Source of the DNA: Turicibacter faecis
GTDB lineage: Bacteria; Bacillota_I; Bacilli_A; MOL361; Turicibacteraceae
Direction of reading: 5' to 3'
Assembly (NCBI RefSeq): GCF_037076425.1
Contig: NZ_AP028127.1
Location: 898,001-962,000, forward strand
DNA length: 64,000 nucleotides
Below are positions 1 through 64,000 of this stretch, piece after piece. Each line of letters starts with the position of its first letter. Within the stretch, counting starts at the first letter, position 1. The notes below the pieces were generated by a model, which saw only the letters and a list, made by a program, of their open reading frames with translations, ran no database searches and was not told the origin of the DNA. Both the position numbers and the translations under genes were made by a program.

Positions 1-124
1 GTTGAATAAAAATAGCGTGGTCTATCCTAAAAATAAATTGAGAATTTTGTATAAAAAACTAGAGGATTATGTCAAAAAAAATCAATTAGAGTTTTTTTAT
101 TCCAATAATTATGATAGAATTTAG
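1..124 (+). CDS. 3' end of an unidentified gene (truncated by window edge)
   Basis: An open frame runs from base 2 to a TAG at 122-124, giving the last 40 residues of a protein that starts before the window. The tail is rich in Lys, Asn and Tyr and ends in FYSNNYDRI. It has no motif I recognise. About 110 bases of AT-rich spacer separate it from galE, so it could belong to an upstream sugar or envelope locus, but nothing here shows that. The reading depends only on the frame staying open over a short AT-rich stretch, so it could be chance. Confidence 0.5.
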   Translation, partial: LNKNSVVYPKNKLRILYKKLEDYVKKNQLEFFYSNNYDRI

Positions 125-234
125 AGGTCAATCGCTCATTTAAATGAATTAATTTTTGAGTAAAAAAATTCAATGTCTTCATGACAGGGTCGATGGGTCT
201 CATTAAAATGTTTCGATAAGAAAGGATGAAATTT

Positions 235-1248
235 ATGAAAGTATTAGTAACTGGAGGAGCGGGATATATTGGACGTACAGTTGTTTCTGCTCTTGAAGAT
301 CATGGACATACCCCAATTATTTTAGATTCACTCGTAACAGGACGTAAAGAATTTACGGAAGGGAAAATTTTTTATCAAGGGGATATTGCGGATCGTCAAG
401 TGTTAGAAAAAATCTTTTCTGATCACCCAGAAATTAAGCATTGCATTCATTTTGCTGCATTAATTGTTGTTCCCGATTCAGTGGCGAACCCTTATGAATA
501 TTACAAAGAAAATGTAGCCAAATCATTAGAATTATTTAAAAATTTACATGAATTTGGTTGCGATAATATTGTCTTCTCTTCTTCGGCTTCTGTTTATGAT
601 GTCGTTCCAGGGTTTAAAGTGACAGAGGAGTCTCCGTTAAAACCATCTTGTCCATACGCACGAACAAAATATATGATGGAAATGGTGTTACAAGATTTCT
701 GTCATGCGTATGGAATGCATGGAATTGCTCTTCGCTATTTTAATCCAATTGGTGCTGATCCAAAATTACGCTCAGGATCTCATGTTCAGTTTCCATCGCA
801 CGTACTAGCAAAATTATTAGAGGCTGCTTCAAGCGATGAAACAGTGTTTAATATTACAGGTGTGAATTGGCCAACGCGTGATGGTTCAGGAATTCGCGAT
901 TATATCCACGTTTGGGATTTAGCAATGGCACACGTTAAAGCATTAGAAAACTTTGATCAAGCGTTTGCCCATGCAGAGAACCCGAATGATTCTTATTTAG
1001 TGATTAATTTAGGAACAGGTAATGGGGTAACAGTTAAAGAGCTAGTTTCAATCTTCGAAACCGTTTTAGGGCGTGAAGTGAACAAGAAAGAAACAGATCC
1101 TCGTTCAGGAGATGTTGCAGGAGCTTATGCAAGCTGCGAACGTGCGAAAAAATTAATCGATTGGGAAGCGAAATATACGATTGAAGATGGTATTCGAGAT
1201 GCTTTCCGTTGGGATGATATCCGCGAAACGATTTTAAACTATAATTAG
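235..1248 (+). CDS. galE: UDP-glucose 4-epimerase
   Basis: Cytoplasmic NAD-dependent epimerase interconverting UDP-glucose and UDP-galactose (Leloir pathway and envelope sugar supply). The N-terminus carries the Rossmann motif GGAGYIG. The SDR catalytic set is visible as a Ser in SSSASVYD and a Tyr/Lys pair in PYARTKY, followed by the usual RYFNPIGA and GIRDYIHVWDLA segments. The 337-residue length is normal for GalE. I start it at ATG 235, not the in-frame ATG at 226, because the SD-like AAAGGATG (221-228) overlaps the earlier ATG and is well spaced for the later one. It is followed directly by a terminator, so it is probably transcribed without the downstream VanZ gene. The family is clear; substrate preference (for example the N-acetylated sugar) is not. 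Confidence 0.93.
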   Translation: MKVLVTGGAGYIGRTVVSALEDHGHTPIILDSLVTGRKEFTEGKIFYQGDIADRQVLEKIFSDHPEIKHCIHFAALIVVPDSVANPYEYYKENVAKSLELFKNLHEFGCDNIVFSSSASVYDVVPGFKVTEESPLKPSCPYARTKYMMEMVLQDFCHAYGMHGIALRYFNPIGADPKLRSGSHVQFPSHVLAKLLEAASSDETVFNITGVNWPTRDGSGIRDYIHVWDLAMAHVKALENFDQAFAHAENPNDSYLVINLGTGNGVTVKELVSIFETVLGREVNKKETDPRSGDVAGAYASCERAKKLIDWEAKYTIEDGIRDAFRWDDIRETILNYN

Positions 1249-1263
1249 TTAATTAAATGAAGA

Positions 1264-1290
1264 AATCCCCCTAATTTAATTAGGGGGATT
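1264..1290 (+). terminator. hairpin terminator after galE
   Basis: An 11-bp inverted repeat (AATCCCCCTAA paired with TTAGGGGGATT) with a 5-base loop starts 15 bases after the galE stop. The U-tract is poor (ATGTTT), so termination may be partial and some read-through into the VanZ-like gene is possible. Confidence 0.7.
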
Positions 1291-1306
1291 ATGTTTGGGG
1301 GTCAAG

Positions 1307-1747
1307 ATGAAGCGTAAGGTAAAGTGGTGTCTATTATTAGGATGGATGATTGTTATCTTTTTATTTTCCCATCAGACGGGGCAGCAATCAAGTGAGAGTA
1401 GTGGGCTAGTTGAAAAGTTATTTTCTATTTTTCCTTTTTTACCGGATCAAATTTTAGGAGTGGAGTTGCACTTTTTAATTCGAAAAGCGGCTCATTTTAC
1501 AGAATATTTTATTTTATATCTTTTAATGTTTAGTGTCTTTATAGATTATGCAGTTTTAAGGAGAGTGTTGCTTTATACATTATTTGGCGTTTTTTTATAT
1601 GCCTGTACTGATGAGTGGCACCAATTGTTTGTTCCCGGACGAGTAGGTTCATTTAAAGATGTCTGCATTGATACTGCAGGTGGGACGCTCGCTATGGGGT
1701 TGATTTTGCTATCTTATTATATTCAAATCAAACATAAAAGGGCTTAA
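1307..1747 (+). CDS. VanZ-like family membrane protein
   Basis: Small integral membrane protein of the VanZ-like family, named for the teicoplanin-resistance accessory protein; most members have no defined reaction. Visible family features are the first helix ending in FLFSHQTGQQS, the RKAAHFTEY segment before the second helix, and DEWHQLFVPGR(V)GSFKD(V)CID before the last helix. Four transmembrane segments fit the 146 residues. I chose ATG 1307, preceded by GGGGGTCAAG; an in-frame TTG twelve bases earlier lacks a good SD. It lies between the galE terminator and a two-way terminator, so it is probably monocistronic. A role in drug resistance should not be assumed. Confidence 0.85.
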   Translation: MKRKVKWCLLLGWMIVIFLFSHQTGQQSSESSGLVEKLFSIFPFLPDQILGVELHFLIRKAAHFTEYFILYLLMFSVFIDYAVLRRVLLYTLFGVFLYACTDEWHQLFVPGRVGSFKDVCIDTAGGTLAMGLILLSYYIQIKHKRA

Positions 1748-1777
1748 AGAATTAATTCTTTGAGCCCTTTTATGTTT
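1730..1777. terminator. bidirectional terminator between convergent genes
   Basis: A near-perfect inverted repeat of about 20 bp (AAACATAAAAGGGCTTAAAG pairing with its complement, one mismatch) has A/T runs on both sides. It overlaps the end of the VanZ-like gene and the stop codon of the minus-strand gene, so it can serve both. Confidence 0.85.
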
Positions 1778-2228
1778 GATCAGCTGGATGGCAGCACGAT
1801 AAAACTTGATCTTGCAGTTTGGCTAATGCCTCCTTAAGTTCCTTGACTTCATTTTTTAAGTCTTCTTTTTCAATGGCTTCAATTTTTTCAAGGCGTCTAT
1901 CCTCAAGTTCTTGTAAATAGGCCCCTTGCTCTGCGATATACTCAATATTGGTTGCAATAACTTCTAAAAAGTTACCTATTGCCTCTTGCTCCTCAGGGTT
2001 ATTTGCTTCCATTGCAATTAAAATGGCAATAATAAATCCGAGTGTAACTAATGCGTAAGGGTCCAGTGAAAGTAGAAATGGAAGAAATCTGGGACATTCA
2101 GGTGGAACTTTATCCTCTGCCTCAAGTGTTTCTTCATCGGTTTGTCCAAGTTCTGCATCAATGCTTTCACTTGTGAAAAAAGGGGATGGTGGAGGTGGTG
2201 GCGGAGGCGGTGAAAAGGCCTGTCTCAT
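1770..2228 (-). CDS. proline-rich single-span membrane protein, function unknown
   Basis: I do not recognise this 152-residue protein. It begins with a run of eight prolines (residues 7-14), then an acidic stretch. A cysteine lies before a hydrophobic segment that could span the membrane (LVTLGFIIAILIAM, about residues 60-74). Beyond that it is highly charged, with heptad-like spacing of Leu/Ile predicting a coiled coil (about residues 105-142), and it ends with the pair CC. The start has an excellent SD (AGGAGGG). The central part, an IAILIA-type helix followed by an acidic NFLEVI..NIEYIAEQ segment, loosely recalls small clostridial proteins linked to sporulation. That is only a resemblance. 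It is flanked by the shared terminator and by the gene-free region 2229-3008. Confidence 0.75.
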   Translation of the reverse strand: MRQAFSPPPPPPPPSPFFTSESIDAELGQTDEETLEAEDKVPPECPRFLPFLLSLDPYALVTLGFIIAILIAMEANNPEEQEAIGNFLEVIATNIEYIAEQGAYLQELEDRRLEKIEAIEKEDLKNEVKELKEALAKLQDQVLSCCHPADQT

Positions 2229-2460
2229 AATGATGACCCTCCTCTTTAAAAGGATATCATAATATATACTTATGTTAAAATCTAGATTCTGTTCCTTTAG
2301 GTCAAATAAATGGCTAAGTAGATTTCAAGTTTAATGGGGATTATTGAATCGTTAGGGGAGATCATTTGAAAAGAATCCACACAGTGATTTAATAGAAAGA
2401 ATCATGGGTGATAGAGCGATAGGAAATGTTTTGAAGTTATTCCATTTTGTTAGGTATGAA

Positions 2461-2950
2461 ATGAATAAAAGTGGGGAAAGTATATATAAGTGCAGATACA
2501 ATGATACTGCCGTTAAACTTTTGTCATGGGGAACGTCTAGGTGCTCACCTGCGGTAAAGTTCTTACCGTTTAAAATGACGTAATATGTTTAGTAGGAGTG
2601 CCTCGCAACATAGCGATGATTGGAGGGCGATTATAACGGTTTAAAAGAGTGGTGTGAGTAATTATGGGTGAGAGGGTGGGCTCATAGTGACACTTAACGT
2701 GTTCAAAGTGAAAGGATTGTTATTCCGTTTACTTGTCTGTTAAAAAGGATATAGCAGGAAAGTTGGATAAAATAAATATGAAGTTATTGATGGTGATTAA
2801 AGATATTTTATTAAAAGGTTTAATGGTTGATCAGACGTTTTAATCGAATACTTACCTTAAAATCTTACCGTAGAGAGGAGGAACTGCTACGAGACAGCGT
2901 ATAGCTAAACAGGGGCTAACCGTTGCAACGGTATAAATAAGATTAGCTCA
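2461..2950 (+). other. candidate structured RNA region (no gene)
   Basis: The interval 2229-3008 contains no convincing gene, but about 2461-2950 carries many closely spaced inverted repeats. A three-way arrangement at 2523-2578 has GTCAT/ATGAC enclosing AGGT-gctc-ACCT and GGTAA-agttc-TTACC. Others are TCGC-aacata-GCGA near 2612, TATGGGT/GCTCATA near 2663-2686, CACTT/AAGTG near 2691-2710, GCTACG/CGTATAGC near 2886-2905, and a stem GCTAA/TTAGC enclosing CCGTTGCAACGG (2915-2947). The strand is assumed from the downstream gene. I cannot match it to a known RNA family, and a decayed coding region is an alternative. A 21-codon ORF (2778-2843) has only a weak SD. Confidence 0.35.
2746..2773 (+). 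repeat. third, partial copy of a dispersed intergenic repeat
   Basis: The segment aggatatagcaggaaagttggataaaat is almost identical to 15102-15119 and its left neighbour (aggattatagcaggaaa...). It lacks the conserved left half (the caaggagaa...tcctacatcggagtaa block) that is present near 7928 and 15057. It lies inside the hairpin-rich region. Confidence 0.55.
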
Positions 2951-3008
2951 ACGAAAAAATTTGAATTTAGGTATAGGGTTGTCGGTGCTTGAAGTGGCGG
3001 TGTTATTC

Positions 3009-3608
3009 ATGAAAAAGTTATTTATATTAGTGAGTCTTTGTATCACGTTGATGTTAATGGGGTGTCAAGGAAAGACAGAGTCTAAAGTTTTTCAAGTGCT
3101 AAATGAGCATATTAAATTGCAAAATGAGTGCAATCGGCAGTATGAGACGTTAACTGAGTTATTCAGTCAGGAAACGGTTCTTTATAATCAACTGATGGAT
3201 CAAGGATTTGAAGACTTTGAGCAGATAAAACCTTTAGTCGACGAGGGAAGTCAATTAGTTAAAGAGATTGAATCACAACTTCAGGATTATCAAACATGTG
3301 TTGATGAAGCAAGTTTAGATGAAAAGGAACTAGGAGCAGTGGACAGTGAACCATTAAATCAATTAGTTTCAACCTATCAAATTTACGAACAGGAGTTGGA
3401 GCAATATACGCAGTCATTAATTTCATTAAATGAGGCACAACAAAATTTTTATGAGGTTATTAATGATCAAGTATCCATTGCTACACTTGATGAGCGCATA
3501 ACAGCTATTAATTTAGCTATTGATGAGGCAAATACCCATTCGATGAAAGAACAAGAAGCATTAGAAAATTTCAATCAGCTATATAAAGAATATGGTAAAA
3601 TGAAATAG
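3009..3608 (+). CDS. YkyA-like putative cell-wall-binding lipoprotein
   Basis: Secreted lipoprotein anchored outside the membrane. The N-terminus has Lys residues, a hydrophobic core and a lipobox (LMGC), so cleavage before that Cys and lipidation are expected. The rest is almost entirely helical, Gln/Glu-rich and free of other hydrophobic spans, resembling the Bacillus YkyA family of putative cell-wall-binding lipoproteins. I chose ATG 3009 because the signal peptide starts there; an upstream in-frame TTG at 2961 would put 16 residues ahead of it. There is no strong SD, only GGCGGTG close by. The structured region directly upstream could influence expression. Function within the family is not established. 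Confidence 0.8.
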   Translation: MKKLFILVSLCITLMLMGCQGKTESKVFQVLNEHIKLQNECNRQYETLTELFSQETVLYNQLMDQGFEDFEQIKPLVDEGSQLVKEIESQLQDYQTCVDEASLDEKELGAVDSEPLNQLVSTYQIYEQELEQYTQSLISLNEAQQNFYEVINDQVSIATLDERITAINLAIDEANTHSMKEQEALENFNQLYKEYGKMK

Positions 3609-3615
3609 ATTGCCT

Positions 3616-3657
3616 CACTCATTAAAGTCGAAGTTTTACATCGGCTTTTTATGAGTG
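3616..3657 (+). terminator. hairpin after lipoprotein gene
   Basis: CACTCAT...ATGAGTG forms the outer stem, and AAAG/CTTT plus TCGA/TCGG extend it inward. A T-run lies inside the right arm, not after it, so its efficiency is uncertain. Confidence 0.5.
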
Positions 3658-3751
3658 CTCCACTTTAAATCCATTCATCGCGCTACCTATTAGGATAAAA
3701 AGGCGAGGTATTTAAAGAGTCACGCAAGAAGAGATTGCTTATCAAGAGAAT

Positions 3752-3794
3752 GGAGGGAATAGCAAAACAAAACCTTGGTTTTGCTCGTTGAAGA
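3752..3794 (+). promoter_or_regulatory. SD separated from start codon by a hairpin
   Basis: The best SD (GGAGGG, 3752-3757) lies 37 bases before the ATG at 3795, far beyond normal spacing. Between them is an inverted repeat, AGCAAAAC (3761-3768) and GTTTTGCT (3778-3785). If folded, it leaves about 12 unpaired bases between SD and ATG. A weak SD-like TTGAAG also lies close to the ATG and could be used instead. Confidence 0.45.
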
Positions 3795-4223
3795 ATGAAA
3801 ACTATTTTAGCTGAAAAACAAGCACATTTTATTGATGCGTTAACCATCCGTACCCTAGTATTTATTGGCGAACAGGATGTTCCAGTTTGGGAAGAAATTG
3901 ATGATTACGATCGCTTTGTTCCTCTATTTGTGATTTATGAAGGAAATCGGGCATTAGGCACAGCGCGAATTATTCCCAAAGAAAAGGGGATTTATAAAAT
4001 TGGTCGTGTGGCGATTAGACAGGAAGCCCGTAGTCGGGGTGTTGGAAAGAAATTGATGCAAGATGTTATGAACTATATTAAGAAGGAGACAATGGCAAAG
4101 GAGATTTGTTTAGATGCTCAATTAACAGCTGTTCCTTTTTATGAAAAATTAGGATTTAACGTTTATGGGGAAGTTTTTCAGGATGCTGGAATTGATCATA
4201 TTTCCATGTCTTATAAAGGATAA
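3795..4223 (+). CDS. GNAT family N-acetyltransferase (YjcF-like)
   Basis: Predicted cytoplasmic acetyl-CoA-dependent acetyltransferase of 142 residues. The GNAT core is visible: strand ALGTARIIP, then the acetyl-CoA pyrophosphate loop RQEARSRGVGKKLM (R/Q-x-x-G-x-G/A pattern), and the late strand and helix LDAQLTAVPFYEKLGF with the conserved Tyr. The overall pattern matches the YjcF/ElaA-type branch, whose substrates are mostly unknown. It stands alone between two terminators. The unusual SD-hairpin-ATG leader is described separately. Confidence 0.88.
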   Translation: MKTILAEKQAHFIDALTIRTLVFIGEQDVPVWEEIDDYDRFVPLFVIYEGNRALGTARIIPKEKGIYKIGRVAIRQEARSRGVGKKLMQDVMNYIKKETMAKEICLDAQLTAVPFYEKLGFNVYGEVFQDAGIDHISMSYKG

Positions 4224-4230
4224 TGCTATA

Positions 4231-4266
4231 AAAAAAGTTCACTTCAAATGAAGTGAACTTTTTTTA
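4231..4266. terminator. bidirectional terminator
   Basis: AAAAAAGTTCACTTCA pairs with TGAAGTGAACTTTTTTT, giving A- and T-tracts for both directions. It serves the acetyltransferase gene and the convergent minus-strand gene whose stop lies inside it. Confidence 0.9.
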
Positions 4267-4647
4267 TGCAAAGGTTAAGTGTAACGCAGACTCTGACGTA
4301 GATTCGTTAGATTCTTCAGGTAATTCTTGGTGGTACATGGCCAATTTAGGTTCATTATTAATTGCACGGATAAATTGTTCATATTGGGTTCCCGACTGTA
4401 CCATGACTTCTAGGCAAGCTAAGATTTCGTGTTCAGCCAATGGACGTAATGTATATTCAAGAACATTGCATTCTTGTCCATGGGCAAAAGTAATGTCGTA
4501 TTCAATCATTGTGCGTGCAACAACGTGAGATGATTGAATAAAGCCAACATAATCTAAGCCTAAATCTGGGCGATGTGTATCTTTATGTTTAAACTCAATT
4601 TGTTGTACAAACTGATAATTTTCAAAAATTGGACGTGGTATTAACAT
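4264..4647 (-). CDS. conserved-looking hypothetical protein
   Basis: I do not recognise this 127-residue protein. It has no signal peptide or membrane span, so it should be cytoplasmic. The first two-thirds are mixed alpha/beta in character (YQFVQQIEF, TMIEYDITFAHGQE) with a long helix (EHEILACLEVMVQSG). The last 25 residues are acidic and Ser/Glu/Thr-rich before a short hydrophobic end (ALHLTFA). The start has a good SD (GAGGAG) seven bases upstream. The gene is transcribed away from the tldD/pmbA locus direction start and ends in the shared terminator. Confidence 0.75.
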   Translation of the reverse strand: MLIPRPIFENYQFVQQIEFKHKDTHRPDLGLDYVGFIQSSHVVARTMIEYDITFAHGQECNVLEYTLRPLAEHEILACLEVMVQSGTQYEQFIRAINNEPKLAMYHQELPEESNESTSESALHLTFA

Positions 4648-4732
4648 AGAATCTACTCCTCTACTTGAAATGTGTTACCGGTTATAGAAATAGTGTAACC
4701 CATCTCTTTTAATAAAAAAGGAGAAAAAAGGC

Positions 4733-4784
4733 GATAACCCCTCCAATATTATCAACAAAAAACGACAATACTAAAGGGGTTATC
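4733..4784 (-). terminator. terminator of the tldD-pmbA operon
   Basis: On the minus strand, GATAACCCCT... pairs with ...AGGGGTTATC, with A/T-rich inner pairing. A T-rich tract (complement of ggagaaaaaag and further A-runs) follows. It lies just past the pmbA stop. Confidence 0.75.
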
Positions 4785-4802
4785 TGCATTTATAAAGTTG
4801 GT

Positions 4803-6137
4803 TTATTCGCCTGCAACTGCTAATGACTGAATAAACAGGGTTGGAGAACCAACCGTTGAAGGTCCAAATTCGAGATCATTTCCAATTTGTTTGATGTTTT
4901 TTAATAAGTCAAAGAAATTTCCGGCAATGGTCATTTCATGAACAGGATCCGTTAATTGTCCATTTTCGATTAAAAAGCCATTTGCTGATAAAGAAAAATC
5001 GCCGGAAATGGCATTTAATCCGCAATGAAGTCCTTGCACATCCGTGATGTAAATTCCATTGAACGCCGCTTTTAGAAGGTCTTCTAATGGAGAGGCCTGA
5101 GGCTTGATGTACATATTGGTTGGTGAAATGTTAACGGAACTTTTAAAGCTTGCTCGTGAAGCGTTGGCAGTAGAGGTCGTCTTAAAAATCTTCGCTGTTG
5201 TTAATGAGTGGAGATAGGTCATTAAGACACCATCGGTGATGACTTCCTTTTTATAGGTTGCTACACCTTCTCCATCAAAGGAAGAACTTCCTAAACCATT
5301 TGGAAGATGCGGGTCGTCAATGAGGGTAACGATGGAGCTTGCAATTTGCTTTCCAATCTGTCCTTTTAATCGTGAGAGGTCTTTAATGACTGCATCCGCT
5401 GAGAAGATACCACTCATGGCCTCTAAAATATCACCGGCTACTAAGTTTTTTAAGACAATCGGATAGGTTCCAGATTTGACCTTTTTAGCACCCAGCTGCG
5501 AAAGGGCAGAATGGACGATTTTTTTTGCGAAAGACTCTGCTTCGTAATCGCTAAAGTCTGTACTAATAATAAAATCACCATCATTTTTGTTTTCGCCATT
5601 TTCACTTACAAGGACGCTAACATAAGCGTAAGCAAAATTTTGTCGCTCACTCACATCAAGCCCTTTTGTATTTTTTAGAATCACTTCACTTGCACCATTT
5701 GAGAAAGAGCAATAGTCAACCGATTTAACGCGTGGGTCCAAAGCAAAACATGCTTTTTCTATGGCCTTTAAGAACTCAATCTTTTCTAATGCGGTTACCT
5801 CATTAAAGGAATGATGGTAAAGTTCTAGCTTTACATAATCCTTATCCCCCGCATAAAGTTGCTCGTTTTCTTCCTTTTCCATCACTGAAGCATTGTCAAT
5901 GACACTTGAGATGATGAATGGGATGGAAGAATCATCACATTTCTCAGTATAGGTGTATCCCATTTGACCTTGATAAATTCCTCGAAATGATAACCCTTGA
6001 GTTTTTGAGACAGAGTAGGCATCAACATTTTGTTCGAATACTTTGCAAGAAAAATTATCGTTTTTTACAAGATAGACTTCCATGTCTGTTAATCCAGCCT
6101 CGTATCCTGCTTTAAATAGTAAATCGATATTTATCAT
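4803..6137 (-). CDS. pmbA: TldE/PmbA family protein, partner of TldD protease
   Basis: Non-catalytic partner of the TldD/TldE heterodimeric metalloprotease, which in enterobacteria degrades unfolded peptides and removes leader peptides from microcins. The 444 residues show the family's N-terminal segment with the paired aromatic/Glu region, and the C-terminal barrel with GLNAISGDFSLSANGFLIENG. The HEACGH zinc motif of TldD is absent, which identifies it as the PmbA/TldE member. It starts three bases after the tldD stop, so the two are co-transcribed and probably translationally coupled. No RiPP precursor gene is adjacent, so a housekeeping proteolytic role is more likely. Confidence 0.92.
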   Translation of the reverse strand: MINIDLLFKAGYEAGLTDMEVYLVKNDNFSCKVFEQNVDAYSVSKTQGLSFRGIYQGQMGYTYTEKCDDSSIPFIISSVIDNASVMEKEENEQLYAGDKDYVKLELYHHSFNEVTALEKIEFLKAIEKACFALDPRVKSVDYCSFSNGASEVILKNTKGLDVSERQNFAYAYVSVLVSENGENKNDGDFIISTDFSDYEAESFAKKIVHSALSQLGAKKVKSGTYPIVLKNLVAGDILEAMSGIFSADAVIKDLSRLKGQIGKQIASSIVTLIDDPHLPNGLGSSSFDGEGVATYKKEVITDGVLMTYLHSLTTAKIFKTTSTANASRASFKSSVNISPTNMYIKPQASPLEDLLKAAFNGIYITDVQGLHCGLNAISGDFSLSANGFLIENGQLTDPVHEMTIAGNFFDLLKNIKQIGNDLEFGPSTVGSPTLFIQSLAVAGE

Positions 6138-6140
6138 TTA

Positions 6141-7529
6141 TTATTCCCCCTTTGCACCACCAACGGTAATTTCTTTCACACGAATAGCAGGCTGCCCGAC
6201 ATCGGTTGGAATAGAACCACTGGCTGCCCCACACATTCCCTGGGCACGGGATAAATTATTTCCTACCATATCGATTTGATGTAAAATTTCAGGTCCATTT
6301 CCGATTAACATCGCACCACGGATAGGTTCTGCAATTTTTCCATTACGGATAATGTATCCTTCATTCACGGCGAAATTAAAGTCACCTGTTCCAGGGTTCA
6401 CAGAACCGCCACCCATACTTTTTGCATAGAGACCGTACTCCGTATTTTTAATCATTTCATCCAAGGTATGATTACCATTGGCAATAAAGGTATTTGTCAT
6501 ACGAGAAGTCGGTGCAAATCGATAGTTTTGGCGTCGTCCAGAACCTGTTGATGCCATATTCATTCGGCGACCATTTAGTTTATCAATCATATAACTTTTT
6601 AAGATCCCGTTTTCAATTAATACTTTTCGTTGTGTGGGGGTTCCCTCGTCATCGACATTTAACGATCCCCATGCATTTTTAATCGTACCGTCATCGATTG
6701 CTGTGACAACGGGACTTGCAATTTGCTCACCGAGCTTATTTGAAAAAACAGAGAGCCCTTTAGCAACGGAACTAGCTTCTAAACCGTGTCCACACGCCTC
6801 ATGGAAAATGACACCACCAAATCCATTATCCATGACAACTGGCATTTTTCCACTTGGACAAAGACCAGCATTTAACATTGTGACAGCTTGGCGGGCTGCG
6901 TCGTTTGCAAAGAAATCAGTATCCAAATTCTCGACAAACTCAAACCCCTGTAAGGCACCAGGGCCGTATGCCCCTGTTTGCATTTCTGAGCCATTAGAGG
7001 CGACAGCGCGGATGGATAATCGTGTATAGACGCGCGTGTCTTCAACAAGGGTTCCTTCAGTATTGGCGATCAGTACGTGTTGTTTTCTTTCAGAAAGACC
7101 AGCAGCGCTTTGACTAATAGATGGATGATAGTCTTTAATCACTTGGCTAATTTGACGTAATTTTTCGACTCGACGCGAGGCGGGAACATCGTTTAAATCA
7201 GTTTGGACAAGGTGCTGATTCATGATGTTTTGACGTACTAAATTTAATGGTTTTTTTAACACAGGGCCGATTAGAGCAGAGGCAATTTCACGCGTTGTTT
7301 TTAATAGATTATCGCGTGAGGCATCATTTGTATATCCGTAAACTGAATTTGTTCCTTGAAAAAGTCGAATTCCAATTCCAAAATCTTGGCCTCGATTTGC
7401 TTTATCTACTTTGCCGCCTACTAAATCCATTGATTGGGTTTGTGTTTGTTCGACGTAAAGTTCAGCGAAATCTGCCCCATAGGACATCGCCTCATCCAAA
7501 ACATCGTTAATTAAGGCTTCGTTTAACAT
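6141..7529 (-). CDS. tldD: TldD family zinc metalloprotease
   Basis: Catalytic subunit of the TldD/TldE protease. The zinc-binding motif HEACGH is at residues 243-248, inside the conserved IFHEACGHGLEAS segment. Downstream are VDDEGTPTQRKVLIENG and GGGSVNPGTGDFNFAVNEGYII, typical of the family's C-terminal domain. The length of 462 residues fits. The start has an A/G-rich SD (complement of ccccctttt, giving AAAAGGGGG). It is the first gene of the two-gene operon with pmbA. The family role is peptide degradation or maturation in the cytoplasm; the natural substrate here is unknown. Confidence 0.95.
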   Translation of the reverse strand: MLNEALINDVLDEAMSYGADFAELYVEQTQTQSMDLVGGKVDKANRGQDFGIGIRLFQGTNSVYGYTNDASRDNLLKTTREIASALIGPVLKKPLNLVRQNIMNQHLVQTDLNDVPASRRVEKLRQISQVIKDYHPSISQSAAGLSERKQHVLIANTEGTLVEDTRVYTRLSIRAVASNGSEMQTGAYGPGALQGFEFVENLDTDFFANDAARQAVTMLNAGLCPSGKMPVVMDNGFGGVIFHEACGHGLEASSVAKGLSVFSNKLGEQIASPVVTAIDDGTIKNAWGSLNVDDEGTPTQRKVLIENGILKSYMIDKLNGRRMNMASTGSGRRQNYRFAPTSRMTNTFIANGNHTLDEMIKNTEYGLYAKSMGGGSVNPGTGDFNFAVNEGYIIRNGKIAEPIRGAMLIGNGPEILHQIDMVGNNLSRAQGMCGAASGSIPTDVGQPAIRVKEITVGGAKGE

Positions 7530-7845
7530 AGGTTTATACCCCCTTTTTATGCATTATTAATTATTATACCATATTATGGATGAAAAACTACGTGGGCAGA
7601 TTAAATAAATAGGAAAGTTGAGACGAACGATATAAATAGAGGCTGTTGTTTTTTATAAGGCTGTGCTGTTGATTAGAAAGATAAAAATGGGAGAAGAGAG
7701 TGGTACAAGAAATTGAGGAGGCTGATACATTTATACAATTGTTTTGTTTTATAGGAAGAATAGGTGTTAAGTTAAAGGATCATACTAAATGAAAGGTTAT
7801 AAATGATTATTTATCAAAAGATAGAAAGTGAGTGAATGTCTAACT

Positions 7846-7956
7846 ATGATTCATTATCTTGGCTTTATCATCGGATTTGGGGTGAGTCTTTTTTGTTCCG
7901 GTCTATTGATGATTCGTTATTTACATCGCAAGGAGAAGACTCCTACATCGGAGTAA
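7846..7956 (+). CDS. putative 36-residue membrane peptide
   Basis: A short ORF (ATG 7846, TAA 7954) encodes a peptide with one hydrophobic helix (about residues 4-24, FIIGFGVSLFCSGLLMI) followed by a basic, hydrophilic tail ending KEKTPTSE. The composition is what a genuine single-span small protein would have. The SD is weak (AAGTGAGTG). The last codons and the DNA after the stop recur at 15057-15119, where the frame ends KEKIPTSE but the upstream part is lost. This supports a real but dispensable small gene or a mobile cassette; neither is proven. The rest of 7530-8212 shows no other gene. Confidence 0.45.
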   Translation: MIHYLGFIIGFGVSLFCSGLLMIRYLHRKEKTPTSE

Positions 7957-7985
7957 CTGATGAGGATTATATGGGTTGGATAAAT
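7928..7985 (+). repeat. dispersed intergenic repeat, copy overlapping small ORF end
   Basis: The block caaggagaa, then tcctacatcggagtaa, then tgatgaggattata, then ttggataaa is shared with 15057-15119; a shorter right-hand part recurs at 2746-2773. The left part codes for the end of the 36-residue peptide; similarity continues about 30 bases past its stop codon. Confidence 0.65.
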
Positions 7986-8212
7986 AGAGGATGAATTATG
8001 TTGCTAGGGGAATTTCTTTTGGGGCAAAGGTCATAAAAGATGACGAACAAAGAAGAGTCTGGATAAATTTGTTATATAATTTTGTTTTTTACTAAAATAA
8101 CAATTGAAAAGAAAGCGGTTTACTTATATAATGAAAAGGAATTTGATAGAGGATTTTAAAAAGGCTAATAAACCAGATGGGACTCTGATTTATTGTTATG
8201 GAGGGGGACGGA

Positions 8213-8953
8213 ATGTTTACTTGTCAGGAAATTAAATCATTTAATGCGCTAGAGTTAGAGGTTTATAACTATATTATGAGACATCAAGATCAGGTCGTAG
8301 AGATGAAGATAAGGGAACTAGCAGATGCTACCCATGTATCGACGACCACCATTTTACGTTTTTGTAAGAAAATTGGATGCAATGGATATTCTGAGTTTAA
8401 ATTAAAATACAGAATGTATTTGAATCAGGAAGACAAACGAATCCAGTCTGCCGACACTGCTATCTTATTAGATTTTATAAATCGAGTGGAATTAGAAGAG
8501 TTTAATCAAAAATTAGATGAGGTAGCGGGGTTAATTTACTACGCACAAAAAATTATTTTTATTGGTATTGGAAATTCAGGGATATTAGCTAAATATGGTG
8601 CGCGATATTTTTCAGGAGTCGGAAAGTTAGCCCAGTATATTGATGATCCATTTTATCCAGTACCTCCGGGCTATTATGATGCATCTGTTATTATTGCGCT
8701 CTCTGTTTCCGGAGAAAGTAATGAGACAATTAACCAGTTAAAACGATTTACGGGTTTTAACTGTGCAACCGTAGCTATTACTAGCAGTGAAAAAAATACG
8801 ATTTCTAAAATTTCTGATCTGACAATTAGTTATAACTTTCCGTTAGAGCGAACGTCTGTAGAGTTAGATCTAACAACGCAAGTACCGGTCCTACATATTT
8901 TAGAAAAGTTAGGTAAAAAAGTTCAATCACTTTCTTTCAATAAGGCTATATAA
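8213..8953 (+). CDS. MurR/RpiR family transcriptional regulator
   Basis: Cytoplasmic DNA-binding regulator. The N-terminal HTH_6 domain (about residues 10-75) includes VSTTTILRFCKKIG as recognition helix. The C-terminal SIS sugar-phosphate-binding domain begins around residue 100, with IFIGIGNSGILAKYGARYF and the loop SVSGESNETI. I place the start at ATG 8213, since the strong SD GGAGGGGGA (8200-8208) covers the earlier in-frame ATG at 8198. Its position directly upstream of the beta-glucoside PTS operon suggests it senses a phosphorylated glucoside or related sugar phosphate and controls the next five genes. That is inference from context. Confidence 0.9.
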   Translation: MFTCQEIKSFNALELEVYNYIMRHQDQVVEMKIRELADATHVSTTTILRFCKKIGCNGYSEFKLKYRMYLNQEDKRIQSADTAILLDFINRVELEEFNQKLDEVAGLIYYAQKIIFIGIGNSGILAKYGARYFSGVGKLAQYIDDPFYPVPPGYYDASVIIALSVSGESNETINQLKRFTGFNCATVAITSSEKNTISKISDLTISYNFPLERTSVELDLTTQVPVLHILEKLGKKVQSLSFNKAI

Positions 8954-8970
8954 AAAATAGTTTAATAATG

Positions 8971-9012
8971 ACCCTACATGAGGATGTTAAATCGAATAGG
9001 TAGGGTTTTTTT
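8971..9012 (+). terminator. terminator after regulator gene
   Basis: ACCCTAC (8971-8977) pairs with GTAGGGT (9000-9006) and a run of T follows. The loop is long (22 bases) but can fold further. It separates the regulator from the PTS operon. Confidence 0.65.
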
Positions 9013-9093
9013 ATGCCCAAAAGATGAAGTCTTTGTTTTTTTTATGTAACAAATTCCTAAAAATGCTAATTGTTATTTTGGGTTTGTAAAGTG

Positions 9094-9122
9094 TTGCCAA
9101 AAATGTAAGCGCTTGTTATTAT
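9094..9122 (+). promoter_or_regulatory. operon promoter with embedded CcpA cre site
   Basis: TTGCCA (9094-9099) and TATTAT (9117-9122) are separated by 17 bases. The spacer carries TGTAAGCGCTTGTT (9104-9117), matching the cre consensus TGWAARCGYTWNCW at 13 of 14 positions. CcpA binding here would block RNA polymerase, the classic layout for glucose repression of a beta-glucoside operon. Confidence 0.8.
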
Positions 9123-9132
9123 AGCGGTGTAG

Positions 9133-10593
<1,461 letters not shown>

Positions 10594-10607
10594 TAGGGGG
10601 GAAAATA

Positions 10608-10922
10608 GTGAAGGGAAATGAGTTAATTAGTTTTCAAATTATTTCATCCGTTGGCACTGCACGTAGTTTATACGTAGAGGCCATTCAGGAGGCAAAAAAG
10701 GGAAATATAGATGGAGCAAGGCAATTAATTGAAGATGGAGTAAAAATATTTGTGGAGGGGCATCGAGCACATGCCTCACTCATTCAAAAGGAAGCAGAAG
10801 GAGAACAGACAGCATTTAGTTTATTGTTAATGCATGCCGAAGATCAATTGATGACAACAGAAACATTAAAAATTATCGCAGAGGAGTTTATTGATATCTA
10901 TCAAGATAAATTTAATCGCTAA
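10608..10922 (+). CDS. celC: PTS lactose/cellobiose-family EIIA
   Basis: Cytoplasmic phosphocarrier that takes phosphate from HPr and passes it to EIIB. The 104-residue all-helical protein has the family phosphorylation site in LLMHAEDQLMT (H76) and the metal-binding region earlier. The start is GTG 10608, fixed by the SD AGGGGGGA (10595-10602). It lies 14 bases after the glucosidase and 13 before the EIIB gene, so it is clearly co-transcribed. Cellobiose, lichenan oligosaccharide and other beta-glucosides are equally possible substrates; symbols follow the generic cel scheme. Confidence 0.93.
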   Translation: MKGNELISFQIISSVGTARSLYVEAIQEAKKGNIDGARQLIEDGVKIFVEGHRAHASLIQKEAEGEQTAFSLLLMHAEDQLMTTETLKIIAEEFIDIYQDKFNR

Positions 10923-10935
10923 GGGGGAATTGAAA

Positions 10936-11238
10936 ATGTTAAAAATTAAATTATTTTGTGCGGGTGGAATGTCAACAAGTATTTTGGTGAAAAAAATGTT
11001 AGAGTCAGCTGAAAAGAAAGGGATTGCGGTAGAGATTGCTGCTTATCCTGAGGCACAGATGGATCAGCAAACAGACGATTGTGATATTGCGTTATTAGGA
11101 CCACAGGTAGGGTATCGTTTAAAAACAGCACAACAAATTTGCAAACCAAAAAATATTCCGGTTGCGGTTATTCCAATGATCGATTATGGAACGATGAATG
11201 GAGAGAAAGTATTAGAGTTTGCATTGAATTTAAAATAA
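10936..11238 (+). CDS. celA: PTS cellobiose-family EIIB
   Basis: Cytoplasmic phosphocarrier of 100 residues, receiving phosphate from EIIA on the Cys in KLFCAGGMSTS (C8 from ATG 10936) and giving it to the incoming sugar at EIIC. The P-loop-like CAGGMSTS and later ALLGPQVGYR are typical. I start at 10936 because the SD AAGGGGGA (10920-10927) sits just before it; an in-frame ATT/ATG region further upstream would overlap the EIIA gene. It is the central gene of the IIA-IIB-IIC set. Confidence 0.93.
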   Translation: MLKIKLFCAGGMSTSILVKKMLESAEKKGIAVEIAAYPEAQMDQQTDDCDIALLGPQVGYRLKTAQQICKPKNIPVAVIPMIDYGTMNGEKVLEFALNLK

Positions 11239-11255
11239 AATAGGGGGGGATTTAA

Positions 11256-12545
11256 ATGCAAGAGTTTTTTACAAATAAAGTAATTCCATTAGTTATGAGA
11301 TTTGTGACATTAAAAGGTGTGGTCGCATTAAAGGATGGGCTGTTGTATAGTATGCCGTTAACAATCGTTGGATCTATCTTTTTGTTACTTGCCAATTTTC
11401 CGATTCAAGCAGTTGTTGATTGGCTAGATTCAATGGGATGGATTGATCCATTAAACCAGGCATATGGAGCTACGTTCAATATTGTTGCGCTTATAGGTGT
11501 TGTTGGAATTGCCTATGAGTATGTTAAAAATGAGGGGTATCAAGGATTAAATGCTGGTGTTTTGGCGGCTGTTTCATTTGTTTTAACTACTAATCCTTAT
11601 GTAGTCGCTGAGAACGGAACAGTCGTAAACAATGTAATTGATAAAACGTGGACGGCAGGACAAGGGATGATTGCGGCTATTGTAATCGGACTACTTGTTG
11701 GTTGGACTTACGCTTGGTTTATGAAACATGATATTCGAATTAAAATGCCTGCCGGAGTTCCAGAGGGAGTAGCCAATTCATTTACAGCATTAATTCCTGG
11801 TTTTGTTATTATTACAGGGGCAACGCTTATTTATTCATTCTTTAAATTTGTTTTGGATACAACATTTATAGAAGCGATTTATTCATTTATTCAAACACCG
11901 TTACAAGGATTAACTGATTCATTAGGTGGAGTTATTGCTGTTGGGTTAATTATTCCATTCTTATGGTGGTTTGGGGTCCATGGATCAACCATTGTCGGAG
12001 GAATTATGGGTTCTTTACTTCAGTCGAATTCATTAGCGAATCAGGCTATTCTTGATGCGGGCTTAGAGTTAACCATTGAAAATGGAGGTCGTATTGTGAC
12101 CCAACAGTTTATTGATCAATTTATGACAGTTACGGGTGCCGGATTAACCATTGGTTTAGTGGTTTATATGATTTTCTTCGCTAAATCAGTTCAGTGTAAG
12201 GAGTTAGGAAAGCTAGGAGGTGTACCGGGATTATTTAATATCAATGAACCTATTTTATTTGGGTTACCAATTGTTTTAAATCCATTCCTTCTTCTTCCGT
12301 TTATACTGATGCCAGTTATTTCAGGAATTATTTTATATTTCTGTATGTCGATCGGGCTAGTTCCATTATTTTCAGGAGTTATGGTACCTTGGACAACGCC
12401 ACCAATTATTTCAGGATTCTTGGTTGGAGGATGGAAAATGGCCTTATTACAAACCGCTATTTTAACTCTATCGTTCTTCGTTTATCTTCCATTTATTAAG
12501 AAAATAGACAGAATGAACTATGAAGCTGAAAAAGCCGCAAATTAA
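11256..12545 (+). CDS. celB: PTS cellobiose-family EIIC permease
   Basis: Integral membrane sugar channel of the lactose/cellobiose PTS family, 429 residues with about ten hydrophobic segments. Family landmarks include the N-terminal RFVTLKGVVALKDGLLYSMP, the conserved WWFGVHGSTIVGG loop, and GLFNINEPILFGLPIVLNP, the region around the sugar-binding Glu. The start has a strong SD (GGGGGGGA). It completes the three-part transporter with the two preceding genes. The downstream glucosidase follows after 180 bases, so it may have extra control. Confidence 0.94.
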   Translation: MQEFFTNKVIPLVMRFVTLKGVVALKDGLLYSMPLTIVGSIFLLLANFPIQAVVDWLDSMGWIDPLNQAYGATFNIVALIGVVGIAYEYVKNEGYQGLNAGVLAAVSFVLTTNPYVVAENGTVVNNVIDKTWTAGQGMIAAIVIGLLVGWTYAWFMKHDIRIKMPAGVPEGVANSFTALIPGFVIITGATLIYSFFKFVLDTTFIEAIYSFIQTPLQGLTDSLGGVIAVGLIIPFLWWFGVHGSTIVGGIMGSLLQSNSLANQAILDAGLELTIENGGRIVTQQFIDQFMTVTGAGLTIGLVVYMIFFAKSVQCKELGKLGGVPGLFNINEPILFGLPIVLNPFLLLPFILMPVISGIILYFCMSIGLVPLFSGVMVPWTTPPIISGFLVGGWKMALLQTAILTLSFFVYLPFIKKIDRMNYEAEKAAN

Positions 12546-12601
12546 ATGAAAGTCAAGAAAGATATAGACGATTAGGATGGATTAAATAATGAATTAATTT
12601 A

Positions 12602-12659
12602 GGGAGGTATCTTATGAGAATCCGTAACTAAATGTTTACGGGTTCCTTATTTCTCCCAA
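12602..12659 (+). promoter_or_regulatory. five-codon leader ORF overlapping a hairpin
   Basis: Upstream of the second glucosidase gene, the SD GGGAGG (12602-12607) precedes ATG 12614 of a tiny ORF encoding MRIRN, ending at TAA 12629-12631. The left arm GAATCCGTAA of an inverted repeat lies within this ORF and pairs with TTTACGGGTTC (12634-12644). An outer pairing GGGAG/CTCCC is also possible. Ribosomes on the ORF would open the stem. There is no U-tract, so attenuation of transcription is not evident; effects on translation or RNA stability are possible. Confidence 0.4.
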
Positions 12660-12704
12660 TGGGGGTTTATCAATACGTACGATTGAAAGATAATAAAATT
12701 TTAA

Positions 12705-14153
<1,449 letters not shown>

Positions 14154-14157
14154 ATCT

Positions 14158-14184
14158 AAAGCCTCTCTTTATGGAGAGGCTTTT
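14158..14184 (+). terminator. terminator of the beta-glucoside operon
   Basis: AAAGCCTCTC and GAGAGGCTTTT form a compact stem with a six-base loop and a short T-tract, five bases after the last stop codon. Confidence 0.9.
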
Positions 14185-14234
14185 ATGTTGTAATAGAACC
14201 TAATTAATAGACACTTACTTAATGTAAGCGAAAG

Positions 14235-14526
14235 TGGAGGGATAAAAATAAAAAAGGGGTATCTAATCAAAATTAGAACAGACGATGGAACCATCGTTAA
14301 GGAGAGGTAGATGATGTGAGTGAAGCACTTAGAGGTCGTATATATCGAAAATTAAAAGATAGTTTATGGGGATTTGATTTTATGAATGCAAGATCGAGAT
14401 TTAGCAGACGATTTAACACAAGAAACAGTTTACCAAGTGTCTAAAACGCTTCATCATTTAGGGAGAATTTTAGATTATCACTATGGTGATGCCAAATTGC
14501 TACATTTTTTTGGTATAAGCAGTTAA
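14235..14526 (+). pseudogene. decayed small genes
   Basis: Three coding-looking scraps lie in tandem. (1) After the SD GGAGGG (14236-14241), a frame beginning at an ATA codon reads KKGYLIKIRTDDGTIVKER and stops at 14308-14310. (2) A GTG at 14316 with SD GGAGAGG reads MSEALRGRIYRKLKD..., then SLWGFDFM. (3) One base out of phase from ATG 14386, the reading continues QDRDLADDLTQETVYQVSK to a TAA at 14524-14526. The simplest reading is a small gene broken by a +1 frameshift, preceded by another whose start codon is lost. I do not recognise the family. Confidence 0.45.
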
Positions 14527-14544
14527 AGAAAAAAGGTGATAGAG

Positions 14545-14925
14545 ATGCAAACGATGGAGGAGGTATCAGGGTTAGAGGTTGGCTATCAAAAGTTATTCGT
14601 TGAAAGTCTAATGTTGAGCGTTAATCAAGTCAGGATTGAGGATCTAGCCATGGGTGCAGAGGTCGAGTTGCAATTTCCGTTAAAGGATAAATGGGGGCAA
14701 CTCTTAGCTTGTATATATGGTGAAGGATCCTTGGAGGATGGAGGTTATTCATTTCAAGCAGGGAGGCCTCAATTAGGGAGCTCGTTTTCTATAGGCAACG
14801 TTATGGGAGTCAGGAAATTATTAAGATTGAAGGGATACCAAAGAGTTATTGATAAAGACCCTCAGGATAAGCTGTCATCGATCTGGGGAGAGGGGATGAA
14901 GCTTCCTGTTATTGAAATATCATAA
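14545..14925 (+). CDS. hypothetical protein
   Basis: A 126-residue protein with no signal or membrane span and no recognised motif. It looks mostly beta-stranded (EVELQFPLKDKWGQLLACIYGE, GYSFQAGRPQLGSSFSIG) with a C-terminal basic patch (VRKLLRLKGYQRVIDKD). ATG 14545 is preceded by AAAGGTGATAGAG; an in-frame GTG at 14536 is less well placed. It follows the decayed genes at 14235-14526, so it may itself be a leftover of a larger locus. An imperfect hairpin (CTCG...CGAG near 14953-14974) and a T-run follow and may terminate it. Confidence 0.6.
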   Translation: MQTMEEVSGLEVGYQKLFVESLMLSVNQVRIEDLAMGAEVELQFPLKDKWGQLLACIYGEGSLEDGGYSFQAGRPQLGSSFSIGNVMGVRKLLRLKGYQRVIDKDPQDKLSSIWGEGMKLPVIEIS

Positions 14926-15056
14926 AGACGGTCAAATGGGGATATTCTTATACTCGGTTCGTATGATCAACGAGATCCAGGGAGCTTTTTTTGAAAAATA
15001 GTCGTAATGAGCTGGTTTAAAAGTTAATCGCGTATACTTCATGCTAACGATCCTAA

Positions 15057-15119
15057 CAAGGAGAAAATTCCTACATCGGAGTAATTGATGAGGATTATAG
15101 CAGGAAATTTGGATAAAAT
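15057..15119 (+). repeat. dispersed intergenic repeat, second full copy
   Basis: Matches 7928-7985 over caaggagaa, tcctacatcggagtaa and tgatgaggattata, and matches 2746-2773 over atagcaggaaa and ttggataaaat. The frame corresponding to the peptide end reads KEKIPTSE before TAA, but no intact ORF leads into it. The rest of 14926-15265 contains no gene. Confidence 0.65.
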
Positions 15120-15205
15120 CGTGGCTTGCTACAGTTAAAAACATCAGTTGAACTGGTGTTTTTTTGTAGTAAAAACTAAATATAGTTGAATTTTTAATGG
15201 GAAAA

Positions 15206-15247
15206 CCATGGTATAATCCTATTAGTTATCAATGATAATCGTTATCA
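15206..15247 (+). promoter_or_regulatory. promoter -10 and Fur box before CydDC-like genes
   Basis: A TG-G-TATAAT extended -10 (TATAAT at 15212-15217) is followed by TGATAAT-C-GTTATCA (15233-15247), a 7-1-7 Fur-type palindrome with one mismatch. A TTGAAT at 15186-15191 is too far (20 bases) for an ideal -35. The box overlaps the transcript start region, so iron-loaded Fur (or the related Zur/PerR) would repress. Confidence 0.75.
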
Positions 15248-15265
15248 AAAAGGAGGAGTTAAAAG

Positions 15266-17065
15266 ATGATGATGAACAAGAGACTCATTGCGATGTGTGA
15301 TGAGTCGAAGAAGTATATGGGGCTCACTATTTTATGCAGTTGGGTGGGAATTGTTTGTAATATCGTCATTGTTTGGTTGATTGGGCAGTTGATTAACCGA
15401 ATGGTAGAGGGCGAGGCGTTAAATATGACAGGGGGATCGATAGGGGAGGCGTTGTCGTCGTATCCATTGATTGGCCCAATTTCTTTAGCTACAGGGATGA
15501 TAGTTGTGATGATTGCCTTAGTTGTGAAGTGGGTGAGTCATTATTTATATGGATGTTACTCTTACCAAGCATCGGCAAATGCACGAACAACACTTCGACG
15601 TCTGATTTATCAGAAATTACTGCGATTGGGCATGGCGTATCAGCAAGTAGAGAAAACATCCGGAATTGTTCAGTTATCCATTGAAGGCGTTGAACAATTA
15701 GAGATTTATTTTGGCAAGTATATTCCACAATTCTTCTATTCGTTATTGGCGCCAATAACCTTGTTCGTCTGTTTATCATTTATTTCGTTTAAGGCGGCTC
15801 TTGTCTTTATGTTGGGGGTACCATTGATTCCTTTATCGATTGTCGCTATCATGAAGGTGGCAAAAAGAATTTTAAAGGCTTACTGGAATAATTATGCAAA
15901 CTTAGGGGAAACCTTTTTAGAGAATTTACAAGGGTTAACAACGCTTAAGGTATATAATCAGGACGAACGAAAACACCAGGAAATGAATGAGGAGGCAGAG
16001 GGATTCCGACAAATTACGATGAAAGTATTAAGTATGCAATTAAACTCGATTAACGTGATGGATTTGATTGCCTTTGGGGGCTCTGCCATTGGAACAATTG
16101 TTGCCCTATATGAGTTTAAACGAGGAATGTTACAAGTCGGGGATTTAATTGTTATTATTTTATTGTCATCGGAATTTTTCATTCCGCTTCGCCTGCTAGG
16201 CTCTTATTTTCATATTGCGATGAATGGGATGGCAGCCTCGGATCGGATTTTTGCTCTGCTAGATGCACCGGAGGAGGAAGAAGGAGCGTTAGAAATGATG
16301 CCGTCAAGTCCTCAAACGGTGATTCAATTGAGTCATCTTAATTTTAGTTATGATGGGGAGCGACAGGTGTTGCAGGATATTTCTCTTGACCTTAAATCGG
16401 GGGGATTAACCGCGATTGTCGGGGAAAGTGGAAGTGGAAAAAGCACGATTGCCTCTCTTCTCCTCGCCCAAAGACGGGTAGCGAACGGATCGATTTTAAT
16501 CAATAATCTTCCATTATCTGATGTGAGGAAAGAGGAACTTTATCGATATGTTTCGCTCGTTTCAGCGCATAGCCATATCTTTAAAGGGACGATCAGAGAA
16601 AATTTATTAATGGCCCGTGAAGGGGTGACAACGGATGAAATGATGCAGGCGTTACGGACTGCCCGTTTAGAATCATTTGTGATGCAGTTACCGCAAGGGT
16701 TGGATACGGAGGTCTCGGATAATGGAAGTTCGTTATCGGGGGGACAGAAACAGCGGTTAGCACTGGCTCGCGTTATTTTGGCCGATCGTCCTGTCATTAT
16801 TTTTGATGAGGCGACATCAAATATTGATGTTGAAAGTGAGGAGGCCATTTGGGAATCGATTTATGAGCTGGCCAAGCAAAAGACTGTGTTGGTTATTTCA
16901 CACCGATTGGCAAGTGTTAAAGAGGCAAAGGTTATTTATGTGTTAAATGAGGGACAACTCGTGGAATCGGGAACCCATCATGAATTGATGCACCGAGGAG
17001 GACACTATACTAGGATGGTAGAAAAACAACACCAGTTAGAAAGTATGAGAGAGGTGAGCAGATGA
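15266..17065 (+). CDS. ABC transporter, fused membrane/ATPase, CydD-like
   Basis: Half-transporter of 599 residues: six membrane helices in the first 330 residues, then an ATPase domain. Walker A is GESGSGKST, the signature is LSGGQKQR, and Walker B is VIIFDEATSNID with a proper catalytic Glu. The order and size fit the CydD/CydC branch of type IV exporters (cysteine/glutathione or heme-related export in other bacteria). It starts at ATG 15266 with SD AGGAGGAG and overlaps the next ABC gene by four bases, so they form a heterodimer by design. The Fur box upstream suggests iron or heme links; the substrate cannot be read from sequence. Confidence 0.85.
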   Translation: MMMNKRLIAMCDESKKYMGLTILCSWVGIVCNIVIVWLIGQLINRMVEGEALNMTGGSIGEALSSYPLIGPISLATGMIVVMIALVVKWVSHYLYGCYSYQASANARTTLRRLIYQKLLRLGMAYQQVEKTSGIVQLSIEGVEQLEIYFGKYIPQFFYSLLAPITLFVCLSFISFKAALVFMLGVPLIPLSIVAIMKVAKRILKAYWNNYANLGETFLENLQGLTTLKVYNQDERKHQEMNEEAEGFRQITMKVLSMQLNSINVMDLIAFGGSAIGTIVALYEFKRGMLQVGDLIVIILLSSEFFIPLRLLGSYFHIAMNGMAASDRIFALLDAPEEEEGALEMMPSSPQTVIQLSHLNFSYDGERQVLQDISLDLKSGGLTAIVGESGSGKSTIASLLLAQRRVANGSILINNLPLSDVRKEELYRYVSLVSAHSHIFKGTIRENLLMAREGVTTDEMMQALRTARLESFVMQLPQGLDTEVSDNGSSLSGGQKQRLALARVILADRPVIIFDEATSNIDVESEEAIWESIYELAKQKTVLVISHRLASVKEAKVIYVLNEGQLVESGTHHELMHRGGHYTRMVEKQHQLESMREVSR

Positions 17066-18734
17066 AGCGTCAATCTGGATTGAAGATAATGAGGCGATTA
17101 ATTTTAGAATTAAAGCCACTCATTCATGTCATGGTTATGACGATAACGTTAGGGGTCTTAGGATTTTTAGCAGCAATTGCGATTGGAGTTTTAGCGGCGA
17201 TTGCATTAGGAACATGGGTCGAGGGCTCGAGTGTTGTATCCTTTGAAACAGCCCTCGTCTTAATGGGGGTTTGTGCTGTAAGTCGCGGCTTATTACGTTA
17301 TGGGGAACAGTTATCCGGTCATTATATTGCGTTTAAAATTTTATATCTGTTGCGCGATAAAATTTTTGCAAAATTGCGGACACTGGCACCGGCTAAATTG
17401 GAAGGGAAAGACAAGGGGAATCTAATTTCAATGATTACCTCGGATATTGAGTTATTAGAAGTGTTTTACGCGCATACGATTGCTCCTATCGCTATTGCTA
17501 TCTTAACGAATAGTTTGATTTCTTTTGTGTTATCTCAAATTCATCCTGTTTATGGATGGGTTTCGGCTATTTATTTTATCGTCGTCGGCGTTTTAATTCC
17601 CTATTTTTCATCGATTTCTGTAAAGGAAGCAGGCGTTTTATATCGTCAGGTATTTGCAGATAGTAATCAATATATTTTAGATTCTTTGCGAGGGTTAAAA
17701 GAAATTATTTTCTTTAATCAGGGGGCAAACCGTCTAGCCAATCTGGATCATCACTCATGTACTTTAAATCAAAGTGTCAGACAGATTAAAAATCATGAAG
17801 GATTTGTTACGGGGTTAACAGGAGTCATTATTTCCTCGGCCATGTTAGTTTTTACGGGGACTGGTTTTTATTTTTATACAACGCATCAATTAAGTTTAAC
17901 GGCAGTTTTGGTTGCGTTGGTTCTCATTGCCTCGTCGTTTGGACCTGTCGTCGCTTTAAGCAATTTATCCAATACATTGGCGCATACGTTTGCGTGTGCT
18001 CAACGTCTTTTTGATCTATTAGATGAGGTTCCACAAGTAGATGAGGTCGCTGGGGAGATGGAGATTCGGGCTGATCATCTTGCTTTTGATCGGGTGACAT
18101 TTACATACCCCTCTAGTGACAGAGCAATTTTTAAAGAGGCCTCAATTTCAATTTCCAAGGGGGATAAATTAGCACTTGTCGGTCCGAGTGGGACGGGGAA
18201 GAGTACGTTTATTAAATTATTAATGCGTTATTTTGATGTTCAGGCGGGGCGTATTACAATTGATGGCACAACTATTTCAAAGATTCCGACGAATGCATTA
18301 AAAGCAAAGCAAACGCTTGTCAGTCAAGAGACTTACTTATTTAATGATACAATTGTGAACAATATCAGGATTGGAAAAGCCGAGGCTACTTTAGAAGAAG
18401 TGATGCAGGCGGCGAAACAGGCGGCCATTCATGAGTTTATCATGACCCTACCCAAGGGATATGATACATCGGTTGGTGAGTTAGGCGGCTTGTTATCTTC
18501 AGGTGAACGACAGCGTCTAGGATTGGCACGCGCCTTTTTACATAATGGGGTCTTCTTATTTTAGATGAGCCAACGAGTAATTTAGATGCGTTAAACGAGG
18601 GTTCAATTTTAAAGTCTATTCGTGATTATCATCAGGAAAAGACGATTATTCTTGTCTCTCATCGCCAGTCAACAACGGCGATTTGTGACCAAGTGTACCA
18701 GTTAAAAGATCGAAAGTTAGAAATGAGTTCTTAA
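17062..18734 (+). pseudogene. CydC-like ABC half-transporter, frameshifted
   Basis: Partner of the preceding ABC gene: membrane domain, Walker A GPSGTGKST, signature LSSGERQR. The open frame stops at 18564 right where Walker B should be, reading FLHNGVFLF then TAG. One frame over, from 18552, the sequence continues LLILDEPTSNLDA, then ILVSHRQSTTAICDQVYQLK, ending at TAA 18732-18734. A single missing G in the run GGGG (18547-18550) explains it: five Gs would read HNGGLLILDEPT. Restored, the protein would have about 557 residues, normal for the family. It may be a true mutation, a phase-variable run, or a sequencing error. Confidence 0.85.
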
Positions 18735-18777
18735 GCGTGGATTAGGGAGGCCTAGTCCTCTCTTTTTACAAAGTTAA

Positions 18778-18792
18778 TGATAATGATTATCA
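18778..18792 (+). promoter_or_regulatory. perfect Fur-type box
   Basis: TGATAAT-G-ATTATCA is an exact 7-1-7 inverted repeat, the classic Bacillus-type Fur box. A TTTACA at 18765-18770 could be the -35, with a -10 inside the box (TATCAA, 17-base spacer). It gives the three small genes downstream their own iron-responsive control. Confidence 0.85.
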
Positions 18793-18810
18793 ACGATAGG
18801 AGTGGAGAAC

Positions 18811-19116
18811 GTGGCAAAGGGAAGAATTGAGCGTGAAAAACGTGTGATTGAATTGATGATCAATGTGTATTGTCACAAGAAGCATCAGCACCAATCAAAG
18901 GGAAGGTGTTCAGATTGTGAGGCATTACTTTCCTACGCCCACCAACGCTTGAATTTTTGTAAATTTCAAGATGAGAAGACGACGTGTCAGAAATGTCCAA
19001 TTCACTGTTATAAAAAGAAAATGCGACAACAGATTAAAGAAGTTATGCGTTTTTCAGGACCGCGCGTGTTGTTTTATTCACCGGTGGAGTTTTTTAAACA
19101 TTTACTAGATAAATAG
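18811..19116 (+). CDS. YgbA-type 'nitrous oxide-stimulated promoter' family protein
   Basis: Small cytoplasmic protein of 101 residues with many Cys/His: YCHKKHQHQ, GRCSDCEALLSYA, FCKFQDEKTTCQKCPIHCY. This pattern matches the YgbA family, whose E. coli gene is induced under nitrosative stress through NsrR. The clustered cysteines suggest bound iron-sulfur or metal. I start at GTG 18811 because the SD GGAGTGGAG (18799-18807) overlaps the in-frame GTG at 18802. It sits directly behind a perfect Fur box and before a YbaN-type gene, linking it to iron status. The exact biochemical role is unknown. Confidence 0.8.
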   Translation: MAKGRIEREKRVIELMINVYCHKKHQHQSKGRCSDCEALLSYAHQRLNFCKFQDEKTTCQKCPIHCYKKKMRQQIKEVMRFSGPRVLFYSPVEFFKHLLDK

Positions 19117-19129
19117 GGAGGTAGAGTGA

Positions 19130-19513
19130 ATGAAGAAATTAGTAAAGGGATTATTCGTGATGGGTGGGTTTGTTTGTGTTGGTCTTGGAATCCTCGGTAT
19201 TTTGTTACCTATTTTACCAACCACCCCATTTCTGCTATTAGCCTCCGTTTGTTTTGTGAAGGGGTCGACGCGATTCGATAATTGGTTTCAATCGACGTCC
19301 CTTTATCAAAAGTATTTAGCAGATTTTGTGAAACATCGGCAAATGACGCGAAGACAAAAATGGACGATTTTATTAATGGCGGATGCTATGTTGTGTGTTC
19401 CGTTTTTCCTCGTAGATTCAGTTGTGATGCGGGTGGGCTTACTGACCTTGGTTGTTGCAAAGTTTTATTACTTTTTCTTTAAAATTGACACCATTCAACA
19501 CGATAAAAATTAA
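19130..19513 (+). CDS. YbaN/DUF454 family inner-membrane protein
   Basis: Membrane protein of 127 residues with the DUF454 hallmark: helix one GLGILGILLPILPTTPFLLLA, then CFVKGSTRFDNWF and a loop before two more helices. The family is widespread, often Fur-controlled or near heme and iron genes, and has no firm function. A good SD (GGGAGG) fixes the ATG. It lies 13 bases behind the YgbA-type gene and 25 before the next small membrane gene, in one apparent operon. Whether it assists the upstream ABC pair is inference from position only. Confidence 0.88.
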   Translation: MKKLVKGLFVMGGFVCVGLGILGILLPILPTTPFLLLASVCFVKGSTRFDNWFQSTSLYQKYLADFVKHRQMTRRQKWTILLMADAMLCVPFFLVDSVVMRVGLLTLVVAKFYYFFFKIDTIQHDKN

Positions 19514-19538
19514 AAGCAAGGATTAGGAGTGAGATAGA

Positions 19539-19850
19539 ATGCTGGCACATGTTTGTTTTTTTCTAGCACTAGGGGTTTATTATGTAGCAAAGGTAGGTTT
19601 TAAGAAGGCCTCCTTGGGGATTTATTTACACGTGATATTAGGTACCGTGTCCATCCTTTCGATGGTGATGGATACGGTCATGCAAATTGGAAGCGACCGT
19701 TTTTGGCGGTATAGCGGTTTTTCATTGACGATGTTGTTCATTGGAATTAGTGGTTACTATGTGATCAAACAAGGGAAACGTTGGATGAAATGGCACATCG
19801 TTGCGGTGGGGTCCTTCTTCGCTTATTTAATGGCTATTATCGTTTTGTAG
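19539..19850 (+). CDS. small membrane protein of unknown function
   Basis: A 103-residue protein with four hydrophobic segments. His residues sit at or inside helix ends (LAHVCFF, IYLHVILG, MKWHIVAVG), a layout that could bind heme, as in small cytochrome b-like domains; this is speculation. The SD GGAGTGAGA is acceptable. It is the last gene of the Fur-box group, ending just before a long perfect hairpin. I do not recognise the family. Confidence 0.75.
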   Translation: MLAHVCFFLALGVYYVAKVGFKKASLGIYLHVILGTVSILSMVMDTVMQIGSDRFWRYSGFSLTMLFIGISGYYVIKQGKRWMKWHIVAVGSFFAYLMAIIVL

Positions 19851-19858
19851 CGGTCAGC

Positions 19859-19897
19859 GGGGCCTTAATCATTAGTTCCACTAATGGTTAAGGCCCC
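19859..19897 (+). terminator. long perfect hairpin without T-tract
   Basis: An 18-bp stem (GGGGCCTTAATCATTAGT with its complement, one G-U pair) has a three-base loop, right after the last gene of the Fur-linked group. No T-run follows (AGGATTG), so it may stabilise the RNA end or terminate poorly. Confidence 0.55.
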
Positions 19898-20037
19898 AGG
19901 ATTGATGGAGCTCGAAGGTGCCGTTGATGGAATAATTCAGTGATTATTTTTTTGGGGGGAACATCATAAAACGTGGGTCATATATATATATAGTGAGTTG
20001 ATGATGCCCAGTGATGGTGATAGAAGGAGGGGAAAGG

Positions 20038-20202
20038 ATGGCGGATGTAGATGATGCCTCAATTGAGGATTACGATATAGCGGATGAGGATAGCGGGTCA
20101 TCGATTGATCGTTATAAGGGAAGTACATTTGCAAGTCTTTTAGTTATTATTTTATTTGTCATTTGGTTTTTATACCGAATGGGTTGTATTGGACAACGTT
20201 AA
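20038..20202 (+). CDS. small single-span membrane protein
   Basis: A 54-residue protein: an acidic first half (ADVDDASIEDYDIADEDSG), then one transmembrane helix (FASLLVIILFVIWFLY) and a short tail with one Cys. The start is set by the strong SD AAGGAGGGG before ATG 20038; an in-frame ATG at 20011 would include the SD in the coding region. It stands alone between a hairpin and a two-way terminator. The strong acidic/hydrophobic split resembles small stress or spore membrane proteins, but I cannot name a family. Confidence 0.65.
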   Translation: MADVDDASIEDYDIADEDSGSSIDRYKGSTFASLLVIILFVIWFLYRMGCIGQR

Positions 20203-20236
20203 AAGGATGCATCTGATTAATTCAGGGCATCCTTTT
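20201..20236. terminator. bidirectional terminator
   Basis: AAAAGGATGC and GCATCCTTTT flank a 16-base loop, with T-runs in both directions. It serves the small membrane gene and the convergent threonine aldolase gene. Confidence 0.85.
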
Positions 20237-21263
20237 TATATAGCGTATTTAAGGTTTCTAGAAATTGAATGATATCATCTTTTGAGGTGGCATAGGAAGT
20301 TACAAGTCGAACAACCGAATGATGCTCATCATAGGGTTCCCAAATAGTAAAGGAAAATCGCTCACTTAACACCGGAAGAAGATGATTAGGCAAGATTGGG
20401 AATAATTGATTGGTTTGTGTAGACGTCCAAAAGGAAATTCCTAAGTGTAAAAGACCTTGGCGAAGTTCATTCGCGCGTTGATTGGCCAAATGGGCAATTT
20501 CAAAGAAGAGAGCGTCTTGAAAAAGGGTGAGGAATTGAAGGCCTAGTAAACGTCCTTTTGCCAATAAAGCTCCTTTTTGTTTCATATTCAGACGGAAATC
20601 TTGGGCAAGTTCAGGATGAATGAGGACAAGCGCTTCTCCGAAAAGGGCTCCATTTTTGGTCCCACCGATATAGAATGCATCGGTAAGACGTGCATAGTCT
20701 TCAAGGGTTAGTGTATTAGATGGAGCGACTAATCCACTTCCTAGTCGTGCGCCATCCACATAGAGATAGAGATGATGCTGTCGACAAAACTTAGAAAGTT
20801 CCTCTAATTCTTGTTTCGAGTAGAGGGTTCCAAGTTCTGTTGGATTCGATAGATAAAGAAGTTTAGGTTTGACCATGTGAATGGTTTGAGGCTGTTTAAA
20901 AAAGGTGTGGAGCGCATGTAGCGTCACCTTTCCATCCGTGGCAGGGAGTGGAATAATTTTATGCCCCGTTGCCTCAATTGACCCTACTTCGTTTGTCATA
21001 ATATGCCCCGTTTGGGCGGATAAGACGGCCTCGTATGGTTTTAAGGCATGTGAGATGAAGGTTAAATTGGTTTGGGTTCCTCCCACGAGAAAGTGAATCT
21101 CGCATGGCGTTGAACCTAAGTATGATTGAATGGCTGCCTGTGCCTGTTGACAGTAGTCGTCCTCCCCATAACCTGGCGTTTGGTCCGCGTTAGTCGTTAG
21201 GAGTTTTTCTAAAATTTTTGGGTGTGCCCCGTCTGCGTAGTCTATTTTAAAATTAATCATCAT
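20217..21263 (-). CDS. threonine aldolase family PLP enzyme
   Basis: Fold-type I PLP enzyme of the beta-eliminating lyase/low-specificity threonine aldolase family, splitting L-threonine or allo-threonine into glycine and acetaldehyde. The PLP Lys is in YIGGTKNGALFGE (K203). The Asp binding the pyridine nitrogen is in LYVDGARLGS, and FLVGGTQTN is the phosphate-side loop. The 348-residue length is normal. The ATG at 21263 lies 10 bases inside the end of a decayed upstream gene on the same strand, so the two were once overlapping. Its nearest strong SD-like run (GAAGGAGGGAAGGA, 21288-21300) is 25 or more bases upstream, with a hairpin in between. The substrate stereochemistry is not predictable here. 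Confidence 0.9.
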   Translation of the reverse strand: MMINFKIDYADGAHPKILEKLLTTNADQTPGYGEDDYCQQAQAAIQSYLGSTPCEIHFLVGGTQTNLTFISHALKPYEAVLSAQTGHIMTNEVGSIEATGHKIIPLPATDGKVTLHALHTFFKQPQTIHMVKPKLLYLSNPTELGTLYSKQELEELSKFCRQHHLYLYVDGARLGSGLVAPSNTLTLEDYARLTDAFYIGGTKNGALFGEALVLIHPELAQDFRLNMKQKGALLAKGRLLGLQFLTLFQDALFFEIAHLANQRANELRQGLLHLGISFWTSTQTNQLFPILPNHLLPVLSERFSFTIWEPYDEHHSVVRLVTSYATSKDDIIQFLETLNTLYKKDALN

Positions 21264-21470
21264 TAGTGGAGACCAAAAACTTGGTTTCCTTCCCTCCTTC
21301 TTGTTTCAACCAGGCTTTAAGTTGCACAAAAATCTTTTTTTGCCTTCATAACATCTATCCCCTTGGCACCGGCAAAAGGCATTCCTTGAATAGAGATTAG
21401 GGAGATGAAGGGTAAAAGATCATTCTGCTTTTTACTGATGAGTGATGGATCCTTTTAAACGCGTTCATCG
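21253..21470 (-). pseudogene. remnant of a gene overlapping the threonine aldolase start
   Basis: On the minus strand a coding-looking tail reads KIFVQLKAWLKQEGGKE and ends with STNDD and TAA at 21253-21255. It is preceded, after a one-base shift at an A7 run (near 21330-21340), by SLISIQGMPFAGAKGIDVM and KKQNDLLPF. Further upstream there is a stop in GTT-TAA-AAG (near 21455), where TTA would keep the frame open, and more stops beyond. The consistent amino-acid logic across breaks shows a once-functional gene losing its frame. I do not recognise the family. More eroded coding may extend to about 21600. Confidence 0.6.
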
Positions 21471-21758
21471 ATCACTCACCATAGCCCTTTTATAGTAGGA
21501 ACCAGACAACGAGGTCTGTTTCATAAAGTGTAAACTCACTTTTCGTTTGTCTTTTTCGTTTGTCTATAGATACCTTATTCTGAGACTGCGATAAAAATGT
21601 TAAAAAGAAGGAACGAGTTGCCCTTAAGGGGGAACTTCTCATCAAGGACTAGTAAAATTTAGGGGAATGGGGTATGATATCATGTATGAGAGTGGCGAAT
21701 CGGAACGTTGAATGATGGGTAATTAGTGGACAGGAATTTAAAATGGAGGTCGAGTGCA

Positions 21759-22931
21759 ATGTTTGCGAAGTGGTTAATTAAACGGTTAGAAAAACAGGAG
21801 GAAACAAGAGAAGAGGGGCGAGAGCGGCTCATTTTTATTTCAGGATTAATTGGTATCCTTGCTAATATATTATTATTTGGGGTGAAGTTTGGCGTCGGGT
21901 GGTTAGCCGGAAGTATCGCCGTCATGGCCGATGCTTTTAACAACCTATCGGACACCGCATCTTCTGTAGTCACAATTGTTGGTGTGAAGTTAGCAAATCG
22001 ACCAGCAGATAAGGAGCATCCGCATGGGCATGGGCGAATTGAGTATATTTCAGCGCTCATTGTAGCATTTATGGTAATGTTGGTGGGGGTTCAATTTATT
22101 CAATCCTCAGTCGGTCGAATTTTAAATCCGAGTGAGGTTCGTTTCGAGTGGGTCTCTTTCTTATTGTTGTTTGTATCGGTGCTTGTTAAAGTTTGGTTAA
22201 GTTTCTTTAATAAACACATGGGAGAAGCGATTCAATCGGGGGCGTTAAAGGCTGCATCCGTGGATGCTTTAGGTGACGTCTTTACCTCAAGTACGGTGCT
22301 TTTATCGTTTTTAATGGCGCGTTTGACATCATTTCCTATTGATGGATATGCAGGTGTGATTGTTGCAGGATTTATTTTATATGCGGGATATAATCTGGTG
22401 AAGGAAACGATTAGTCCTCTTCTAGGAGAGGCACCCGATGCGGAGCTCGTGCAACAGATCTATGATCGACTCCTTTCATTTGAGCATATTACGGGGGCAC
22501 ATGACCTAATGATTCATAATTATGGGGTGGGATGTGTCATTGCCTCTATTCATGCGGAGATTCCAGCAGACATCGATGTGATGACGATCCATGATATCAT
22601 CGATGAAGCAGAACGACAAATCTCAGAAGAATTGAAGCTCCATCTAGTGATTCATATGGATCCTGTTTCTGTAGAAACCGAAGAGATTAAGCTGATGAAA
22701 AAAGAACTAGAGCAAATTATTGACGCGCATCCGGTGATCATGTCGATGCATGATTTTCGAATTATTGGGCAAGAACCAAATAAAAATTTGATTTTTGATT
22801 TAGTCGTGAATGGCTCGCTACTAAACAAAACAGTGACAGAGGAGTCCATTAAAGATGAGGTTATCGCAAAAATTAGAGAAACCCATCCGCAATACCGTTG
22901 TGTCATTGTGATTGATCGGATGTATGTTTAG
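21759..22931 (+). CDS. cation diffusion facilitator (CDF) efflux protein
   Basis: Proton-coupled exporter of divalent metals (Zn, Mn, Fe or Co) in the cytoplasmic membrane. Six transmembrane helices are followed by a cytoplasmic metal-binding domain. The metal site is visible as VMADAFNNLSDT in helix 2 and ASVDALGDVFTS in helix 5, and the His-rich HPHGHGRIEY follows. The pattern resembles the FieF/MamM-like CDF subgroup. I start at ATG 21759 with SD GGAGG (21745-21749), eleven codons inside the longest frame. A C-terminal extension of roughly 100 residues beyond the usual domain includes a second beta-alpha unit (HPVIMSMHDFRIIGQE). Metal specificity is not certain. Confidence 0.9.
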   Translation: MFAKWLIKRLEKQEETREEGRERLIFISGLIGILANILLFGVKFGVGWLAGSIAVMADAFNNLSDTASSVVTIVGVKLANRPADKEHPHGHGRIEYISALIVAFMVMLVGVQFIQSSVGRILNPSEVRFEWVSFLLLFVSVLVKVWLSFFNKHMGEAIQSGALKAASVDALGDVFTSSTVLLSFLMARLTSFPIDGYAGVIVAGFILYAGYNLVKETISPLLGEAPDAELVQQIYDRLLSFEHITGAHDLMIHNYGVGCVIASIHAEIPADIDVMTIHDIIDEAERQISEELKLHLVIHMDPVSVETEEIKLMKKELEQIIDAHPVIMSMHDFRIIGQEPNKNLIFDLVVNGSLLNKTVTEESIKDEVIAKIRETHPQYRCVIVIDRMYV

Positions 22932-22935
22932 AATA

Positions 22936-22963
22936 GAAAAGACCCAGTACCTTGGGTCTTTTC
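22936..22963 (+). terminator. terminator after CDF gene
   Basis: GAAAAGACCCA and TGGGTCTTTTC form an 11-bp stem with a six-base loop, four bases past the stop codon, followed by ATTTT. Confidence 0.88.
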
Positions 22964-23062
22964 ATTTTGTCATTAGAAGTTTCATCGAATAGCTCACTCA
23001 ACGTAATCTGGCAGAAGGGGCGTTTTGCATGGAAGTATAAGAGCGAGCTCATTTTTTTTCAT

Positions 23063-23112
23063 TTTTAAAAGAGGATGTCTAACTCACGTGAGTTAGACAT
23101 CCTCTTTTAAAA
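23063..23112. terminator. 50-base perfect palindrome, probable bidirectional terminator
   Basis: The sequence from 23063 to 23112 is a perfect inverted repeat centred on CACGTG, with 25 bases per arm and TTTTAAAA at both ends. It lies 11 bases after the bcp stop on the minus strand and can form an uninterrupted long stem. The T-runs suit termination in both directions. A cruciform is also possible. Confidence 0.75.
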
Positions 23113-23123
23113 TCATAAAGTTT

Positions 23124-23594
23124 TTATAAAGTACATTGTTCTAGGACCTGCTCCACATGGTTAGGGACACGAACCTTACGGAAAATTTTTGTAATCATTC
23201 CTGTTTCATCGATGATAAACGTTGATCGTTTAATCCCGATGGCTTTTTTTCCGTACATATTTTTTTCCTTTAATACATCATATTGCTTACAAACCGTTTC
23301 TTCGGTATCAGATAACAGAATAAACGGTAAATCGTGTTTAGCGACGAATTTTTCATGACTTTGAACACTGTCACGACTTACGCCTAAGATGACAGCGTTT
23401 TGGTCTTTAAAGGATTGAATCGCATCGCGAAAATCTTTTGCTTCATTCGTACATCCTGGCGTATGATCGCGTGGATAAAAATAAAGAATTACTTTTCGTC
23501 CTAAGTAATCTTTTAAGCGATGTTGGCATTGATCAGATCCTGGTAATGTAAAATCAGGGGCTTGCATTCCTTCAGTTAAAGTAATAGGTTCCAT
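23124..23594 (-). CDS. bcp: thioredoxin-dependent thiol peroxidase (Bcp/PrxQ)
   Basis: Cytoplasmic peroxiredoxin reducing hydrogen peroxide and organic hydroperoxides. The thioredoxin-fold motif FYPRDHTPGCTNEAKDFRD holds the peroxidatic Cys (C48). The second Cys five residues on, present in E. coli Bcp, is replaced (Lys at that position), so a different resolving Cys (C102 or C154) or a 1-Cys mechanism is likely. The 156-residue length is standard. The gene is monocistronic, reading toward the long palindrome. No PerR-type box is obvious upstream. Confidence 0.93.
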   Translation of the reverse strand: MEPITLTEGMQAPDFTLPGSDQCQHRLKDYLGRKVILYFYPRDHTPGCTNEAKDFRDAIQSFKDQNAVILGVSRDSVQSHEKFVAKHDLPFILLSDTEETVCKQYDVLKEKNMYGKKAIGIKRSTFIIDETGMITKIFRKVRVPNHVEQVLEQCTL

Positions 23595-23942
23595 TAAACT
23601 TCACTTCTTTCTTTTATAGTGATTATAAATAATTATGCGTTATGGTGAGGGGATTGTAAACAAATATGCTAAAATATTAATGAACTTTTTAGTCTCATTT
23701 TAAGTAAAATGTGGGGAATATAGCCAAAATACTAAGAGAAAGAGGTCGGTCATTGTTTTCTATGAGTAGGATTTAAATATGGGGTGACCGTCGCGATAGA
23801 GTAGCACGGTGTTTTTCTAAAAGGTGATCGCTAAAATAGGATGTATAGGATGACGCCCAGTTGATGGAAAGGATAAAAGGTTGGTTAATCGAAAAGTAAT
23901 CAGTGTTAGGATATGAAAATAAAAGATAAGGATGTGTGAAGA

Positions 23943-24722
23943 ATGTTAATGATTTTATCACCTGCTAAGACGTTTACATCAGGGGAGAACGTGCCCCATA
24001 CGAATTTTAAGGCGCTTCTTTTTCATGAAAAGACAGCGAAGTTAGTTGAACAATTGTCTTCTTTTTCTAATGAACAATTAGGAAGTCTTATGAAGATGTC
24101 CGAGGAATTGGCGACGTTAAATAGTGCGCGCTATCGTCAATTTTATTCGGATGAGTTGCAGGCACTTCCAAGTATTTATGCTTTTTCTGGCGAAGCATAT
24201 AAGGGATTGGATGCATTAACACTCGATCAAGGGGCACTTGAGTTTTCAAATGAGTCGTTGCGCATTTTATCAGGACTTTATGGTGTTTTGCACCCCTTTG
24301 ATGCGATTAATCCGTATCGGTTAGAAATGGGGTTAAAGTTTTCGGGAGAACACGGAAAAAACTTGTATGAGTATTGGAAAAAGGAAGTAACGGATTACTT
24401 TTTGTCAGCACTCGCAACAACGCCAGGTGATCAAGTGTTAATTAATTTGGCTTCTACGGAATATAGCAAGGTGGTTGATTTCAAACAGATTAAGCAACAG
24501 TATGGCGTATTAACGATTGAATTTAAAGAACAAAAGGGAGAGTCGTTCCGAACAGTAGGGATGTATGCTAAGCGAGCGCGTGGACAAATGGCACGCTATA
24601 TTTTAACGCGCAAGCTTCATTCGGTTGAAGAACTCAAACAATTTAATGAGGAAGGCTATCAATTTAATGAAGACCTTTCGACTCCAACGACGTGGGTCTT
24701 TACCTGTTCGGTGAAAGGGTGA
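23943..24722 (+). CDS. yaaA: YaaA family peroxide-stress protein
   Basis: Member of the DUF328/YaaA family; E. coli YaaA limits free iron during peroxide stress and binds DNA with a HhH-like element. The N-terminus is the family signature MILSPAKTF, followed by LKFSGEHGKNLYEYWK, VLINLASTEYSKVV and the end KRARGQMARYI. The 259 residues match. ATG 23943 is preceded by AAGGATG; the third-codon ATG at 23949 is possible. It is followed after four bases by a flavodoxin-ferredoxin gene, suggesting a redox/iron-linked operon. The 348 bases upstream hold no gene that I see. Confidence 0.93.
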   Translation: MLMILSPAKTFTSGENVPHTNFKALLFHEKTAKLVEQLSSFSNEQLGSLMKMSEELATLNSARYRQFYSDELQALPSIYAFSGEAYKGLDALTLDQGALEFSNESLRILSGLYGVLHPFDAINPYRLEMGLKFSGEHGKNLYEYWKKEVTDYFLSALATTPGDQVLINLASTEYSKVVDFKQIKQQYGVLTIEFKEQKGESFRTVGMYAKRARGQMARYILTRKLHSVEELKQFNEEGYQFNEDLSTPTTWVFTCSVKG

Positions 24723-24726
24723 GAAG

Positions 24727-25533
24727 ATGATTTTTTACTTCAGTGGGACGGGAAACTCCCAGGCAGCAGCAGAAACGATTGCGCGGGTACAACAAGAACG
24801 ACTCGTTTCAATCATACAGGCCATTGAGGCAGAGCAATACGATTACGTGTTGCAGAAGGGGGAGGCGGTGATTTTCGTTTTTCCGGTTTACGCATGGGCG
24901 CCTCCTGAAATTGTGATGCAATTTCTTTCACGGTTAACATTTTTAGGGGAAGACCCCGATTATTTAGGAGTCATTGTGACCTACTCTAAACAAATCGGAA
25001 ATTGTTTTAAGGTTGTGCATCAAGCCATTGAAGATAAAGGATGGCGTTTAACAAGTTTTTACACCCTAAAAATGCCTCATAATTATTTAATTGTGGGGCA
25101 TACCGATTCATATGAGAGGGTTTATGAGATATTGGCAGCTACTTTACCAACCTTAGAAAGAATAAATCGGGAAATAGCACAAAAAGAGCACGTTTATGAA
25201 CAAGCTATCGAATTCTTTCCTAGGATACGAACCTTAGCGGGACAGAGATGGATGCGAATCATGTCTAAACGAATCACCCCTTTTTACGCAAATGATCATT
25301 GTATCTCATGTAAAGTATGTGAGAAAATTTGTCCAACAAAATGTATTGAGGTGACTCAAAAACCTTCATGGAAGGGGGAGTGTTTACATTGTCTAGCCTG
25401 TCTCCACTATTGTCCGAAGTCGGCGATTCAATATGGTAAATCGATGGAAAGAAAAAAAAGATATACACATCCAGATATACGTTGGTATGAATTAAACCAT
25501 AGCTCTACTAAAAATCGTCCGACTAAATTTTAG
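24727..25533 (+). CDS. EFR1 family flavodoxin-ferredoxin fusion protein
   Basis: Electron-transfer protein of 268 residues. The N-terminal flavodoxin-like domain starts IFYFSGTGNSQ, the FMN phosphate loop. The C-terminal part has two 4Fe-4S motifs: CISCKVCEKICPTKC and CLHCLACLHYCPKSA. Such proteins (often named EFR1 ferredoxins) are common in anaerobic Firmicutes and link FMN and iron-sulfur electron flow; partners are unknown. The start codon lies four bases after the yaaA stop and both are on the same strand, so they are co-expressed. The final 30 residues are basic and polar without a motif. Confidence 0.9.
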   Translation: MIFYFSGTGNSQAAAETIARVQQERLVSIIQAIEAEQYDYVLQKGEAVIFVFPVYAWAPPEIVMQFLSRLTFLGEDPDYLGVIVTYSKQIGNCFKVVHQAIEDKGWRLTSFYTLKMPHNYLIVGHTDSYERVYEILAATLPTLERINREIAQKEHVYEQAIEFFPRIRTLAGQRWMRIMSKRITPFYANDHCISCKVCEKICPTKCIEVTQKPSWKGECLHCLACLHYCPKSAIQYGKSMERKKRYTHPDIRWYELNHSSTKNRPTKF

Positions 25534-25578
25534 GATAAAAAGGGTCTCGGTTGAACGGAGGATGGGGCCATTTTAAAC

Positions 25579-25606
25579 AGGATACAGCAGGATGAAAGGA
25601 TAAAAA
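25579..25606 (+). repeat. possible degenerate fourth copy of the intergenic repeat
   Basis: The segment aggatacagcagg and aaaggataaaaa resembles the right half of the repeats at 2746 and 15102, with several differences. The similarity is short and could be chance in AT-rich DNA. Confidence 0.25.
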
Positions 25607-25814
25607 AAGATTTTTTAAATAAAATATGTATATTTTGAGTAAAATCGTCCATAATTTTAGTGTGAAAAAAGAAGGTAATTATCATTTAGAACAAAAAAAG
25701 AGGTAAAATGTCACATGAATTTTATTTTTTATAAAGGAGAATATTGAGCGAATGTGACGAAAAAACATATTTAATTTTAAAAAACATGAAGAAAAAAATA
25801 GTGAAAAAGGATGA

Positions 25815-25892
25815 GTAACCGGTTACCTATTGAATGAAAGTGGTATTAATTTATGACGGAATGTATTATAATCATAAATGTAAACGTTGCGA
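25815..25892 (+). promoter_or_regulatory. control region of the glucose-family PTS gene
   Basis: A perfect 12-bp palindrome GTAACCGGTTAC (25815-25826) with a central CG resembles LacI/GalR-type operators. A -10 TATAAT (25867-25872) without a good -35 follows. TGTAAACGTTGCGA (25879-25892) matches most of the cre consensus just downstream of the likely start. A small hairpin (TTATC/GATAA) precedes the SD at 26003. The remainder of 25534-26016 is AT-rich and shows no gene; GTCACAT/ATGTGAC (25710-25716 and 25752-25758) is a further inverted repeat of unknown meaning. Confidence 0.5.
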
Positions 25893-26016
25893 AGATATAT
25901 GGCTTAATTTCATATTTCTATTGCCAAAGTTTGCGGTATTAAAAATAATACAACACGATCAAAATAATACAACCATGAGTTGCGGTTATCTTATACGATA
26001 AGAGGAGGATTCAAGT

Positions 26017-27696
26017 ATGTTTAAGTATTTACAGCGTACAGGTAAAGCATTAATGCTTCCAATCGCTGCTTTACCAATTGCCGGTATTTTACTTGGTGTT
26101 GGTGGGGCATTCTTAGGAATTGCTGGAATGACAGATGCACCAGCGATTTATCAAACAATCGCTAATGCGATTAATAACTCTGCGGTGCTTACAGCGATTT
26201 TAACAATTATGAAAAATATTGGAGATATCGTTTTTGGTAACTTACCGATCTTATTTGCGATTGGGGTTGCGGCTGGTTTAGCTAAAAAAGATAAAGCAAC
26301 AGCAGCGTTAGCTTCTGTGTTTGGTTTCTTAGTTATGAACCAAGTTATCTCTACTTTATTAGGATTAGGATTAACGAAGTTAGGTGTTGTAACACCTGAT
26401 AACGTTGGGGAATACGGAACTTATGTGACAACTAACCTTGGGATTTTCACTTTAAATATGTCAGTGTTTGGTGGGATTATTACAGGGATGGTAACATCTG
26501 CGTTACATAATAAATTCTTCAATATTCAATTCCATCCAGTTTTATCTTTCTTTGCTGGTTCACGTTTCGTTCCAATCATTACATCTTTAGTAATGGCTGT
26601 TGTTGGGGTAGTATTAGCTTACCTTTGGCCTTTCGTTCAAGATGGAATTGGAGCATTAGCAAATGTTGTTAACTCATCTGGAGTATTTGGTTCATTCTTA
26701 TTCGGATTAGTTGAACGTTCATGTGTACCATTCGGATTACACCATGTATTCTATACACCATTCTGGTATGGTTCATTCGTTGAAGCTAACTTATTAATCA
26801 ACGGTGTTGATACAATTGTTCAAGGGGCAAATACAGCTTACTTCGTACAATTAGGATCAATGGGTGATTTAGTTGGATTAGAATCTGGAAGAATGCATGA
26901 GATTGTTATGGGAACAACAGCGTTCTTAGCTGGTAAATATCCATTCATGATGTTCGGATTACCAGGGGCTGCTTTAGCAATGTATAAATGTGCTAAACCT
27001 GAAAAACGTCAAGCTGTTGGTGGTTTATTAGGAGCTGCTGCGTTAACAACAATCTTAACAGGTATTACTGAGCCATTAGAGTTTACATTCTTATTCGTTG
27101 CACCAATCTTATTCGTTGTGCATGCTATCTTCTGTGGATTATCATTCATGATTATGGCGATGTTAGATGTTTTCATCGGTATGACATTCTCTGGTGGATT
27201 AATTGACTTCGTTTTATTCGGATTATTACCTGCTGGTGCTGGTGTAGCAACTCATTGGTATTGGGTATTAGTTGTTGGTGTCGTTTACTTTGCTGTATAC
27301 TTCTTCGTATTCAGTTTCTTAATCAAAAAATTAAACTTAAAAACACCTGGACGCGAGGATGATAACGAAGAGGTAAAATTATTCTCGAAAAAAGACTTCC
27401 AAGAACGTAATGGTGGTGGAGCAGCAGAAAAATCAGCTGCAACTGGAACTGATGAGTGGAAAGAAAAAGCACCATTAGTATTAGAAGCTTTAGGTGGAGA
27501 AGAAAATATCGAAAACATCGATGCTTGTATTACTCGCTTACGTGTTGAAGTTAAAGATACTGCTAAAGTTGATAAAGATCGTTTAAAAGCTTTAGGAGCA
27601 GCAGGGGTAATGGAAGTTAAAGGTGGAGTTCAAGCTATCTTTGGTGGAAACTCGAATACTCTTAAAAACCATATCCTTGATATTATCGGTGACTAA
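26017..27696 (+). CDS. ptsG: PTS glucose-family EIICB permease
   Basis: Sugar transporter/phosphotransferase. The EIIC membrane domain (about residues 1-440) shows RTGKALMLPIAALPIAGILLGVGG, GLHHVFYTPFWYG and GITEPLEFTFLF. The EIIB domain at the C-terminus has the phosphorylated Cys in DACITRLRV (C504), after a Gly/Ala/Lys-rich linker. There is no EIIA domain, so a separate glucose-type EIIA must serve it. Codon use is strongly biased to a few preferred codons (GGT, GTT, TTA), unlike most genes in the window, suggesting very high expression. Glucose is the best guess; N-acetylglucosamine or maltose are alternatives. Confidence 0.9.
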   Translation: MFKYLQRTGKALMLPIAALPIAGILLGVGGAFLGIAGMTDAPAIYQTIANAINNSAVLTAILTIMKNIGDIVFGNLPILFAIGVAAGLAKKDKATAALASVFGFLVMNQVISTLLGLGLTKLGVVTPDNVGEYGTYVTTNLGIFTLNMSVFGGIITGMVTSALHNKFFNIQFHPVLSFFAGSRFVPIITSLVMAVVGVVLAYLWPFVQDGIGALANVVNSSGVFGSFLFGLVERSCVPFGLHHVFYTPFWYGSFVEANLLINGVDTIVQGANTAYFVQLGSMGDLVGLESGRMHEIVMGTTAFLAGKYPFMMFGLPGAALAMYKCAKPEKRQAVGGLLGAAALTTILTGITEPLEFTFLFVAPILFVVHAIFCGLSFMIMAMLDVFIGMTFSGGLIDFVLFGLLPAGAGVATHWYWVLVVGVVYFAVYFFVFSFLIKKLNLKTPGREDDNEEVKLFSKKDFQERNGGGAAEKSAATGTDEWKEKAPLVLEALGGEENIENIDACITRLRVEVKDTAKVDKDRLKALGAAGVMEVKGGVQAIFGGNSNTLKNHILDIIGD

Positions 27697-27713
27697 TTAA
27701 TACTATAAAGTTA

Positions 27714-27751
27714 ATAAAAAATGACTAATCGAATGATTAGTCATTTTTTAT
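27714..27751 (+). terminator. terminator of the PTS gene
   Basis: ATAAAAAATGACTAATC and GATTAGTCATTTTTTAT form a 17-bp stem with a 4-base loop, and a T-run in the right arm. Strong and possibly usable in both directions. Confidence 0.92.
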
Positions 27752-27787
27752 ACATGATGAAAATATATATTTCCCGGGTGAATAAAG

Positions 27788-28261
27788 TTACATCAACGGA
27801 TTGTAATAACCAGCGTTGTTCACTAAGGATAAGTTATTTAATTGAGGTTGCTGCGTAACTGTTGGTTGGGCCATCATTTGTTGTGTATATACTGATTGAC
27901 TTACAGTTGTTGGTTGGGGATTACTAGTCATTTGAGGAAGCGGTTGTCCCCAGTCAAATGAATTCGAATGCATCCCTTGTGTTAAATTCATAGGTGGTTG
28001 TCCAGCTAAATACTCATCATAATAATAGGATTCCACGCTTTCTTGACGATTGACGACATAGTTGTGGTGATTATGATGATGATGAACATTTCGAACAACG
28101 ACCGGAATAACATGATCAACTCGATGATAGTGGTGTTGTTGTGGGGTACAGGCAATAGTTGGTTCAACAACTTGTTGGCAAGTTTCATATTGTCCCATAG
28201 GTGGCATAGTGACACATCCACCCATTGGAGCATTTCCTAAACATCTCATATTTTGTTTCAT
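27788..28261 (-). CDS. CotD-like spore coat protein
   Basis: A 157-residue low-complexity protein, rich in His, Gln, Pro, Met and Tyr. The central part (HRVDHVIPVVVRNVHHHHNH with following HNYVV) resembles CotD-family inner spore coat proteins, which have His-rich segments around a VxHxVxH core. Cys/Met-rich N-terminus and Gln/Pro/Thr repeats follow the pattern of coat proteins. No signal peptide or membrane span. The gene stands alone on the minus strand with an acceptable SD (AAAGGATG). It implies that the organism sporulates, presumably with expression in the mother cell; no sigma-K promoter is clear enough to name. Confidence 0.65.
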   Translation of the reverse strand: MKQNMRCLGNAPMGGCVTMPPMGQYETCQQVVEPTIACTPQQHHYHRVDHVIPVVVRNVHHHHNHHNYVVNRQESVESYYYDEYLAGQPPMNLTQGMHSNSFDWGQPLPQMTSNPQPTTVSQSVYTQQMMAQPTVTQQPQLNNLSLVNNAGYYNPLM

Positions 28262-28419
28262 TTGTGCGACATCCTTTCAATCTCTAATTCAGCTACAGTA
28301 TAGAATATGAAAAAGGTAATAGAATGAACGGGAAGGTGCCTAAAAAAGGAATGTTATTTTTTTATAAATTATCAATAAGTGTGAAAGACTACTAACAGAA
28401 TAGATAAAGGAGTGATTCA

Positions 28420-29571
28420 ATGAAAAATATCATTTATCCTAATTATGAAAAAAGTACTTTGAATATTATGGCGACCTTGTTAAACTATTATGACGTAGCG
28501 TCTTCCTATCAGTCTTTATCAGTTATAAAAGAAGTATTAGATAAGGAGTATAAAAATGTAGTGCTTCTTGTTTTTGATGGAATGGGGGTTGATGCGTTAG
28601 AGAAAAACTTAAAGTCAACAGATTTTTTAAATCGCCATCTGAAGGAGGAGTTAACGGCTGTAGCACCTTCTACTACAACTGCTGCGATGACGGCCTATTA
28701 TAGTGGAAAATCACCTTTTGAGCATGGATGGTTAGGTTGGTCCCTCTATTTCAAGGAATATGGACGTTGCATCGATACTTTTTTAAATACTGACAGTTAT
28801 ACAGGTGAGAAACTTGAGCTTCCCCATGCAGGATATACATTAATGGGCTATACTCATGTGTTAGACCGTGTGGAAGAAGCGACAAATCATCACATAAAAG
28901 CTTATATGATTGAACCAAATTATATCAATTACCAAGGGAAAAATACAAAGATTGGTGTTGAATCTGCACAGCAATTAGTTGATGAGGTTGCAAAATTAGT
29001 GTCGACTGACGAACAAAAATTTGTTTTCGGGTATTGGACAGACCCGGATAAAACAATGCATGAATCGGGGTGTTACTCGGCAAAAACGAAAGAAAAAATG
29101 ACAGAAATTAATGAGCTATTAATGAATTTATCCCAACAGATGAAGGACACTTTATTAATTATATCTGCCGATCATGGTTTAATTGATGTAGAGCCTACGA
29201 CGTATTTAAATGATTATCCTGAGTTAACGGCATGCTTTTTAATGCCACCATTTATTGAGGGACGCCTGATGTCATTTTTTATTCGTGAAGATTTACGGGA
29301 GACGTTCTCTACGCAATTTAATAAAACATTCGGGGATGATTTTATTCTGCTCACGCGTCAACAAGCACTTGAAATGAATTTATTCGGGTACCATACTCCT
29401 CATCCTAAAACACTCGATTTTATTGGGGACTTTATCGCTTGTGCGACGGGGCATAAAGTACTAGGTTATTTACCAGCCGTGAAAAAGGAAAAGTTTAATT
29501 TTACTGCAACACATGCCGGATTAACACGCGAAGAAATGGTAGTGCCACTTATTTTAGTTGAATCTAAATAA
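28420..29571 (+). CDS. alkaline-phosphatase-superfamily phosphodiesterase
   Basis: Predicted metal-dependent phosphodiesterase/nucleotide pyrophosphatase of 383 residues. The first metal site is in LLVFDGMGVDAL. The nucleophile Thr/Ser is in APSTTTAAMTAYYSG, the second site in WTDPDKTMHESG, the next in ISADHGLID, and the last His in THAGLTREEM. The order is that of the type I phosphodiesterase/nucleotide pyrophosphatase family. No signal peptide, so it acts inside the cell. A good SD (AAGGAG) precedes ATG 28420. It is monocistronic. The substrate is unknown. Confidence 0.88.
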   Translation: MKNIIYPNYEKSTLNIMATLLNYYDVASSYQSLSVIKEVLDKEYKNVVLLVFDGMGVDALEKNLKSTDFLNRHLKEELTAVAPSTTTAAMTAYYSGKSPFEHGWLGWSLYFKEYGRCIDTFLNTDSYTGEKLELPHAGYTLMGYTHVLDRVEEATNHHIKAYMIEPNYINYQGKNTKIGVESAQQLVDEVAKLVSTDEQKFVFGYWTDPDKTMHESGCYSAKTKEKMTEINELLMNLSQQMKDTLLIISADHGLIDVEPTTYLNDYPELTACFLMPPFIEGRLMSFFIREDLRETFSTQFNKTFGDDFILLTRQQALEMNLFGYHTPHPKTLDFIGDFIACATGHKVLGYLPAVKKEKFNFTATHAGLTREEMVVPLILVESK

Positions 29572-29577
29572 TGTAGA

Positions 29578-29609
29578 GGGTCTTTCCAAATGGGGAGAGG
29601 CCCTTTTTC
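29578..29609 (+). terminator. terminator after phosphodiesterase gene
   Basis: GGGTCTTTCC pairs with GGAGAGGCCC (two G-U pairs), and T5 follows. Confidence 0.8.
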
Positions 29610-29710
29610 TATTGATCAGAAAATAAAAAAATGGGTAATGGGCCTTTACGTCTCTAGAGGGTGTTGCATATGATACATTATCAATGAGGTAAAGAGTAGG
29701 GGGGATATGG

Positions 29711-30451
29711 ATGACAAAGCGTCCTTTAATTGGAATTGTTCCTCTTTGGGATGACAAAAAACAAAGTAGTTGGGTTAAACGGACCTATATTGAGGCAATC
29801 TATGATGCGGGTGGAATTCCTATTATCCTACCTATTTTTCAATCTGAACAGTTTATTGAGGAACTAGTAGCACGAATAGACGGTCTTTTTTTAACGGGGG
29901 GTGATGATATTCATCCGAGTCTTTACGAAGAGGTGAAAGAAGAGGAGTGTGGCCATACATCAAAAGTTTTAGATGATTTTGAATGGTGTGTGCTAACAAA
30001 AACGATTGAAAAAAGAAAACCTATCTTCGGTGTTTGTCGGGGGTTTCAATTTATAAATGTCTATTTTAATGGAAGTTTATTTCAAGACATTGAAAGTCAG
30101 TACATGAAAGAGCGTTCTTTTTCGCATCGTCAGCTGCCTCCCTATGATGAACCAGCGCATGAGGTATACCTATCTGAGAATGGAGTATTACAACACTGGT
30201 TAGGTGTTCAACAATTGGCAGTGAATAGTCGGCATCATCAAGGAATTAAGCGATTAGGCGAGGGACTAATTGTAGAAGCGTTAGCACCGGATGGATTAAT
30301 TGAAGCCGTCCGTCATCAAGATTACCCGTTTTTAGTGGCCGTTCAGTGGCACCCTGAATTAAGGTATAAAAGGGATCAGGCCGAACGACTTTTATTTGAA
30401 CGATTTGTTTTTAGTTGTCAAGAGAATGATTTTTCTTTAAAAGGTGAATGA
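29711..30451 (+). CDS. class-I glutamine-amidotransferase-like gamma-glutamyl hydrolase (peptidase C26)
   Basis: Cytoplasmic hydrolase similar to PuuD and other gamma-glutamyl-gamma-aminobutyrate hydrolases. The nucleophile elbow is GVCRGFQF (C109), and the catalytic His/Glu lie in VQWHPEL. The oxyanion-side sequence FLTGGDDIHPSLY and NSRHHQGIKRLG are also typical. The length of 246 residues fits. It is monocistronic with a GGGGG-type SD. The natural substrate could be a gamma-glutamyl-polyamine, -GABA or -amino-acid; no polyamine genes are near. Confidence 0.9.
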   Translation: MTKRPLIGIVPLWDDKKQSSWVKRTYIEAIYDAGGIPIILPIFQSEQFIEELVARIDGLFLTGGDDIHPSLYEEVKEEECGHTSKVLDDFEWCVLTKTIEKRKPIFGVCRGFQFINVYFNGSLFQDIESQYMKERSFSHRQLPPYDEPAHEVYLSENGVLQHWLGVQQLAVNSRHHQGIKRLGEGLIVEALAPDGLIEAVRHQDYPFLVAVQWHPELRYKRDQAERLLFERFVFSCQENDFSLKGE

Positions 30452-30462
30452 GATATGATAAG

Positions 30463-30495
30463 AAAGGCATCCTATAAAAAGGAGCCTTTTTTTTT
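30463..30495 (+). terminator. terminator after peptidase C26 gene
   Basis: AAAGGC-A-TCC pairs with GGA-GCCTTT around an 8-base loop, followed by a long T-run. Confidence 0.85.
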
Positions 30496-30678
30496 ATAAT
30501 AATGAGGAGAGGATTTTATAATAATGGGAAATCTTTAATCCCCTTTTTATCTTGTGATAAACGATCAAGATTGAATAAAAAAATGACAGTTTATATAAGA
30601 AAAATGGGAAACATTGTCGATTTTTTCAGACAAGAGGTGTATAATTGCTCTATTCAATATAAGGAAAGAAGGATTGAA

Positions 30679-32832
30679 ATGTTAAAAAATATTTGGACCA
30701 TTTATAAGACAGATTTGAAACACATCGGGACCAATTACGCAGCAGCTATTGTCGTTTTAGCCCTATGCATTTTACCCTCGTTATATGCCTGGTTTAATAT
30801 TAAGGCATCCTGGGATCCTTATGGGCAATCAGCAACCAGTCAAATTAAAATTGCCGTTGTAAACAATGATCAAGGAACGACGCTCAATGGGAAGGAAATA
30901 AATGTTGGGGATCAAGTAGTTGAGGAGTTAAAAAACAATGATTTAATGGGATGGCAGTTTATGAGCGAGAAAGAGGCCCAAACTCTTTTAGAAGAAGGAA
31001 AAGTCTATGCTTCTCTTACAATTCCAACTGATTTTTCACAAGATATTTCATCTCTTGTTACAACGGATGTGAAAAAAGGAAAAATTATTTATCAAGTGAA
31101 TGAAAAAATAAATGCGATTGCTCCTAAATTAACAAGTAAAGGAGCAACGGGTGTTCAAGAAAGTATTAATCAAACTATTGTCAAAACTGTCAGTGGTATT
31201 TTGTTAGAGGCAGGAAAAGAGTTAGGAATTGAGATTCAAGAAAAGGTTTTACCTGAATTATCACATGTTCACTCACAGTTAGAAGAGCTCGTTTCTAAGT
31301 TTGGTGAGATGAATGAGTTAGTAGACACGGCTCACCGTGGAGGGATTCAATTAAAGGATTTAATCCAATCCATTCAAAATGATTTACCTCTGATTGAATC
31401 AACGATTGATTCTGCTAAGCAGACGGCGACAGGGTTAGAAGGCTTTATAACCTCATCGAAGTCAGCCCTTTCTGATTTCGTCCCAACACTAAAATCAGAT
31501 TTAGAACTTGTATCGGTGATTAGTGGGGAACTAAAAACGTATACACAAGGGGTTAAGGATGCTATTTCAAGCGGTTCAGAACAGGCTCCACAGGTTGTTG
31601 ATCGACTGATAAGTAAGGTAGATGGAACACAAGGACTTATTCAATCGTTTATTAAAATGTTAAAAAGTTTTAATAAGTTTCCTGCAGGGCGATTTGATGA
31701 AATGATTGCGCAACTTGAGGGAGTTCAAGGTGATTTAGCTCGTGTTCAACAGCTACTAGAAAAGGTTAAAGGTCAATTAGCAACAGGAGAAGGACCAGAT
31801 TTGACAGTGTTTGATCAAATTTTAACTTTATTAAATGATGTATCTAACACAGCCGATTCAATTGTTAAACGTTTTGATGACGAAATTGCTCCCTCTTTAA
31901 ATCAAGTTATCGATAAAGCGTATGAAACAGCAGAGTCTGTCTTAACTGTTTTAAATGAAGCAAGTAATAAGTTACCTGATGTAACAAATTTATTAAATAC
32001 CGCCTATAGTGGTTCTGACCAAGGAATTTCGGCAATTGAGTATATTAATGGAAAGCTTCCAGAGGCAGAGGAAAAACTACAAACGTTGACAGAGAAACTT
32101 GGAGAAATAAACAGTAGTGAAGGGTTACAGGAAGTATTAACGCTCATTCAAGAAGGAATTGCTCAACGTGAAAGCTTTATGGCTACACCTGTTGAGTTAG
32201 TTGAAGAAACGTTATTCCCAATGCATAATTATGGAACAGCGATGACGCCATTTTATAGTGTACTTGCTCAATGGGTCGGAATGACATTGTTAATTTCGAT
32301 GTTAGCTGTGCATGCAAGAGGAGAGTATAAAAAAAGCGAAGAATACTTTGGTAAGTTACTTTTATTTTTAAGTATTGCGCTTCTTCAAGGATTAATTATC
32401 GCATTGGGGGATTTATACCTATTGAAAATTTATTGTATGAATCCACTCTTATTTGTGGGCGGTATCTTGTTCACAAGTGTCGTTTTTACATTCATTATTT
32501 ACTCACTTGTCTCTGTTTTTGGAAATGTCGGAAAAGTTGTTTCGATTATTCTGCTCGTTTTACAGGTAGCGGGTTCTGGAGGAACCTTCCCTATCCAATT
32601 AACTCCAAAATTTTTCCAAATCATTTATCCGTTTTTACCGTTTACTTATGCCATTTCGTTTGCACGAGAATCAATAGGTGGGGTTGTTCAAAGTGTTTTA
32701 TCTAGAGATATAGTGATTCTAAGTACTTATATTATAGTAGCTATTCTCGTCTCAGTTTTCTTGAAAAAACCGCTCAACCGCTTGATGTCAGGATTTAGTG
32801 ATAAATTTAAAGAAAGTGGGTTGGGAGAATAA
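30679..32832 (+). CDS. YhgE/Pip family membrane protein
   Basis: Large membrane protein of 717 residues with the YhgE/Pip layout. One N-terminal helix (IVVLALCILPSLYAWFNI) is followed by the family segment KIAVVNNDQGT, a long extracellular helical/coiled region with recurring Leu/Val spacing (residues 130-500), and a C-terminal block of five or six membrane helices resembling ABC-2 permeases. Such proteins act as phage receptors (Pip) or parts of export systems such as type VII secretion. I choose ATG 30679 with SD AGAAGG; a longer in-frame extension begins at 30502 but lacks a start signal. A -10 TATAAT lies at 30640-30645. No ESX genes are adjacent. Confidence 0.88.
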   Translation: MLKNIWTIYKTDLKHIGTNYAAAIVVLALCILPSLYAWFNIKASWDPYGQSATSQIKIAVVNNDQGTTLNGKEINVGDQVVEELKNNDLMGWQFMSEKEAQTLLEEGKVYASLTIPTDFSQDISSLVTTDVKKGKIIYQVNEKINAIAPKLTSKGATGVQESINQTIVKTVSGILLEAGKELGIEIQEKVLPELSHVHSQLEELVSKFGEMNELVDTAHRGGIQLKDLIQSIQNDLPLIESTIDSAKQTATGLEGFITSSKSALSDFVPTLKSDLELVSVISGELKTYTQGVKDAISSGSEQAPQVVDRLISKVDGTQGLIQSFIKMLKSFNKFPAGRFDEMIAQLEGVQGDLARVQQLLEKVKGQLATGEGPDLTVFDQILTLLNDVSNTADSIVKRFDDEIAPSLNQVIDKAYETAESVLTVLNEASNKLPDVTNLLNTAYSGSDQGISAIEYINGKLPEAEEKLQTLTEKLGEINSSEGLQEVLTLIQEGIAQRESFMATPVELVEETLFPMHNYGTAMTPFYSVLAQWVGMTLLISMLAVHARGEYKKSEEYFGKLLLFLSIALLQGLIIALGDLYLLKIYCMNPLLFVGGILFTSVVFTFIIYSLVSVFGNVGKVVSIILLVLQVAGSGGTFPIQLTPKFFQIIYPFLPFTYAISFARESIGGVVQSVLSRDIVILSTYIIVAILVSVFLKKPLNRLMSGFSDKFKESGLGE

Positions 32833-32859
32833 CGGAAGGTTAATTTTTCTTAAAAAAGA

Positions 32860-32888
32860 TTGACACGCTAATAGGGGTATGATATAAA
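32860..32888 (+). promoter_or_regulatory. sigma-A promoter of htpG
   Basis: TTGACA (32860-32865), a 17-base spacer and TATAAA (32883-32888) form a near-consensus vegetative promoter. The CIRCE operator begins 15 bases downstream. Confidence 0.85.
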
Positions 32889-32902
32889 AAGAGTAGATTG
32901 TA

Positions 32903-32929
32903 TTAGCACTCTTACTTAACGAGTGATAA
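32903..32929 (+). promoter_or_regulatory. CIRCE operator (HrcA site)
   Basis: TTAGCACTC, nine bases, GAGTGATAA: the right arm differs from the perfect CIRCE (GAGTGCTAA) at one position. It overlaps the transcript start region of htpG, so HrcA would repress it. In Bacillus subtilis htpG is not HrcA-controlled, so this wiring is different. Confidence 0.85.
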
Positions 32930-32949
32930 AACAAGAGGGAGCGATTCAA

Positions 32950-34815
32950 TTGAAACAGTTTAAGGCAGAATCAAAACGTTTACTTGATTTAATGATCAAC
33001 TCGATTTATACGCATCGCGAGATTTTCTTGCGAGAATTAATTTCAAATGCAAGTGATGCTATTGATAAACTTTACTATCGAGCACTAACGGATCACAATT
33101 TAAGTTTCAATTCGGAAGATTATTTTATTAAAATTACGGTTGATGAGGCAAAGCGCCAAATTAAAATTTCGGATACTGGAATTGGGATGACAGAAGCGGA
33201 ATTAGACGAGCATTTAGGAGTCATTGCAAAGAGTGGTTCGTTACAGTTTAAAAAAGATACAGAATTAGAAGACGGACATGATATCATTGGTCAATTCGGT
33301 GTTGGTTTTTATTCTGCATTCTTAGTGGCGGACAAGGTAACGGTGATTTCAAAAGCATTAGGGGCAGAGACAGCCTATAAGTGGGAGTCATGCGGTGCAG
33401 ATGGTTATGTGATTGAACCATGCGAAAAGGAATCTGTGGGAACAGATATTATCCTAACGGTTAAAGAAAATACCGAAGATGAAAACTTCGATGAATATTT
33501 AGACCCATACAAATTAAAAGCAATTATCAAAAAATACTCTGACTTTATTCGTTATCCAATTAAAATGGATATCACACATTCGCAATTAAAAGAAGGAACA
33601 GAGAATGAATACGAAGAAGTTACAGAAGAGCAGACAGTGAATAGCATGGTTCCAATTTGGAAAAAGAATAAACGCGAATTGACCGATGCTGATTATCAAG
33701 CTTTTTATCACGAGAAACATTTTGGATTTGACAATCCATTAGCTCATGTTCATTTAAGTGTTGATGGGAATGTTAGCTATCAAGCTATTTTATATATTCC
33801 TGAAAAAATGCCATATGATTTCTACACAACGGAATATGAAAAAGGGTTAGAGTTATATTCAAGCGGTGTTTTAATCATGAATAAATGTGCGGATTTATTA
33901 CCCGACTACTTTAGCTTTGTAAAGGGAATTGTAGACTCAGAGGATTTATCATTAAATATCTCACGAGAAATCTTACAACATGATCGTCAGTTAAAGTTAA
34001 TAGCGAAAAATATTAAAACAAAAATTAAAAATGAATTAGAAAAAATGATTAAAAATGACCGTGAAAAATATGAAACGTTCTACCAATCATTTGGTCGTCA
34101 ATTAAAATATGGGGTTTATTCGGATTTTGGTGCAAATAAAGAGGTATTACAAGATTTATTAATGTTTACTTCTTCTTACGAAGATAAATTAGTCACTCTA
34201 TCTGAATATGTATCACGTATGAAAGAGGGTCAATCTCATATTTATTATGCAGTAGGGGATTCAATTGATCGAGTTAAAAAATTACCGCAATCAGAAGCAG
34301 TTCTTGATCAAGGATATGAAATGCTCTACTTTACAGAAGATATTGACGAGTTTGCGATTAAGATGCTGATGTCTTATGACGGAAAAGAATTCAAATCAGT
34401 TTCTAGTGCCGATTTAGACCTTGAAACTGATGAAAAGGATGCAGAAGCAACTAAAGAATTCGCCTCATTATTTGAAAATATGACATCTGTTTTAAGCGGT
34501 AAGGTAAAAGCTGTACGTGCAAGCCAACGTTTAAAATCACATCCTGTTTGTTTAGCGAATGAAGGGGAATTATCCATTGAAATGGAAAAAGTGTTAAATT
34601 CCATGCCAAATGGACAACAAGTTAAAGCAGACAAAGTGCTAGAAGTTAACGTTAATCATGAAGTATTTAAATCTTTACAGGCGGCTTATGAACAAGATCA
34701 AGCTAAATTTGATTTATATACAGATGTTTTATATAACCAGGCACGCCTAATTGAAGGATTAGATATTGAAGATCCAGTGGCATTTACCAATAATGTTTGT
34801 CAATTAATGAAATAA
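32950..34815 (+). CDS. htpG: molecular chaperone HtpG (Hsp90)
   Basis: Cytoplasmic Hsp90 ATPase assisting protein folding. The N-terminal GHKL domain has [20 protein letters not shown] and [11 protein letters not shown]. The middle domain has [18 protein letters not shown] with the ATP-contacting Arg, and the C-terminal dimerisation part follows. The start is TTG 32950 ([15 protein letters not shown]), set by the SD AAGAGGGAG; a GTG at 32923 sits inside the CIRCE operator. At about 621 residues the length is usual. The gene is monocistronic, between its own promoter and a strong terminator. Confidence 0.97.
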
Positions 34816-34827
34816 AAAGTCTTTAGA

Positions 34828-34864
34828 AAAACATCAACTTTGTAGTTAAGTTGATGTTTTTTTT
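34828..34864 (+). terminator. terminator of htpG
   Basis: AAAACATCAACTT and AAGTTGATGTTTT form a 13-bp stem with a 7-base loop and a T-run. Confidence 0.9.
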
Positions 34865-35089
34865 GATTCCGGGTATGCTAAGAGGGAAGACGGATCTTCT
34901 TGTTAAATTAAGCATTTTTGTTTATAATAAAATTAAAACGTTTTATATGGAATAGATAGAAATGTTTATTCAATTCATCAAGCGTTAGAAATAGCGGACA
35001 AAGGTGGACTATAAGATAGACTTAAATCAGTCATAGAGGGTGTTTATAAAAATGTCCGGACATGGTGTTTAAGAGAGGAGGAATTAAAG

Positions 35090-35875
35090 ATGAAAAAACG
35101 ACAGAAAGAAACGATTCTCATCGGGTGTGGCCTCGTGAGTTTATCCTTGATTTTGCATTTCGTCCACGTATTAATTTTTAAAGATGTTCATCATACGATG
35201 ATCTTTTTAGTTGCAGATATTGCGTTTATTCCGCTAGAGGTCTTTTTTACGACAATGATTTTAGAGCGCGTGTTAGAGAGACGTAAGAAGGAACAGGATC
35301 TTGAAAAATTAAATATGTTAGTTGGCGTTTTTTATGCTGAATTTGGAACGCAATTATTGGAGTACTTTGTTAATCAAGATGATCGTGTCGCTATTTGTAA
35401 AAAATTACGGATCCAAGATCCAAGTGTTTGGAATGATGAGTATTTTAAACGACTACAACAACTTAACTCATCGTATCATTATGAGGTGCAACTTACTAAA
35501 ATTGATTTAAGAGAGTTGCAACAAATTTTACATGAGGGGAAAAATATTATTATTACACTCATGACAACAGATAGCTTGCATGAACATGAGACATTTACAG
35601 AAATGTTGATGCGAATTATGCATTTAAAAGAGGAATTAGATACCCAAGATATTACCGATTTATCAAAAATTAAGTGCACACATTTAGAGGAAGATATGGC
35701 GGCCATTTATCGCTACCTAACTTACGAATGGTGTTACTATTTGAACTATTTAAATAAATTCTATCCAAGTTTGTTTAGTACAGTGATTATGTTAAGCCCA
35801 TTTAATAAAAAGCATCAGCGTACGCTATTAGAACAACGTGAAAGCGAAGGAGGTCATCTTTCGTGTCCTTATTAA
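35090..35875 (+). CDS. two-span membrane protein with helical cytoplasmic domain, unknown function
   Basis: The 261-residue protein has two transmembrane helices (residues 8-30 and 36-58), then a basic/acidic linker (LERRKKEQDLEKL) that predicts a coiled coil, and a cytoplasmic helical domain of about 190 residues. That domain has several Trp, Tyr and Cys residues (YLTYEWCYYLNYLNKFYP). I do not recognise the family. A strong SD (GAGAGGAGG) precedes the ATG. The end overlaps the LD-carboxypeptidase gene by 13 bases, so the two are translationally coupled. This suggests a shared envelope-related function. Confidence 0.8.
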   Translation: MKKRQKETILIGCGLVSLSLILHFVHVLIFKDVHHTMIFLVADIAFIPLEVFFTTMILERVLERRKKEQDLEKLNMLVGVFYAEFGTQLLEYFVNQDDRVAICKKLRIQDPSVWNDEYFKRLQQLNSSYHYEVQLTKIDLRELQQILHEGKNIIITLMTTDSLHEHETFTEMLMRIMHLKEELDTQDITDLSKIKCTHLEEDMAAIYRYLTYEWCYYLNYLNKFYPSLFSTVIMLSPFNKKHQRTLLEQRESEGGHLSCPY

Positions 35876-36759
35876 AACCAACGCAAACCATAGGGTTGAT
35901 TGCGTTATCTAACGGATTATCTGTACAACAAAAACCAACGCTTGATCGGTTAGAGCAAACATTAGAGGAAATGGGGCTCTCTACCGTACGTCCCCCTTCT
36001 TTGTTTGCTAAAGAGAGTGTCTATCATGCCTCAGATAAAGAGCGTGCGAAGATGTTGATGGATTTTTATAAAAACCCAGATATCCGAGCGATTTTTGATG
36101 TATCTGGAGGAGATTTAGCAAATGGAGTTCTTTCCTATCTGGATTACGAGTGGATGAGCCAACATCCCAAACCTTTTTTCGGGTACAGTGATTTATCGGT
36201 GGTGCTAAATGCGCTATATACAAAAACAGGACAATCGAGTTATCTCTATCAAATTCGTCACCTGGTCGGAACCTTTGCTGATGCACAACAGGGGCAATTT
36301 AAAGCCTCACTTTTTGAGCAGGAACACGCCTTATTCACTTTTCCATTTGACTGGATTCAGGGACAGAAGATGGAGGGCGTTGTGATTGGAGGAAATATAC
36401 GATGTTTCTTAAAATTAGCAGGTACAGCGTATTGGCCCTCGTTTAAAGGGAAGATTTTACTGCTTGAGGCGTATAGTGGTGATGTGGCGAAAATGGCAAC
36501 TTATTTGAATCAATATAAGCAACTTGGGGTATTTGAAGAGATTAACGGCCTTATTCTCGGACATTTCACTGAAATGCAGAAAAAATCGTTTCAGCCGGAT
36601 ATCGTGACACTTGTTCGTCAAATTGTTGAAAATCCATCTTTACCGATGATTAAGACTGATGCGATTGGTCATGGGGCCGACGCTAAATGTATGGTAATTG
36701 GTGGTCAGTATAACTTTAAAGAGAAAGAGATGAGATATGAGGATGGATGTAACAGATAA
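35863..36759 (+). CDS. LD-carboxypeptidase / MccF-like S66 serine peptidase
   Basis: Cytoplasmic S66-family peptidase that removes the terminal D-Ala of muropeptide tetrapeptides during wall recycling, or, in the MccF branch, cleaves acylated amino-acid antibiotics. The catalytic set is visible: Ser in FFGYSDLS (S109), Glu in LLLEAYSGD (E202) and His in DAIGHGADAK (H270). The start is GTG 35863, with an SD GGAGG inside the preceding gene. It is coupled to that gene and followed by a small Cys protein. The N-terminal IALSNG loop is typical. Recycling versus immunity cannot be decided from sequence. Confidence 0.9.
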   Translation: MSLLKPTQTIGLIALSNGLSVQQKPTLDRLEQTLEEMGLSTVRPPSLFAKESVYHASDKERAKMLMDFYKNPDIRAIFDVSGGDLANGVLSYLDYEWMSQHPKPFFGYSDLSVVLNALYTKTGQSSYLYQIRHLVGTFADAQQGQFKASLFEQEHALFTFPFDWIQGQKMEGVVIGGNIRCFLKLAGTAYWPSFKGKILLLEAYSGDVAKMATYLNQYKQLGVFEEINGLILGHFTEMQKKSFQPDIVTLVRQIVENPSLPMIKTDAIGHGADAKCMVIGGQYNFKEKEMRYEDGCNR

Positions 36760-36937
36760 AAAAAGCCATTGCGGGTCGTGTCTCCATAATGTGAATAATT
36801 ACTGTATGAGTACATTAGGTTATTATTTTTATGGGGAGTCGATTTCAGATGAAGAAGTAGAATGTGAGGATTGGATAAAAAATCAACATTCTTATGGCGA
36901 ACGTTTAAAACAAACGATGGGTAAAGGTAAGAAATAA
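36743..36937 (+). CDS. small cysteine-rich protein
   Basis: About 64 residues with five Cys: CGSC, an N-x-Y-C, and a later VEC, plus several Tyr/Asp/Glu. The spacing (C-x2-C-x8-C-x19-C) suggests a zinc or iron-sulfur site. It overlaps the end of the LD-carboxypeptidase gene, reading from ATG 36743 (or ATG 36737), with AGAGATGAG/TGAGG as SD. It ends just before a strong terminator, closing the three-gene set. I do not recognise a family; a reading artefact is unlikely because the Cys pattern ends in a well-placed stop. Confidence 0.6.
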   Translation: MDVTDKKSHCGSCLHNVNNYCMSTLGYYFYGESISDEEVECEDWIKNQHSYGERLKQTMGKGKK

Positions 36938-36942
36938 TGAAG

Positions 36943-36977
36943 GCGTTTGTTCCTTGTAAAGGGAGCAAACGCTTTTT
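36943..36977 (+). terminator. terminator of the LD-carboxypeptidase set
   Basis: GCGTTTGTTCC pairs with GGGAGCAAACGC around a short loop, followed by T6. Confidence 0.88.
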
Positions 36978-37063
36978 TACGGAGGAATCATTTAGAAGTC
37001 ATATAACGGTTAATTGTGACATAAATTAAGAGTGTAACATGAGTTAAAGAGAGGATGATGAGT

Positions 37064-37477
37064 ATGTATTGTCGTCATTGTGGGAAAGAGTTAAATGAAA
37101 ATGCTGATTACTGTACTTCATGCGGAGTAGCAACAACAAAAGGTGATTCTTATTGTGGAAACTGCGGTTCAGAAGTTGCTAAAGAGGCGGATGTTTGTCC
37201 AACATGCGGAACTAATTTGAAAAGAGGAGTGGGGGCTCCAAAATCAAAATTAGTTGCTGGATTATTAGGAATCTTTTTGGGGGTATTTGGAATTCACCGC
37301 TTTTATTTAGGGTATACGACAATTGGACTTGTTCAATTATTAGTGAGTGTGATTCTTGGAATTTTCACATTTGGAATTTCAACTGCGCTTGTGTCATTAT
37401 GGGGATTTGTAGAAGGTATTTTAATTCTTTGTGGAACGGTGATTACAACAGATGCTGGCGGGAATGAGCTTCAATAA
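37064..37477 (+). CDS. zinc-ribbon / TM2 domain membrane protein
   Basis: The N-terminus carries two zinc ribbons: YCRHCGKEL..YCTSCG and YCGNCGSEV..VCPTCG, ending near residue 50. Then comes a TM2 domain of two helices with the family motif FGIHRFYLGYTTIGLVQL between them (about residues 62-130). TM2 proteins are widespread in Firmicutes with unclear function. I prefer ATG 37064, whose SD is GAGAGG, over ATG 37055. The stop at 37477 abuts the DUF2752 gene's ATG with no gap, so the two are coupled; this pairing is frequent in Firmicutes. Confidence 0.88.
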   Translation: MYCRHCGKELNENADYCTSCGVATTKGDSYCGNCGSEVAKEADVCPTCGTNLKRGVGAPKSKLVAGLLGIFLGVFGIHRFYLGYTTIGLVQLLVSVILGIFTFGISTALVSLWGFVEGILILCGTVITTDAGGNELQ

Positions 37478-37831
37478 ATGAGTGAAAAAATAAGGTGGAT
37501 CCGTCTGATTATTTATGCCGCTATTTTTATTTTAATCTATATGATTCCACTTGAAACCGTTGAAGGCCAGCGTTTATGTATCTGGTATCATCTCTTTCAT
37601 ATGGATTGTTTAGGTTGCGGGTTTACACGGGCATTTTTTAGCCTCATGCATGGTCAGATTCTAAAGGCATTCATGTATAATCCTATGGTTATCGTGGTTC
37701 CAGTTGCTTTCTTCTTGGTGTTGCAAGATAGTTGGATGATTATCCAAAGGTCGCCTCAATGGAGCCTCTTAGAAAAGTTTTTTAAGTGGGGGATGGCGCG
37801 ATGTTATCCTCACAATATAAAGAACGGGTAG
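37478..37831 (+). CDS. DUF2752 membrane protein
   Basis: A 117-residue membrane protein of the DUF2752 family, recognised by HMDCLGCGFTRAFFSLMHG, the CxGCGxTRA motif. The motif lies in a loop before the second helix; two or three hydrophobic segments are present. It follows the zinc-ribbon/TM2 gene directly and should be co-translated. The family's function is unknown; a role with the TM2 partner in membrane assembly is only inferred. The C-terminus (KWGMARCYPHNIKNG) runs into the terminator. Confidence 0.88.
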   Translation: MSEKIRWIRLIIYAAIFILIYMIPLETVEGQRLCIWYHLFHMDCLGCGFTRAFFSLMHGQILKAFMYNPMVIVVPVAFFLVLQDSWMIIQRSPQWSLLEKFFKWGMARCYPHNIKNG

Positions 37832-37850
37832 AAAACTACCTGTTTTTTTT
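37823..37850 (+). terminator. terminator after DUF2752 gene
   Basis: AACGGGTAG pairs with CTACCTGTT around AAAA, followed by T8. It overlaps the last codons. Confidence 0.88.
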
Positions 37851-37877
37851 ATATATAAACTTTGAAAACCAAAGTAG

Positions 37878-37907
37878 TTGACGATAAAAGGGGCGGTATG
37901 CTATGAT
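37878..37907 (+). promoter_or_regulatory. probable birA promoter
   Basis: TTGACG (37878-37883) and TATGAT (37902-37907) are 18 bases apart. I see no long inverted BirA operator overlapping it, although BirA regulates in many Firmicutes. Confidence 0.6.
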
Positions 37908-37932
37908 GAGGATAATAGAGAGGTGGAAGTTG

Positions 37933-38898
37933 ATGGAATTAAAACAAGAGGTGTTAGCCTTGTTCATGAATCATCATGATGAGGTCATATCCGGTCAGGA
38001 AATAGCTAATCGTCTTTCTTTTAGTCGGACAGCAATTTGGAAGGTGATTAAACAATTAAGGGAAGAGGGATACCCAATTGAGTCGATAGGAAATAAAGGA
38101 TATCGTTTATGCCAGGTTCGTGATCCCCTATCACGGGATTTAATTATTAAGGCGTTGCATTCCGATTATCAGAAAATACAACTTGAAATTTACCCACAAG
38201 TTGATTCAACGAATACGCGGGCAAAGGTTCGTGCAATAGAAGGAGCCCAACATGGGCATGTGATCTTAGCTGATGAGCAGACGAGGGGACATGGTCGTTT
38301 TGGAAGGCCCTTTTACTCACCTAAGGGCGAGGGGCTTTATATGAGCCTTATTTTACGTCCTCAGATGCATCTGAGTCAGTCTGTCTATGTCACGATGCAA
38401 GTTGCCGTCCTCATCTGTCGTGTACTAGAGCGTTTGACCCATCAAGCCCCTAGTATCAAATGGGTAAATGACATTTACTTAGGAGATAAAAAGGTATGCG
38501 GTATTTTAACGGAGGCTGTTACCGATTTTGAAACAGGGCAGGTCCAATACATGATCTTAGGGATTGGATTAAATGTTTGGAACGAAGAGTTTCCAGATGA
38601 ATTAAAACAGATCGCCACTGCTTTAACTCCTTTAAAGACGACACGAAATGAGATTTGTGCGGCTTTATTAAATGAGGTATTACCGATTAGTTCATCTTTT
38701 TCTTTTGATGAAGAGATTTTAGTTGAATATAAACGACGATCGAACGTTTTGGGGAAGACCGTGGAGTTTGTTAAAAATCGTGCTCCGATTGAAGGCGTGG
38801 CCGAAGACATCGATGAAACGGGTGGACTCATTGTCCGATTACAAAATGGAGAGGTTGAAACGCTACATTCGGGTGAAGTTTCAATCCGAAGAAAGTAG
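37933..38898 (+). CDS. birA: bifunctional biotin ligase/repressor BirA
   Basis: Cytoplasmic enzyme attaching biotin to carboxylases, with an N-terminal helix-turn-helix for repression (GQEIANRLSFSRTAIWKVIKQL). The ligase core has GHGRFGRPF (biotin-AMP loop; the usual GRGRxxR with one change), GLYMSLILRP and KWVNDIYL. The SH3-like C-terminal domain follows (VAEDIDETGGLIV). Length of 321 residues fits the bifunctional class. The start is ATG 37933 after SD GAGAGGTGG. It is followed 14 bases later by bioY, so the organism both imports and ligates biotin and may lack synthesis; no bio synthesis genes are present here. Confidence 0.94.
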   Translation: MELKQEVLALFMNHHDEVISGQEIANRLSFSRTAIWKVIKQLREEGYPIESIGNKGYRLCQVRDPLSRDLIIKALHSDYQKIQLEIYPQVDSTNTRAKVRAIEGAQHGHVILADEQTRGHGRFGRPFYSPKGEGLYMSLILRPQMHLSQSVYVTMQVAVLICRVLERLTHQAPSIKWVNDIYLGDKKVCGILTEAVTDFETGQVQYMILGIGLNVWNEEFPDELKQIATALTPLKTTRNEICAALLNEVLPISSSFSFDEEILVEYKRRSNVLGKTVEFVKNRAPIEGVAEDIDETGGLIVRLQNGEVETLHSGEVSIRRK

Positions 38899-38912
38899 GG
38901 GATGACTTCACT

Positions 38913-39485
38913 ATGAGAAAAGAGATGATGAAAATTCGTGAGATAACATCAATCGCCCTTTGTTTGGCGATGCTCTGTGTCTCCTCATATGTATCAATTC
39001 CATTGCCTTTTATGACAACGCCCATTACGGCACAAACGATTATGATTAATACGATTGCACTTTGGCTAACCCCCGCACAAGCCATGACAACGATGGGTGC
39101 CTACTTGATATTAGGACTGATCGGTTTTCCTGTTTTCGCTGGGGGAAGTTCGGGCATATCCGTGTTCCTTCGGCCGACGGGAGGATTTTTAATCGCCTTT
39201 TTTATCTCGGTGGGGGTGATTAGCGGATTAAAAAAACGATTCCCGCAAAAGCTCGGGTCCAATATTTTTTTAACCGTAGGGATTGGGATGCCGATTGTTT
39301 ATTTCGTGGGTGCTTTTTGGATGAGCATTCTGATGGAGATAGACTTTGTCGTCGCTTTTCAACTCTCGGTCTATCCGTTTATTGTAGGCGATCTTTTAAA
39401 ATGTTTAATCGCTTGTCGTCTAGTCGAAAGACTAAATGGCACCATGAAACAAAGGTCAGTTTTTATAAAAAGGAAGTTAGTCTAA
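38913..39485 (+). CDS. bioY: biotin transporter BioY
   Basis: Substrate-binding membrane component (S-component) of an ECF-type biotin importer, 190 residues with about six helices. Family landmarks: MTTPITAQTIMI near the N-terminus, GAYLILGLIGFPVFAGGSSG, and LRPTGGFLIAF, the biotin-side loop. The SD is GGGGATGA, weak but close. It forms an operon with birA. The energising ECF module (EcfA/T) must be encoded elsewhere. Confidence 0.94.
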   Translation: MRKEMMKIREITSIALCLAMLCVSSYVSIPLPFMTTPITAQTIMINTIALWLTPAQAMTTMGAYLILGLIGFPVFAGGSSGISVFLRPTGGFLIAFFISVGVISGLKKRFPQKLGSNIFLTVGIGMPIVYFVGAFWMSILMEIDFVVAFQLSVYPFIVGDLLKCLIACRLVERLNGTMKQRSVFIKRKLV

Positions 39486-39492
39486 TGGCATC

Positions 39493-39532
39493 ACATAAAA
39501 CTCGTTGAATGTTTATCCAACGAGTTTTATGT
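39493..39532 (+). terminator. terminator of birA-bioY
   Basis: ACATAAAACTCGTTG pairs perfectly with CAACGAGTTTTATGT around a 10-base loop. A short T-run is inside the right arm. Confidence 0.82.
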
Positions 39533-39549
39533 TTAAAAAGGTTAAAACA

Positions 39550-39577
39550 TTGACGCCATTAGGAATCGTGTTACAAT
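39550..39577 (+). promoter_or_regulatory. promoter of the dbpA-like helicase gene
   Basis: TTGACG (39550-39555) and TACAAT (39572-39577) have a 16-base spacer. It would give a 5' leader of about 85 bases, rather long; cold-shock-type leader control is possible but no motif is evident. Confidence 0.65.
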
Positions 39578-39671
39578 AGAGAAGAAGAAATGAAAAAGAA
39601 GAAATTTGTAAAAATAAAGAAAACTACGGGCAATGAGCCTAAAAATAGACAGAATTGAAAGAGGTAGGAAG

Positions 39672-41114
39672 ATGTCAACCTTTAACGAATTAAACCTAAG
39701 TCCTGAAATTTTAAAGTCTTTGGCGGGACTCGGATATGAAAAAATGACGGATGTTCAATCACGTGTTATTCCTGAGATTTTAAAAGGAAACGATGTGATG
39801 GTCCAATCTAAAACAGGAAGCGGGAAAACTGCTGCTTTTGGAACGGCTATTAGTGAGCAAATTGACTGGGAGGAAAATCGACCACAGGCATTGATTTTAA
39901 CACCGACGCGAGAATTAGCCATTCAGATTCAAGAGGAAATGATGAATATTGGACGCTTTAAACGGTTAAAGGCGGTTGCCGTTTATGGAAAGTCCCCGTT
40001 TAAAGAACAGGCCCAACAGTTAAAACAAAAGACGCATGTCGTTGTTGGAACACCAGGACGTGTGCTTGATCATTTAGAGCGTGGGACATTGAATTTACAA
40101 CGAGTAAAATACGTGGTCTTAGATGAAGCCGACGAAATGTTGAGCATGGGATTTATCGAGACGATTGAGATGATTTTAAAGATGACGTCTTTAAATCGAC
40201 AAACCTTATTTTTTTCAGCTACTCTGCCAGCTCGAATTGAAAAATTAAGCCAACAGTATTTAAAGAATCCATCTATGATAACGATTGAATCAGAGTCTAT
40301 TGTCAATGAATCCATCGAACATGCGCTATATCAGGTTCGGGTGCCTGAGAAGGTGCGCGTATTAAAGGATGTTTTAACGATTGAGAATCCGACTCAATGT
40401 ATGATTTTTTGTGCGACGCGCGATGAAGTTGACGCATTGTATCAAGGATTAAAGGCGCAAGGCTATCCGGTTTTAAAATTACATGGGGGAATGGAACAAA
40501 AAGAGCGACTTGAGACGATGCGCCAATTTAAAATGGGGAGATTCCCATATTTAATTGCGACGGATGTCGCAGCCCGTGGAATCGATGTGAGTCAGATGAG
40601 CCATGTTTTTAATTTTGATTTACCGGAAGATGGCGAGGCTTTTGTTCACCGTGTGGGGCGTGTTGGTCGCGCAGGAGAAAAAGGAAAAGCAGTAACATTT
40701 GTGACACCATTTGAAGCGAGAAAGCTTGAAGAAATTCAAACCTATATTGGGTTTGAATTACCGGTGAAGGAGCGCCCTGTAAAAATAGAGGTCGAACAGT
40801 CAAGGGAACGGTTTGAGTCTCAACTCAAACGTCGTCCGCAACAGAAACAGACAAAACAGGCGGATGTTCATCGTGAAATTATGAAACTTTATTTAAATGG
40901 TGGAAAGAAGAAGAAATTACGCACTGTTGATTTTGTTGGAACGATTTTATCTATCGATGGAATTTGTAAAGAGGATATCGGGATTATTGAGATTAAGGAT
41001 CAAGTGACCTATATCGATATTTTAAATGGGAAAGGTTTTGATGTTCTCGATGGATTAAAGACACGGACGATTAAAGGAAAGAAATTAAAGGTTCAACGGG
41101 CCTATCAAGTATAA
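39672..41114 (+). CDS. dbpA: DEAD-box RNA helicase DbpA (YxiN-type)
   Basis: ATP-dependent RNA helicase of 480 residues. Motifs appear in order: Q motif region FNELNLSPEI, Walker A SKTGSGKTAAF, PTRELAIQ, DEADEML, SAT, then HGGMEQKER, ATDVAARGIDV and HRVGRVGRAG. The C-terminal 70 residues form a DbpA RNA-binding domain (LYLNGGKKKKLR.., GTILSIDGIC, IEIKDQVTYIDI) that recognises hairpin 92 of 23S rRNA, so it acts in 50S ribosome assembly. I use ATG 39672 after SD GAGGTAGGA; an upstream in-frame ATG at 39633 is weaker. The gene is monocistronic. Confidence 0.93.
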   Translation: MSTFNELNLSPEILKSLAGLGYEKMTDVQSRVIPEILKGNDVMVQSKTGSGKTAAFGTAISEQIDWEENRPQALILTPTRELAIQIQEEMMNIGRFKRLKAVAVYGKSPFKEQAQQLKQKTHVVVGTPGRVLDHLERGTLNLQRVKYVVLDEADEMLSMGFIETIEMILKMTSLNRQTLFFSATLPARIEKLSQQYLKNPSMITIESESIVNESIEHALYQVRVPEKVRVLKDVLTIENPTQCMIFCATRDEVDALYQGLKAQGYPVLKLHGGMEQKERLETMRQFKMGRFPYLIATDVAARGIDVSQMSHVFNFDLPEDGEAFVHRVGRVGRAGEKGKAVTFVTPFEARKLEEIQTYIGFELPVKERPVKIEVEQSRERFESQLKRRPQQKQTKQADVHREIMKLYLNGGKKKKLRTVDFVGTILSIDGICKEDIGIIEIKDQVTYIDILNGKGFDVLDGLKTRTIKGKKLKVQRAYQV

Positions 41115-41128
41115 GTAAATAAAAGGAA

Positions 41129-41180
41129 AAAAAGCACTTTGTGTTGATGACCTGATGTGTCAGACATGAAGTGTTTTTTT
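41129..41180 (+). terminator. terminator of the helicase gene
   Basis: CACTTTGTGTT pairs with GACATGAAGTG (some G-U pairs) between an A-run and a T8 tract. Confidence 0.7.
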
Positions 41181-41371
41181 TATGATTTTTTTCTTTGTGC
41201 CCCATTATTTTAAAGATGGTGAGGAGGGGGACACTTTTGATAAAGCATTTGCGATAAGGGGGATATTTCATGGGGGAATGAAAAAATTTTTTTCGATTAG
41301 GAAGAAAATGTCTAGGTCATAGCACCAATCGGGGTCTTTTACATACGATAGAAAAAGATAGGAGGAAGGAT

Positions 41372-42214
41372 GTGAATCAGATGAGTGAAGAGGTTAATGA
41401 AGGGATAAGTAAGTATACGATCAAAAATCTAAATTTACAAAAGGAACCCTCGAAGTCAGCTATGATTATTAAAGTAATTCCAGCCTATTCTCGATTTGAA
41501 CTATTGGATTCAGATGATGAGTGGTTAAAGGTGAGTTTTAACCATCGAGAGGGATATGTCGCTAAAGGTAACGTGTCAGTCACCAAAATAACGACGGCAA
41601 CGACGCGTTTAAAAACAAGACCTTTAAAAGAATCCAAATCAATGAAGACGATTAAAAAGCATCAAGTGGTTGAAGTGGTTGATCAAGAGGGAGTTTTTAA
41701 TCAAGTCTTTTATGAAGGAAAACTGGGCTATGTTGAAGCTGATCTGTTAAGTGATGATGGAATCAAATATCAACCTGATAAGCTCGGAAATTTTTATTAC
41801 AATGCTGAAAAGTTCGTAAATGACCAGAAGATTAAGAGTCCGACTCCCTTTTTAGTTGTCACAGATTTAAAGGCAAAGCAAACGTATGTATTTGAGGATG
41901 TTAAGGGATCCTGGAAAGAATTATATTGTTGGCCATGTTCGATTGGGGCGGCCCAAACACCTACGATTACAGGAGTTTTTCATATTAATGGGCGTAAAGA
42001 GTCTTTTAAAACAGGACGTTATCAAGCGAAATATGCCACAAAAATCAAAGAAGGATATTATTATCACTCAGTTTTGTATGACCCAAGTGGAACAAAGGTA
42101 ACGGAAGGTCGCTTAGGCGAGGCGTTAAGCCATGGGTGTATTCGTTTAGCGGCGGATCAAGCGAAATGGATTTATGACGCTATTTTAGATGGGACGACCG
42201 TTGTGATTCATTAG
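41372..42214 (+). CDS. L,D-transpeptidase (YkuD) with SH3-like domains
   Basis: Enzyme of the YkuD family, which makes 3-3 peptidoglycan cross-links or anchors proteins. The catalytic motif SHGCIRL is near residue 260 with the upstream His (HSVLYDPSG region). Two bacterial SH3-like repeats occupy residues 10-125 (LNLQKEPSKS.. and TRLKTRPLKES..). The start is GTG 41372 after SD GGAGGAAGG; ATG 41381 is an alternative. Unexpectedly, I see no signal peptide or membrane anchor at either start. It may leave the cell by lysis or be a mother-cell protein during spore-wall work; this is inference. The SH3 gene that follows is probably related. Confidence 0.88.
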   Translation: MNQMSEEVNEGISKYTIKNLNLQKEPSKSAMIIKVIPAYSRFELLDSDDEWLKVSFNHREGYVAKGNVSVTKITTATTRLKTRPLKESKSMKTIKKHQVVEVVDQEGVFNQVFYEGKLGYVEADLLSDDGIKYQPDKLGNFYYNAEKFVNDQKIKSPTPFLVVTDLKAKQTYVFEDVKGSWKELYCWPCSIGAAQTPTITGVFHINGRKESFKTGRYQAKYATKIKEGYYYHSVLYDPSGTKVTEGRLGEALSHGCIRLAADQAKWIYDAILDGTTVVIH

Positions 42215-42306
42215 GAAACTTCATGAAAAGTTTCATTTAATAGGAACAAGTTTGAAGGGCCATTCATAAAATGAAGAGAAATGTCATTAGAAAGGATGAA
42301 TAGAAA

Positions 42307-42564
42307 GTGAAAGTTGTAAAATGCCATATATCTGTCTATCAATATACATGGACAAGTTTAAATTTGCGTGCAGAAAAATCATTGATTTCGGAGGTGTTAA
42401 CCATCATTCCATCCCATACGAAATTTGAGGTTATTGGATCAGATCATTTATGGTTAAAAGTCATTTATGATGGACAGATTGGCTATGTATTGAAACAAAC
42501 TGTATCTGTGAGTGAGGTTCTTACTCACTCACAGGTAAACTTTTTAAAACAGCAAGCGTGTTAA
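42307..42564 (+). CDS. small SH3-domain protein
   Basis: An 85-residue protein made almost wholly of one bacterial SH3-like domain (SLNLRAEKSLISEVLTIIPS..WLKVIYDGQIGYVLK). This is closely similar in pattern to the repeats of the YkuD protein just upstream. No signal peptide is seen. It starts at GTG 42307 with SD GAAAGGATG about eight bases before. It probably derives from a duplication of the neighbour's SH3 unit. A wall- or peptide-binding function is typical of the domain. Confidence 0.78.
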   Translation: MKVVKCHISVYQYTWTSLNLRAEKSLISEVLTIIPSHTKFEVIGSDHLWLKVIYDGQIGYVLKQTVSVSEVLTHSQVNFLKQQAC

Positions 42565-42570
42565 TAAACG

Positions 42571-42599
42571 AACCTTATCTTTCTAGATAAGGTTTTTTT
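42571..42599 (+). terminator. terminator after SH3 protein gene
   Basis: AACCTTATC and GATAAGGTT form a 9-bp stem with a 6-base loop and a T7 tract. Confidence 0.9.
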
Positions 42600-42664
42600 A
42601 AAAGAAAAATTTAAAAAAAAGAAGATTTTTAGAAATTACGACAAAATATGTGGGAGCTTTTCAG

Positions 42665-42839
42665 TATAATTTTAAAGTAAGGGAACAAAAGGTTAAAAAA
42701 TGATGTGGGGACTCGTTTTTTAATAGAGAAACTTATATTTGGGTAGATGTTTTGCGTTCTTCGCTTGTATCGTTAAAATTTTAAATAAGTTTATGCATCT
42801 GAGGACATTGACTTCAGATGCTTTTTTTTGTAAAGCTTT
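42665..42839 (+). ncRNA. candidate small RNA (promoter element to terminator)
   Basis: A -10 TATAAT (42665-42670) without a clear -35 is followed 125 bases later by a strong intrinsic terminator, GCATCTGA (42795-42802) with TCAGATGC (42824-42831) and T8. No ORF with an SD lies between. A terminator with no gene in front, 180 bases after the previous gene's own terminator, suggests an independent short transcript, but the promoter is weak. Confidence 0.35.
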
Positions 42840-42943
42840 TTATGTTGAGGGAAAAAGTGATGGCCTTCGCATTTTCGTGTCACGCACATTCAAGGGTGAA
42901 CATACTATAACATAGAATAAAGGTGAGAAAAAGGAGAAATAGT

Positions 42944-44446
42944 ATGTTATGTTTTGAAAAATTAAATGCAATTAAAGGATTTGATATGTGGAACCCTGTT
43001 AATGCACATCAAAATAATTATGCGTGGTCAATGGCGGAAATGGGAGATTATATTTATGTTGGAACTTGCCGTAATATGTTCACATCGATGCTTTCATTAG
43101 CGAAACGACCTTTATTGGGCCAAGTTCAAACAACGGGGTTAGATAATAATGCTGAAATTTGGCGTTATAAAAAGGATGGGACACAAGGATGGCAACGCGT
43201 GTTTAAAACACATCCTTATGATAAAAGTTTTGGGTTTCGGGCGATGACGGTGCATGAATCAAAATATTCAACAGCCCTTTATGCAGCAACAATCGGGGAG
43301 CGTGTTTATATTTATAAAAGTATTGACGGTGTGACTTGGAAAAAACTACGAACACCACAGGTAGTTGGAGGAAGTTCACGTTCATTTGCTTCACTAAATG
43401 GTAGACTTTATGTGTCAACGCTGCAGGAAGGAATTGGAGGAAAAAATTCCTACCTGTATTCGAGCGCCGATCCTGAGTTTGAACCATTTAAGCTCGTTAT
43501 GGACCCTCATCATCCTTATTTTCAGAAAGATAAAAATCCGATGGGCGGAATAGATGCACTGGAGGTGTTTAATCACAAGTTGTATTTAGGTGTTTCAGGT
43601 GAAAACGGGGCAGAAGTTTGGCGTTCAATGGAGGGCCAACCTGCAATGAATAAATGGATAAAAATTGGTGATGCAGGATTTGGGGATGGAATGAATCAAG
43701 AAATCATGTCGATGGGAACGTTTAAAAATCATTTATATGTGGCATTAACTAAAAAATTTCCATTAGCCTTATTTGCGCCGCTTGGTTTTGATCTTGTTCG
43801 TTTTGATCGTTGTGACTGTTGGGAACTCATTGTAGGAGGACGACCAATGAAACCAACTCATCCGAAGACAGGAGAACGAACAACGAGTCTTTCGGGCTTT
43901 AAATCGGGCTTTAATTCGCCATTTAATGTATATGGGTGGCAATTACTTGCCTATCAAGATCAATTGATTTTAACAACGTTTGATGATTCTGTTAATATGA
44001 AACTGATGCGAGATGTATTTATCCAACGAAAAGAGGGGTTGATTCAACGCATTGGACAGGAAAAATACCAGCAACTTGTATGTCTTTACGGGGAGATCAT
44101 CTGCCTTTTAGAAAAATATCAGTATCCGAAAGGATTCGATTTATATGTTTCAAAAGATGGTATTCATTTTAGACCTGAGGTTTTAAGTGGACTTAATAAT
44201 CCGTATAGTTACGGAGGACGGACATTACTTGTTAGCCAAGAGGATGAGCTATATGTTGGGACGGCGAATCCATATGAAGGATGCGATGTGTATAGAGGGG
44301 AAATTATCGGATGTCAACCTTACTTTACAGACGGCCAGTTACAGAGCTATTTTGAACAGTTAGAGGCACTAACCTGTGAACTTCAATGTCTTTATCCGGA
44401 TTTAATTCGTCTTTTGTCTGAATTGTTTGTGACCTCGAAAAAATGA
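42944..44446 (+). CDS. predicted beta-propeller protein, function unknown
   Basis: A 500-residue cytoplasmic protein without signal or membrane spans. It has recurring beta-blade-like patterns: YIYVGTCRN, ALYAATIGERVYIYKS.DGVTWKKL, RLYVSTLQEG, KLYLGVSGENGAEVWRS, LYVGTANPYEGCDVYR. Each is a Tyr-Val-Gly/Ser-Thr strand followed by a Trp- or Tyr-terminated strand, as in sialidase/kelch-like propellers. No Asp-box cluster (SxDxGxTW) is clear beyond SIDGVTW and SKDGIHF. The last 60 residues are helical. The start is ATG 42944 with SD AGGAG. I do not recognise the family. It is monocistronic, flanked by spacers on both sides. Confidence 0.8.
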   Translation: MLCFEKLNAIKGFDMWNPVNAHQNNYAWSMAEMGDYIYVGTCRNMFTSMLSLAKRPLLGQVQTTGLDNNAEIWRYKKDGTQGWQRVFKTHPYDKSFGFRAMTVHESKYSTALYAATIGERVYIYKSIDGVTWKKLRTPQVVGGSSRSFASLNGRLYVSTLQEGIGGKNSYLYSSADPEFEPFKLVMDPHHPYFQKDKNPMGGIDALEVFNHKLYLGVSGENGAEVWRSMEGQPAMNKWIKIGDAGFGDGMNQEIMSMGTFKNHLYVALTKKFPLALFAPLGFDLVRFDRCDCWELIVGGRPMKPTHPKTGERTTSLSGFKSGFNSPFNVYGWQLLAYQDQLILTTFDDSVNMKLMRDVFIQRKEGLIQRIGQEKYQQLVCLYGEIICLLEKYQYPKGFDLYVSKDGIHFRPEVLSGLNNPYSYGGRTLLVSQEDELYVGTANPYEGCDVYRGEIIGCQPYFTDGQLQSYFEQLEALTCELQCLYPDLIRLLSELFVTSKK

Positions 44447-44472
44447 GCCACCTTTTTTGAAGGGCTAGGACC

Positions 44473-44613
44473 CTGGATCGCTTTATGACGTCTAAGGAGG
44501 CCTAACTATCCAAGCAGAAGGGACAAAATTTAGGATAAACTTCTCATCCAGGGACTCAACTTGTTTGACGTTTCGCCAAAAAATCACGTCTGAATTAAAA
44601 CGTGATTTTTTTT
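44473..44613 (+). terminator. structured 3' region with terminator
   Basis: CCCTGGAT (44473-44480) and ATCCAGGG (44548-44555) form a long-range inverted repeat, followed by a strong terminator, AAAAAATCACG with CGTGATTT and T8 (44578-44613). The rest of 44447-44799 is free of genes. Confidence 0.7.
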
Positions 44614-44799
44614 GAATTCTATTCTTTTGTTTATTTAGAGTTTATATTTGTTTGGTAAAATAATAAAGCGGATGTTATAGGGAGAATACCAGTCATTTTT
44701 ATCGAAAAGAGTGTTAGAAGGACGTACTAAGGTGAGTGAGTCTTCAAGGATGGGCCTTTTATTGGGGGAGAGGTAAGATATTAAAGGTGGTGATTCGTG

Positions 44800-45474
44800 A
44801 TGATTCATATTTTAGTGGCAGAAGATGACAAGCATGCCAGAAGATTATTAGAGGTCGTCTTAAAGCGAGAGGGATATCATGTCTTAAGCGTCGAAGACGG
44901 TGAGATGGCATTAAAAGTGATCGAATCTCATCATGTCGATTTAGTCATTTTGGATGTGATGATGCCAAAGCTTGATGGTTATGAGGTGGCAAGATTATTA
45001 AGAGAGGCGGAGTTTATGATGCCTATTTTAATGGTGACAGCTAAGCAATTACCAGAAGATAAAAAGCGGGGATTTATCATGGGAACCGATGATTATATGA
45101 CGAAGCCGATTGATACGGAGGAACTTGTTTTAAGGATTAAAGCCTTACTGCGACGGTCAAAAATTGCAAGTGAGAAAAAATTAACGATTGGCGATGTCGT
45201 CTTAGATTATGAATCCTTAACGGTGCACCGAAATCAAGACGTGCAGACGCTTCCACAAAAGGAGTTTTATTTATTGTATAAATTGTTATCTTATCCGGGA
45301 CGAATCTTTACACGTATTCAGTTAATGGATGAGATTTGGGGCGTTGACACGGAGAGTACGGACACAACCGTGAACGTTCATATTAATCGATTGCGCAAAC
45401 GTTTTGCTGATTGTGAAGCTTTCGAGTTAGTTTCAGTGCGAGGGCTTGGATATAAGGCGGTGAAAAAGGAATGA
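44800..45474 (+). CDS. OmpR-family response regulator
   Basis: DNA-binding response regulator of 224 residues. The receiver domain has the acidic pair EDD (residues 8-10), the phosphorylated Asp in LVILDVMMP (D52), the Thr in MVTAKQ and the Lys in MTKPID. The C-terminal winged helix has VNVHINRLRKRF and RGLGYK. I place the start at ATG 44800 with SD AAAGGTGG. It overlaps the kinase gene by four bases. Because an ABC exporter follows the kinase, the pair probably controls export of a drug, peptide or lipid. Which signal is sensed is unknown. Confidence 0.94.
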   Translation: MIHILVAEDDKHARRLLEVVLKREGYHVLSVEDGEMALKVIESHHVDLVILDVMMPKLDGYEVARLLREAEFMMPILMVTAKQLPEDKKRGFIMGTDDYMTKPIDTEELVLRIKALLRRSKIASEKKLTIGDVVLDYESLTVHRNQDVQTLPQKEFYLLYKLLSYPGRIFTRIQLMDEIWGVDTESTDTTVNVHINRLRKRFADCEAFELVSVRGLGYKAVKKE

Positions 45475-46502
45475 GGCAATTATTAACGAAAATTAGTTTT
45501 AGTTTTTATACGACGCTGTTTATTTTTATTTTATACGTCTTGATTTTTACGATTACCGCCTGTTTAATTTATACGGTGATTGGCCTCGGGTGGTTTGATG
45601 AGGAGAGTCTTAACCCTATGTTGTTGACGTTAGCTGCCTGCTTTTTAGTTGGAACAACGATTTCAATTATCTGGGGGCATAAAATGTTGAAAAATGTTCG
45701 AATTTTTACCGGAGCGATGGATCAACTAGCTAGCGGGGATTTTTCGGTGCGTTTAAATATGACTCATCCCTTAGAATATCAGCTGTTATCTGATAATTTT
45801 AATCGGATGGCGGAACAATTAGCAGGCATTCAGGTGCTACGCACTGATTTTATTAATCACTTTTCGCATGAGTTTAAAACTCCGATTGTTTCGATTAAAG
45901 GATTTGCCCAGATTCTAAAGGATGATACGTTGTCTAAGGAAGAGCGCGAGGAATATTTAACGATTATGATAGAGGAGGCCGACCGCCTGTCAACTTTAGC
46001 GACGAATGTCCTCATGTTATCGAATATCGAATCACAAACTCTTTTAGTTGATCGCCAACGCTTTAATTTGGGGGAACAGTTACGACAATGTATTTTGATG
46101 TTTGAACCCAAATTAATAAAAAAAGATATTTTACTGCTTGCAACGATTGAAGATGAGGATATTTATGCGAATAAAGAATTACTCAATCAAGTGTGGTTAA
46201 ATTTATTAGATAACGCCATTAAATTTGTTCCAATAGGTGGAAAGATCGAAGTGTCCATGGGAAGTTATGAGGCGGATTTAACCGTGATGATTGCCGATAA
46301 TGGATGCGGAATTGCGAAAGAGACGCTTCCTAAAATATTTGATAAATTTTATCAAGAAGACCATTCCCGAAAGACGATGGGAAACGGACTGGGTCTATCG
46401 ATTGTCAAAAAAATTATTCTCCTTCATCAGGGGGAGATTACGTGCGAAAGTATACCAAACCAACGGACTATCTTTACGATAAGGCTCCCTAAATCTTTAT
46501 AA
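45471..46502 (+). CDS. HAMP-containing sensor histidine kinase
   Basis: Membrane sensor of 343 residues. Two transmembrane helices (about residues 12-37 and 50-68) enclose only about 12 extracytoplasmic residues, so the signal is likely sensed in the membrane. A HAMP domain follows (residues 70-122), then the H-box FSHEFKTP with H133, and the ATPase with the N-box LNLLDNAIKF, G1 DNGCGI and G2 GNGLGLSIVK. The short sensor region is typical of kinases that partner ABC exporters against cell-envelope stress. It shares a four-base overlap with its regulator gene. Confidence 0.93.
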   Translation: MRQLLTKISFSFYTTLFIFILYVLIFTITACLIYTVIGLGWFDEESLNPMLLTLAACFLVGTTISIIWGHKMLKNVRIFTGAMDQLASGDFSVRLNMTHPLEYQLLSDNFNRMAEQLAGIQVLRTDFINHFSHEFKTPIVSIKGFAQILKDDTLSKEEREEYLTIMIEEADRLSTLATNVLMLSNIESQTLLVDRQRFNLGEQLRQCILMFEPKLIKKDILLLATIEDEDIYANKELLNQVWLNLLDNAIKFVPIGGKIEVSMGSYEADLTVMIADNGCGIAKETLPKIFDKFYQEDHSRKTMGNGLGLSIVKKIILLHQGEITCESIPNQRTIFTIRLPKSL

Positions 46503-46516
46503 AAGGGGGCCTTTTA
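46481..46516 (+). terminator. terminator after kinase gene
   Basis: AAGGCTCCC and GGGGGCCTT form a 9-bp stem spanning the stop codon, followed by a short T-run. It would separate the kinase from the ABC genes. Confidence 0.7.
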
Positions 46517-46652
46517 TCATGACTTACCAATGCTAGATAGGAATCTACCTCATGGTTGATGAAAAAGTTGCTCTTTTTTCAATTGTTTATCATGAGTTAA
46601 TGTTTCTTTGTTATAGTTATCAGGTGGAGATTTGAAAAAGGAGTGCGAAAAG

Positions 46653-48413
46653 ATGATTAAGATGTTTCGACAATTAAAAAAGAGGGAGTGGCTATTGTTT
46701 TTATGTAGCGTCCTCTTCATCATTGCCCAAGTCTGGCTTGATTTAAAATTACCGGACTACATGAGTAAGATTACGCAGTTAGTGCAAACAGAAGGAAGTG
46801 AGATGGAAGAAATTTTAGCGGCAGGCGGGAAGATGTTACTATGTGCCTTTTTTAGCCTAGCGACTTCTTTTATTGTAGCGGCGATTTCGGCGAAAATAGC
46901 GGCCAATTTATCCGGAAGATTACGTTTTGCACTGTTTAACCGTGTTCAGTCGTTTTCAATGGAGGAAATTAACCATTTTTCAACAGCAAGTCTTGTGACG
47001 CGTTCAACAAATGATGTGACGCAAGTTCAAATGTTTGTTGTCATGGGGCTTCAAATACTGATTAAGGCACCCATTTTAGCAGGATGGGCCTTAGTAAAGA
47101 TTACGAATAAAGGTTGGCAATGGACGTTAGCGACGGCAGTGGCAGTTGCTGTTTTAATTGTTATCGTTTCCATTTGCGTTTGGTTAGGAATGCCAAAGTT
47201 TAAGGGCATTCAACGCTTAACCGATAATGTCAATAAAATTGCACGTGAGCATATTAATGGATTACGCGTGATTCGAGCTTATAATGCCGAAGGATATCAA
47301 GAGGAAAAATTTGAAAGAGCCAATACCGAGTTAACGTACAATAATTTATTTGTTGGGCGTGTCATGGCCTTTTTGTTTCCAAGTATTAACTTAATTATGA
47401 GTGGTTTAACGCTTGCGATCTACTGGATTGGTGCCTTCTTAATTGATGGGGCAATTGGAATGGAACGAATGACGGTTTTTTCAGATATGATCGTCTTCTC
47501 TTCTTACGCGATGCAAGTCGTGATGGCTTTTATGATGCTCATTATGATTATGTTTATCCTTCCTCGAGCGACGGTTTCAGCGAGTCGAATTAATGAGGTG
47601 CTGGAGATGAAGCCGACCATTGAAGACGGGAATTTTATTCCTAAGGATGAGCGATTGATGGGAGAGATTGAATTTAAAGATGTTTGCTTTAGATACGCTG
47701 ATGGTGAGGACTATGTTTTAGATAACATTAATTTTAAAGTGTCCCAAGGAGAAACGGTTGCCCTTATTGGAGCGACAGGGTGTGGAAAAAGTACACTGGT
47801 TAATTTAATCCCACGTTTTTACGATGTAACAGAAGGTGAGATTTTAATTGGCGGAGTCAATATTAAAGACTACGACCAGCAGGCGCTTCGTAATGAATTA
47901 GGTTATGTTTCACAACGTGCCATCTTATTTGAGGGAACCATTCAGTCAAATGTCGCGTTTGGAGATAACGGAAAAGCGTCATCTCAAGATGAAACGGTAG
48001 AAGAAGCCATCGAGATTGCTCAAGCGTCAGAGTTTGTTAACAAGATGGAAGAGAGATATGAGGCGCATGTTGCACAAGGTGGAACGAATTTATCTGGAGG
48101 TCAAAAACAACGGTTATCGATTGCAAGGGCTGTTGCCCGTCGTCCGAAGGTCCTTATTTTTGACGATTCTTTTTCTGCCCTAGACTATAAAACGGATCGA
48201 ACACTCCGTCAGCGGCTTAAAAAGGAAACGGCTGGTGCCACGTTATTTATTGTCGCCCAACGAATTGGAACCATTAAGGATGCAGATAAAATTATTGTTT
48301 TGGATGAAGGACGAATTGTTGGAATGGGATCTCATGATTCTTTAATGGCATCTTGTGAGGTTTATCGTGAAATTGCATACTCTCAACTTTCAAAGGAGGA
48401 ACTTGAGTCATGA
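46653..48413 (+). CDS. heterodimeric ABC exporter subunit with degenerate ATP site
   Basis: Half-transporter of about 586 residues (six helices, then ATPase). Walker A is GATGCGKST and the signature is LSGGQKQR, but Walker B reads VLIFDDSFSALD, with Asp where the catalytic Glu belongs. Such a degenerate partner is normal in heterodimeric exporters such as BmrCD and TM287/288. The start is ATG 46653 with SD AAAGGAGTG. It overlaps the next ABC gene by four bases. It lies directly behind a two-component system, which suggests inducible export of a drug-like, peptide or lipid substrate. Confidence 0.92.
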   Translation: MIKMFRQLKKREWLLFLCSVLFIIAQVWLDLKLPDYMSKITQLVQTEGSEMEEILAAGGKMLLCAFFSLATSFIVAAISAKIAANLSGRLRFALFNRVQSFSMEEINHFSTASLVTRSTNDVTQVQMFVVMGLQILIKAPILAGWALVKITNKGWQWTLATAVAVAVLIVIVSICVWLGMPKFKGIQRLTDNVNKIAREHINGLRVIRAYNAEGYQEEKFERANTELTYNNLFVGRVMAFLFPSINLIMSGLTLAIYWIGAFLIDGAIGMERMTVFSDMIVFSSYAMQVVMAFMMLIMIMFILPRATVSASRINEVLEMKPTIEDGNFIPKDERLMGEIEFKDVCFRYADGEDYVLDNINFKVSQGETVALIGATGCGKSTLVNLIPRFYDVTEGEILIGGVNIKDYDQQALRNELGYVSQRAILFEGTIQSNVAFGDNGKASSQDETVEEAIEIAQASEFVNKMEERYEAHVAQGGTNLSGGQKQRLSIARAVARRPKVLIFDDSFSALDYKTDRTLRQRLKKETAGATLFIVAQRIGTIKDADKIIVLDEGRIVGMGSHDSLMASCEVYREIAYSQLSKEELES

Positions 48414-50167
48414 GAAAGATGGAGAAAAAGGAGAGTAGTTTTTTAAAATTATTAAAATATTGTAAAAAATATACGGTGCAAATTATCATAGCGCTCATTG
48501 GAAGTGTAATTGGAACCCTCTTAACTCTTTTTGGTCCAGATAAATTATCAGAAATGACCGATTTAATGACAAATGGGTTAATGGGCGAGCTTGATTTAGA
48601 AGGAATTACTTCGATTGGGATCACGCTTGTAATGATTTATGCTGTTAGTTTCATTTTATCACTGACGCAAGGACTCATTATGACACAAGTGATTCAGCGA
48701 GTTTCTAAGCAATTACGAACATCGTTAACGGTGAAGATTAACCGCTTACCGATGAGTTATTATAATCAAGCAACGACAGGTGATATTTTATCACGCGTGA
48801 CAAATGATGTGGATACGTTAGGGCAATCATTAAACCAAAGTTTAACCACATTAGTCAGCGCAACTTGTTTGTTTATTGGGTCAATTGTGATGATGTTAAA
48901 GACAAATGTCGTGCTAACGCTAACGGCAATACTGGCGACAATTATTGGATTTATTATGATGATGTTCATTATGAAACGCTCTCAGGTGTTCTTTTTAAAG
49001 CAACAAGAGGGGCTTGGGAAATTAAATGGTTATATTGAAGAGGCTTATTCAGGTCAGATGATTATTAAAGCTTACAATAGTGAAGAAAAGATGATTTCAA
49101 CTTTTCAAACGATTAATGAGGAATTGACATCTAATACTTACCGGGCACAAATTCTTGCCGGATTTATGATGCCACTGATGACCTTTATCGGTAACCTTGG
49201 CTACGTAGCCGTTTGTATTGTCGGGGCATTATTGACGATGAATGGAACGATTTCATTCGGGGTCATTGTGGCGTTCATTATGTATGTCCGCTATTTTACA
49301 CAACCTCTTGCACAAATGGCACAAGCTGCCCAAAGTTTACAATCCGCTTCGGCAGCAGGGCACCGCGTTTTTGAGTTTTTAGAAGCTTGGGAAATGGAAG
49401 ACGAGTCAAAAAAGGCCGGTTATTTAGAAGAAGTAACAGGAAAAGTAGAATTTGACCATGTCTCATTCGCCTATGAAGGAAGTGATCGCCCTGTCATTAA
49501 AGATTTCTCAATGACGGCACATCCAGGGCAAAAAGTTGCGATTGTCGGACCAACAGGAGCGGGAAAAACGACGCTTGTTAATTTATTGATGCGATTTAAT
49601 GAAATCAATCGAGGAGATATTCGAATTGATGACGTTTCAATTCATGATATGACGCGTGAAAACATCCATGATTTATTTTGTATGGTTTTACAAGACACTT
49701 GGTTGTTTGAAGGAACGATTAAAGAAAATTTAATTTATAATCAAACGCATTTAACGGATGAAGATGTTGAGCGCGCTTGTGAAGCGGTCGGATTACACCA
49801 TTTTATTCAAACGTTGCCGGAAGGGTATGAAACGCGATTAAATGATCAACTTAACTTGTCGGCCGGTCAAAAGCAACAGCTCACGATTGCCCGAGCGATG
49901 CTTAAAAATTCACCGATGCTTATTTTAGATGAGGCGACAAGTTCGGTCGATACGAGAACAGAATTAATCATTCAACAAGCGATGGATCAGTTAATGCACG
50001 GTCGAACTTCCTTTATTATTGCGCACCGTTTATCAACGATAAAAAATGCAGATGTGATTTTAGTTTTAAAAGATGGCGATATTTTAGAAAGCGGAAACCA
50101 TGAACAATTACTAGCAAAAGGCGGTTTTTACGCTGAACTTTATAACAGTCAATTCGAACAAGTATAA
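48410..50167 (+). CDS. heterodimeric ABC exporter subunit, catalytic
   Basis: Second half-transporter, 585 residues. Six helices are followed by the ATPase, with Walker A GPTGAGKTT, Walker B LILDEATSSVD holding the catalytic Glu, and a signature altered to LSAGQKQQ. Together with the first subunit it gives one active and one inactive ATP site. The family includes multidrug exporters. It is the last gene in the unit, ending at a strong terminator. Confidence 0.93.
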   Translation: MRKMEKKESSFLKLLKYCKKYTVQIIIALIGSVIGTLLTLFGPDKLSEMTDLMTNGLMGELDLEGITSIGITLVMIYAVSFILSLTQGLIMTQVIQRVSKQLRTSLTVKINRLPMSYYNQATTGDILSRVTNDVDTLGQSLNQSLTTLVSATCLFIGSIVMMLKTNVVLTLTAILATIIGFIMMMFIMKRSQVFFLKQQEGLGKLNGYIEEAYSGQMIIKAYNSEEKMISTFQTINEELTSNTYRAQILAGFMMPLMTFIGNLGYVAVCIVGALLTMNGTISFGVIVAFIMYVRYFTQPLAQMAQAAQSLQSASAAGHRVFEFLEAWEMEDESKKAGYLEEVTGKVEFDHVSFAYEGSDRPVIKDFSMTAHPGQKVAIVGPTGAGKTTLVNLLMRFNEINRGDIRIDDVSIHDMTRENIHDLFCMVLQDTWLFEGTIKENLIYNQTHLTDEDVERACEAVGLHHFIQTLPEGYETRLNDQLNLSAGQKQQLTIARAMLKNSPMLILDEATSSVDTRTELIIQQAMDQLMHGRTSFIIAHRLSTIKNADVILVLKDGDILESGNHEQLLAKGGFYAELYNSQFEQV

Positions 50168-50172
50168 GAATC

Positions 50173-50222
50173 AAAAAGAGGGAAACCAGGCGTGCCATGG
50201 GTCAAGTTTCCCTCTTTTTTTT
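50173..50222 (+). terminator. terminator of ABC exporter operon
   Basis: AAAAAGAGGGAAAC pairs with GTTTCCCTCTTTTT around a 19-base loop, ending in T8. Confidence 0.9.
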
Positions 50223-50599
50223 GTTGGGAAGGATGGTTTTTAAAATAGGGTAGAGCTATTTGAAAGAAGAGGTTTATTAAAATGAGAGTGAGTGTTCTTA
50301 TTGGAAACTTCCTACTTAGGAGTAAAGCATCCATTTGATTAAGGATAACATGTATTTCTTAGGAATGATTGATGGAAAGAGAAGAATAAGTTCTCCCAGC
50401 TGTTGATTCAACGTTTGTCAGCCGGTGAGAAGCTATTCTAAATCAAGTGTGGAGAGTTCAGATAGCTGTTAATTATTATATTATCAAAAGAATTGATAAC
50501 GCTTTAAAAAATTTAATAATACATATACCGCATGAATCGACATTTTTTTAAGAAAAAAACAGTATATTCAAGTTGAAAAGAAGTAAGAGGGGGAGTAGC

Positions 50600-51028
50600 A
50601 TGGATAAATCGTAGTCATAAAATTTACTTGATAAACTTATTTACGTTCTTTTTTTAAAGATAATATTTAGATTGATGATCTTAAAAAAATATAAACCGTT
50701 AATTTTGTAAATATTTCCTACCAAACAAATGAGTGTTCCTTTCGAGGAGGTTTTATATATTGAGACGTTGACCGGTTCTCATAAACTACATTTAGTGAGT
50801 AAAAAAATGAATACACAGTTTTAGGGGAGTTTGCGAGATGTTGAGCAACTTCATGAACGGTTGTTTCAATGCCATAAATCTTATGTCATTAACCTTCAAA
50901 ATGTTGTAAAGGTAGATAAAAAAGAAAAAAAGGTCTATTTTGAGAATAAAGAATCTTGTCTCATTTCAAGACGATTTGTCAAAGAATTGGAAGGTTTAAT
51001 AACAAAAGAGGCAGAAAAATCCCTTTAA
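50600..51028 (+). pseudogene. decayed LytTR-type regulator
   Basis: From ATG 50600, with a strong SD (AGAGGGGG), one frame runs to TAA 51026-51028, interrupted by several stops. The last part is clearly a LytTR DNA-binding domain: SVPFEEVLYIETLTGSHKL, then after a TAG at 50822-50824 LRDVEQLHERLFQCHKSYV, INLQNVVKV and ISRRFVKELEGL. The stops fall near MDKS, NLLDKL.. and before IFPTKQ. No receiver domain is present. This looks like a small LytTR regulator (stand-alone or AgrA-like) that lost function, leaving the radical SAM gene behind it without its likely control. The stretch 50223-50599 holds no gene that I can support. Confidence 0.75.
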
Positions 51029-51044
51029 AAAAGGGATTTTTTTT
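51016..51044 (+). terminator. terminator after LytTR remnant
   Basis: AAAATCCCTTT and AAAGGGATTTT form an 11-bp stem with a T8 tract, overlapping the last codons of the remnant. Confidence 0.88.
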
Positions 51045-51117
51045 GACTAAATGAACCGTTCAGGCATTTTCAATGACCGAATAGGGAATTGCTGTTCTTT
51101 TTTGCAGACTGGTTTGT

Positions 51118-51170
51118 TATGATGAGGGGGCAACAGATAGGGAAAGGTCTATCCCAATTAGGTAGACCTT
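51118..51170 (+). promoter_or_regulatory. -10 element and leader hairpin before radical SAM gene
   Basis: TATGAT (51118-51123) may be a -10, without a convincing -35. AAGGTCTA (51144-51151) and TAGACCTT (51163-51170) form a stem in the leader, 33 bases before the ATG. A T-rich stretch follows it, so a weak attenuator is possible. Confidence 0.4.
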
Positions 51171-51202
51171 ATTCGTTTATTATTTAATAAGGAGAGGATA
51201 AT

Positions 51203-52540
51203 ATGAATAATCTTTTATTGGCCAAAACAGAGAAAATACTAGGTAATAGCGGGGGGAAAATATTTAATAATTTATATAAATTATTAAACTCTTATGAGGA
51301 ACCCCTCGAAAAAGTTACTTTTGCTTATATTGAAAGATATAGGAAACCATTATTGGTCAGTCCAAAAATTAGATTTAATTATACATTGTCACAAATTAAC
51401 GAAATTTTCAAAGGATATTCTGAATATTCACAAGATAATATTAGAAATTTGTATTTACTGGCGTTATCAATATGTGGTATTAAGGTTGATGATGAGTTAG
51501 CTTTATCATTTATTAATGCGCCTAAGGAGGAAAGTTATAGATATTTAAGGGTGATTGCAACAGTGGATAATAAACCAATAACCATGCGGGTTGTTCCAAA
51601 CAGTTGGGGAGGAAAGGACTCAATATTAACTACAAATTTCCATCTAAAGGGAACAGATATTTATCTAGAAGATAAAAAAATATGTACCATTACTTCATGG
51701 TGTAATTTATGTTCTATAAATAATATTGCGTACGTATCCAAAAATTTATATGGGGAAAATATCCTATGTGTAAACCCCCTACAATTTTGTAATCAAGAAT
51801 GTAAATTTTGCCTAAGAACTCAGGAAATGTACTCGAAAAATAGAACCGATGAACTTATAAATTTAAGGGCGGATCAGCTATGTCGATATATTATAAGTGA
51901 ACTACCAGAGGTAAACTATCAAACATTAAATGAATTTTATATCTCTACTGGGAGATTTAGAGATTCTAAACATTTACTGAATTATTTAGAAAGTTTATAT
52001 ATTAATTTAAAAGAAATATCGTGTAATCAGTTTGACCCAGTGAGTAAGGAACACCAATGGTTTAAGGTCTCAACCCATTTATTAGATACAGAAGAGGCAA
52101 TGATACAAGCACAGAAATGCGGAGTGAAAAAATATTTATATCCTATAGAAATTGTTTGTGATAAAAAAAGAAAGAAGTATATGGCAAGTCAGGGGGTGCC
52201 GAATAATAAAGGAGATGTCATGTTTTCAGAAATCATCACAATATTAGATACTGCATCTAAGGTATTTGGTAAAGAAAACATTGAGCCGGTTTTGATTATC
52301 GGTATTGATACTTATGAAGATACTATGAGTGCACTCCTTCAATTAAAGAATAAGGGGTATAAAACAATTTCATATAATGTATATAGAGCTTATTATGAAG
52401 AACAATTGAATCTATATAATATGAGTTTAGAAGAAATAGTTGATGTTACTGAATTTATAAAACGGAATTTTAATCAGGGTTATAAACAAGTCGTAGACAT
52501 GAATAATAAATGTGTCCAAAAGTCGTATATCTCTATTTAG
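51203..52540 (+). CDS. radical SAM enzyme of unrecognised family
   Basis: Cytoplasmic 445-residue protein. The radical SAM cluster motif is FCNQECKFC (C196, C200, C203, a CX3CX2C), late in the chain, so it has an unusual N-terminal region of about 190 residues before the barrel. That region carries another Cys pair, SWCNLC (167, 170). The barrel continues with FYISTGRFRD, a possible SAM-binding strand, and IEIVC. I see no SPASM-type Cys tail. Codon use differs from its neighbours: ATA, AGA and TTA are common. This suggests recent gain. The SD AGGAGAGG sets ATG 51203. It precedes an MFS gene by 57 bases. No precursor peptide is evident nearby. The reaction is unknown. Confidence 0.85.
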   Translation: MNNLLLAKTEKILGNSGGKIFNNLYKLLNSYEEPLEKVTFAYIERYRKPLLVSPKIRFNYTLSQINEIFKGYSEYSQDNIRNLYLLALSICGIKVDDELALSFINAPKEESYRYLRVIATVDNKPITMRVVPNSWGGKDSILTTNFHLKGTDIYLEDKKICTITSWCNLCSINNIAYVSKNLYGENILCVNPLQFCNQECKFCLRTQEMYSKNRTDELINLRADQLCRYIISELPEVNYQTLNEFYISTGRFRDSKHLLNYLESLYINLKEISCNQFDPVSKEHQWFKVSTHLLDTEEAMIQAQKCGVKKYLYPIEIVCDKKRKKYMASQGVPNNKGDVMFSEIITILDTASKVFGKENIEPVLIIGIDTYEDTMSALLQLKNKGYKTISYNVYRAYYEEQLNLYNMSLEEIVDVTEFIKRNFNQGYKQVVDMNNKCVQKSYISI

Positions 52541-52596
52541 AAGATTAATATAATTTTGAATCGTTATTCTTTTAATGGAGGATAGGAGCTAAAAAT

Positions 52597-53760
52597 ATGA
52601 AGCGATTTTATCTGTATCGAATTTTTACGTTAAATCATTTTATGACGGCCATTTATGTCATTTATTTACGATCACTGGGATGCTCGTTTGTGAGCATTGC
52701 GGCGTTTCATACAGCCAAAGATTTAACCGTGATGGGATTAGAGATTCCATTGAGTTACCTTTCTGAAAAAATAGGATATAAATTTGTTTTGGCGCTTTCG
52801 GGTATTTTTATGACGCTTTCGATGTTACTCATGATGGTGACGACAAATCGGGCGCTATTATTGCTAAGTTTTATTTGTTGGGGCATAGCCGTATCATGCG
52901 ATTCCGGAATTAGTGATGCATATTTATACGAGCAAGTAGGCGAACAACGCTATCCTATCGTTCAATCAAATACTATCATGTGGCGGCAATTGGTCGGATC
53001 AGGCTTTAAATTAATTGGGTCAATGGTTTATTCTGTATTTCAGTTACTCCCATTTCTACTCACAATAGTCAATAGTTTAATTTCGACGGGTACCGCATTA
53101 AGTTTCAAACCTATAAAGGTTAAACAAACGCCACGAAAGGTGTCTTTTAAACAGTTTAAGGGGACGGTATTATCTCCCGCCTATCTTGCTGTTGTTTTTC
53201 ATAACGTGTGTTTAATTACTTTTTTAAGTTTAACGTTTACGTATGAATCGGTGTTACTTGTGGACCAAGGTTTAGATGCTAACTGGTTAGGTGTTGTGAC
53301 GTGTTTGAAGTTAATTGTAAGCTCTTTTGGCGTACATCTCGTTAAAAAGTTTGTACATGTCAAAAATAGTTCTAATTTTTATCTGTGGTTATACGTTATT
53401 TCAACAGTTGCTATCTTAGGATTGGGAAATCAAGCGTCTATTTTAGTCACTATCTTATCGATCTTAGTGATTTCAATCGTAAATGGGGTCATGTTTCCCT
53501 ACCGAACTATTTTATTAAATAAAGTGATTCAGGATAATCGGGCAACGTTGTTGTCTATTCAATCTCAAGGCCAATTTTTGATGCGAGCTGTTTTATCATT
53601 AGTAATGAGTTGGATAGCAGATACTGTTTCTCCCTCATTTGCGATGGTGGGCTTAGCTTTATTAACGTTATCCTCCATTTTAATCATGCGAGGATGCTTT
53701 TATCCAATCATGAGAACCGTCGATGAATGGAACGAGAACAAAGTAAAATCAGTCGCTTAA
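52597..53760 (+). CDS. MFS transporter
   Basis: Secondary transporter of 387 residues with about 12 helices. The MFS loop after helix 2 is recognisable (LSYLSEKIGYKFVLALSG), and the pattern is like drug- or metabolite-efflux MFS members. Its codon use is ordinary for the window, unlike the radical SAM gene 57 bases upstream. The SD GGAGG plus GGAGC is strong. If the two are co-transcribed, the transporter could export the radical SAM product; this is inference. A sharp two-way terminator follows. Confidence 0.88.
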   Translation: MKRFYLYRIFTLNHFMTAIYVIYLRSLGCSFVSIAAFHTAKDLTVMGLEIPLSYLSEKIGYKFVLALSGIFMTLSMLLMMVTTNRALLLLSFICWGIAVSCDSGISDAYLYEQVGEQRYPIVQSNTIMWRQLVGSGFKLIGSMVYSVFQLLPFLLTIVNSLISTGTALSFKPIKVKQTPRKVSFKQFKGTVLSPAYLAVVFHNVCLITFLSLTFTYESVLLVDQGLDANWLGVVTCLKLIVSSFGVHLVKKFVHVKNSSNFYLWLYVISTVAILGLGNQASILVTILSILVISIVNGVMFPYRTILLNKVIQDNRATLLSIQSQGQFLMRAVLSLVMSWIADTVSPSFAMVGLALLTLSSILIMRGCFYPIMRTVDEWNENKVKSVA

Positions 53761-53770
53761 CGGTTAAAAA

Positions 53771-53817
53771 TTCATGATAAAAGGGATCACCTGTTTGGGG
53801 ATCCCTTTTATCATGAA
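53771..53817. terminator. bidirectional terminator
   Basis: TTCATGATAAAAGGGATC pairs perfectly with GATCCCTTTTATCATGAA around an 11-base loop. It serves the MFS gene and the convergent phosphodiesterase gene, whose last codons overlap it. Confidence 0.9.
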
Positions 53818-55595
53818 GGTCTGAAAAAAAGTTGATTGATGAACATAATGTAGTGGTCATTCAGATGCGCCATTTGTTTTTTTAAGAGGGTTGGGTTGTC
53901 GGTGACAATCCCATCCACTTGCATGGCAATCATTGTTTGCATCGTGGCCTCTTTATTGACCGTCCAAGCATAGATTTGTTTTCCTGAATGATGGACTTGA
54001 CTAATGAGGGCATAGGAGATAAAGGAAGCCTCAATCGAGTAGTAGTCAACGTCTTTTAAATTTTGATAATCCCCATATGCAAGCGCTGTAATATAGACGG
54101 TTTGAATGTCGGGGTTAATCATTTTGGCCACTTGTAAGACACGATAATCCATCGAACCAATGAGACATTCATCTTCCATGTTGTGTGCCTCAATTAATTC
54201 GATGACTTTTTTTGTTATCTCAGAGGTGTCATCGCTCACTTTAATTTCAATCATGAGTGTCAGTTTTCCTTTTGCCTTTTTTAAGGCTTCCTCTAGCGTG
54301 GGGATCGGTTCCCCGAAAAAGGCGGCATCAAATCGTCCTCCTACTTCTAATTGCCTGATTTTTTGATAAGTTGTCTCGGTTACTTTTTGATCATAACCAG
54401 ATGTTCGTTTCAGATTGGAGTCGTGCATCAAAATCACTTCTTTGTCTTTGGTCATCTGAACATCAATTTCTGCCATATCAGCACCATGTTGAATGGAATA
54501 ATCAAGAGCAGCTAATGTATTTTCAGGAACATAGGTTGCTGAACCGCGATGAGCAATAATTTGAATATCATCTGAAAAGTTTCTCCGACCAATCGAGAGG
54601 AAATTAGGACTAATGAGCCCACTACCAATGAGGAAGAAAATCCCGATCACGACTCCTTTGAGAATCGGATGTTTTGTCATTTTTGACGCGCAGCCTTTTA
54701 TCGGAGGAAGATACGGGGCTGGGGTAATGAGGTAAAGAGTATGGATAAAGGCGCACATCAAAATTAAAAAGAAGGACGGTGCAATAATCGTTAATATACT
54801 TTTAATGGTTAAGGCTATATTTATAAAGATTGTCGATGCCTCTGTTGGATGAATGATTTTAATGGCAAGTGCACTTATTAGAATTAGTCCGCCATAAAGC
54901 CCCATAAAGGCTATTCCGATAAGCAGAAGATAGTTCAGGGTGTAGAAACGAAGAATTACTGTTTTCGATGAGCGTTTAACACTTTCCTTCGCTGCCCGAA
55001 TGAAGGGCAACTTTTGATAAACCACCCCTTGGAGGGTAAAGCAAAAACGAATGTTAAGTAAGGCTAGAGCAGAGATGAATAGAAAATAAACAGGATGAAA
55101 AGGCGCCCGTTGGTACAATAAATCGAATAAAAATTCGGTAATTGAAAAATCTTTTAGGAAATAGTATTTAAATAAAAAGGAAGAGATAGGGATGATACTC
55201 GTTAGAAAAAGGAGGAGTAAAAGGTTTCGGGGGGCTAGAATACTTAACGCCCCTTTTAGACTTCGCGTAATGGTTTGAAAAAGCGAAAGTTTTTGATGAT
55301 GAGTAGCTGCTTGTAAAAGGAGGAGAATAGCGTAAACTTCTAAAAATAACACATATCCAAGACAAATAATCATAAAAAAGCCTAAGATTAAAACACTTGG
55401 CGAAAGGCAAAAATGAATTGCTTGCTTGGCGCTCAGATAAGTCATATTCAACTTTTGCATAATCGTTGTTAAAATTGAAAAAAAAGATGGCACGATGACT
55501 GCCAAAAGAAGCAATTTATGTATAAGCTCAAAAAGAGCAAGTGTTAGGGCATTATATTTGAGATAAGTGAACGTTTCTTTAATCAAATGGGCCAT
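53811..55595 (-). CDS. glycerophosphodiester phosphodiesterase with membrane domain
   Basis: A 594-residue protein. The first 340 residues have about eight membrane helices (the membrane domain common to Firmicute GDPDs), then the GDPD domain outside or at the membrane. Its key residues are IIAHRGSATYVPENTLAAL (HR and E), the ADMAEIDVQMTKD metal Glu/Asp, and LMHDSNLKRT (catalytic His). Later IEIKV and the terminal DGIVTDNP are also typical. It hydrolyses glycerophosphodiesters from lipid or teichoic-acid turnover. I use the ATG at 55595, since the SD GGAGG lies inside the five-codon longer form. Confidence 0.93.
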   Translation of the reverse strand: MAHLIKETFTYLKYNALTLALFELIHKLLLLAVIVPSFFSILTTIMQKLNMTYLSAKQAIHFCLSPSVLILGFFMIICLGYVLFLEVYAILLLLQAATHHQKLSLFQTITRSLKGALSILAPRNLLLLLFLTSIIPISSFLFKYYFLKDFSITEFLFDLLYQRAPFHPVYFLFISALALLNIRFCFTLQGVVYQKLPFIRAAKESVKRSSKTVILRFYTLNYLLLIGIAFMGLYGGLILISALAIKIIHPTEASTIFINIALTIKSILTIIAPSFFLILMCAFIHTLYLITPAPYLPPIKGCASKMTKHPILKGVVIGIFFLIGSGLISPNFLSIGRRNFSDDIQIIAHRGSATYVPENTLAALDYSIQHGADMAEIDVQMTKDKEVILMHDSNLKRTSGYDQKVTETTYQKIRQLEVGGRFDAAFFGEPIPTLEEALKKAKGKLTLMIEIKVSDDTSEITKKVIELIEAHNMEDECLIGSMDYRVLQVAKMINPDIQTVYITALAYGDYQNLKDVDYYSIEASFISYALISQVHHSGKQIYAWTVNKEATMQTMIAMQVDGIVTDNPTLLKKQMAHLNDHYIMFINQLFFRPS

Positions 55596-55880
55596 GGTTG
55601 CAACCTCCATATCTGTCGTATTACTCCATCATATGCAAAAAGGAAAATAAACTTGCTTAGGACTAACAGGAATTAATGGGGAATGGTGCACACCCATCAT
55701 GAGTTTTAACAACGACCATCCATCAAGTACTAGGTGGTCCAGTTAAAAGGGACGAGGGGGTAAGAATAGTATGTACATATTTTGGTAAAATTATGAGCGA
55801 GTTAATCGATAAAATCCTTTTCTTTAAAAACACAAAAAAAATTTGTATAATAGGATTGAGCGAAAGGAGCAAATCAAAAG

Positions 55881-56195
55881 ATGAAGACTTATTACACAAC
55901 GAATTTTGATTTTTATTATGATGAAAATATGATGGATATTCCGCAAGCGGTGTTAGAGAGTGAGCAATTGTCACCCGCTGCTAAAAATATTTATATTTAC
56001 TTTATTTATTTAATCACGGAGAAGGTGGAAGATATTTTAGGCGTTTTATCGCAATTAGAAGAGGCGCGAAATGATTTAGAGGCCGGCTTGTCTGAACTCC
56101 TAGCGTGTGGGTTAATAAAAAAAGAAGTCAGATGTAATGAATCAGGTGAAGAAGAATTACATTATATTGTGACTAAGGAGTTAGCAAGAAAGTGA
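55881..56195 (+). CDS. small winged-helix-like hypothetical protein
   Basis: A 104-residue protein. The layout (DIPQAVLESEQLSPAAKNIYIYF, two helices, DLEAGLSELLACGLIKKEV, then beta LHYIVTKELA) resembles a winged-helix, DnaD- or replication-initiator-type DNA-binding fold. This is a judgement of pattern; there is no firm family match. It starts at ATG 55881 with SD AAAGGAGC. A promoter is not evident. No mobile-element genes surround it. Confidence 0.7.
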   Translation: MKTYYTTNFDFYYDENMMDIPQAVLESEQLSPAAKNIYIYFIYLITEKVEDILGVLSQLEEARNDLEAGLSELLACGLIKKEVRCNESGEEELHYIVTKELARK

Positions 56196-56249
56196 TGGAC
56201 GAATCACTATTTTCTTAAAAAGGGGCCTTTTAATTATCGTGAATTTTTC

Positions 56250-56481
56250 ATGAAAATGAGCTATAAACTTGACGATGGAGGAGTTTGTTTTAAAAGCGTC
56301 CAACATCGTTTTTATTATGAGATAAACGAAAGAGAGGGGGAAACGACCTTTAGTGTTTCATGTAATAAATAGAATTTAACCACCTCAAACTTTTATAAAA
56401 AATGGGAAGGAAACCGTTAAAAATGAAGAAGATCAAAAAGACGGATCACTTTCTCAAGTTAAATTTCAATTGACTGCATAA
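56250..56481 (+). pseudogene. broken small gene
   Basis: ATG 56250 reads MKMSYKLDDGGVCFKSVQ and continues to YYEINEREGETTFSV, then meets TAG at 56370-56372. The same frame continues briefly (NLTTSNFYKK). A one-base shift near 56405 opens NGKETVKNEEDQKDGSLSQV and ends at TAA 56479-56481. The consistent hydrophilic coding character across the breaks suggests a single small gene with a stop and a frameshift. It lacks an SD. I do not recognise it. The rest of 56196-56760 has a terminator and a promoter. Confidence 0.4.
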
Positions 56482-56515
56482 AAGAGCACATTTTTTTACA
56501 ATAGGTGATTAGAAG

Positions 56516-56556
56516 AACCCCGTCTACGGATTTAAAACGAAGACGAGGTTTTTTTA
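56516..56556 (+). terminator. intrinsic terminator
   Basis: AACCCCGTCT pairs with AGACGAGGTT (one mismatch) around a 15-base loop, followed by T7. It closes whatever transcript crosses the broken gene. Confidence 0.8.
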
Positions 56557-56683
56557 TTATTTTTCTTCCAAACAGAATTCGACAATTCGATTATGGTTAG
56601 CGCTTACTCGAAAAGAGGGGAGGATGAAATAGAGATTGTGTACGTTTTCACAGGCTTCAATTGAACTTTTTTTCACAATATTA

Positions 56684-56712
56684 TTGTTAAAGAATTCACA
56701 ACATGCTATACT
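56684..56712 (+). promoter_or_regulatory. promoter of the paired paralogues
   Basis: TTGTTA (56684-56689), 17 bases and TATACT (56707-56712) fit a sigma-A promoter. It lies 48 bases before the first paralogue. Confidence 0.75.
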
Positions 56713-56760
56713 ACAGACATCAAGCAAAGATTAATTAATACGTGAGAGGGGTTTTCAAGG

Positions 56761-57039
56761 ATGAGAACAGAGAAAGAATTTATCAACCGAATTAAGGAAT
56801 GTCCGATGGATGTTAAAATCAGGGGGAATCGTCAAAGTATTATTTTATCTTTCGATGAAACAGAAGTGAAGTTCCCAGTTGTTGATTATATTTATACACG
56901 ATTTGTGTGTTCTTTGTCTCATGCTCAAATCTTATCAAAAGGTAAACTAGAAGAGTTGAGTTTAAAAAGTTTCGAGGCGCTCGCAACAGCAGCGATTAAT
57001 CGAAAAGGATCAAGTTTTGATTTGACATTTCAAGCGTAA
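56761..57039 (+). CDS. tandem paralogue A, unknown function
   Basis: A 92-residue cytoplasmic protein, starting MRTEKEFINRIKECPMDVK. The first half looks like a small beta unit (VKIRGNRQSIILSFDETEVKF), the second helical (AQILSKGKLEELSLKSFEALATAAINRK). One Cys at residue 14 is shared with the next copy. I do not recognise the family. The SD is AGAGAGGGG. It forms a two-gene unit with the paralogue 38 bases downstream (start to stop distance 57039-57078). Many synonymous differences with strong protein similarity suggest both copies are kept by selection. Confidence 0.8.
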   Translation: MRTEKEFINRIKECPMDVKIRGNRQSIILSFDETEVKFPVVDYIYTRFVCSLSHAQILSKGKLEELSLKSFEALATAAINRKGSSFDLTFQA

Positions 57040-57077
57040 GCGTGGATATAAAGGGGAAAAATGAAGGAGGAAATCAA

Positions 57078-57356
57078 ATGAGAACGGAAAAAGAATTTAT
57101 TAACTATATTAAGGAATGCCCAATGGAGGTTAAAATTAGAGGAAATCGTCAAAATATTATTTTGTCTTGTAAAGATACGGAGGTAAAATTTCCGGTTGTT
57201 GATCATATTTATACACGATTTATTTGCTCGCTTTCAGAGGCACAAATTTTATCAAAAGGCCATCTAGAAGAAATGGGATTACCAAGTTTAGAAGCATTAG
57301 CAACAGCGGCGATGAATCGTCAAGCGTCTAGCTTTGACTTAGTATTTGAGGCCTAA
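57078..57356 (+). CDS. tandem paralogue B, unknown function
   Basis: A 92-residue paralogue of the previous protein. It is nearly identical at the N-terminus (MRTEKEFINYIKECPME) and in the middle (KFPVVDHIYTRFICSLSEAQI), with differences mainly in residues 63-87. I start it at ATG 57078, after a strong SD (AAGGAGG). An in-frame GTG at 57042 lacks a good site. The shared Cys at 14 and another at 54 (C in RFICSLS) are common to both. No transmembrane or signal segments. A terminator follows. Confidence 0.82.
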   Translation: MRTEKEFINYIKECPMEVKIRGNRQNIILSCKDTEVKFPVVDHIYTRFICSLSEAQILSKGHLEEMGLPSLEALATAAMNRQASSFDLVFEA

Positions 57357-57376
57357 TGAGGCCTAATAAGGGAAAT

Positions 57377-57407
57377 AAAAAGGCTAGGCATGGACGCTAG
57401 CTTTTTT
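57377..57407 (+). terminator. terminator after paralogues
   Basis: GCTAG (57383-57387) and CTAGC (57397-57401), flanked by A- and T-runs that extend pairing, form a hairpin ending in T6. Confidence 0.75.
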
Positions 57408-57538
57408 ATTTGAGTGTTCCTCTTTATAAAACGTCGAACTTAGTCGGGATTATAAGAGAAAAAACAATGAGTTTTAGGCATATTTTTATGAGGATCTTCT
57501 TATAATGAAGTATCAATTAATTAAAGGAGCCTATAACG

Positions 57539-57715
57539 ATGAAAAAATTTGAGTACCGATTAGAAAACTTAGCGATTGATATAAAGACAGTTTTAAATGT
57601 GGCAAATCAGGAGTTAACGGAAACGTTAAAACAAAAATTAGATGAACTTGGGCAAGAGGGATGGCGCCTTTGTGGAGTTAATGGTCATTTGTATTATTTT
57701 ACACGTGAATTATAA
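57539..57715 (+). CDS. DUF4177-like small protein
   Basis: A 58-residue protein starting at ATG 57539 with SD AAAGGAG. The pattern KKFEYR..., a helix (QELTETLKQKLDELGQEGWRL) and a strand (GHLYYFTREL) matches DUF4177: beta strand, helix with EGW, then beta. These are small cytoplasmic proteins of unknown function. A -10 TATAAT lies at 57501-57506. It stands alone before the fructose operon. Confidence 0.7.
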   Translation: MKKFEYRLENLAIDIKTVLNVANQELTETLKQKLDELGQEGWRLCGVNGHLYYFTREL

Positions 57716-57731
57716 CTAGTATTCATTGAAT

Positions 57732-57779
57732 AAAGAGGGAGAGGGATACCTGATCAAAATGAGGGGCCCCTCTTTTTTT
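57732..57779 (+). terminator. probable terminator
   Basis: AAAGAGGG (57732-57739) can pair with CCCTCTTT near 57768-57775, followed by a T-run. The loop is long but an inner pairing is possible. It lies immediately before the operator array. Confidence 0.55.
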
Positions 57780-57838
57780 GTTATGTAATGAACGAATATG
57801 GATGTTTATGAACGAAAGTGAATGAATTTGAATGAAAA
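57779..57838 (+). promoter_or_regulatory. 10-bp-phased repeat array, probable FruR operator
   Basis: TG dinucleotides start at 57779, 57789, 57799, 57809, 57819 and 57829, exactly every 10 bases. Four of the six units are close to TGAAYGAANN: TGAACGAATA (57789), TGAACGAAAG (57809), TGAATGAATT (57819) and TGAATGAAAA (57829). The array ends just upstream of the fruR promoter. Such helical phasing lets a dimeric or tetrameric DeoR-type repressor bind one face of DNA. Confidence 0.75.
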
Positions 57839-57841
57839 CGA

Positions 57842-57891
57842 TTGACTAAAGGTGAGGATTTCGTTAAAATTGAATTGTAGGAAACGGTTTC
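57842..57891 (+). promoter_or_regulatory. fru operon promoter with cre-like inverted repeat
   Basis: TTGACT (57842-57847), 17 bases and TAAAAT (57865-57870) form a good promoter. GAAACGGTTTC (57881-57891) is an 11-base inverted repeat just downstream of the likely start, consistent with a CcpA cre half-match or a second regulator site. The leader to the gene is about 110 bases. Confidence 0.75.
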
Positions 57892-57995
57892 GAAAAAGAG
57901 TTATAGAGGTGTTCAAGACATCCATGAAATGAACGTGTTTAGAAGGTCCCTCATCACGGGAAGTTAAACGAAATAGGATATTGGAGGTGAGGCTT

Positions 57996-58742
57996 TTGAT
58001 TACGGAAAAAAGACATCAATTAATCTTATCGGAACTCAAGGAGAAAGGATCGGTAAAGGTCGCTGATCTTGTGGAGAAGTTTAATTTTTCAGAGTCAACC
58101 ATCCGTCGAGATCTTGTTCAACTTGAAGCACGTCATTGTTTAAAGCGTGTTCATGGGGGTGCAATCCCTGTTCTTAATAAATTTGTTGAAAAAAGCTATC
58201 AAGATAAAAAAAGTCAATTTATTCATCAAAAAGATGGGATGGCAAAGTATGCAGCCTCGTTTGTTCAGGATGGAGAGAGTATTTATCTTGATTCAGGAAC
58301 AACAACCTTTGAGATGATTAAATATTTAAAAGAAAAGGATATTGTGGTAGTGACGAACGGACTCTCTCATATTGAAGCGCTCATTGATCATGAAATTCCA
58401 TGCTTTATTCTCGGGGGAAGAGTGAAACACAAGACAAAGGCGATTATCGGATATGAGGCGCTAACCTTGTTACATCGTTATAAATTTGACAAGTGTTTTA
58501 TTGGAAGTAACGGGGTTCATCCCATCCACGGTTTTACCACCCCAGATCCAGAGGAAGCCTTGATTAAAGAGCACGCGATTAAATCCTCAGCAACGACATA
58601 TGTCTTAGTTGATGAAAGTAAGTTTGGTGAAGTAAGTTTTACAAAGTTTGCGGACTTAGAAGAAGCGACTATTATTACAACAGGAAGTCTTGATCTTAAG
58701 GCCTATGAAAAAATAACGATAGTAAAGGACGTGAAAATATGA
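57996..58742 (+). CDS. fruR: DeoR-family fructose operon regulator
   Basis: Repressor of the fructose operon. The N-terminal DeoR HTH is VKVADLVEKFNFSESTIRRDLVQLEARHC, followed by the family's KRVHGGAIP. The sensor domain has YLDSGTTTFEMI, the NGLSH and FIGSNGVHP loops and DESKFG. It probably binds fructose-1-phosphate. The start is TTG 57996 after SD GGAGGTGA (57983-57990), six codons later than the longest frame. It is the first gene of a unit with pfkB and PTS genes, behind the phased operator array. Confidence 0.92.
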   Translation: MITEKRHQLILSELKEKGSVKVADLVEKFNFSESTIRRDLVQLEARHCLKRVHGGAIPVLNKFVEKSYQDKKSQFIHQKDGMAKYAASFVQDGESIYLDSGTTTFEMIKYLKEKDIVVVTNGLSHIEALIDHEIPCFILGGRVKHKTKAIIGYEALTLLHRYKFDKCFIGSNGVHPIHGFTTPDPEEALIKEHAIKSSATTYVLVDESKFGEVSFTKFADLEEATIITTGSLDLKAYEKITIVKDVKI

Positions 58743-59659
58743 TATATACAGTAACTTTGAATCCATCGATTGATTACGTCGTGAATATGGAGCAATTAGT
58801 TGAGGGAATGGTAAATCGGGTGAGCACCGAACATTTTTATGCGGGTGGAAAGGGAATCAATGTGTCTCAAATTCTGAATCAGCACGGAATTTCCAATCGT
58901 GCATTAGGTTTTATTAGTGGATTTACGGGAAATTTTATTGAAGGAAGCTTAAAAGAAAAGGGCATTGATACCGATTTTATTCGATTGAGTGAGGGATACT
59001 CTAGAATCAATATGAAAATTAAAACAACGACAGATGAAACAGAGATTAATGGAATGGGACCGCATATTCCAAAAACAGAGATTGATAAACTGTATCGGCA
59101 GTTAGATTTATTAACGGCGGATGATACGTTAGTGTTAGCGGGAAGCATTCCGGCGACGCTACCGGATGATTTTTACGAAAAAATGATGGAGCATGTACAG
59201 GATCGAGGAGTAAAAGTAGTCGTTGATGCCACTAAAAATTTATTATTAAACGTCTTAACCTATCGTCCTTTTTTAATTAAACCTAATCATCATGAAATAG
59301 CAGAGATGTTTGGGGTAACGATTTCAACCACGGAAGATTTGCTTCAGTATGGGAATCGCTTGAAGGACATGGGGGCGCGTAACGTCTTAATTTCAATGGG
59401 AGGAGACGGAGCAATTTTATTAGCTGAAAATGGTGAGGTATACCGATCAAATGTTCCAAAGGGGGTCGTAAAAAATTCAGTGGGAGCCGGGGATTCGATG
59501 GTAGCGGGGTTTATTGCCGGTTATGAAAAAACTCAATGTTATGAACAGGCGCTTCGTCTTGGAGCAGCGAGTGGGAGTGCCACAGCTTTTTCAAGCGATG
59601 TAGCGACAGCAGAGGAGATTTTAGCCTTAGTAAAGGAAATTGTTGTTCAAAAACTATAA
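58739..59659 (+). CDS. fruK: 1-phosphofructokinase
   Basis: PfkB-family kinase making fructose-1,6-bisphosphate from fructose-1-phosphate. Signature: NPSIDYVV start, GGKGINVSQILNQHG, the anion hole and catalytic Asp in KNSVGAGDSMVAGFIAG, and the acceptor-side LAGSIPATLPDDFY. The 306-residue length is standard. It overlaps the regulator gene by four bases (ATGA), so translation is coupled. It precedes the fructose transporter by 15 bases. Confidence 0.95.
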   Translation: MIYTVTLNPSIDYVVNMEQLVEGMVNRVSTEHFYAGGKGINVSQILNQHGISNRALGFISGFTGNFIEGSLKEKGIDTDFIRLSEGYSRINMKIKTTTDETEINGMGPHIPKTEIDKLYRQLDLLTADDTLVLAGSIPATLPDDFYEKMMEHVQDRGVKVVVDATKNLLLNVLTYRPFLIKPNHHEIAEMFGVTISTTEDLLQYGNRLKDMGARNVLISMGGDGAILLAENGEVYRSNVPKGVVKNSVGAGDSMVAGFIAGYEKTQCYEQALRLGAASGSATAFSSDVATAEEILALVKEIVVQKL

Positions 59660-59674
59660 AATGGAGGGGTTCAT

Positions 59675-61561
59675 ATGAGAATTATCGATTTGTTAAGTAA
59701 AGACTCAATTAGTCTTCGTTTACAGGCGAAAAATAAAATGGAGGCCATCAATGAATTAGTTGATTTAGTAGATGCTAGTGGTCACTTAACTGATAAAAAG
59801 GCGTACAAGGAAGGAATTATTGCGCGTGAAGAGCAGAGTACAACCGGGATTGGAGAAGGGATTGCCATTCCACATGCTAAAGTAGCTGCAGTGAAAAAGG
59901 CATGCTTGGCGGCCGCTGTTAGCCACGTGGGGGTTGACTATGAATCGTTTGATGGAAGTTTAGCTCATTTGTTTTTTATGATTGCTGCACCTGATGGGGC
60001 AAATAACACGCACTTAGAAGTCCTATCGCGATTATCAACGATTTTGATGGATGAATCCTTTAGAAAGAAACTGATGGATGCCAAAACAGTGGATGAATTT
60101 TTATCATTGATTGATCGAAAGGAAACAGAGGCGTTTAAAGAGGAAACAGAAGAAGTTATCGAACAAGGGGGGAATGAAAAGGCATCAAAATATCCTCAAG
60201 TATTGGCAGTCACAGCGTGTCCAACTGGAATTGCGCATACGTTTATGGCGGCAGAATCACTTAATAAAAAGGGGGCAGAGTTAGGAATTTCGATTAAGGT
60301 TGAGACGAATGGATCAGCAGGAATTAAAAATGCGTTAACAAAAGAAGAGATTGAGCATTGTGAAGCTATTATTGTTGCGGCTGATAAAAAGGTAGAAATG
60401 GCACGATTCAATGGTAAACGTGTGATTCAAACAAAGGTTGCCGACGGGATTCACAAAGCAGAAGAATTAATTAACCGGGCAGTAAATGGAGAGGCACCCA
60501 TTTACTATAATTCGTCAGCGACACAGGATGTAGTGGAGGAGTCAACTGAAAGTTTCGGGCGTCAATTATATAAACACTTAATGAATGGTGTTTCAAACAT
60601 GTTACCTTTCGTTGTAGCTGGAGGAATTTTAATTGCCCTTGCCTTCTTATTTGATAATCGCGAAATAAACCCAGCAAATTTTGGATCAAATACGCCGTTT
60701 GCTGCTTTCTTTAAAACGATTGGTGATGCAGCCTTCGGATTTTTATTGCCTGTGTTAGCAGGATTTATCGCGGTTAGTATCGCGGATCGCCCAGCTATGG
60801 TTGTTGGTTTCGTTGGTGGATTGTTAGCAAATGTAGGTGGCGCTGGATTTTTAGGGGCGTTACTTGCCGGATTTATTGCCGGTTATCTTGTTGTTGGATT
60901 AAAGAAAGTTTTCTCATTTTTACCATCATCACTTGAAGGGATTAAACCTGTTCTGCTTTATCCTTTATTTGGAACATTGCTTGTCGGAGTCATCATGACG
61001 TTTATTGTAAATCCGCCAGTTGCCTTTGTTAATCAAGGGTTGACTAATTTTTTAAATGGATTAGGAACGAGTTCAGCAGTTATTTTAGGAATTGTTGTGG
61101 CTGGAATGATGGCGATTGATATGGGAGGACCATTTAATAAAGCGGCTTACGTTTTTGGAATTGCTTCATTAGAATCTGGAAATGAAGCAGTTATGGCGGC
61201 TGTCATGGCCGGGGGGATGGTTCCACCTTTAGCCATCGCATTAGCCACAACGTTCTTTAGCCAACGTTTTACAAAAGAGCAACGTGATTCTGGAAAAGTT
61301 AATTATGTCATGGGACTCTCTTTTATTACGGAAGGGGCTATCCCATTTGCAGCGGCTGATCCATTAAAAGTCATTCCTGCTTGTGTGGTTGGTTCGGCGA
61401 TTGCTGGTGCACTAACGATGATTTTTAATTGTACGTTGCCAGCACCACACGGTGGAATCTTCGTATTACCGGTTGTAGGAAATGCCCTCATGTACCTTGT
61501 TGCGATTGCCGTAGGTTCAATAGTCGGTGCTTGTATTTTAGGTGCTTTAAAGAAAAAATAA
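59675..61561 (+). CDS. fruA: PTS fructose EIIABC
   Basis: Three-domain fructose transporter of 628 residues. The EIIA domain has the phospho-His in GEGIAIPHAKV (H67). The EIIB domain has the phospho-Cys in TACPTGIAHTF (C182). The EIIC domain (from about residue 290) has LLPFVVAGGILIALAFLF-type helices and GPFNKAAYVFG. The order A-B-C is that of typical Firmicute FruA. It imports fructose as fructose-1-phosphate for the preceding kinase. A strong terminator follows. Confidence 0.95.
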   Translation: MRIIDLLSKDSISLRLQAKNKMEAINELVDLVDASGHLTDKKAYKEGIIAREEQSTTGIGEGIAIPHAKVAAVKKACLAAAVSHVGVDYESFDGSLAHLFFMIAAPDGANNTHLEVLSRLSTILMDESFRKKLMDAKTVDEFLSLIDRKETEAFKEETEEVIEQGGNEKASKYPQVLAVTACPTGIAHTFMAAESLNKKGAELGISIKVETNGSAGIKNALTKEEIEHCEAIIVAADKKVEMARFNGKRVIQTKVADGIHKAEELINRAVNGEAPIYYNSSATQDVVEESTESFGRQLYKHLMNGVSNMLPFVVAGGILIALAFLFDNREINPANFGSNTPFAAFFKTIGDAAFGFLLPVLAGFIAVSIADRPAMVVGFVGGLLANVGGAGFLGALLAGFIAGYLVVGLKKVFSFLPSSLEGIKPVLLYPLFGTLLVGVIMTFIVNPPVAFVNQGLTNFLNGLGTSSAVILGIVVAGMMAIDMGGPFNKAAYVFGIASLESGNEAVMAAVMAGGMVPPLAIALATTFFSQRFTKEQRDSGKVNYVMGLSFITEGAIPFAAADPLKVIPACVVGSAIAGALTMIFNCTLPAPHGGIFVLPVVGNALMYLVAIAVGSIVGACILGALKKK

Positions 61562-61596
61562 TGATGAGTGAGTGTTGGTTGGATACCGAGGACTCG

Positions 61597-61649
61597 AAAA
61601 AAGACCCCAGGCAGAGATAGCTGATCTATCTTCGGACCTGGGGTCTTTT
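61597..61649 (+). terminator. terminator of fructose operon
   Basis: AAAAGACCCCAGG pairs perfectly with CCTGGGGTCTTTT; an inner AGATAG/CTATCT stem fills the loop. The T-run is in the right arm. Confidence 0.88.
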
Positions 61650-61755
61650 GTATAGGATTGGGGAGGCTAGGTCAACATACAATGGGTGACAGTGGTTGAT
61701 TAGACAACCAACCTGGCGATAACTTTTTGTATGTTCCAACTTCCCGTTAGACGTT

Positions 61756-62391
61756 TCATTTTATTTCATCTACATGAAGCTGTCCATTTGCGACTAAGAA
61801 CTCTTCAAACAACGGAAGCTTCTCTTGAAGTTCTTGACAAAATTGTCGCCATTCAGGCAATCGATGATGGTGACGTTGTGACCAAATGTTCATGAGTTGC
61901 AAATAGTTAGTTGTAATTCTTCCTGTCATTTTTAATCCCGCTGGGGTCGAGTACAGGAGTTTCAGATAATCTTCTTTAGACTTCGTTTGCTGATAATGTT
62001 TTTGAAGCTCTTCTAGACGCTCGATAATAAGAGGGTCTGTATAGTCGTTAAACGCAGATTTTAAATCAAACTGGCTAATTCGATGCATGGTACTCATCCC
62101 AGTAATGATGTCAGCAAAATGGTACCGTTGAAACTCAATCCAAGCTTTATTTGTAAAGGTGATATCCATATTCACGACAATCCCCTTCGCAAACGAACAA
62201 TGTCCACTATTTAACGGAGCGCGTAACAGCTTTAGAGCACGTCGGTAAGGGTGAGACTCCTTTGCATTCCCTTTTAAAGAATTCAGTTGTTGTAAAACAA
62301 TTTCTTCCTGATAATCCTCAATCATCGCATACCCACTCGCAATAAGGGTCTCCTCTAAATCATAGACGCGTAAATGAGAAATAATCTCCAT
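61756..62391 (-). CDS. hypothetical protein, phage-like, possible ThyX-related fold
   Basis: A 211-residue cytoplasmic protein. Segments such as WIEFQRYHFADIITGMSTMHR and TTNYLQLMNIWSQRHHHRLPEW recall proteins found in phages and in Firmicute genomes that resemble flavin-dependent thymidylate synthases. The canonical ThyX motif RHRxxSxNExSxR is absent, so it is not an ordinary ThyX. The SD on the minus strand is GGAGGAG. It stands alone. I cannot assign a reaction; the ThyX link is only a pattern impression. Confidence 0.65.
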   Translation of the reverse strand: MEIISHLRVYDLEETLIASGYAMIEDYQEEIVLQQLNSLKGNAKESHPYRRALKLLRAPLNSGHCSFAKGIVVNMDITFTNKAWIEFQRYHFADIITGMSTMHRISQFDLKSAFNDYTDPLIIERLEELQKHYQQTKSKEDYLKLLYSTPAGLKMTGRITTNYLQLMNIWSQRHHHRLPEWRQFCQELQEKLPLFEEFLVANGQLHVDEIK

Positions 62392-62543
62392 TTTTTCTCC
62401 TCCTTTTTACAATTTAAGATTAAAATAACATGCGAAGAGATGAGGGAGCAAGGAAAAATAACAAATTTCTAATAATCGGTAGAAACGATGAACGATTTAT
62501 TAGAAAATACATATAATAATAAAAAGGAAAGGAGTCGATCGAC

Positions 62544-63140
62544 ATGAGTCAAATAATTCCTAAAATAATTCATCAAATATGGTTAGGAGACGGTGATGTT
62601 CCAATAAAATATTTATCGTTTATTGATTCGTGGAAGTCACATCATCCTGATTGGGAATATCACCTATGGACGGTGGACCATCTGATTCCCTTGAGAAACC
62701 AAAGAAGTTATGATCAAACGACAGATGTCGTGCAAAAGACCAATATCGTTCGTTATGAAGTTCTTTATCAATATGGTGGAATTTACGTTGAATTAGATAC
62801 AGCCTGTTTTAAAAATATTGAACCTTTATTGGATGATGTCGAATTTTTTGTGGAAACTAAAGATGATTTTTATTTTTCTAATGAATTGATGGGATGTACG
62901 CCACATCACGAATTAATGGGCGAATTAGTGGAAGGAATTTCTCGTTCTTTACAGACAGAGGGCTTAGCCCCAATTGATGAGCAAAGCGGTAGCCTTTATA
63001 TGATGAAGTACCTTCTTTGGATGCCAGAGGTCACCATTTTGGAGGAGGCTATGTTCATTCCATCACATACCGAGTTGCTTCAGCCTGAGGATGGCTCATA
63101 CTGCTATCGTTCAGCGCGATTCGTCCCCTCTTTAGGATAA
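62544..63140 (+). CDS. GT32-type glycosyltransferase
   Basis: Predicted sugar transferase of 198 residues, with the Och1/GT32 pattern: IPKIIHQIWLGDG, W-x-x-HHPDWEYHLW, then IVRYEVLYQYGGIYVELDTAC, where the usual DxD metal motif is LDTAC with one Asp only. The family uses nucleotide sugars to build cell-surface glycans. It is shorter than most relatives (about 230-260 residues), as the C-terminus ends early. The SD GGAAAGGAG sets the ATG. It is not in a capsule cluster. Confidence 0.85.
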   Translation: MSQIIPKIIHQIWLGDGDVPIKYLSFIDSWKSHHPDWEYHLWTVDHLIPLRNQRSYDQTTDVVQKTNIVRYEVLYQYGGIYVELDTACFKNIEPLLDDVEFFVETKDDFYFSNELMGCTPHHELMGELVEGISRSLQTEGLAPIDEQSGSLYMMKYLLWMPEVTILEEAMFIPSHTELLQPEDGSYCYRSARFVPSLG

Positions 63141-63320
63141 ATTGCTTTTTTTGACGCTTTACGAGTGCTTCTACTATAACATATGATAAGGCGTCATAGA
63201 TAGTCACCGTTTAAGAAAAAGAGAACGTAGTTTTTAAATCCAGGAAATACCCCTTGACATAGATAGACAAGTTCCTTACGAGTCGCATGTTAGACTAATG
63301 ACGATGAGAGGGGGATGCGG

Positions 63321-63893
63321 ATGAAAAATCCAAAATCGTTTACGACGTTTTTAGAAGGGTTTAACTTAGGAACCATTCTATCATTAATTTTATTGGGGAG
63401 CATTTTATTAAGTAGTCAATCTATTCAAGCATATAGTTTAATCTTAATTCTTATCTTAACGTGTGGTGTTGTCATTGGGGTGGTTAGGCAATACTTGCTG
63501 ATTCAATTAACATTAATGAAAAATATGAGCCATTCCTTTAAGCGCTCGCAAAATCAAATTCCAAAACGTTTATTAGAGATGAAAAATAATAAGTTACTCG
63601 ACGCCCTACATTTATTAGCAGGGATTAGCTTACGGTTGCGAATGAACATGGGGGGAGTTGCTTTACTCACCGTTCTTTTGTTAATGACGCTATTTTTACC
63701 AACCGTCTATACGTATTATTTTTCTTCGAAGATGTTGATTGTGAGTTTAATTTGGAATCTTGCCTTTATCATTTATACGTTTAAAATAGTAAGTGAAATC
63801 AAGGAAAATTATTACTATCTTCAAGATCAGATTAATTATTTATTAGAAGTTAATCAATTTAATCCGGCTCACATGGGGCAAAAACAAAGCTAA
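63321..63893 (+). CDS. membrane protein of unknown function
   Basis: A 190-residue protein with four hydrophobic helices in two pairs (residues 17-60 and about 106-155). A basic loop (KRSQNQIPKRLLEMKNNK) lies between the pairs, and a polar tail follows. I do not recognise a family. I choose ATG 63321 with SD GAGAGGGGG; ATG 63315 is too close to it. It ends at a two-way terminator. Confidence 0.72.
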   Translation: MKNPKSFTTFLEGFNLGTILSLILLGSILLSSQSIQAYSLILILILTCGVVIGVVRQYLLIQLTLMKNMSHSFKRSQNQIPKRLLEMKNNKLLDALHLLAGISLRLRMNMGGVALLTVLLLMTLFLPTVYTYYFSSKMLIVSLIWNLAFIIYTFKIVSEIKENYYYLQDQINYLLEVNQFNPAHMGQKQS

Positions 63894-63902
63894 CCTTTGA
63901 TA

Positions 63903-63942
63903 AATAAGAAATGGACAAGTGCAAGACTTGTCCATTTCTTAT
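63903..63942. terminator. bidirectional terminator
   Basis: AATAAGAAATGGACAAGT and ACTTGTCCATTTCTTATT form a perfect 18-bp stem with a 4-base loop. T-runs on both sides serve the membrane protein gene and the convergent exonuclease gene. Confidence 0.9.
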
Positions 63943-64000
63943 TTTATTGTGAGTGTGAGACCAACTGGGCAGTGATCAGATCCTAAAATTTCTGGATAAA
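63939..64000 (-). CDS. exoA: 3' end of exodeoxyribonuclease III gene
   Basis: The minus strand at the window's edge reads YPEILGSDHCPVGLTLTIK, ending at TAA 63941-63939. GSDHCPV is the conserved C-terminal catalytic motif of exonuclease III/AP endonuclease, with the essential His. Only about 20 codons are within the window, so the rest of the gene lies beyond. The call rests on this short but highly distinctive motif. Confidence 0.8.
   Translation of the reverse strand, partial: YPEILGSDHCPVGLTLTIK

Follow-up and report, generated by a model that had tools for sequence, protein, structure and literature searches.

A radical SAM (rSAM) enzyme gene and a major facilitator superfamily (MFS) transporter gene in the chromosome of Turicibacter faecis appear to form a two-gene operon under AgrA-type control. 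In our favored reading, in which we place about even confidence, this operon would act on a small molecule rather than on a ribosomal peptide (RiPP), and its laterally acquired enzyme gene would belong to an unstudied rSAM subfamily. The window analyzed here is a stretch of 64,000 nucleotides (contig NZ_AP028127.1, positions 898,001 to 962,000), and the features that carry this reading are collected in Table 1. A preliminary description had seen in these genes the remains or core of a peptide or small-molecule biosynthesis system; with both genes intact, a working core fits better than remains, and a peptide product is the less likely of the two.

Table 1 Features of the rSAM-MFS region (window coordinates).
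Feature	Position	Strand	Basis
AgrA-like response regulator relic, LytTR domain only (~residues 151-249)	50730..51028	+	Pfam E=3.6e-13; DNA identity
Terminator-like hairpin behind relic, common to intact regulator locus	51015..51048	+	12-bp perfect inverted repeat
Tandem LytTR/AgrA-type box ACCGTTCAG-N12-ACCGAATAG	51055..51084	+	Motif scan; genome copies
Putative promoter TTCTTT-17-TATGAT	51095..51123	+	Sequence inspection; comparable elements at this position in L033 and L171
Leader hairpin, 10-bp perfect stem, promoter-RBS interval of rSAM gene	51144..51170	+	Listed as terminator-like
rSAM enzyme gene, 445 aa	51203..52540	+	ORF; family via profile search
Direct repeat ATGAATAAT, copy 1, at rSAM start codon; G002 deletion endpoint	51203..51211	+	G002 comparison
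Cluster-binding motif CNQECKFC (CX3CX2C)	51788..51811	+	Sequence; alignment with relatives
Direct repeat ATGAATAAT, copy 2, near rSAM 3' end	52499..52507	+	G002 comparison
MFS transporter gene, 387 aa	52597..53760	+	Pfam MFS_1 39.6 bits, cut-off 33.4
Palindrome in gap between convergent MFS and GDPD-like genes	53768..53824		Sequence; sub-threshold Rfam match flags hairpin

Results

LytTR relic and its intact counterpart

The broken LytTR regulator previously noticed upstream of the enzyme gene is real, but its homology is longer than described and marks it as a dead copy of an intact regulator. Positions 50730-51144 share 85% DNA identity over 417 bp with another locus of the same chromosome (L033), where the match covers the 3' portion of a complete LytTR regulator gene and about 116 bp behind it, and the promoter region behind the regulator is included. 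The intact AgrA-like regulator lies at ~2.3296 Mb of the window's own genome (G000), after an AgrC-like kinase; the AgrA- and AgrC-like matches are strong (E=9e-51 and 2e-53) but below the curated equivalog cut-offs. In the relic, the receiver domain is missing and an in-frame TAG stands at 50822-50824. Judged from this homology, the relic is a truncated, stop-interrupted partial copy of the regulator elsewhere in the genome, and the fragment was rejected as a regulator itself because it is truncated and carries the TAG inside.

At the intact locus (L033 6611-9697; G000 ~2.3286-2.3317 Mb), the AgrC/AgrA-like pair has no agrBD next to it. Behind the pair come an exact LytTR box, two hydrophobic ORFs of 52 and 54 aa and, placed between these ORFs, a gene for a 161-aa secreted protein to which Pfam assigns no family. 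By its content, the locus resembles one for a secreted peptide or bacteriocin under quorum control. The sister species G002 (L171) keeps the box and the secreted-protein gene but has neither the kinase nor the regulator. The genome has two AgrB genes, both away from the AgrC/AgrA-like pair. The intergenic region that separates an agrB gene from a divergently oriented lipoprotein-like gene also contains a degenerate box, ACCGTTTAT-N12-ACCGTTTAG (L304, G000:C1 ~2156085-2156114).

LytTR box and promoter

The box lies 118 bp before the rSAM gene and has the layout of an Agr-type LytTR regulon, namely tandem 9-bp repeats with a 12-bp spacer upstream of a promoter. When up to 3 mismatches were allowed, the window gave no other match (0.00 expected), and two exact copies were counted over 99% of the genome (~20 kb reads N), with 0 in Markov controls. 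The second exact copy adjoins the intact AgrC/AgrA-like pair. Approximately 42 bp around the box are identical at the two loci, whereas the flanking relic coding sequence is ~83% identical (~17% diverged). At both regulator copies, a TTCTT-type -35 and TATGAT come after the box, and a consensus promoter scan did not pick out TTCTTT-17-TATGAT. The leader hairpin of the rSAM gene is without a proper T run, and the partner locus has a leader hairpin too.

The simplest reading of this arrangement is that the relic copy brought its promoter along and that the rSAM operon would answer in trans to the intact regulator. Alternatively, a once-intact local AgrCA-like pair may since have been lost, in which case binding of a regulator to the box would likewise be presumed. 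The earlier proposal of a signaled biosynthetic core largely holds, with the roles altered, since the LytTR relic drops out as the regulator and the enzyme and transporter genes are both intact.

Radical SAM enzyme

The rSAM reading frame is intact with all 445 codons open, and the superfamily motif CX3CX2C is present as C196/C200/C203. Pfam Radical_SAM (PF04055) covers residues 190-325 only and is sub-threshold (E=0.0064; 17.1 bits vs a gathering score of 29.5), and the assignment to the superfamily is based on this motif together with the profile search described below. Residues 1-190 gave no recognized domain in Pfam, NCBIfam or PDB, as had been reported before. The sole NCBIfam match of the enzyme, comF, is spurious, and neither NF045502 nor TIGR04043 was matched; PDB, PADLOC and PHROGs searches gave no match for the enzyme. 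It falls into none of the known housekeeping rSAM families. The second Cys pair (SWCNLC) that had drawn attention is indeed present at residues 167/170 as CX2C, but the alignment shows it conserved in none of the relatives found. A single-sequence AlphaFold model was of low confidence (pLDDT 40) and too poor for a fold search; alternating helices and strands reached moderate confidence in only part of residues 295-420.

The composition of the gene also departs from its neighbors, in line with the horizontal gain suggested earlier. Its GC content is 29.5%, AGR codons encode 13 of the 16 Arg and ATA encodes 15 of the 40 Ile, which correspond to the 1st, 99.6th and 98th percentiles, respectively, of the 1348 genes of at least 200 aa in the genome. 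Its codon use thus belongs to the extreme 0.5-2% of those genes, and the rSAM gene was probably laterally acquired.

Transporter and end of the operon

The MFS gene starts 56 bp downstream of the rSAM gene. Its ORF, also seen in the preliminary description, was confirmed, and its MFS_1 match is above the gathering score. Since its codon use is ordinary and host-like, the two genes possibly did not arrive together. The palindrome behind the MFS gene is probably a two-way terminator.

Sister species and distribution

In G002, the MFS gene directly neighbors the ABC gene within a single contig, and the rSAM gene is absent. At the junction, the rSAM RBS and first nine bases are joined to the last ~33 bases of the gene at the 9-bp direct repeat ATGAATAAT; the intergenic region is also without relic and box. 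Because G002 retains the start and end of the gene, the rSAM gene most likely predates the divergence of G000 and G002 and was deleted in G002. The MFS gene is intact there (97% identical), and its dN/dS of ~0.15 between G000 and G002 indicates that it is under purifying selection between the sister species.

The rSAM gene is sporadic, occurring in 1 of 5 genus genomes and 2 of 392 Bacillota genomes, and searches of the three remaining genus genomes matched neither it nor the MFS gene. A scan of 84,980 species using a few short exact peptide patterns of the rSAM enzyme found no relative, although with such limited patterns absence is unproven; the same scan with a degenerate pseudo-alignment (artificial query variants, wider patterns) found none either. 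Using tblastn, the rSAM enzyme gave nothing at E<0.01 on plasmids and phages, and no match came from scans of viral contigs, in which the rSAM enzyme, the pseudo-alignment, the MFS protein and the G012 rSAM (see below) served as queries. An IstB match (tblastn, E<10) was dismissed as chance, and weak matches in G140 and G158 as noise, the G140 one lying inside a GTPase-like ORF (L002).

Distant relatives

Among the 392 Bacillota genomes, the only MFS relative at E<1e-20 was found in G012, a member of another Bacilli family (29% identity, E=4e-45). Immediately upstream of it, with overlapping ends, lies an rSAM gene; the chromosomal place differs from that of the window, and both G012 genes carry stop codons. 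The rSAM-MFS pairing therefore recurs in a distant genome. This second pair links the enzyme to the transporter, and the exact copy of the LytTR box at the AgrC/AgrA-like pair links it to an Agr/LytTR-type circuit, both in support of the preliminary description. The G012 rSAM (L191 4412-5164) has a CX15CX2C motif, in which 15 residues separate the first two motif Cys.

Searches with the G012 rSAM led to rSAM proteins encoded on plasmids of Streptomyces, Nocardia and Mycobacterium, where MR/MLE enolase, HAD hydrolase and phosphoketolase genes are their neighbors. A recurring cluster of rSAM, enolase-superfamily, HAD and phosphoketolase genes was seen on these plasmids (L193, L192, L194, L196, L199). 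No paper on this actinobacterial cluster or on MSMEG_0568 was found in the literature. When a profile was built from the G012 rSAM and five actinobacterial plasmid rSAMs, leaving the window enzyme out, it ranked the window enzyme first (E=8.7e-9) against a best control of 0.028 among ~3400 proteins, which included unrelated viral rSAMs from a bare motif scan and the host proteome. In addition, tblastn at E<10 had revealed a Mesorhizobium protein (P0001) distantly related to the window enzyme, and with this protein in the profile the window enzyme reached E=2.1e-14 vs 0.01 for the best control. P0001 matches NF045502 (variant_rSAM, 2.9e-16) and TIGR04043 (MSMEG_0568 family rSAM, 9e-9), both below cut-offs, and in this it differs from the window enzyme. 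The Mesorhizobium gene (L034 5608-6723) lies downstream of queC-queD-queE on a symbiont plasmid, an adjacency that suggests a deazaguanine-derived product for that enzyme.

Against the actinobacterial proteins alone, the window enzyme gave weak signals (hhalign E=0.005-0.009; hmmsearch 0.04), so the proposed tie to them depends on the G012 bridge and gene order. The window enzyme shares the rSAM core with the plasmid proteins (WP_327378865.1, Streptomyces; WP_011212325.1, Nocardia farcinica pNF1; WP_069954157.1, Mycobacterium intracellulare) as well as a GID/GLD motif, and a Cys-x3-Arg (C319/R323 in the window) is common to the window, G012 and actinobacterial enzymes. In the preceding segment, SPFxLDE...VATVT of the plasmid proteins aligns with TNFHLKG...ICTIT of the window, which suggests that residues ~80-165 match, at least partly, the N-terminal segment of the relatives and that what sets the window enzyme apart is limited to roughly its first 80 residues. 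In contrast, the aligned actinobacterial cluster proteins have CX2CX2C (CVGCTFC) instead of CX3CX2C, are without the extra ~80 N-terminal residues, and stand in multi-gene clusters. Like the G012 enzyme, the window enzyme has an MFS partner, and the enolase/HAD/phosphoketolase set was not present among the ORFs flanking it. The MFS protein of the M. intracellulare cluster was rejected as an orthologue of the window MFS (BLASTP E=0.03). From these comparisons, we conclude that the window enzyme is a member of an rSAM subfamily that is sporadic, still unstudied and represented in both Bacillota and Actinomycetota.

Discussion

Based on these features, we propose that the rSAM and MFS genes would be transcribed as a two-gene operon from the LytTR-box promoter, and that the intact AgrC/AgrA-like two-component system would switch it in trans, presumably through regulator binding and in a quorum-dependent manner, keeping the operon on while the pair is active. 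The enzyme would carry a 4Fe-4S cluster on Cys196/200/203, cleave S-adenosylmethionine, and modify a small molecule. The transporter would most likely move the product outward, with import of the substrate as the other possible direction. At bacteriocin promoters regulated by PlnC/PlnD, the sites consist of two 9-bp repeats with a 12-bp spacer directly before the -35/-10 (PMC2714321), and AgrA binds paired direct repeats (PMC4227749). The window box resembles these Agr/Pln LytTR promoters (S. aureus AgrA, L. plantarum PlnC/PlnD) in its 9-bp direct repeats, their 12-bp separation and their position before -35/-10. Unlike them, it drives an rSAM-MFS operon that has neither a signal peptide gene nor a processing gene next to it, and the local regulator is dead.

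Because Agr/LytTR circuits often control peptides, the rSAM might modify a ribosomal peptide encoded elsewhere, for example by a small hydrophobic ORF of the partner locus, with the MFS protein as its exporter. The partner locus does have the same box, the 161-aa secreted protein and hydrophobic ORFs of 52-54 aa. However, no SPASM, RRE or other RiPP-associated domain appeared in the Pfam and NCBIfam results, no plausible precursor ORF with an RBS was seen between the box, the rSAM gene and the MFS gene, G002 retains the secreted-protein locus yet lost the rSAM gene, and the actinobacterial relatives adjoin sugar-phosphate-type enzymes; we regard this explanation as improbable. A 22-codon ORF (51119-51187) was rejected as a precursor since it has no RBS, overlaps the -10 and loses its frame at the partner locus. 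A small molecule is likelier than a peptide because precursor, SPASM and RRE are missing and the actinobacterial relatives stand in small-molecule-type clusters.

It is likewise unlikely that the genes form a nutrient or cofactor salvage pair, with the MFS protein taking up a precursor for conversion by the rSAM, similar to biotin- or thiamine-type salvage. The C-terminal half of the enzyme resembles rSAMs of the BioB/HydE/MSMEG_0568 kind (IGIDTYEDT and IEIVCDKKRKKY, read from the P0001 alignment and the P0001 NCBIfam matches), but its sporadic distribution and Agr-type box are unlike those of a housekeeping salvage gene. Slightly less unlikely is a decaying, selfish or neutral import without present function, the box and relic being by-products of duplication. 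Loss of the enzyme in G002, the decaying G012 pair and the foreign codon use of the rSAM gene all agree with such an import; on the other hand, the 445 codons are still open although the gene predates the G000/G002 split, and the box is exactly preserved next to a diverged relic. Returning to the small-molecule operon, we can extend it tentatively to a new class of minimal quorum-controlled rSAM/exporter cassette for a secreted small-molecule signal or antibiotic, with an enzyme from an rSAM subfamily in which the cluster motif differs by subgroup (CX3CX2C, CX2CX2C and CX15CX2C).

In conclusion, an uncharacterized rSAM subfamily reaching from Bacillota to Actinomycetota is now defined by sequence and gene order, and its two-gene version is simple enough to be used in product discovery. 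The exact copy of the LytTR box provides a testable handle on the timing of the operon. In addition, the arrangement suggests that a dead regulator copy may leave behind a working promoter, by which an imported gene is placed under quorum-type control.
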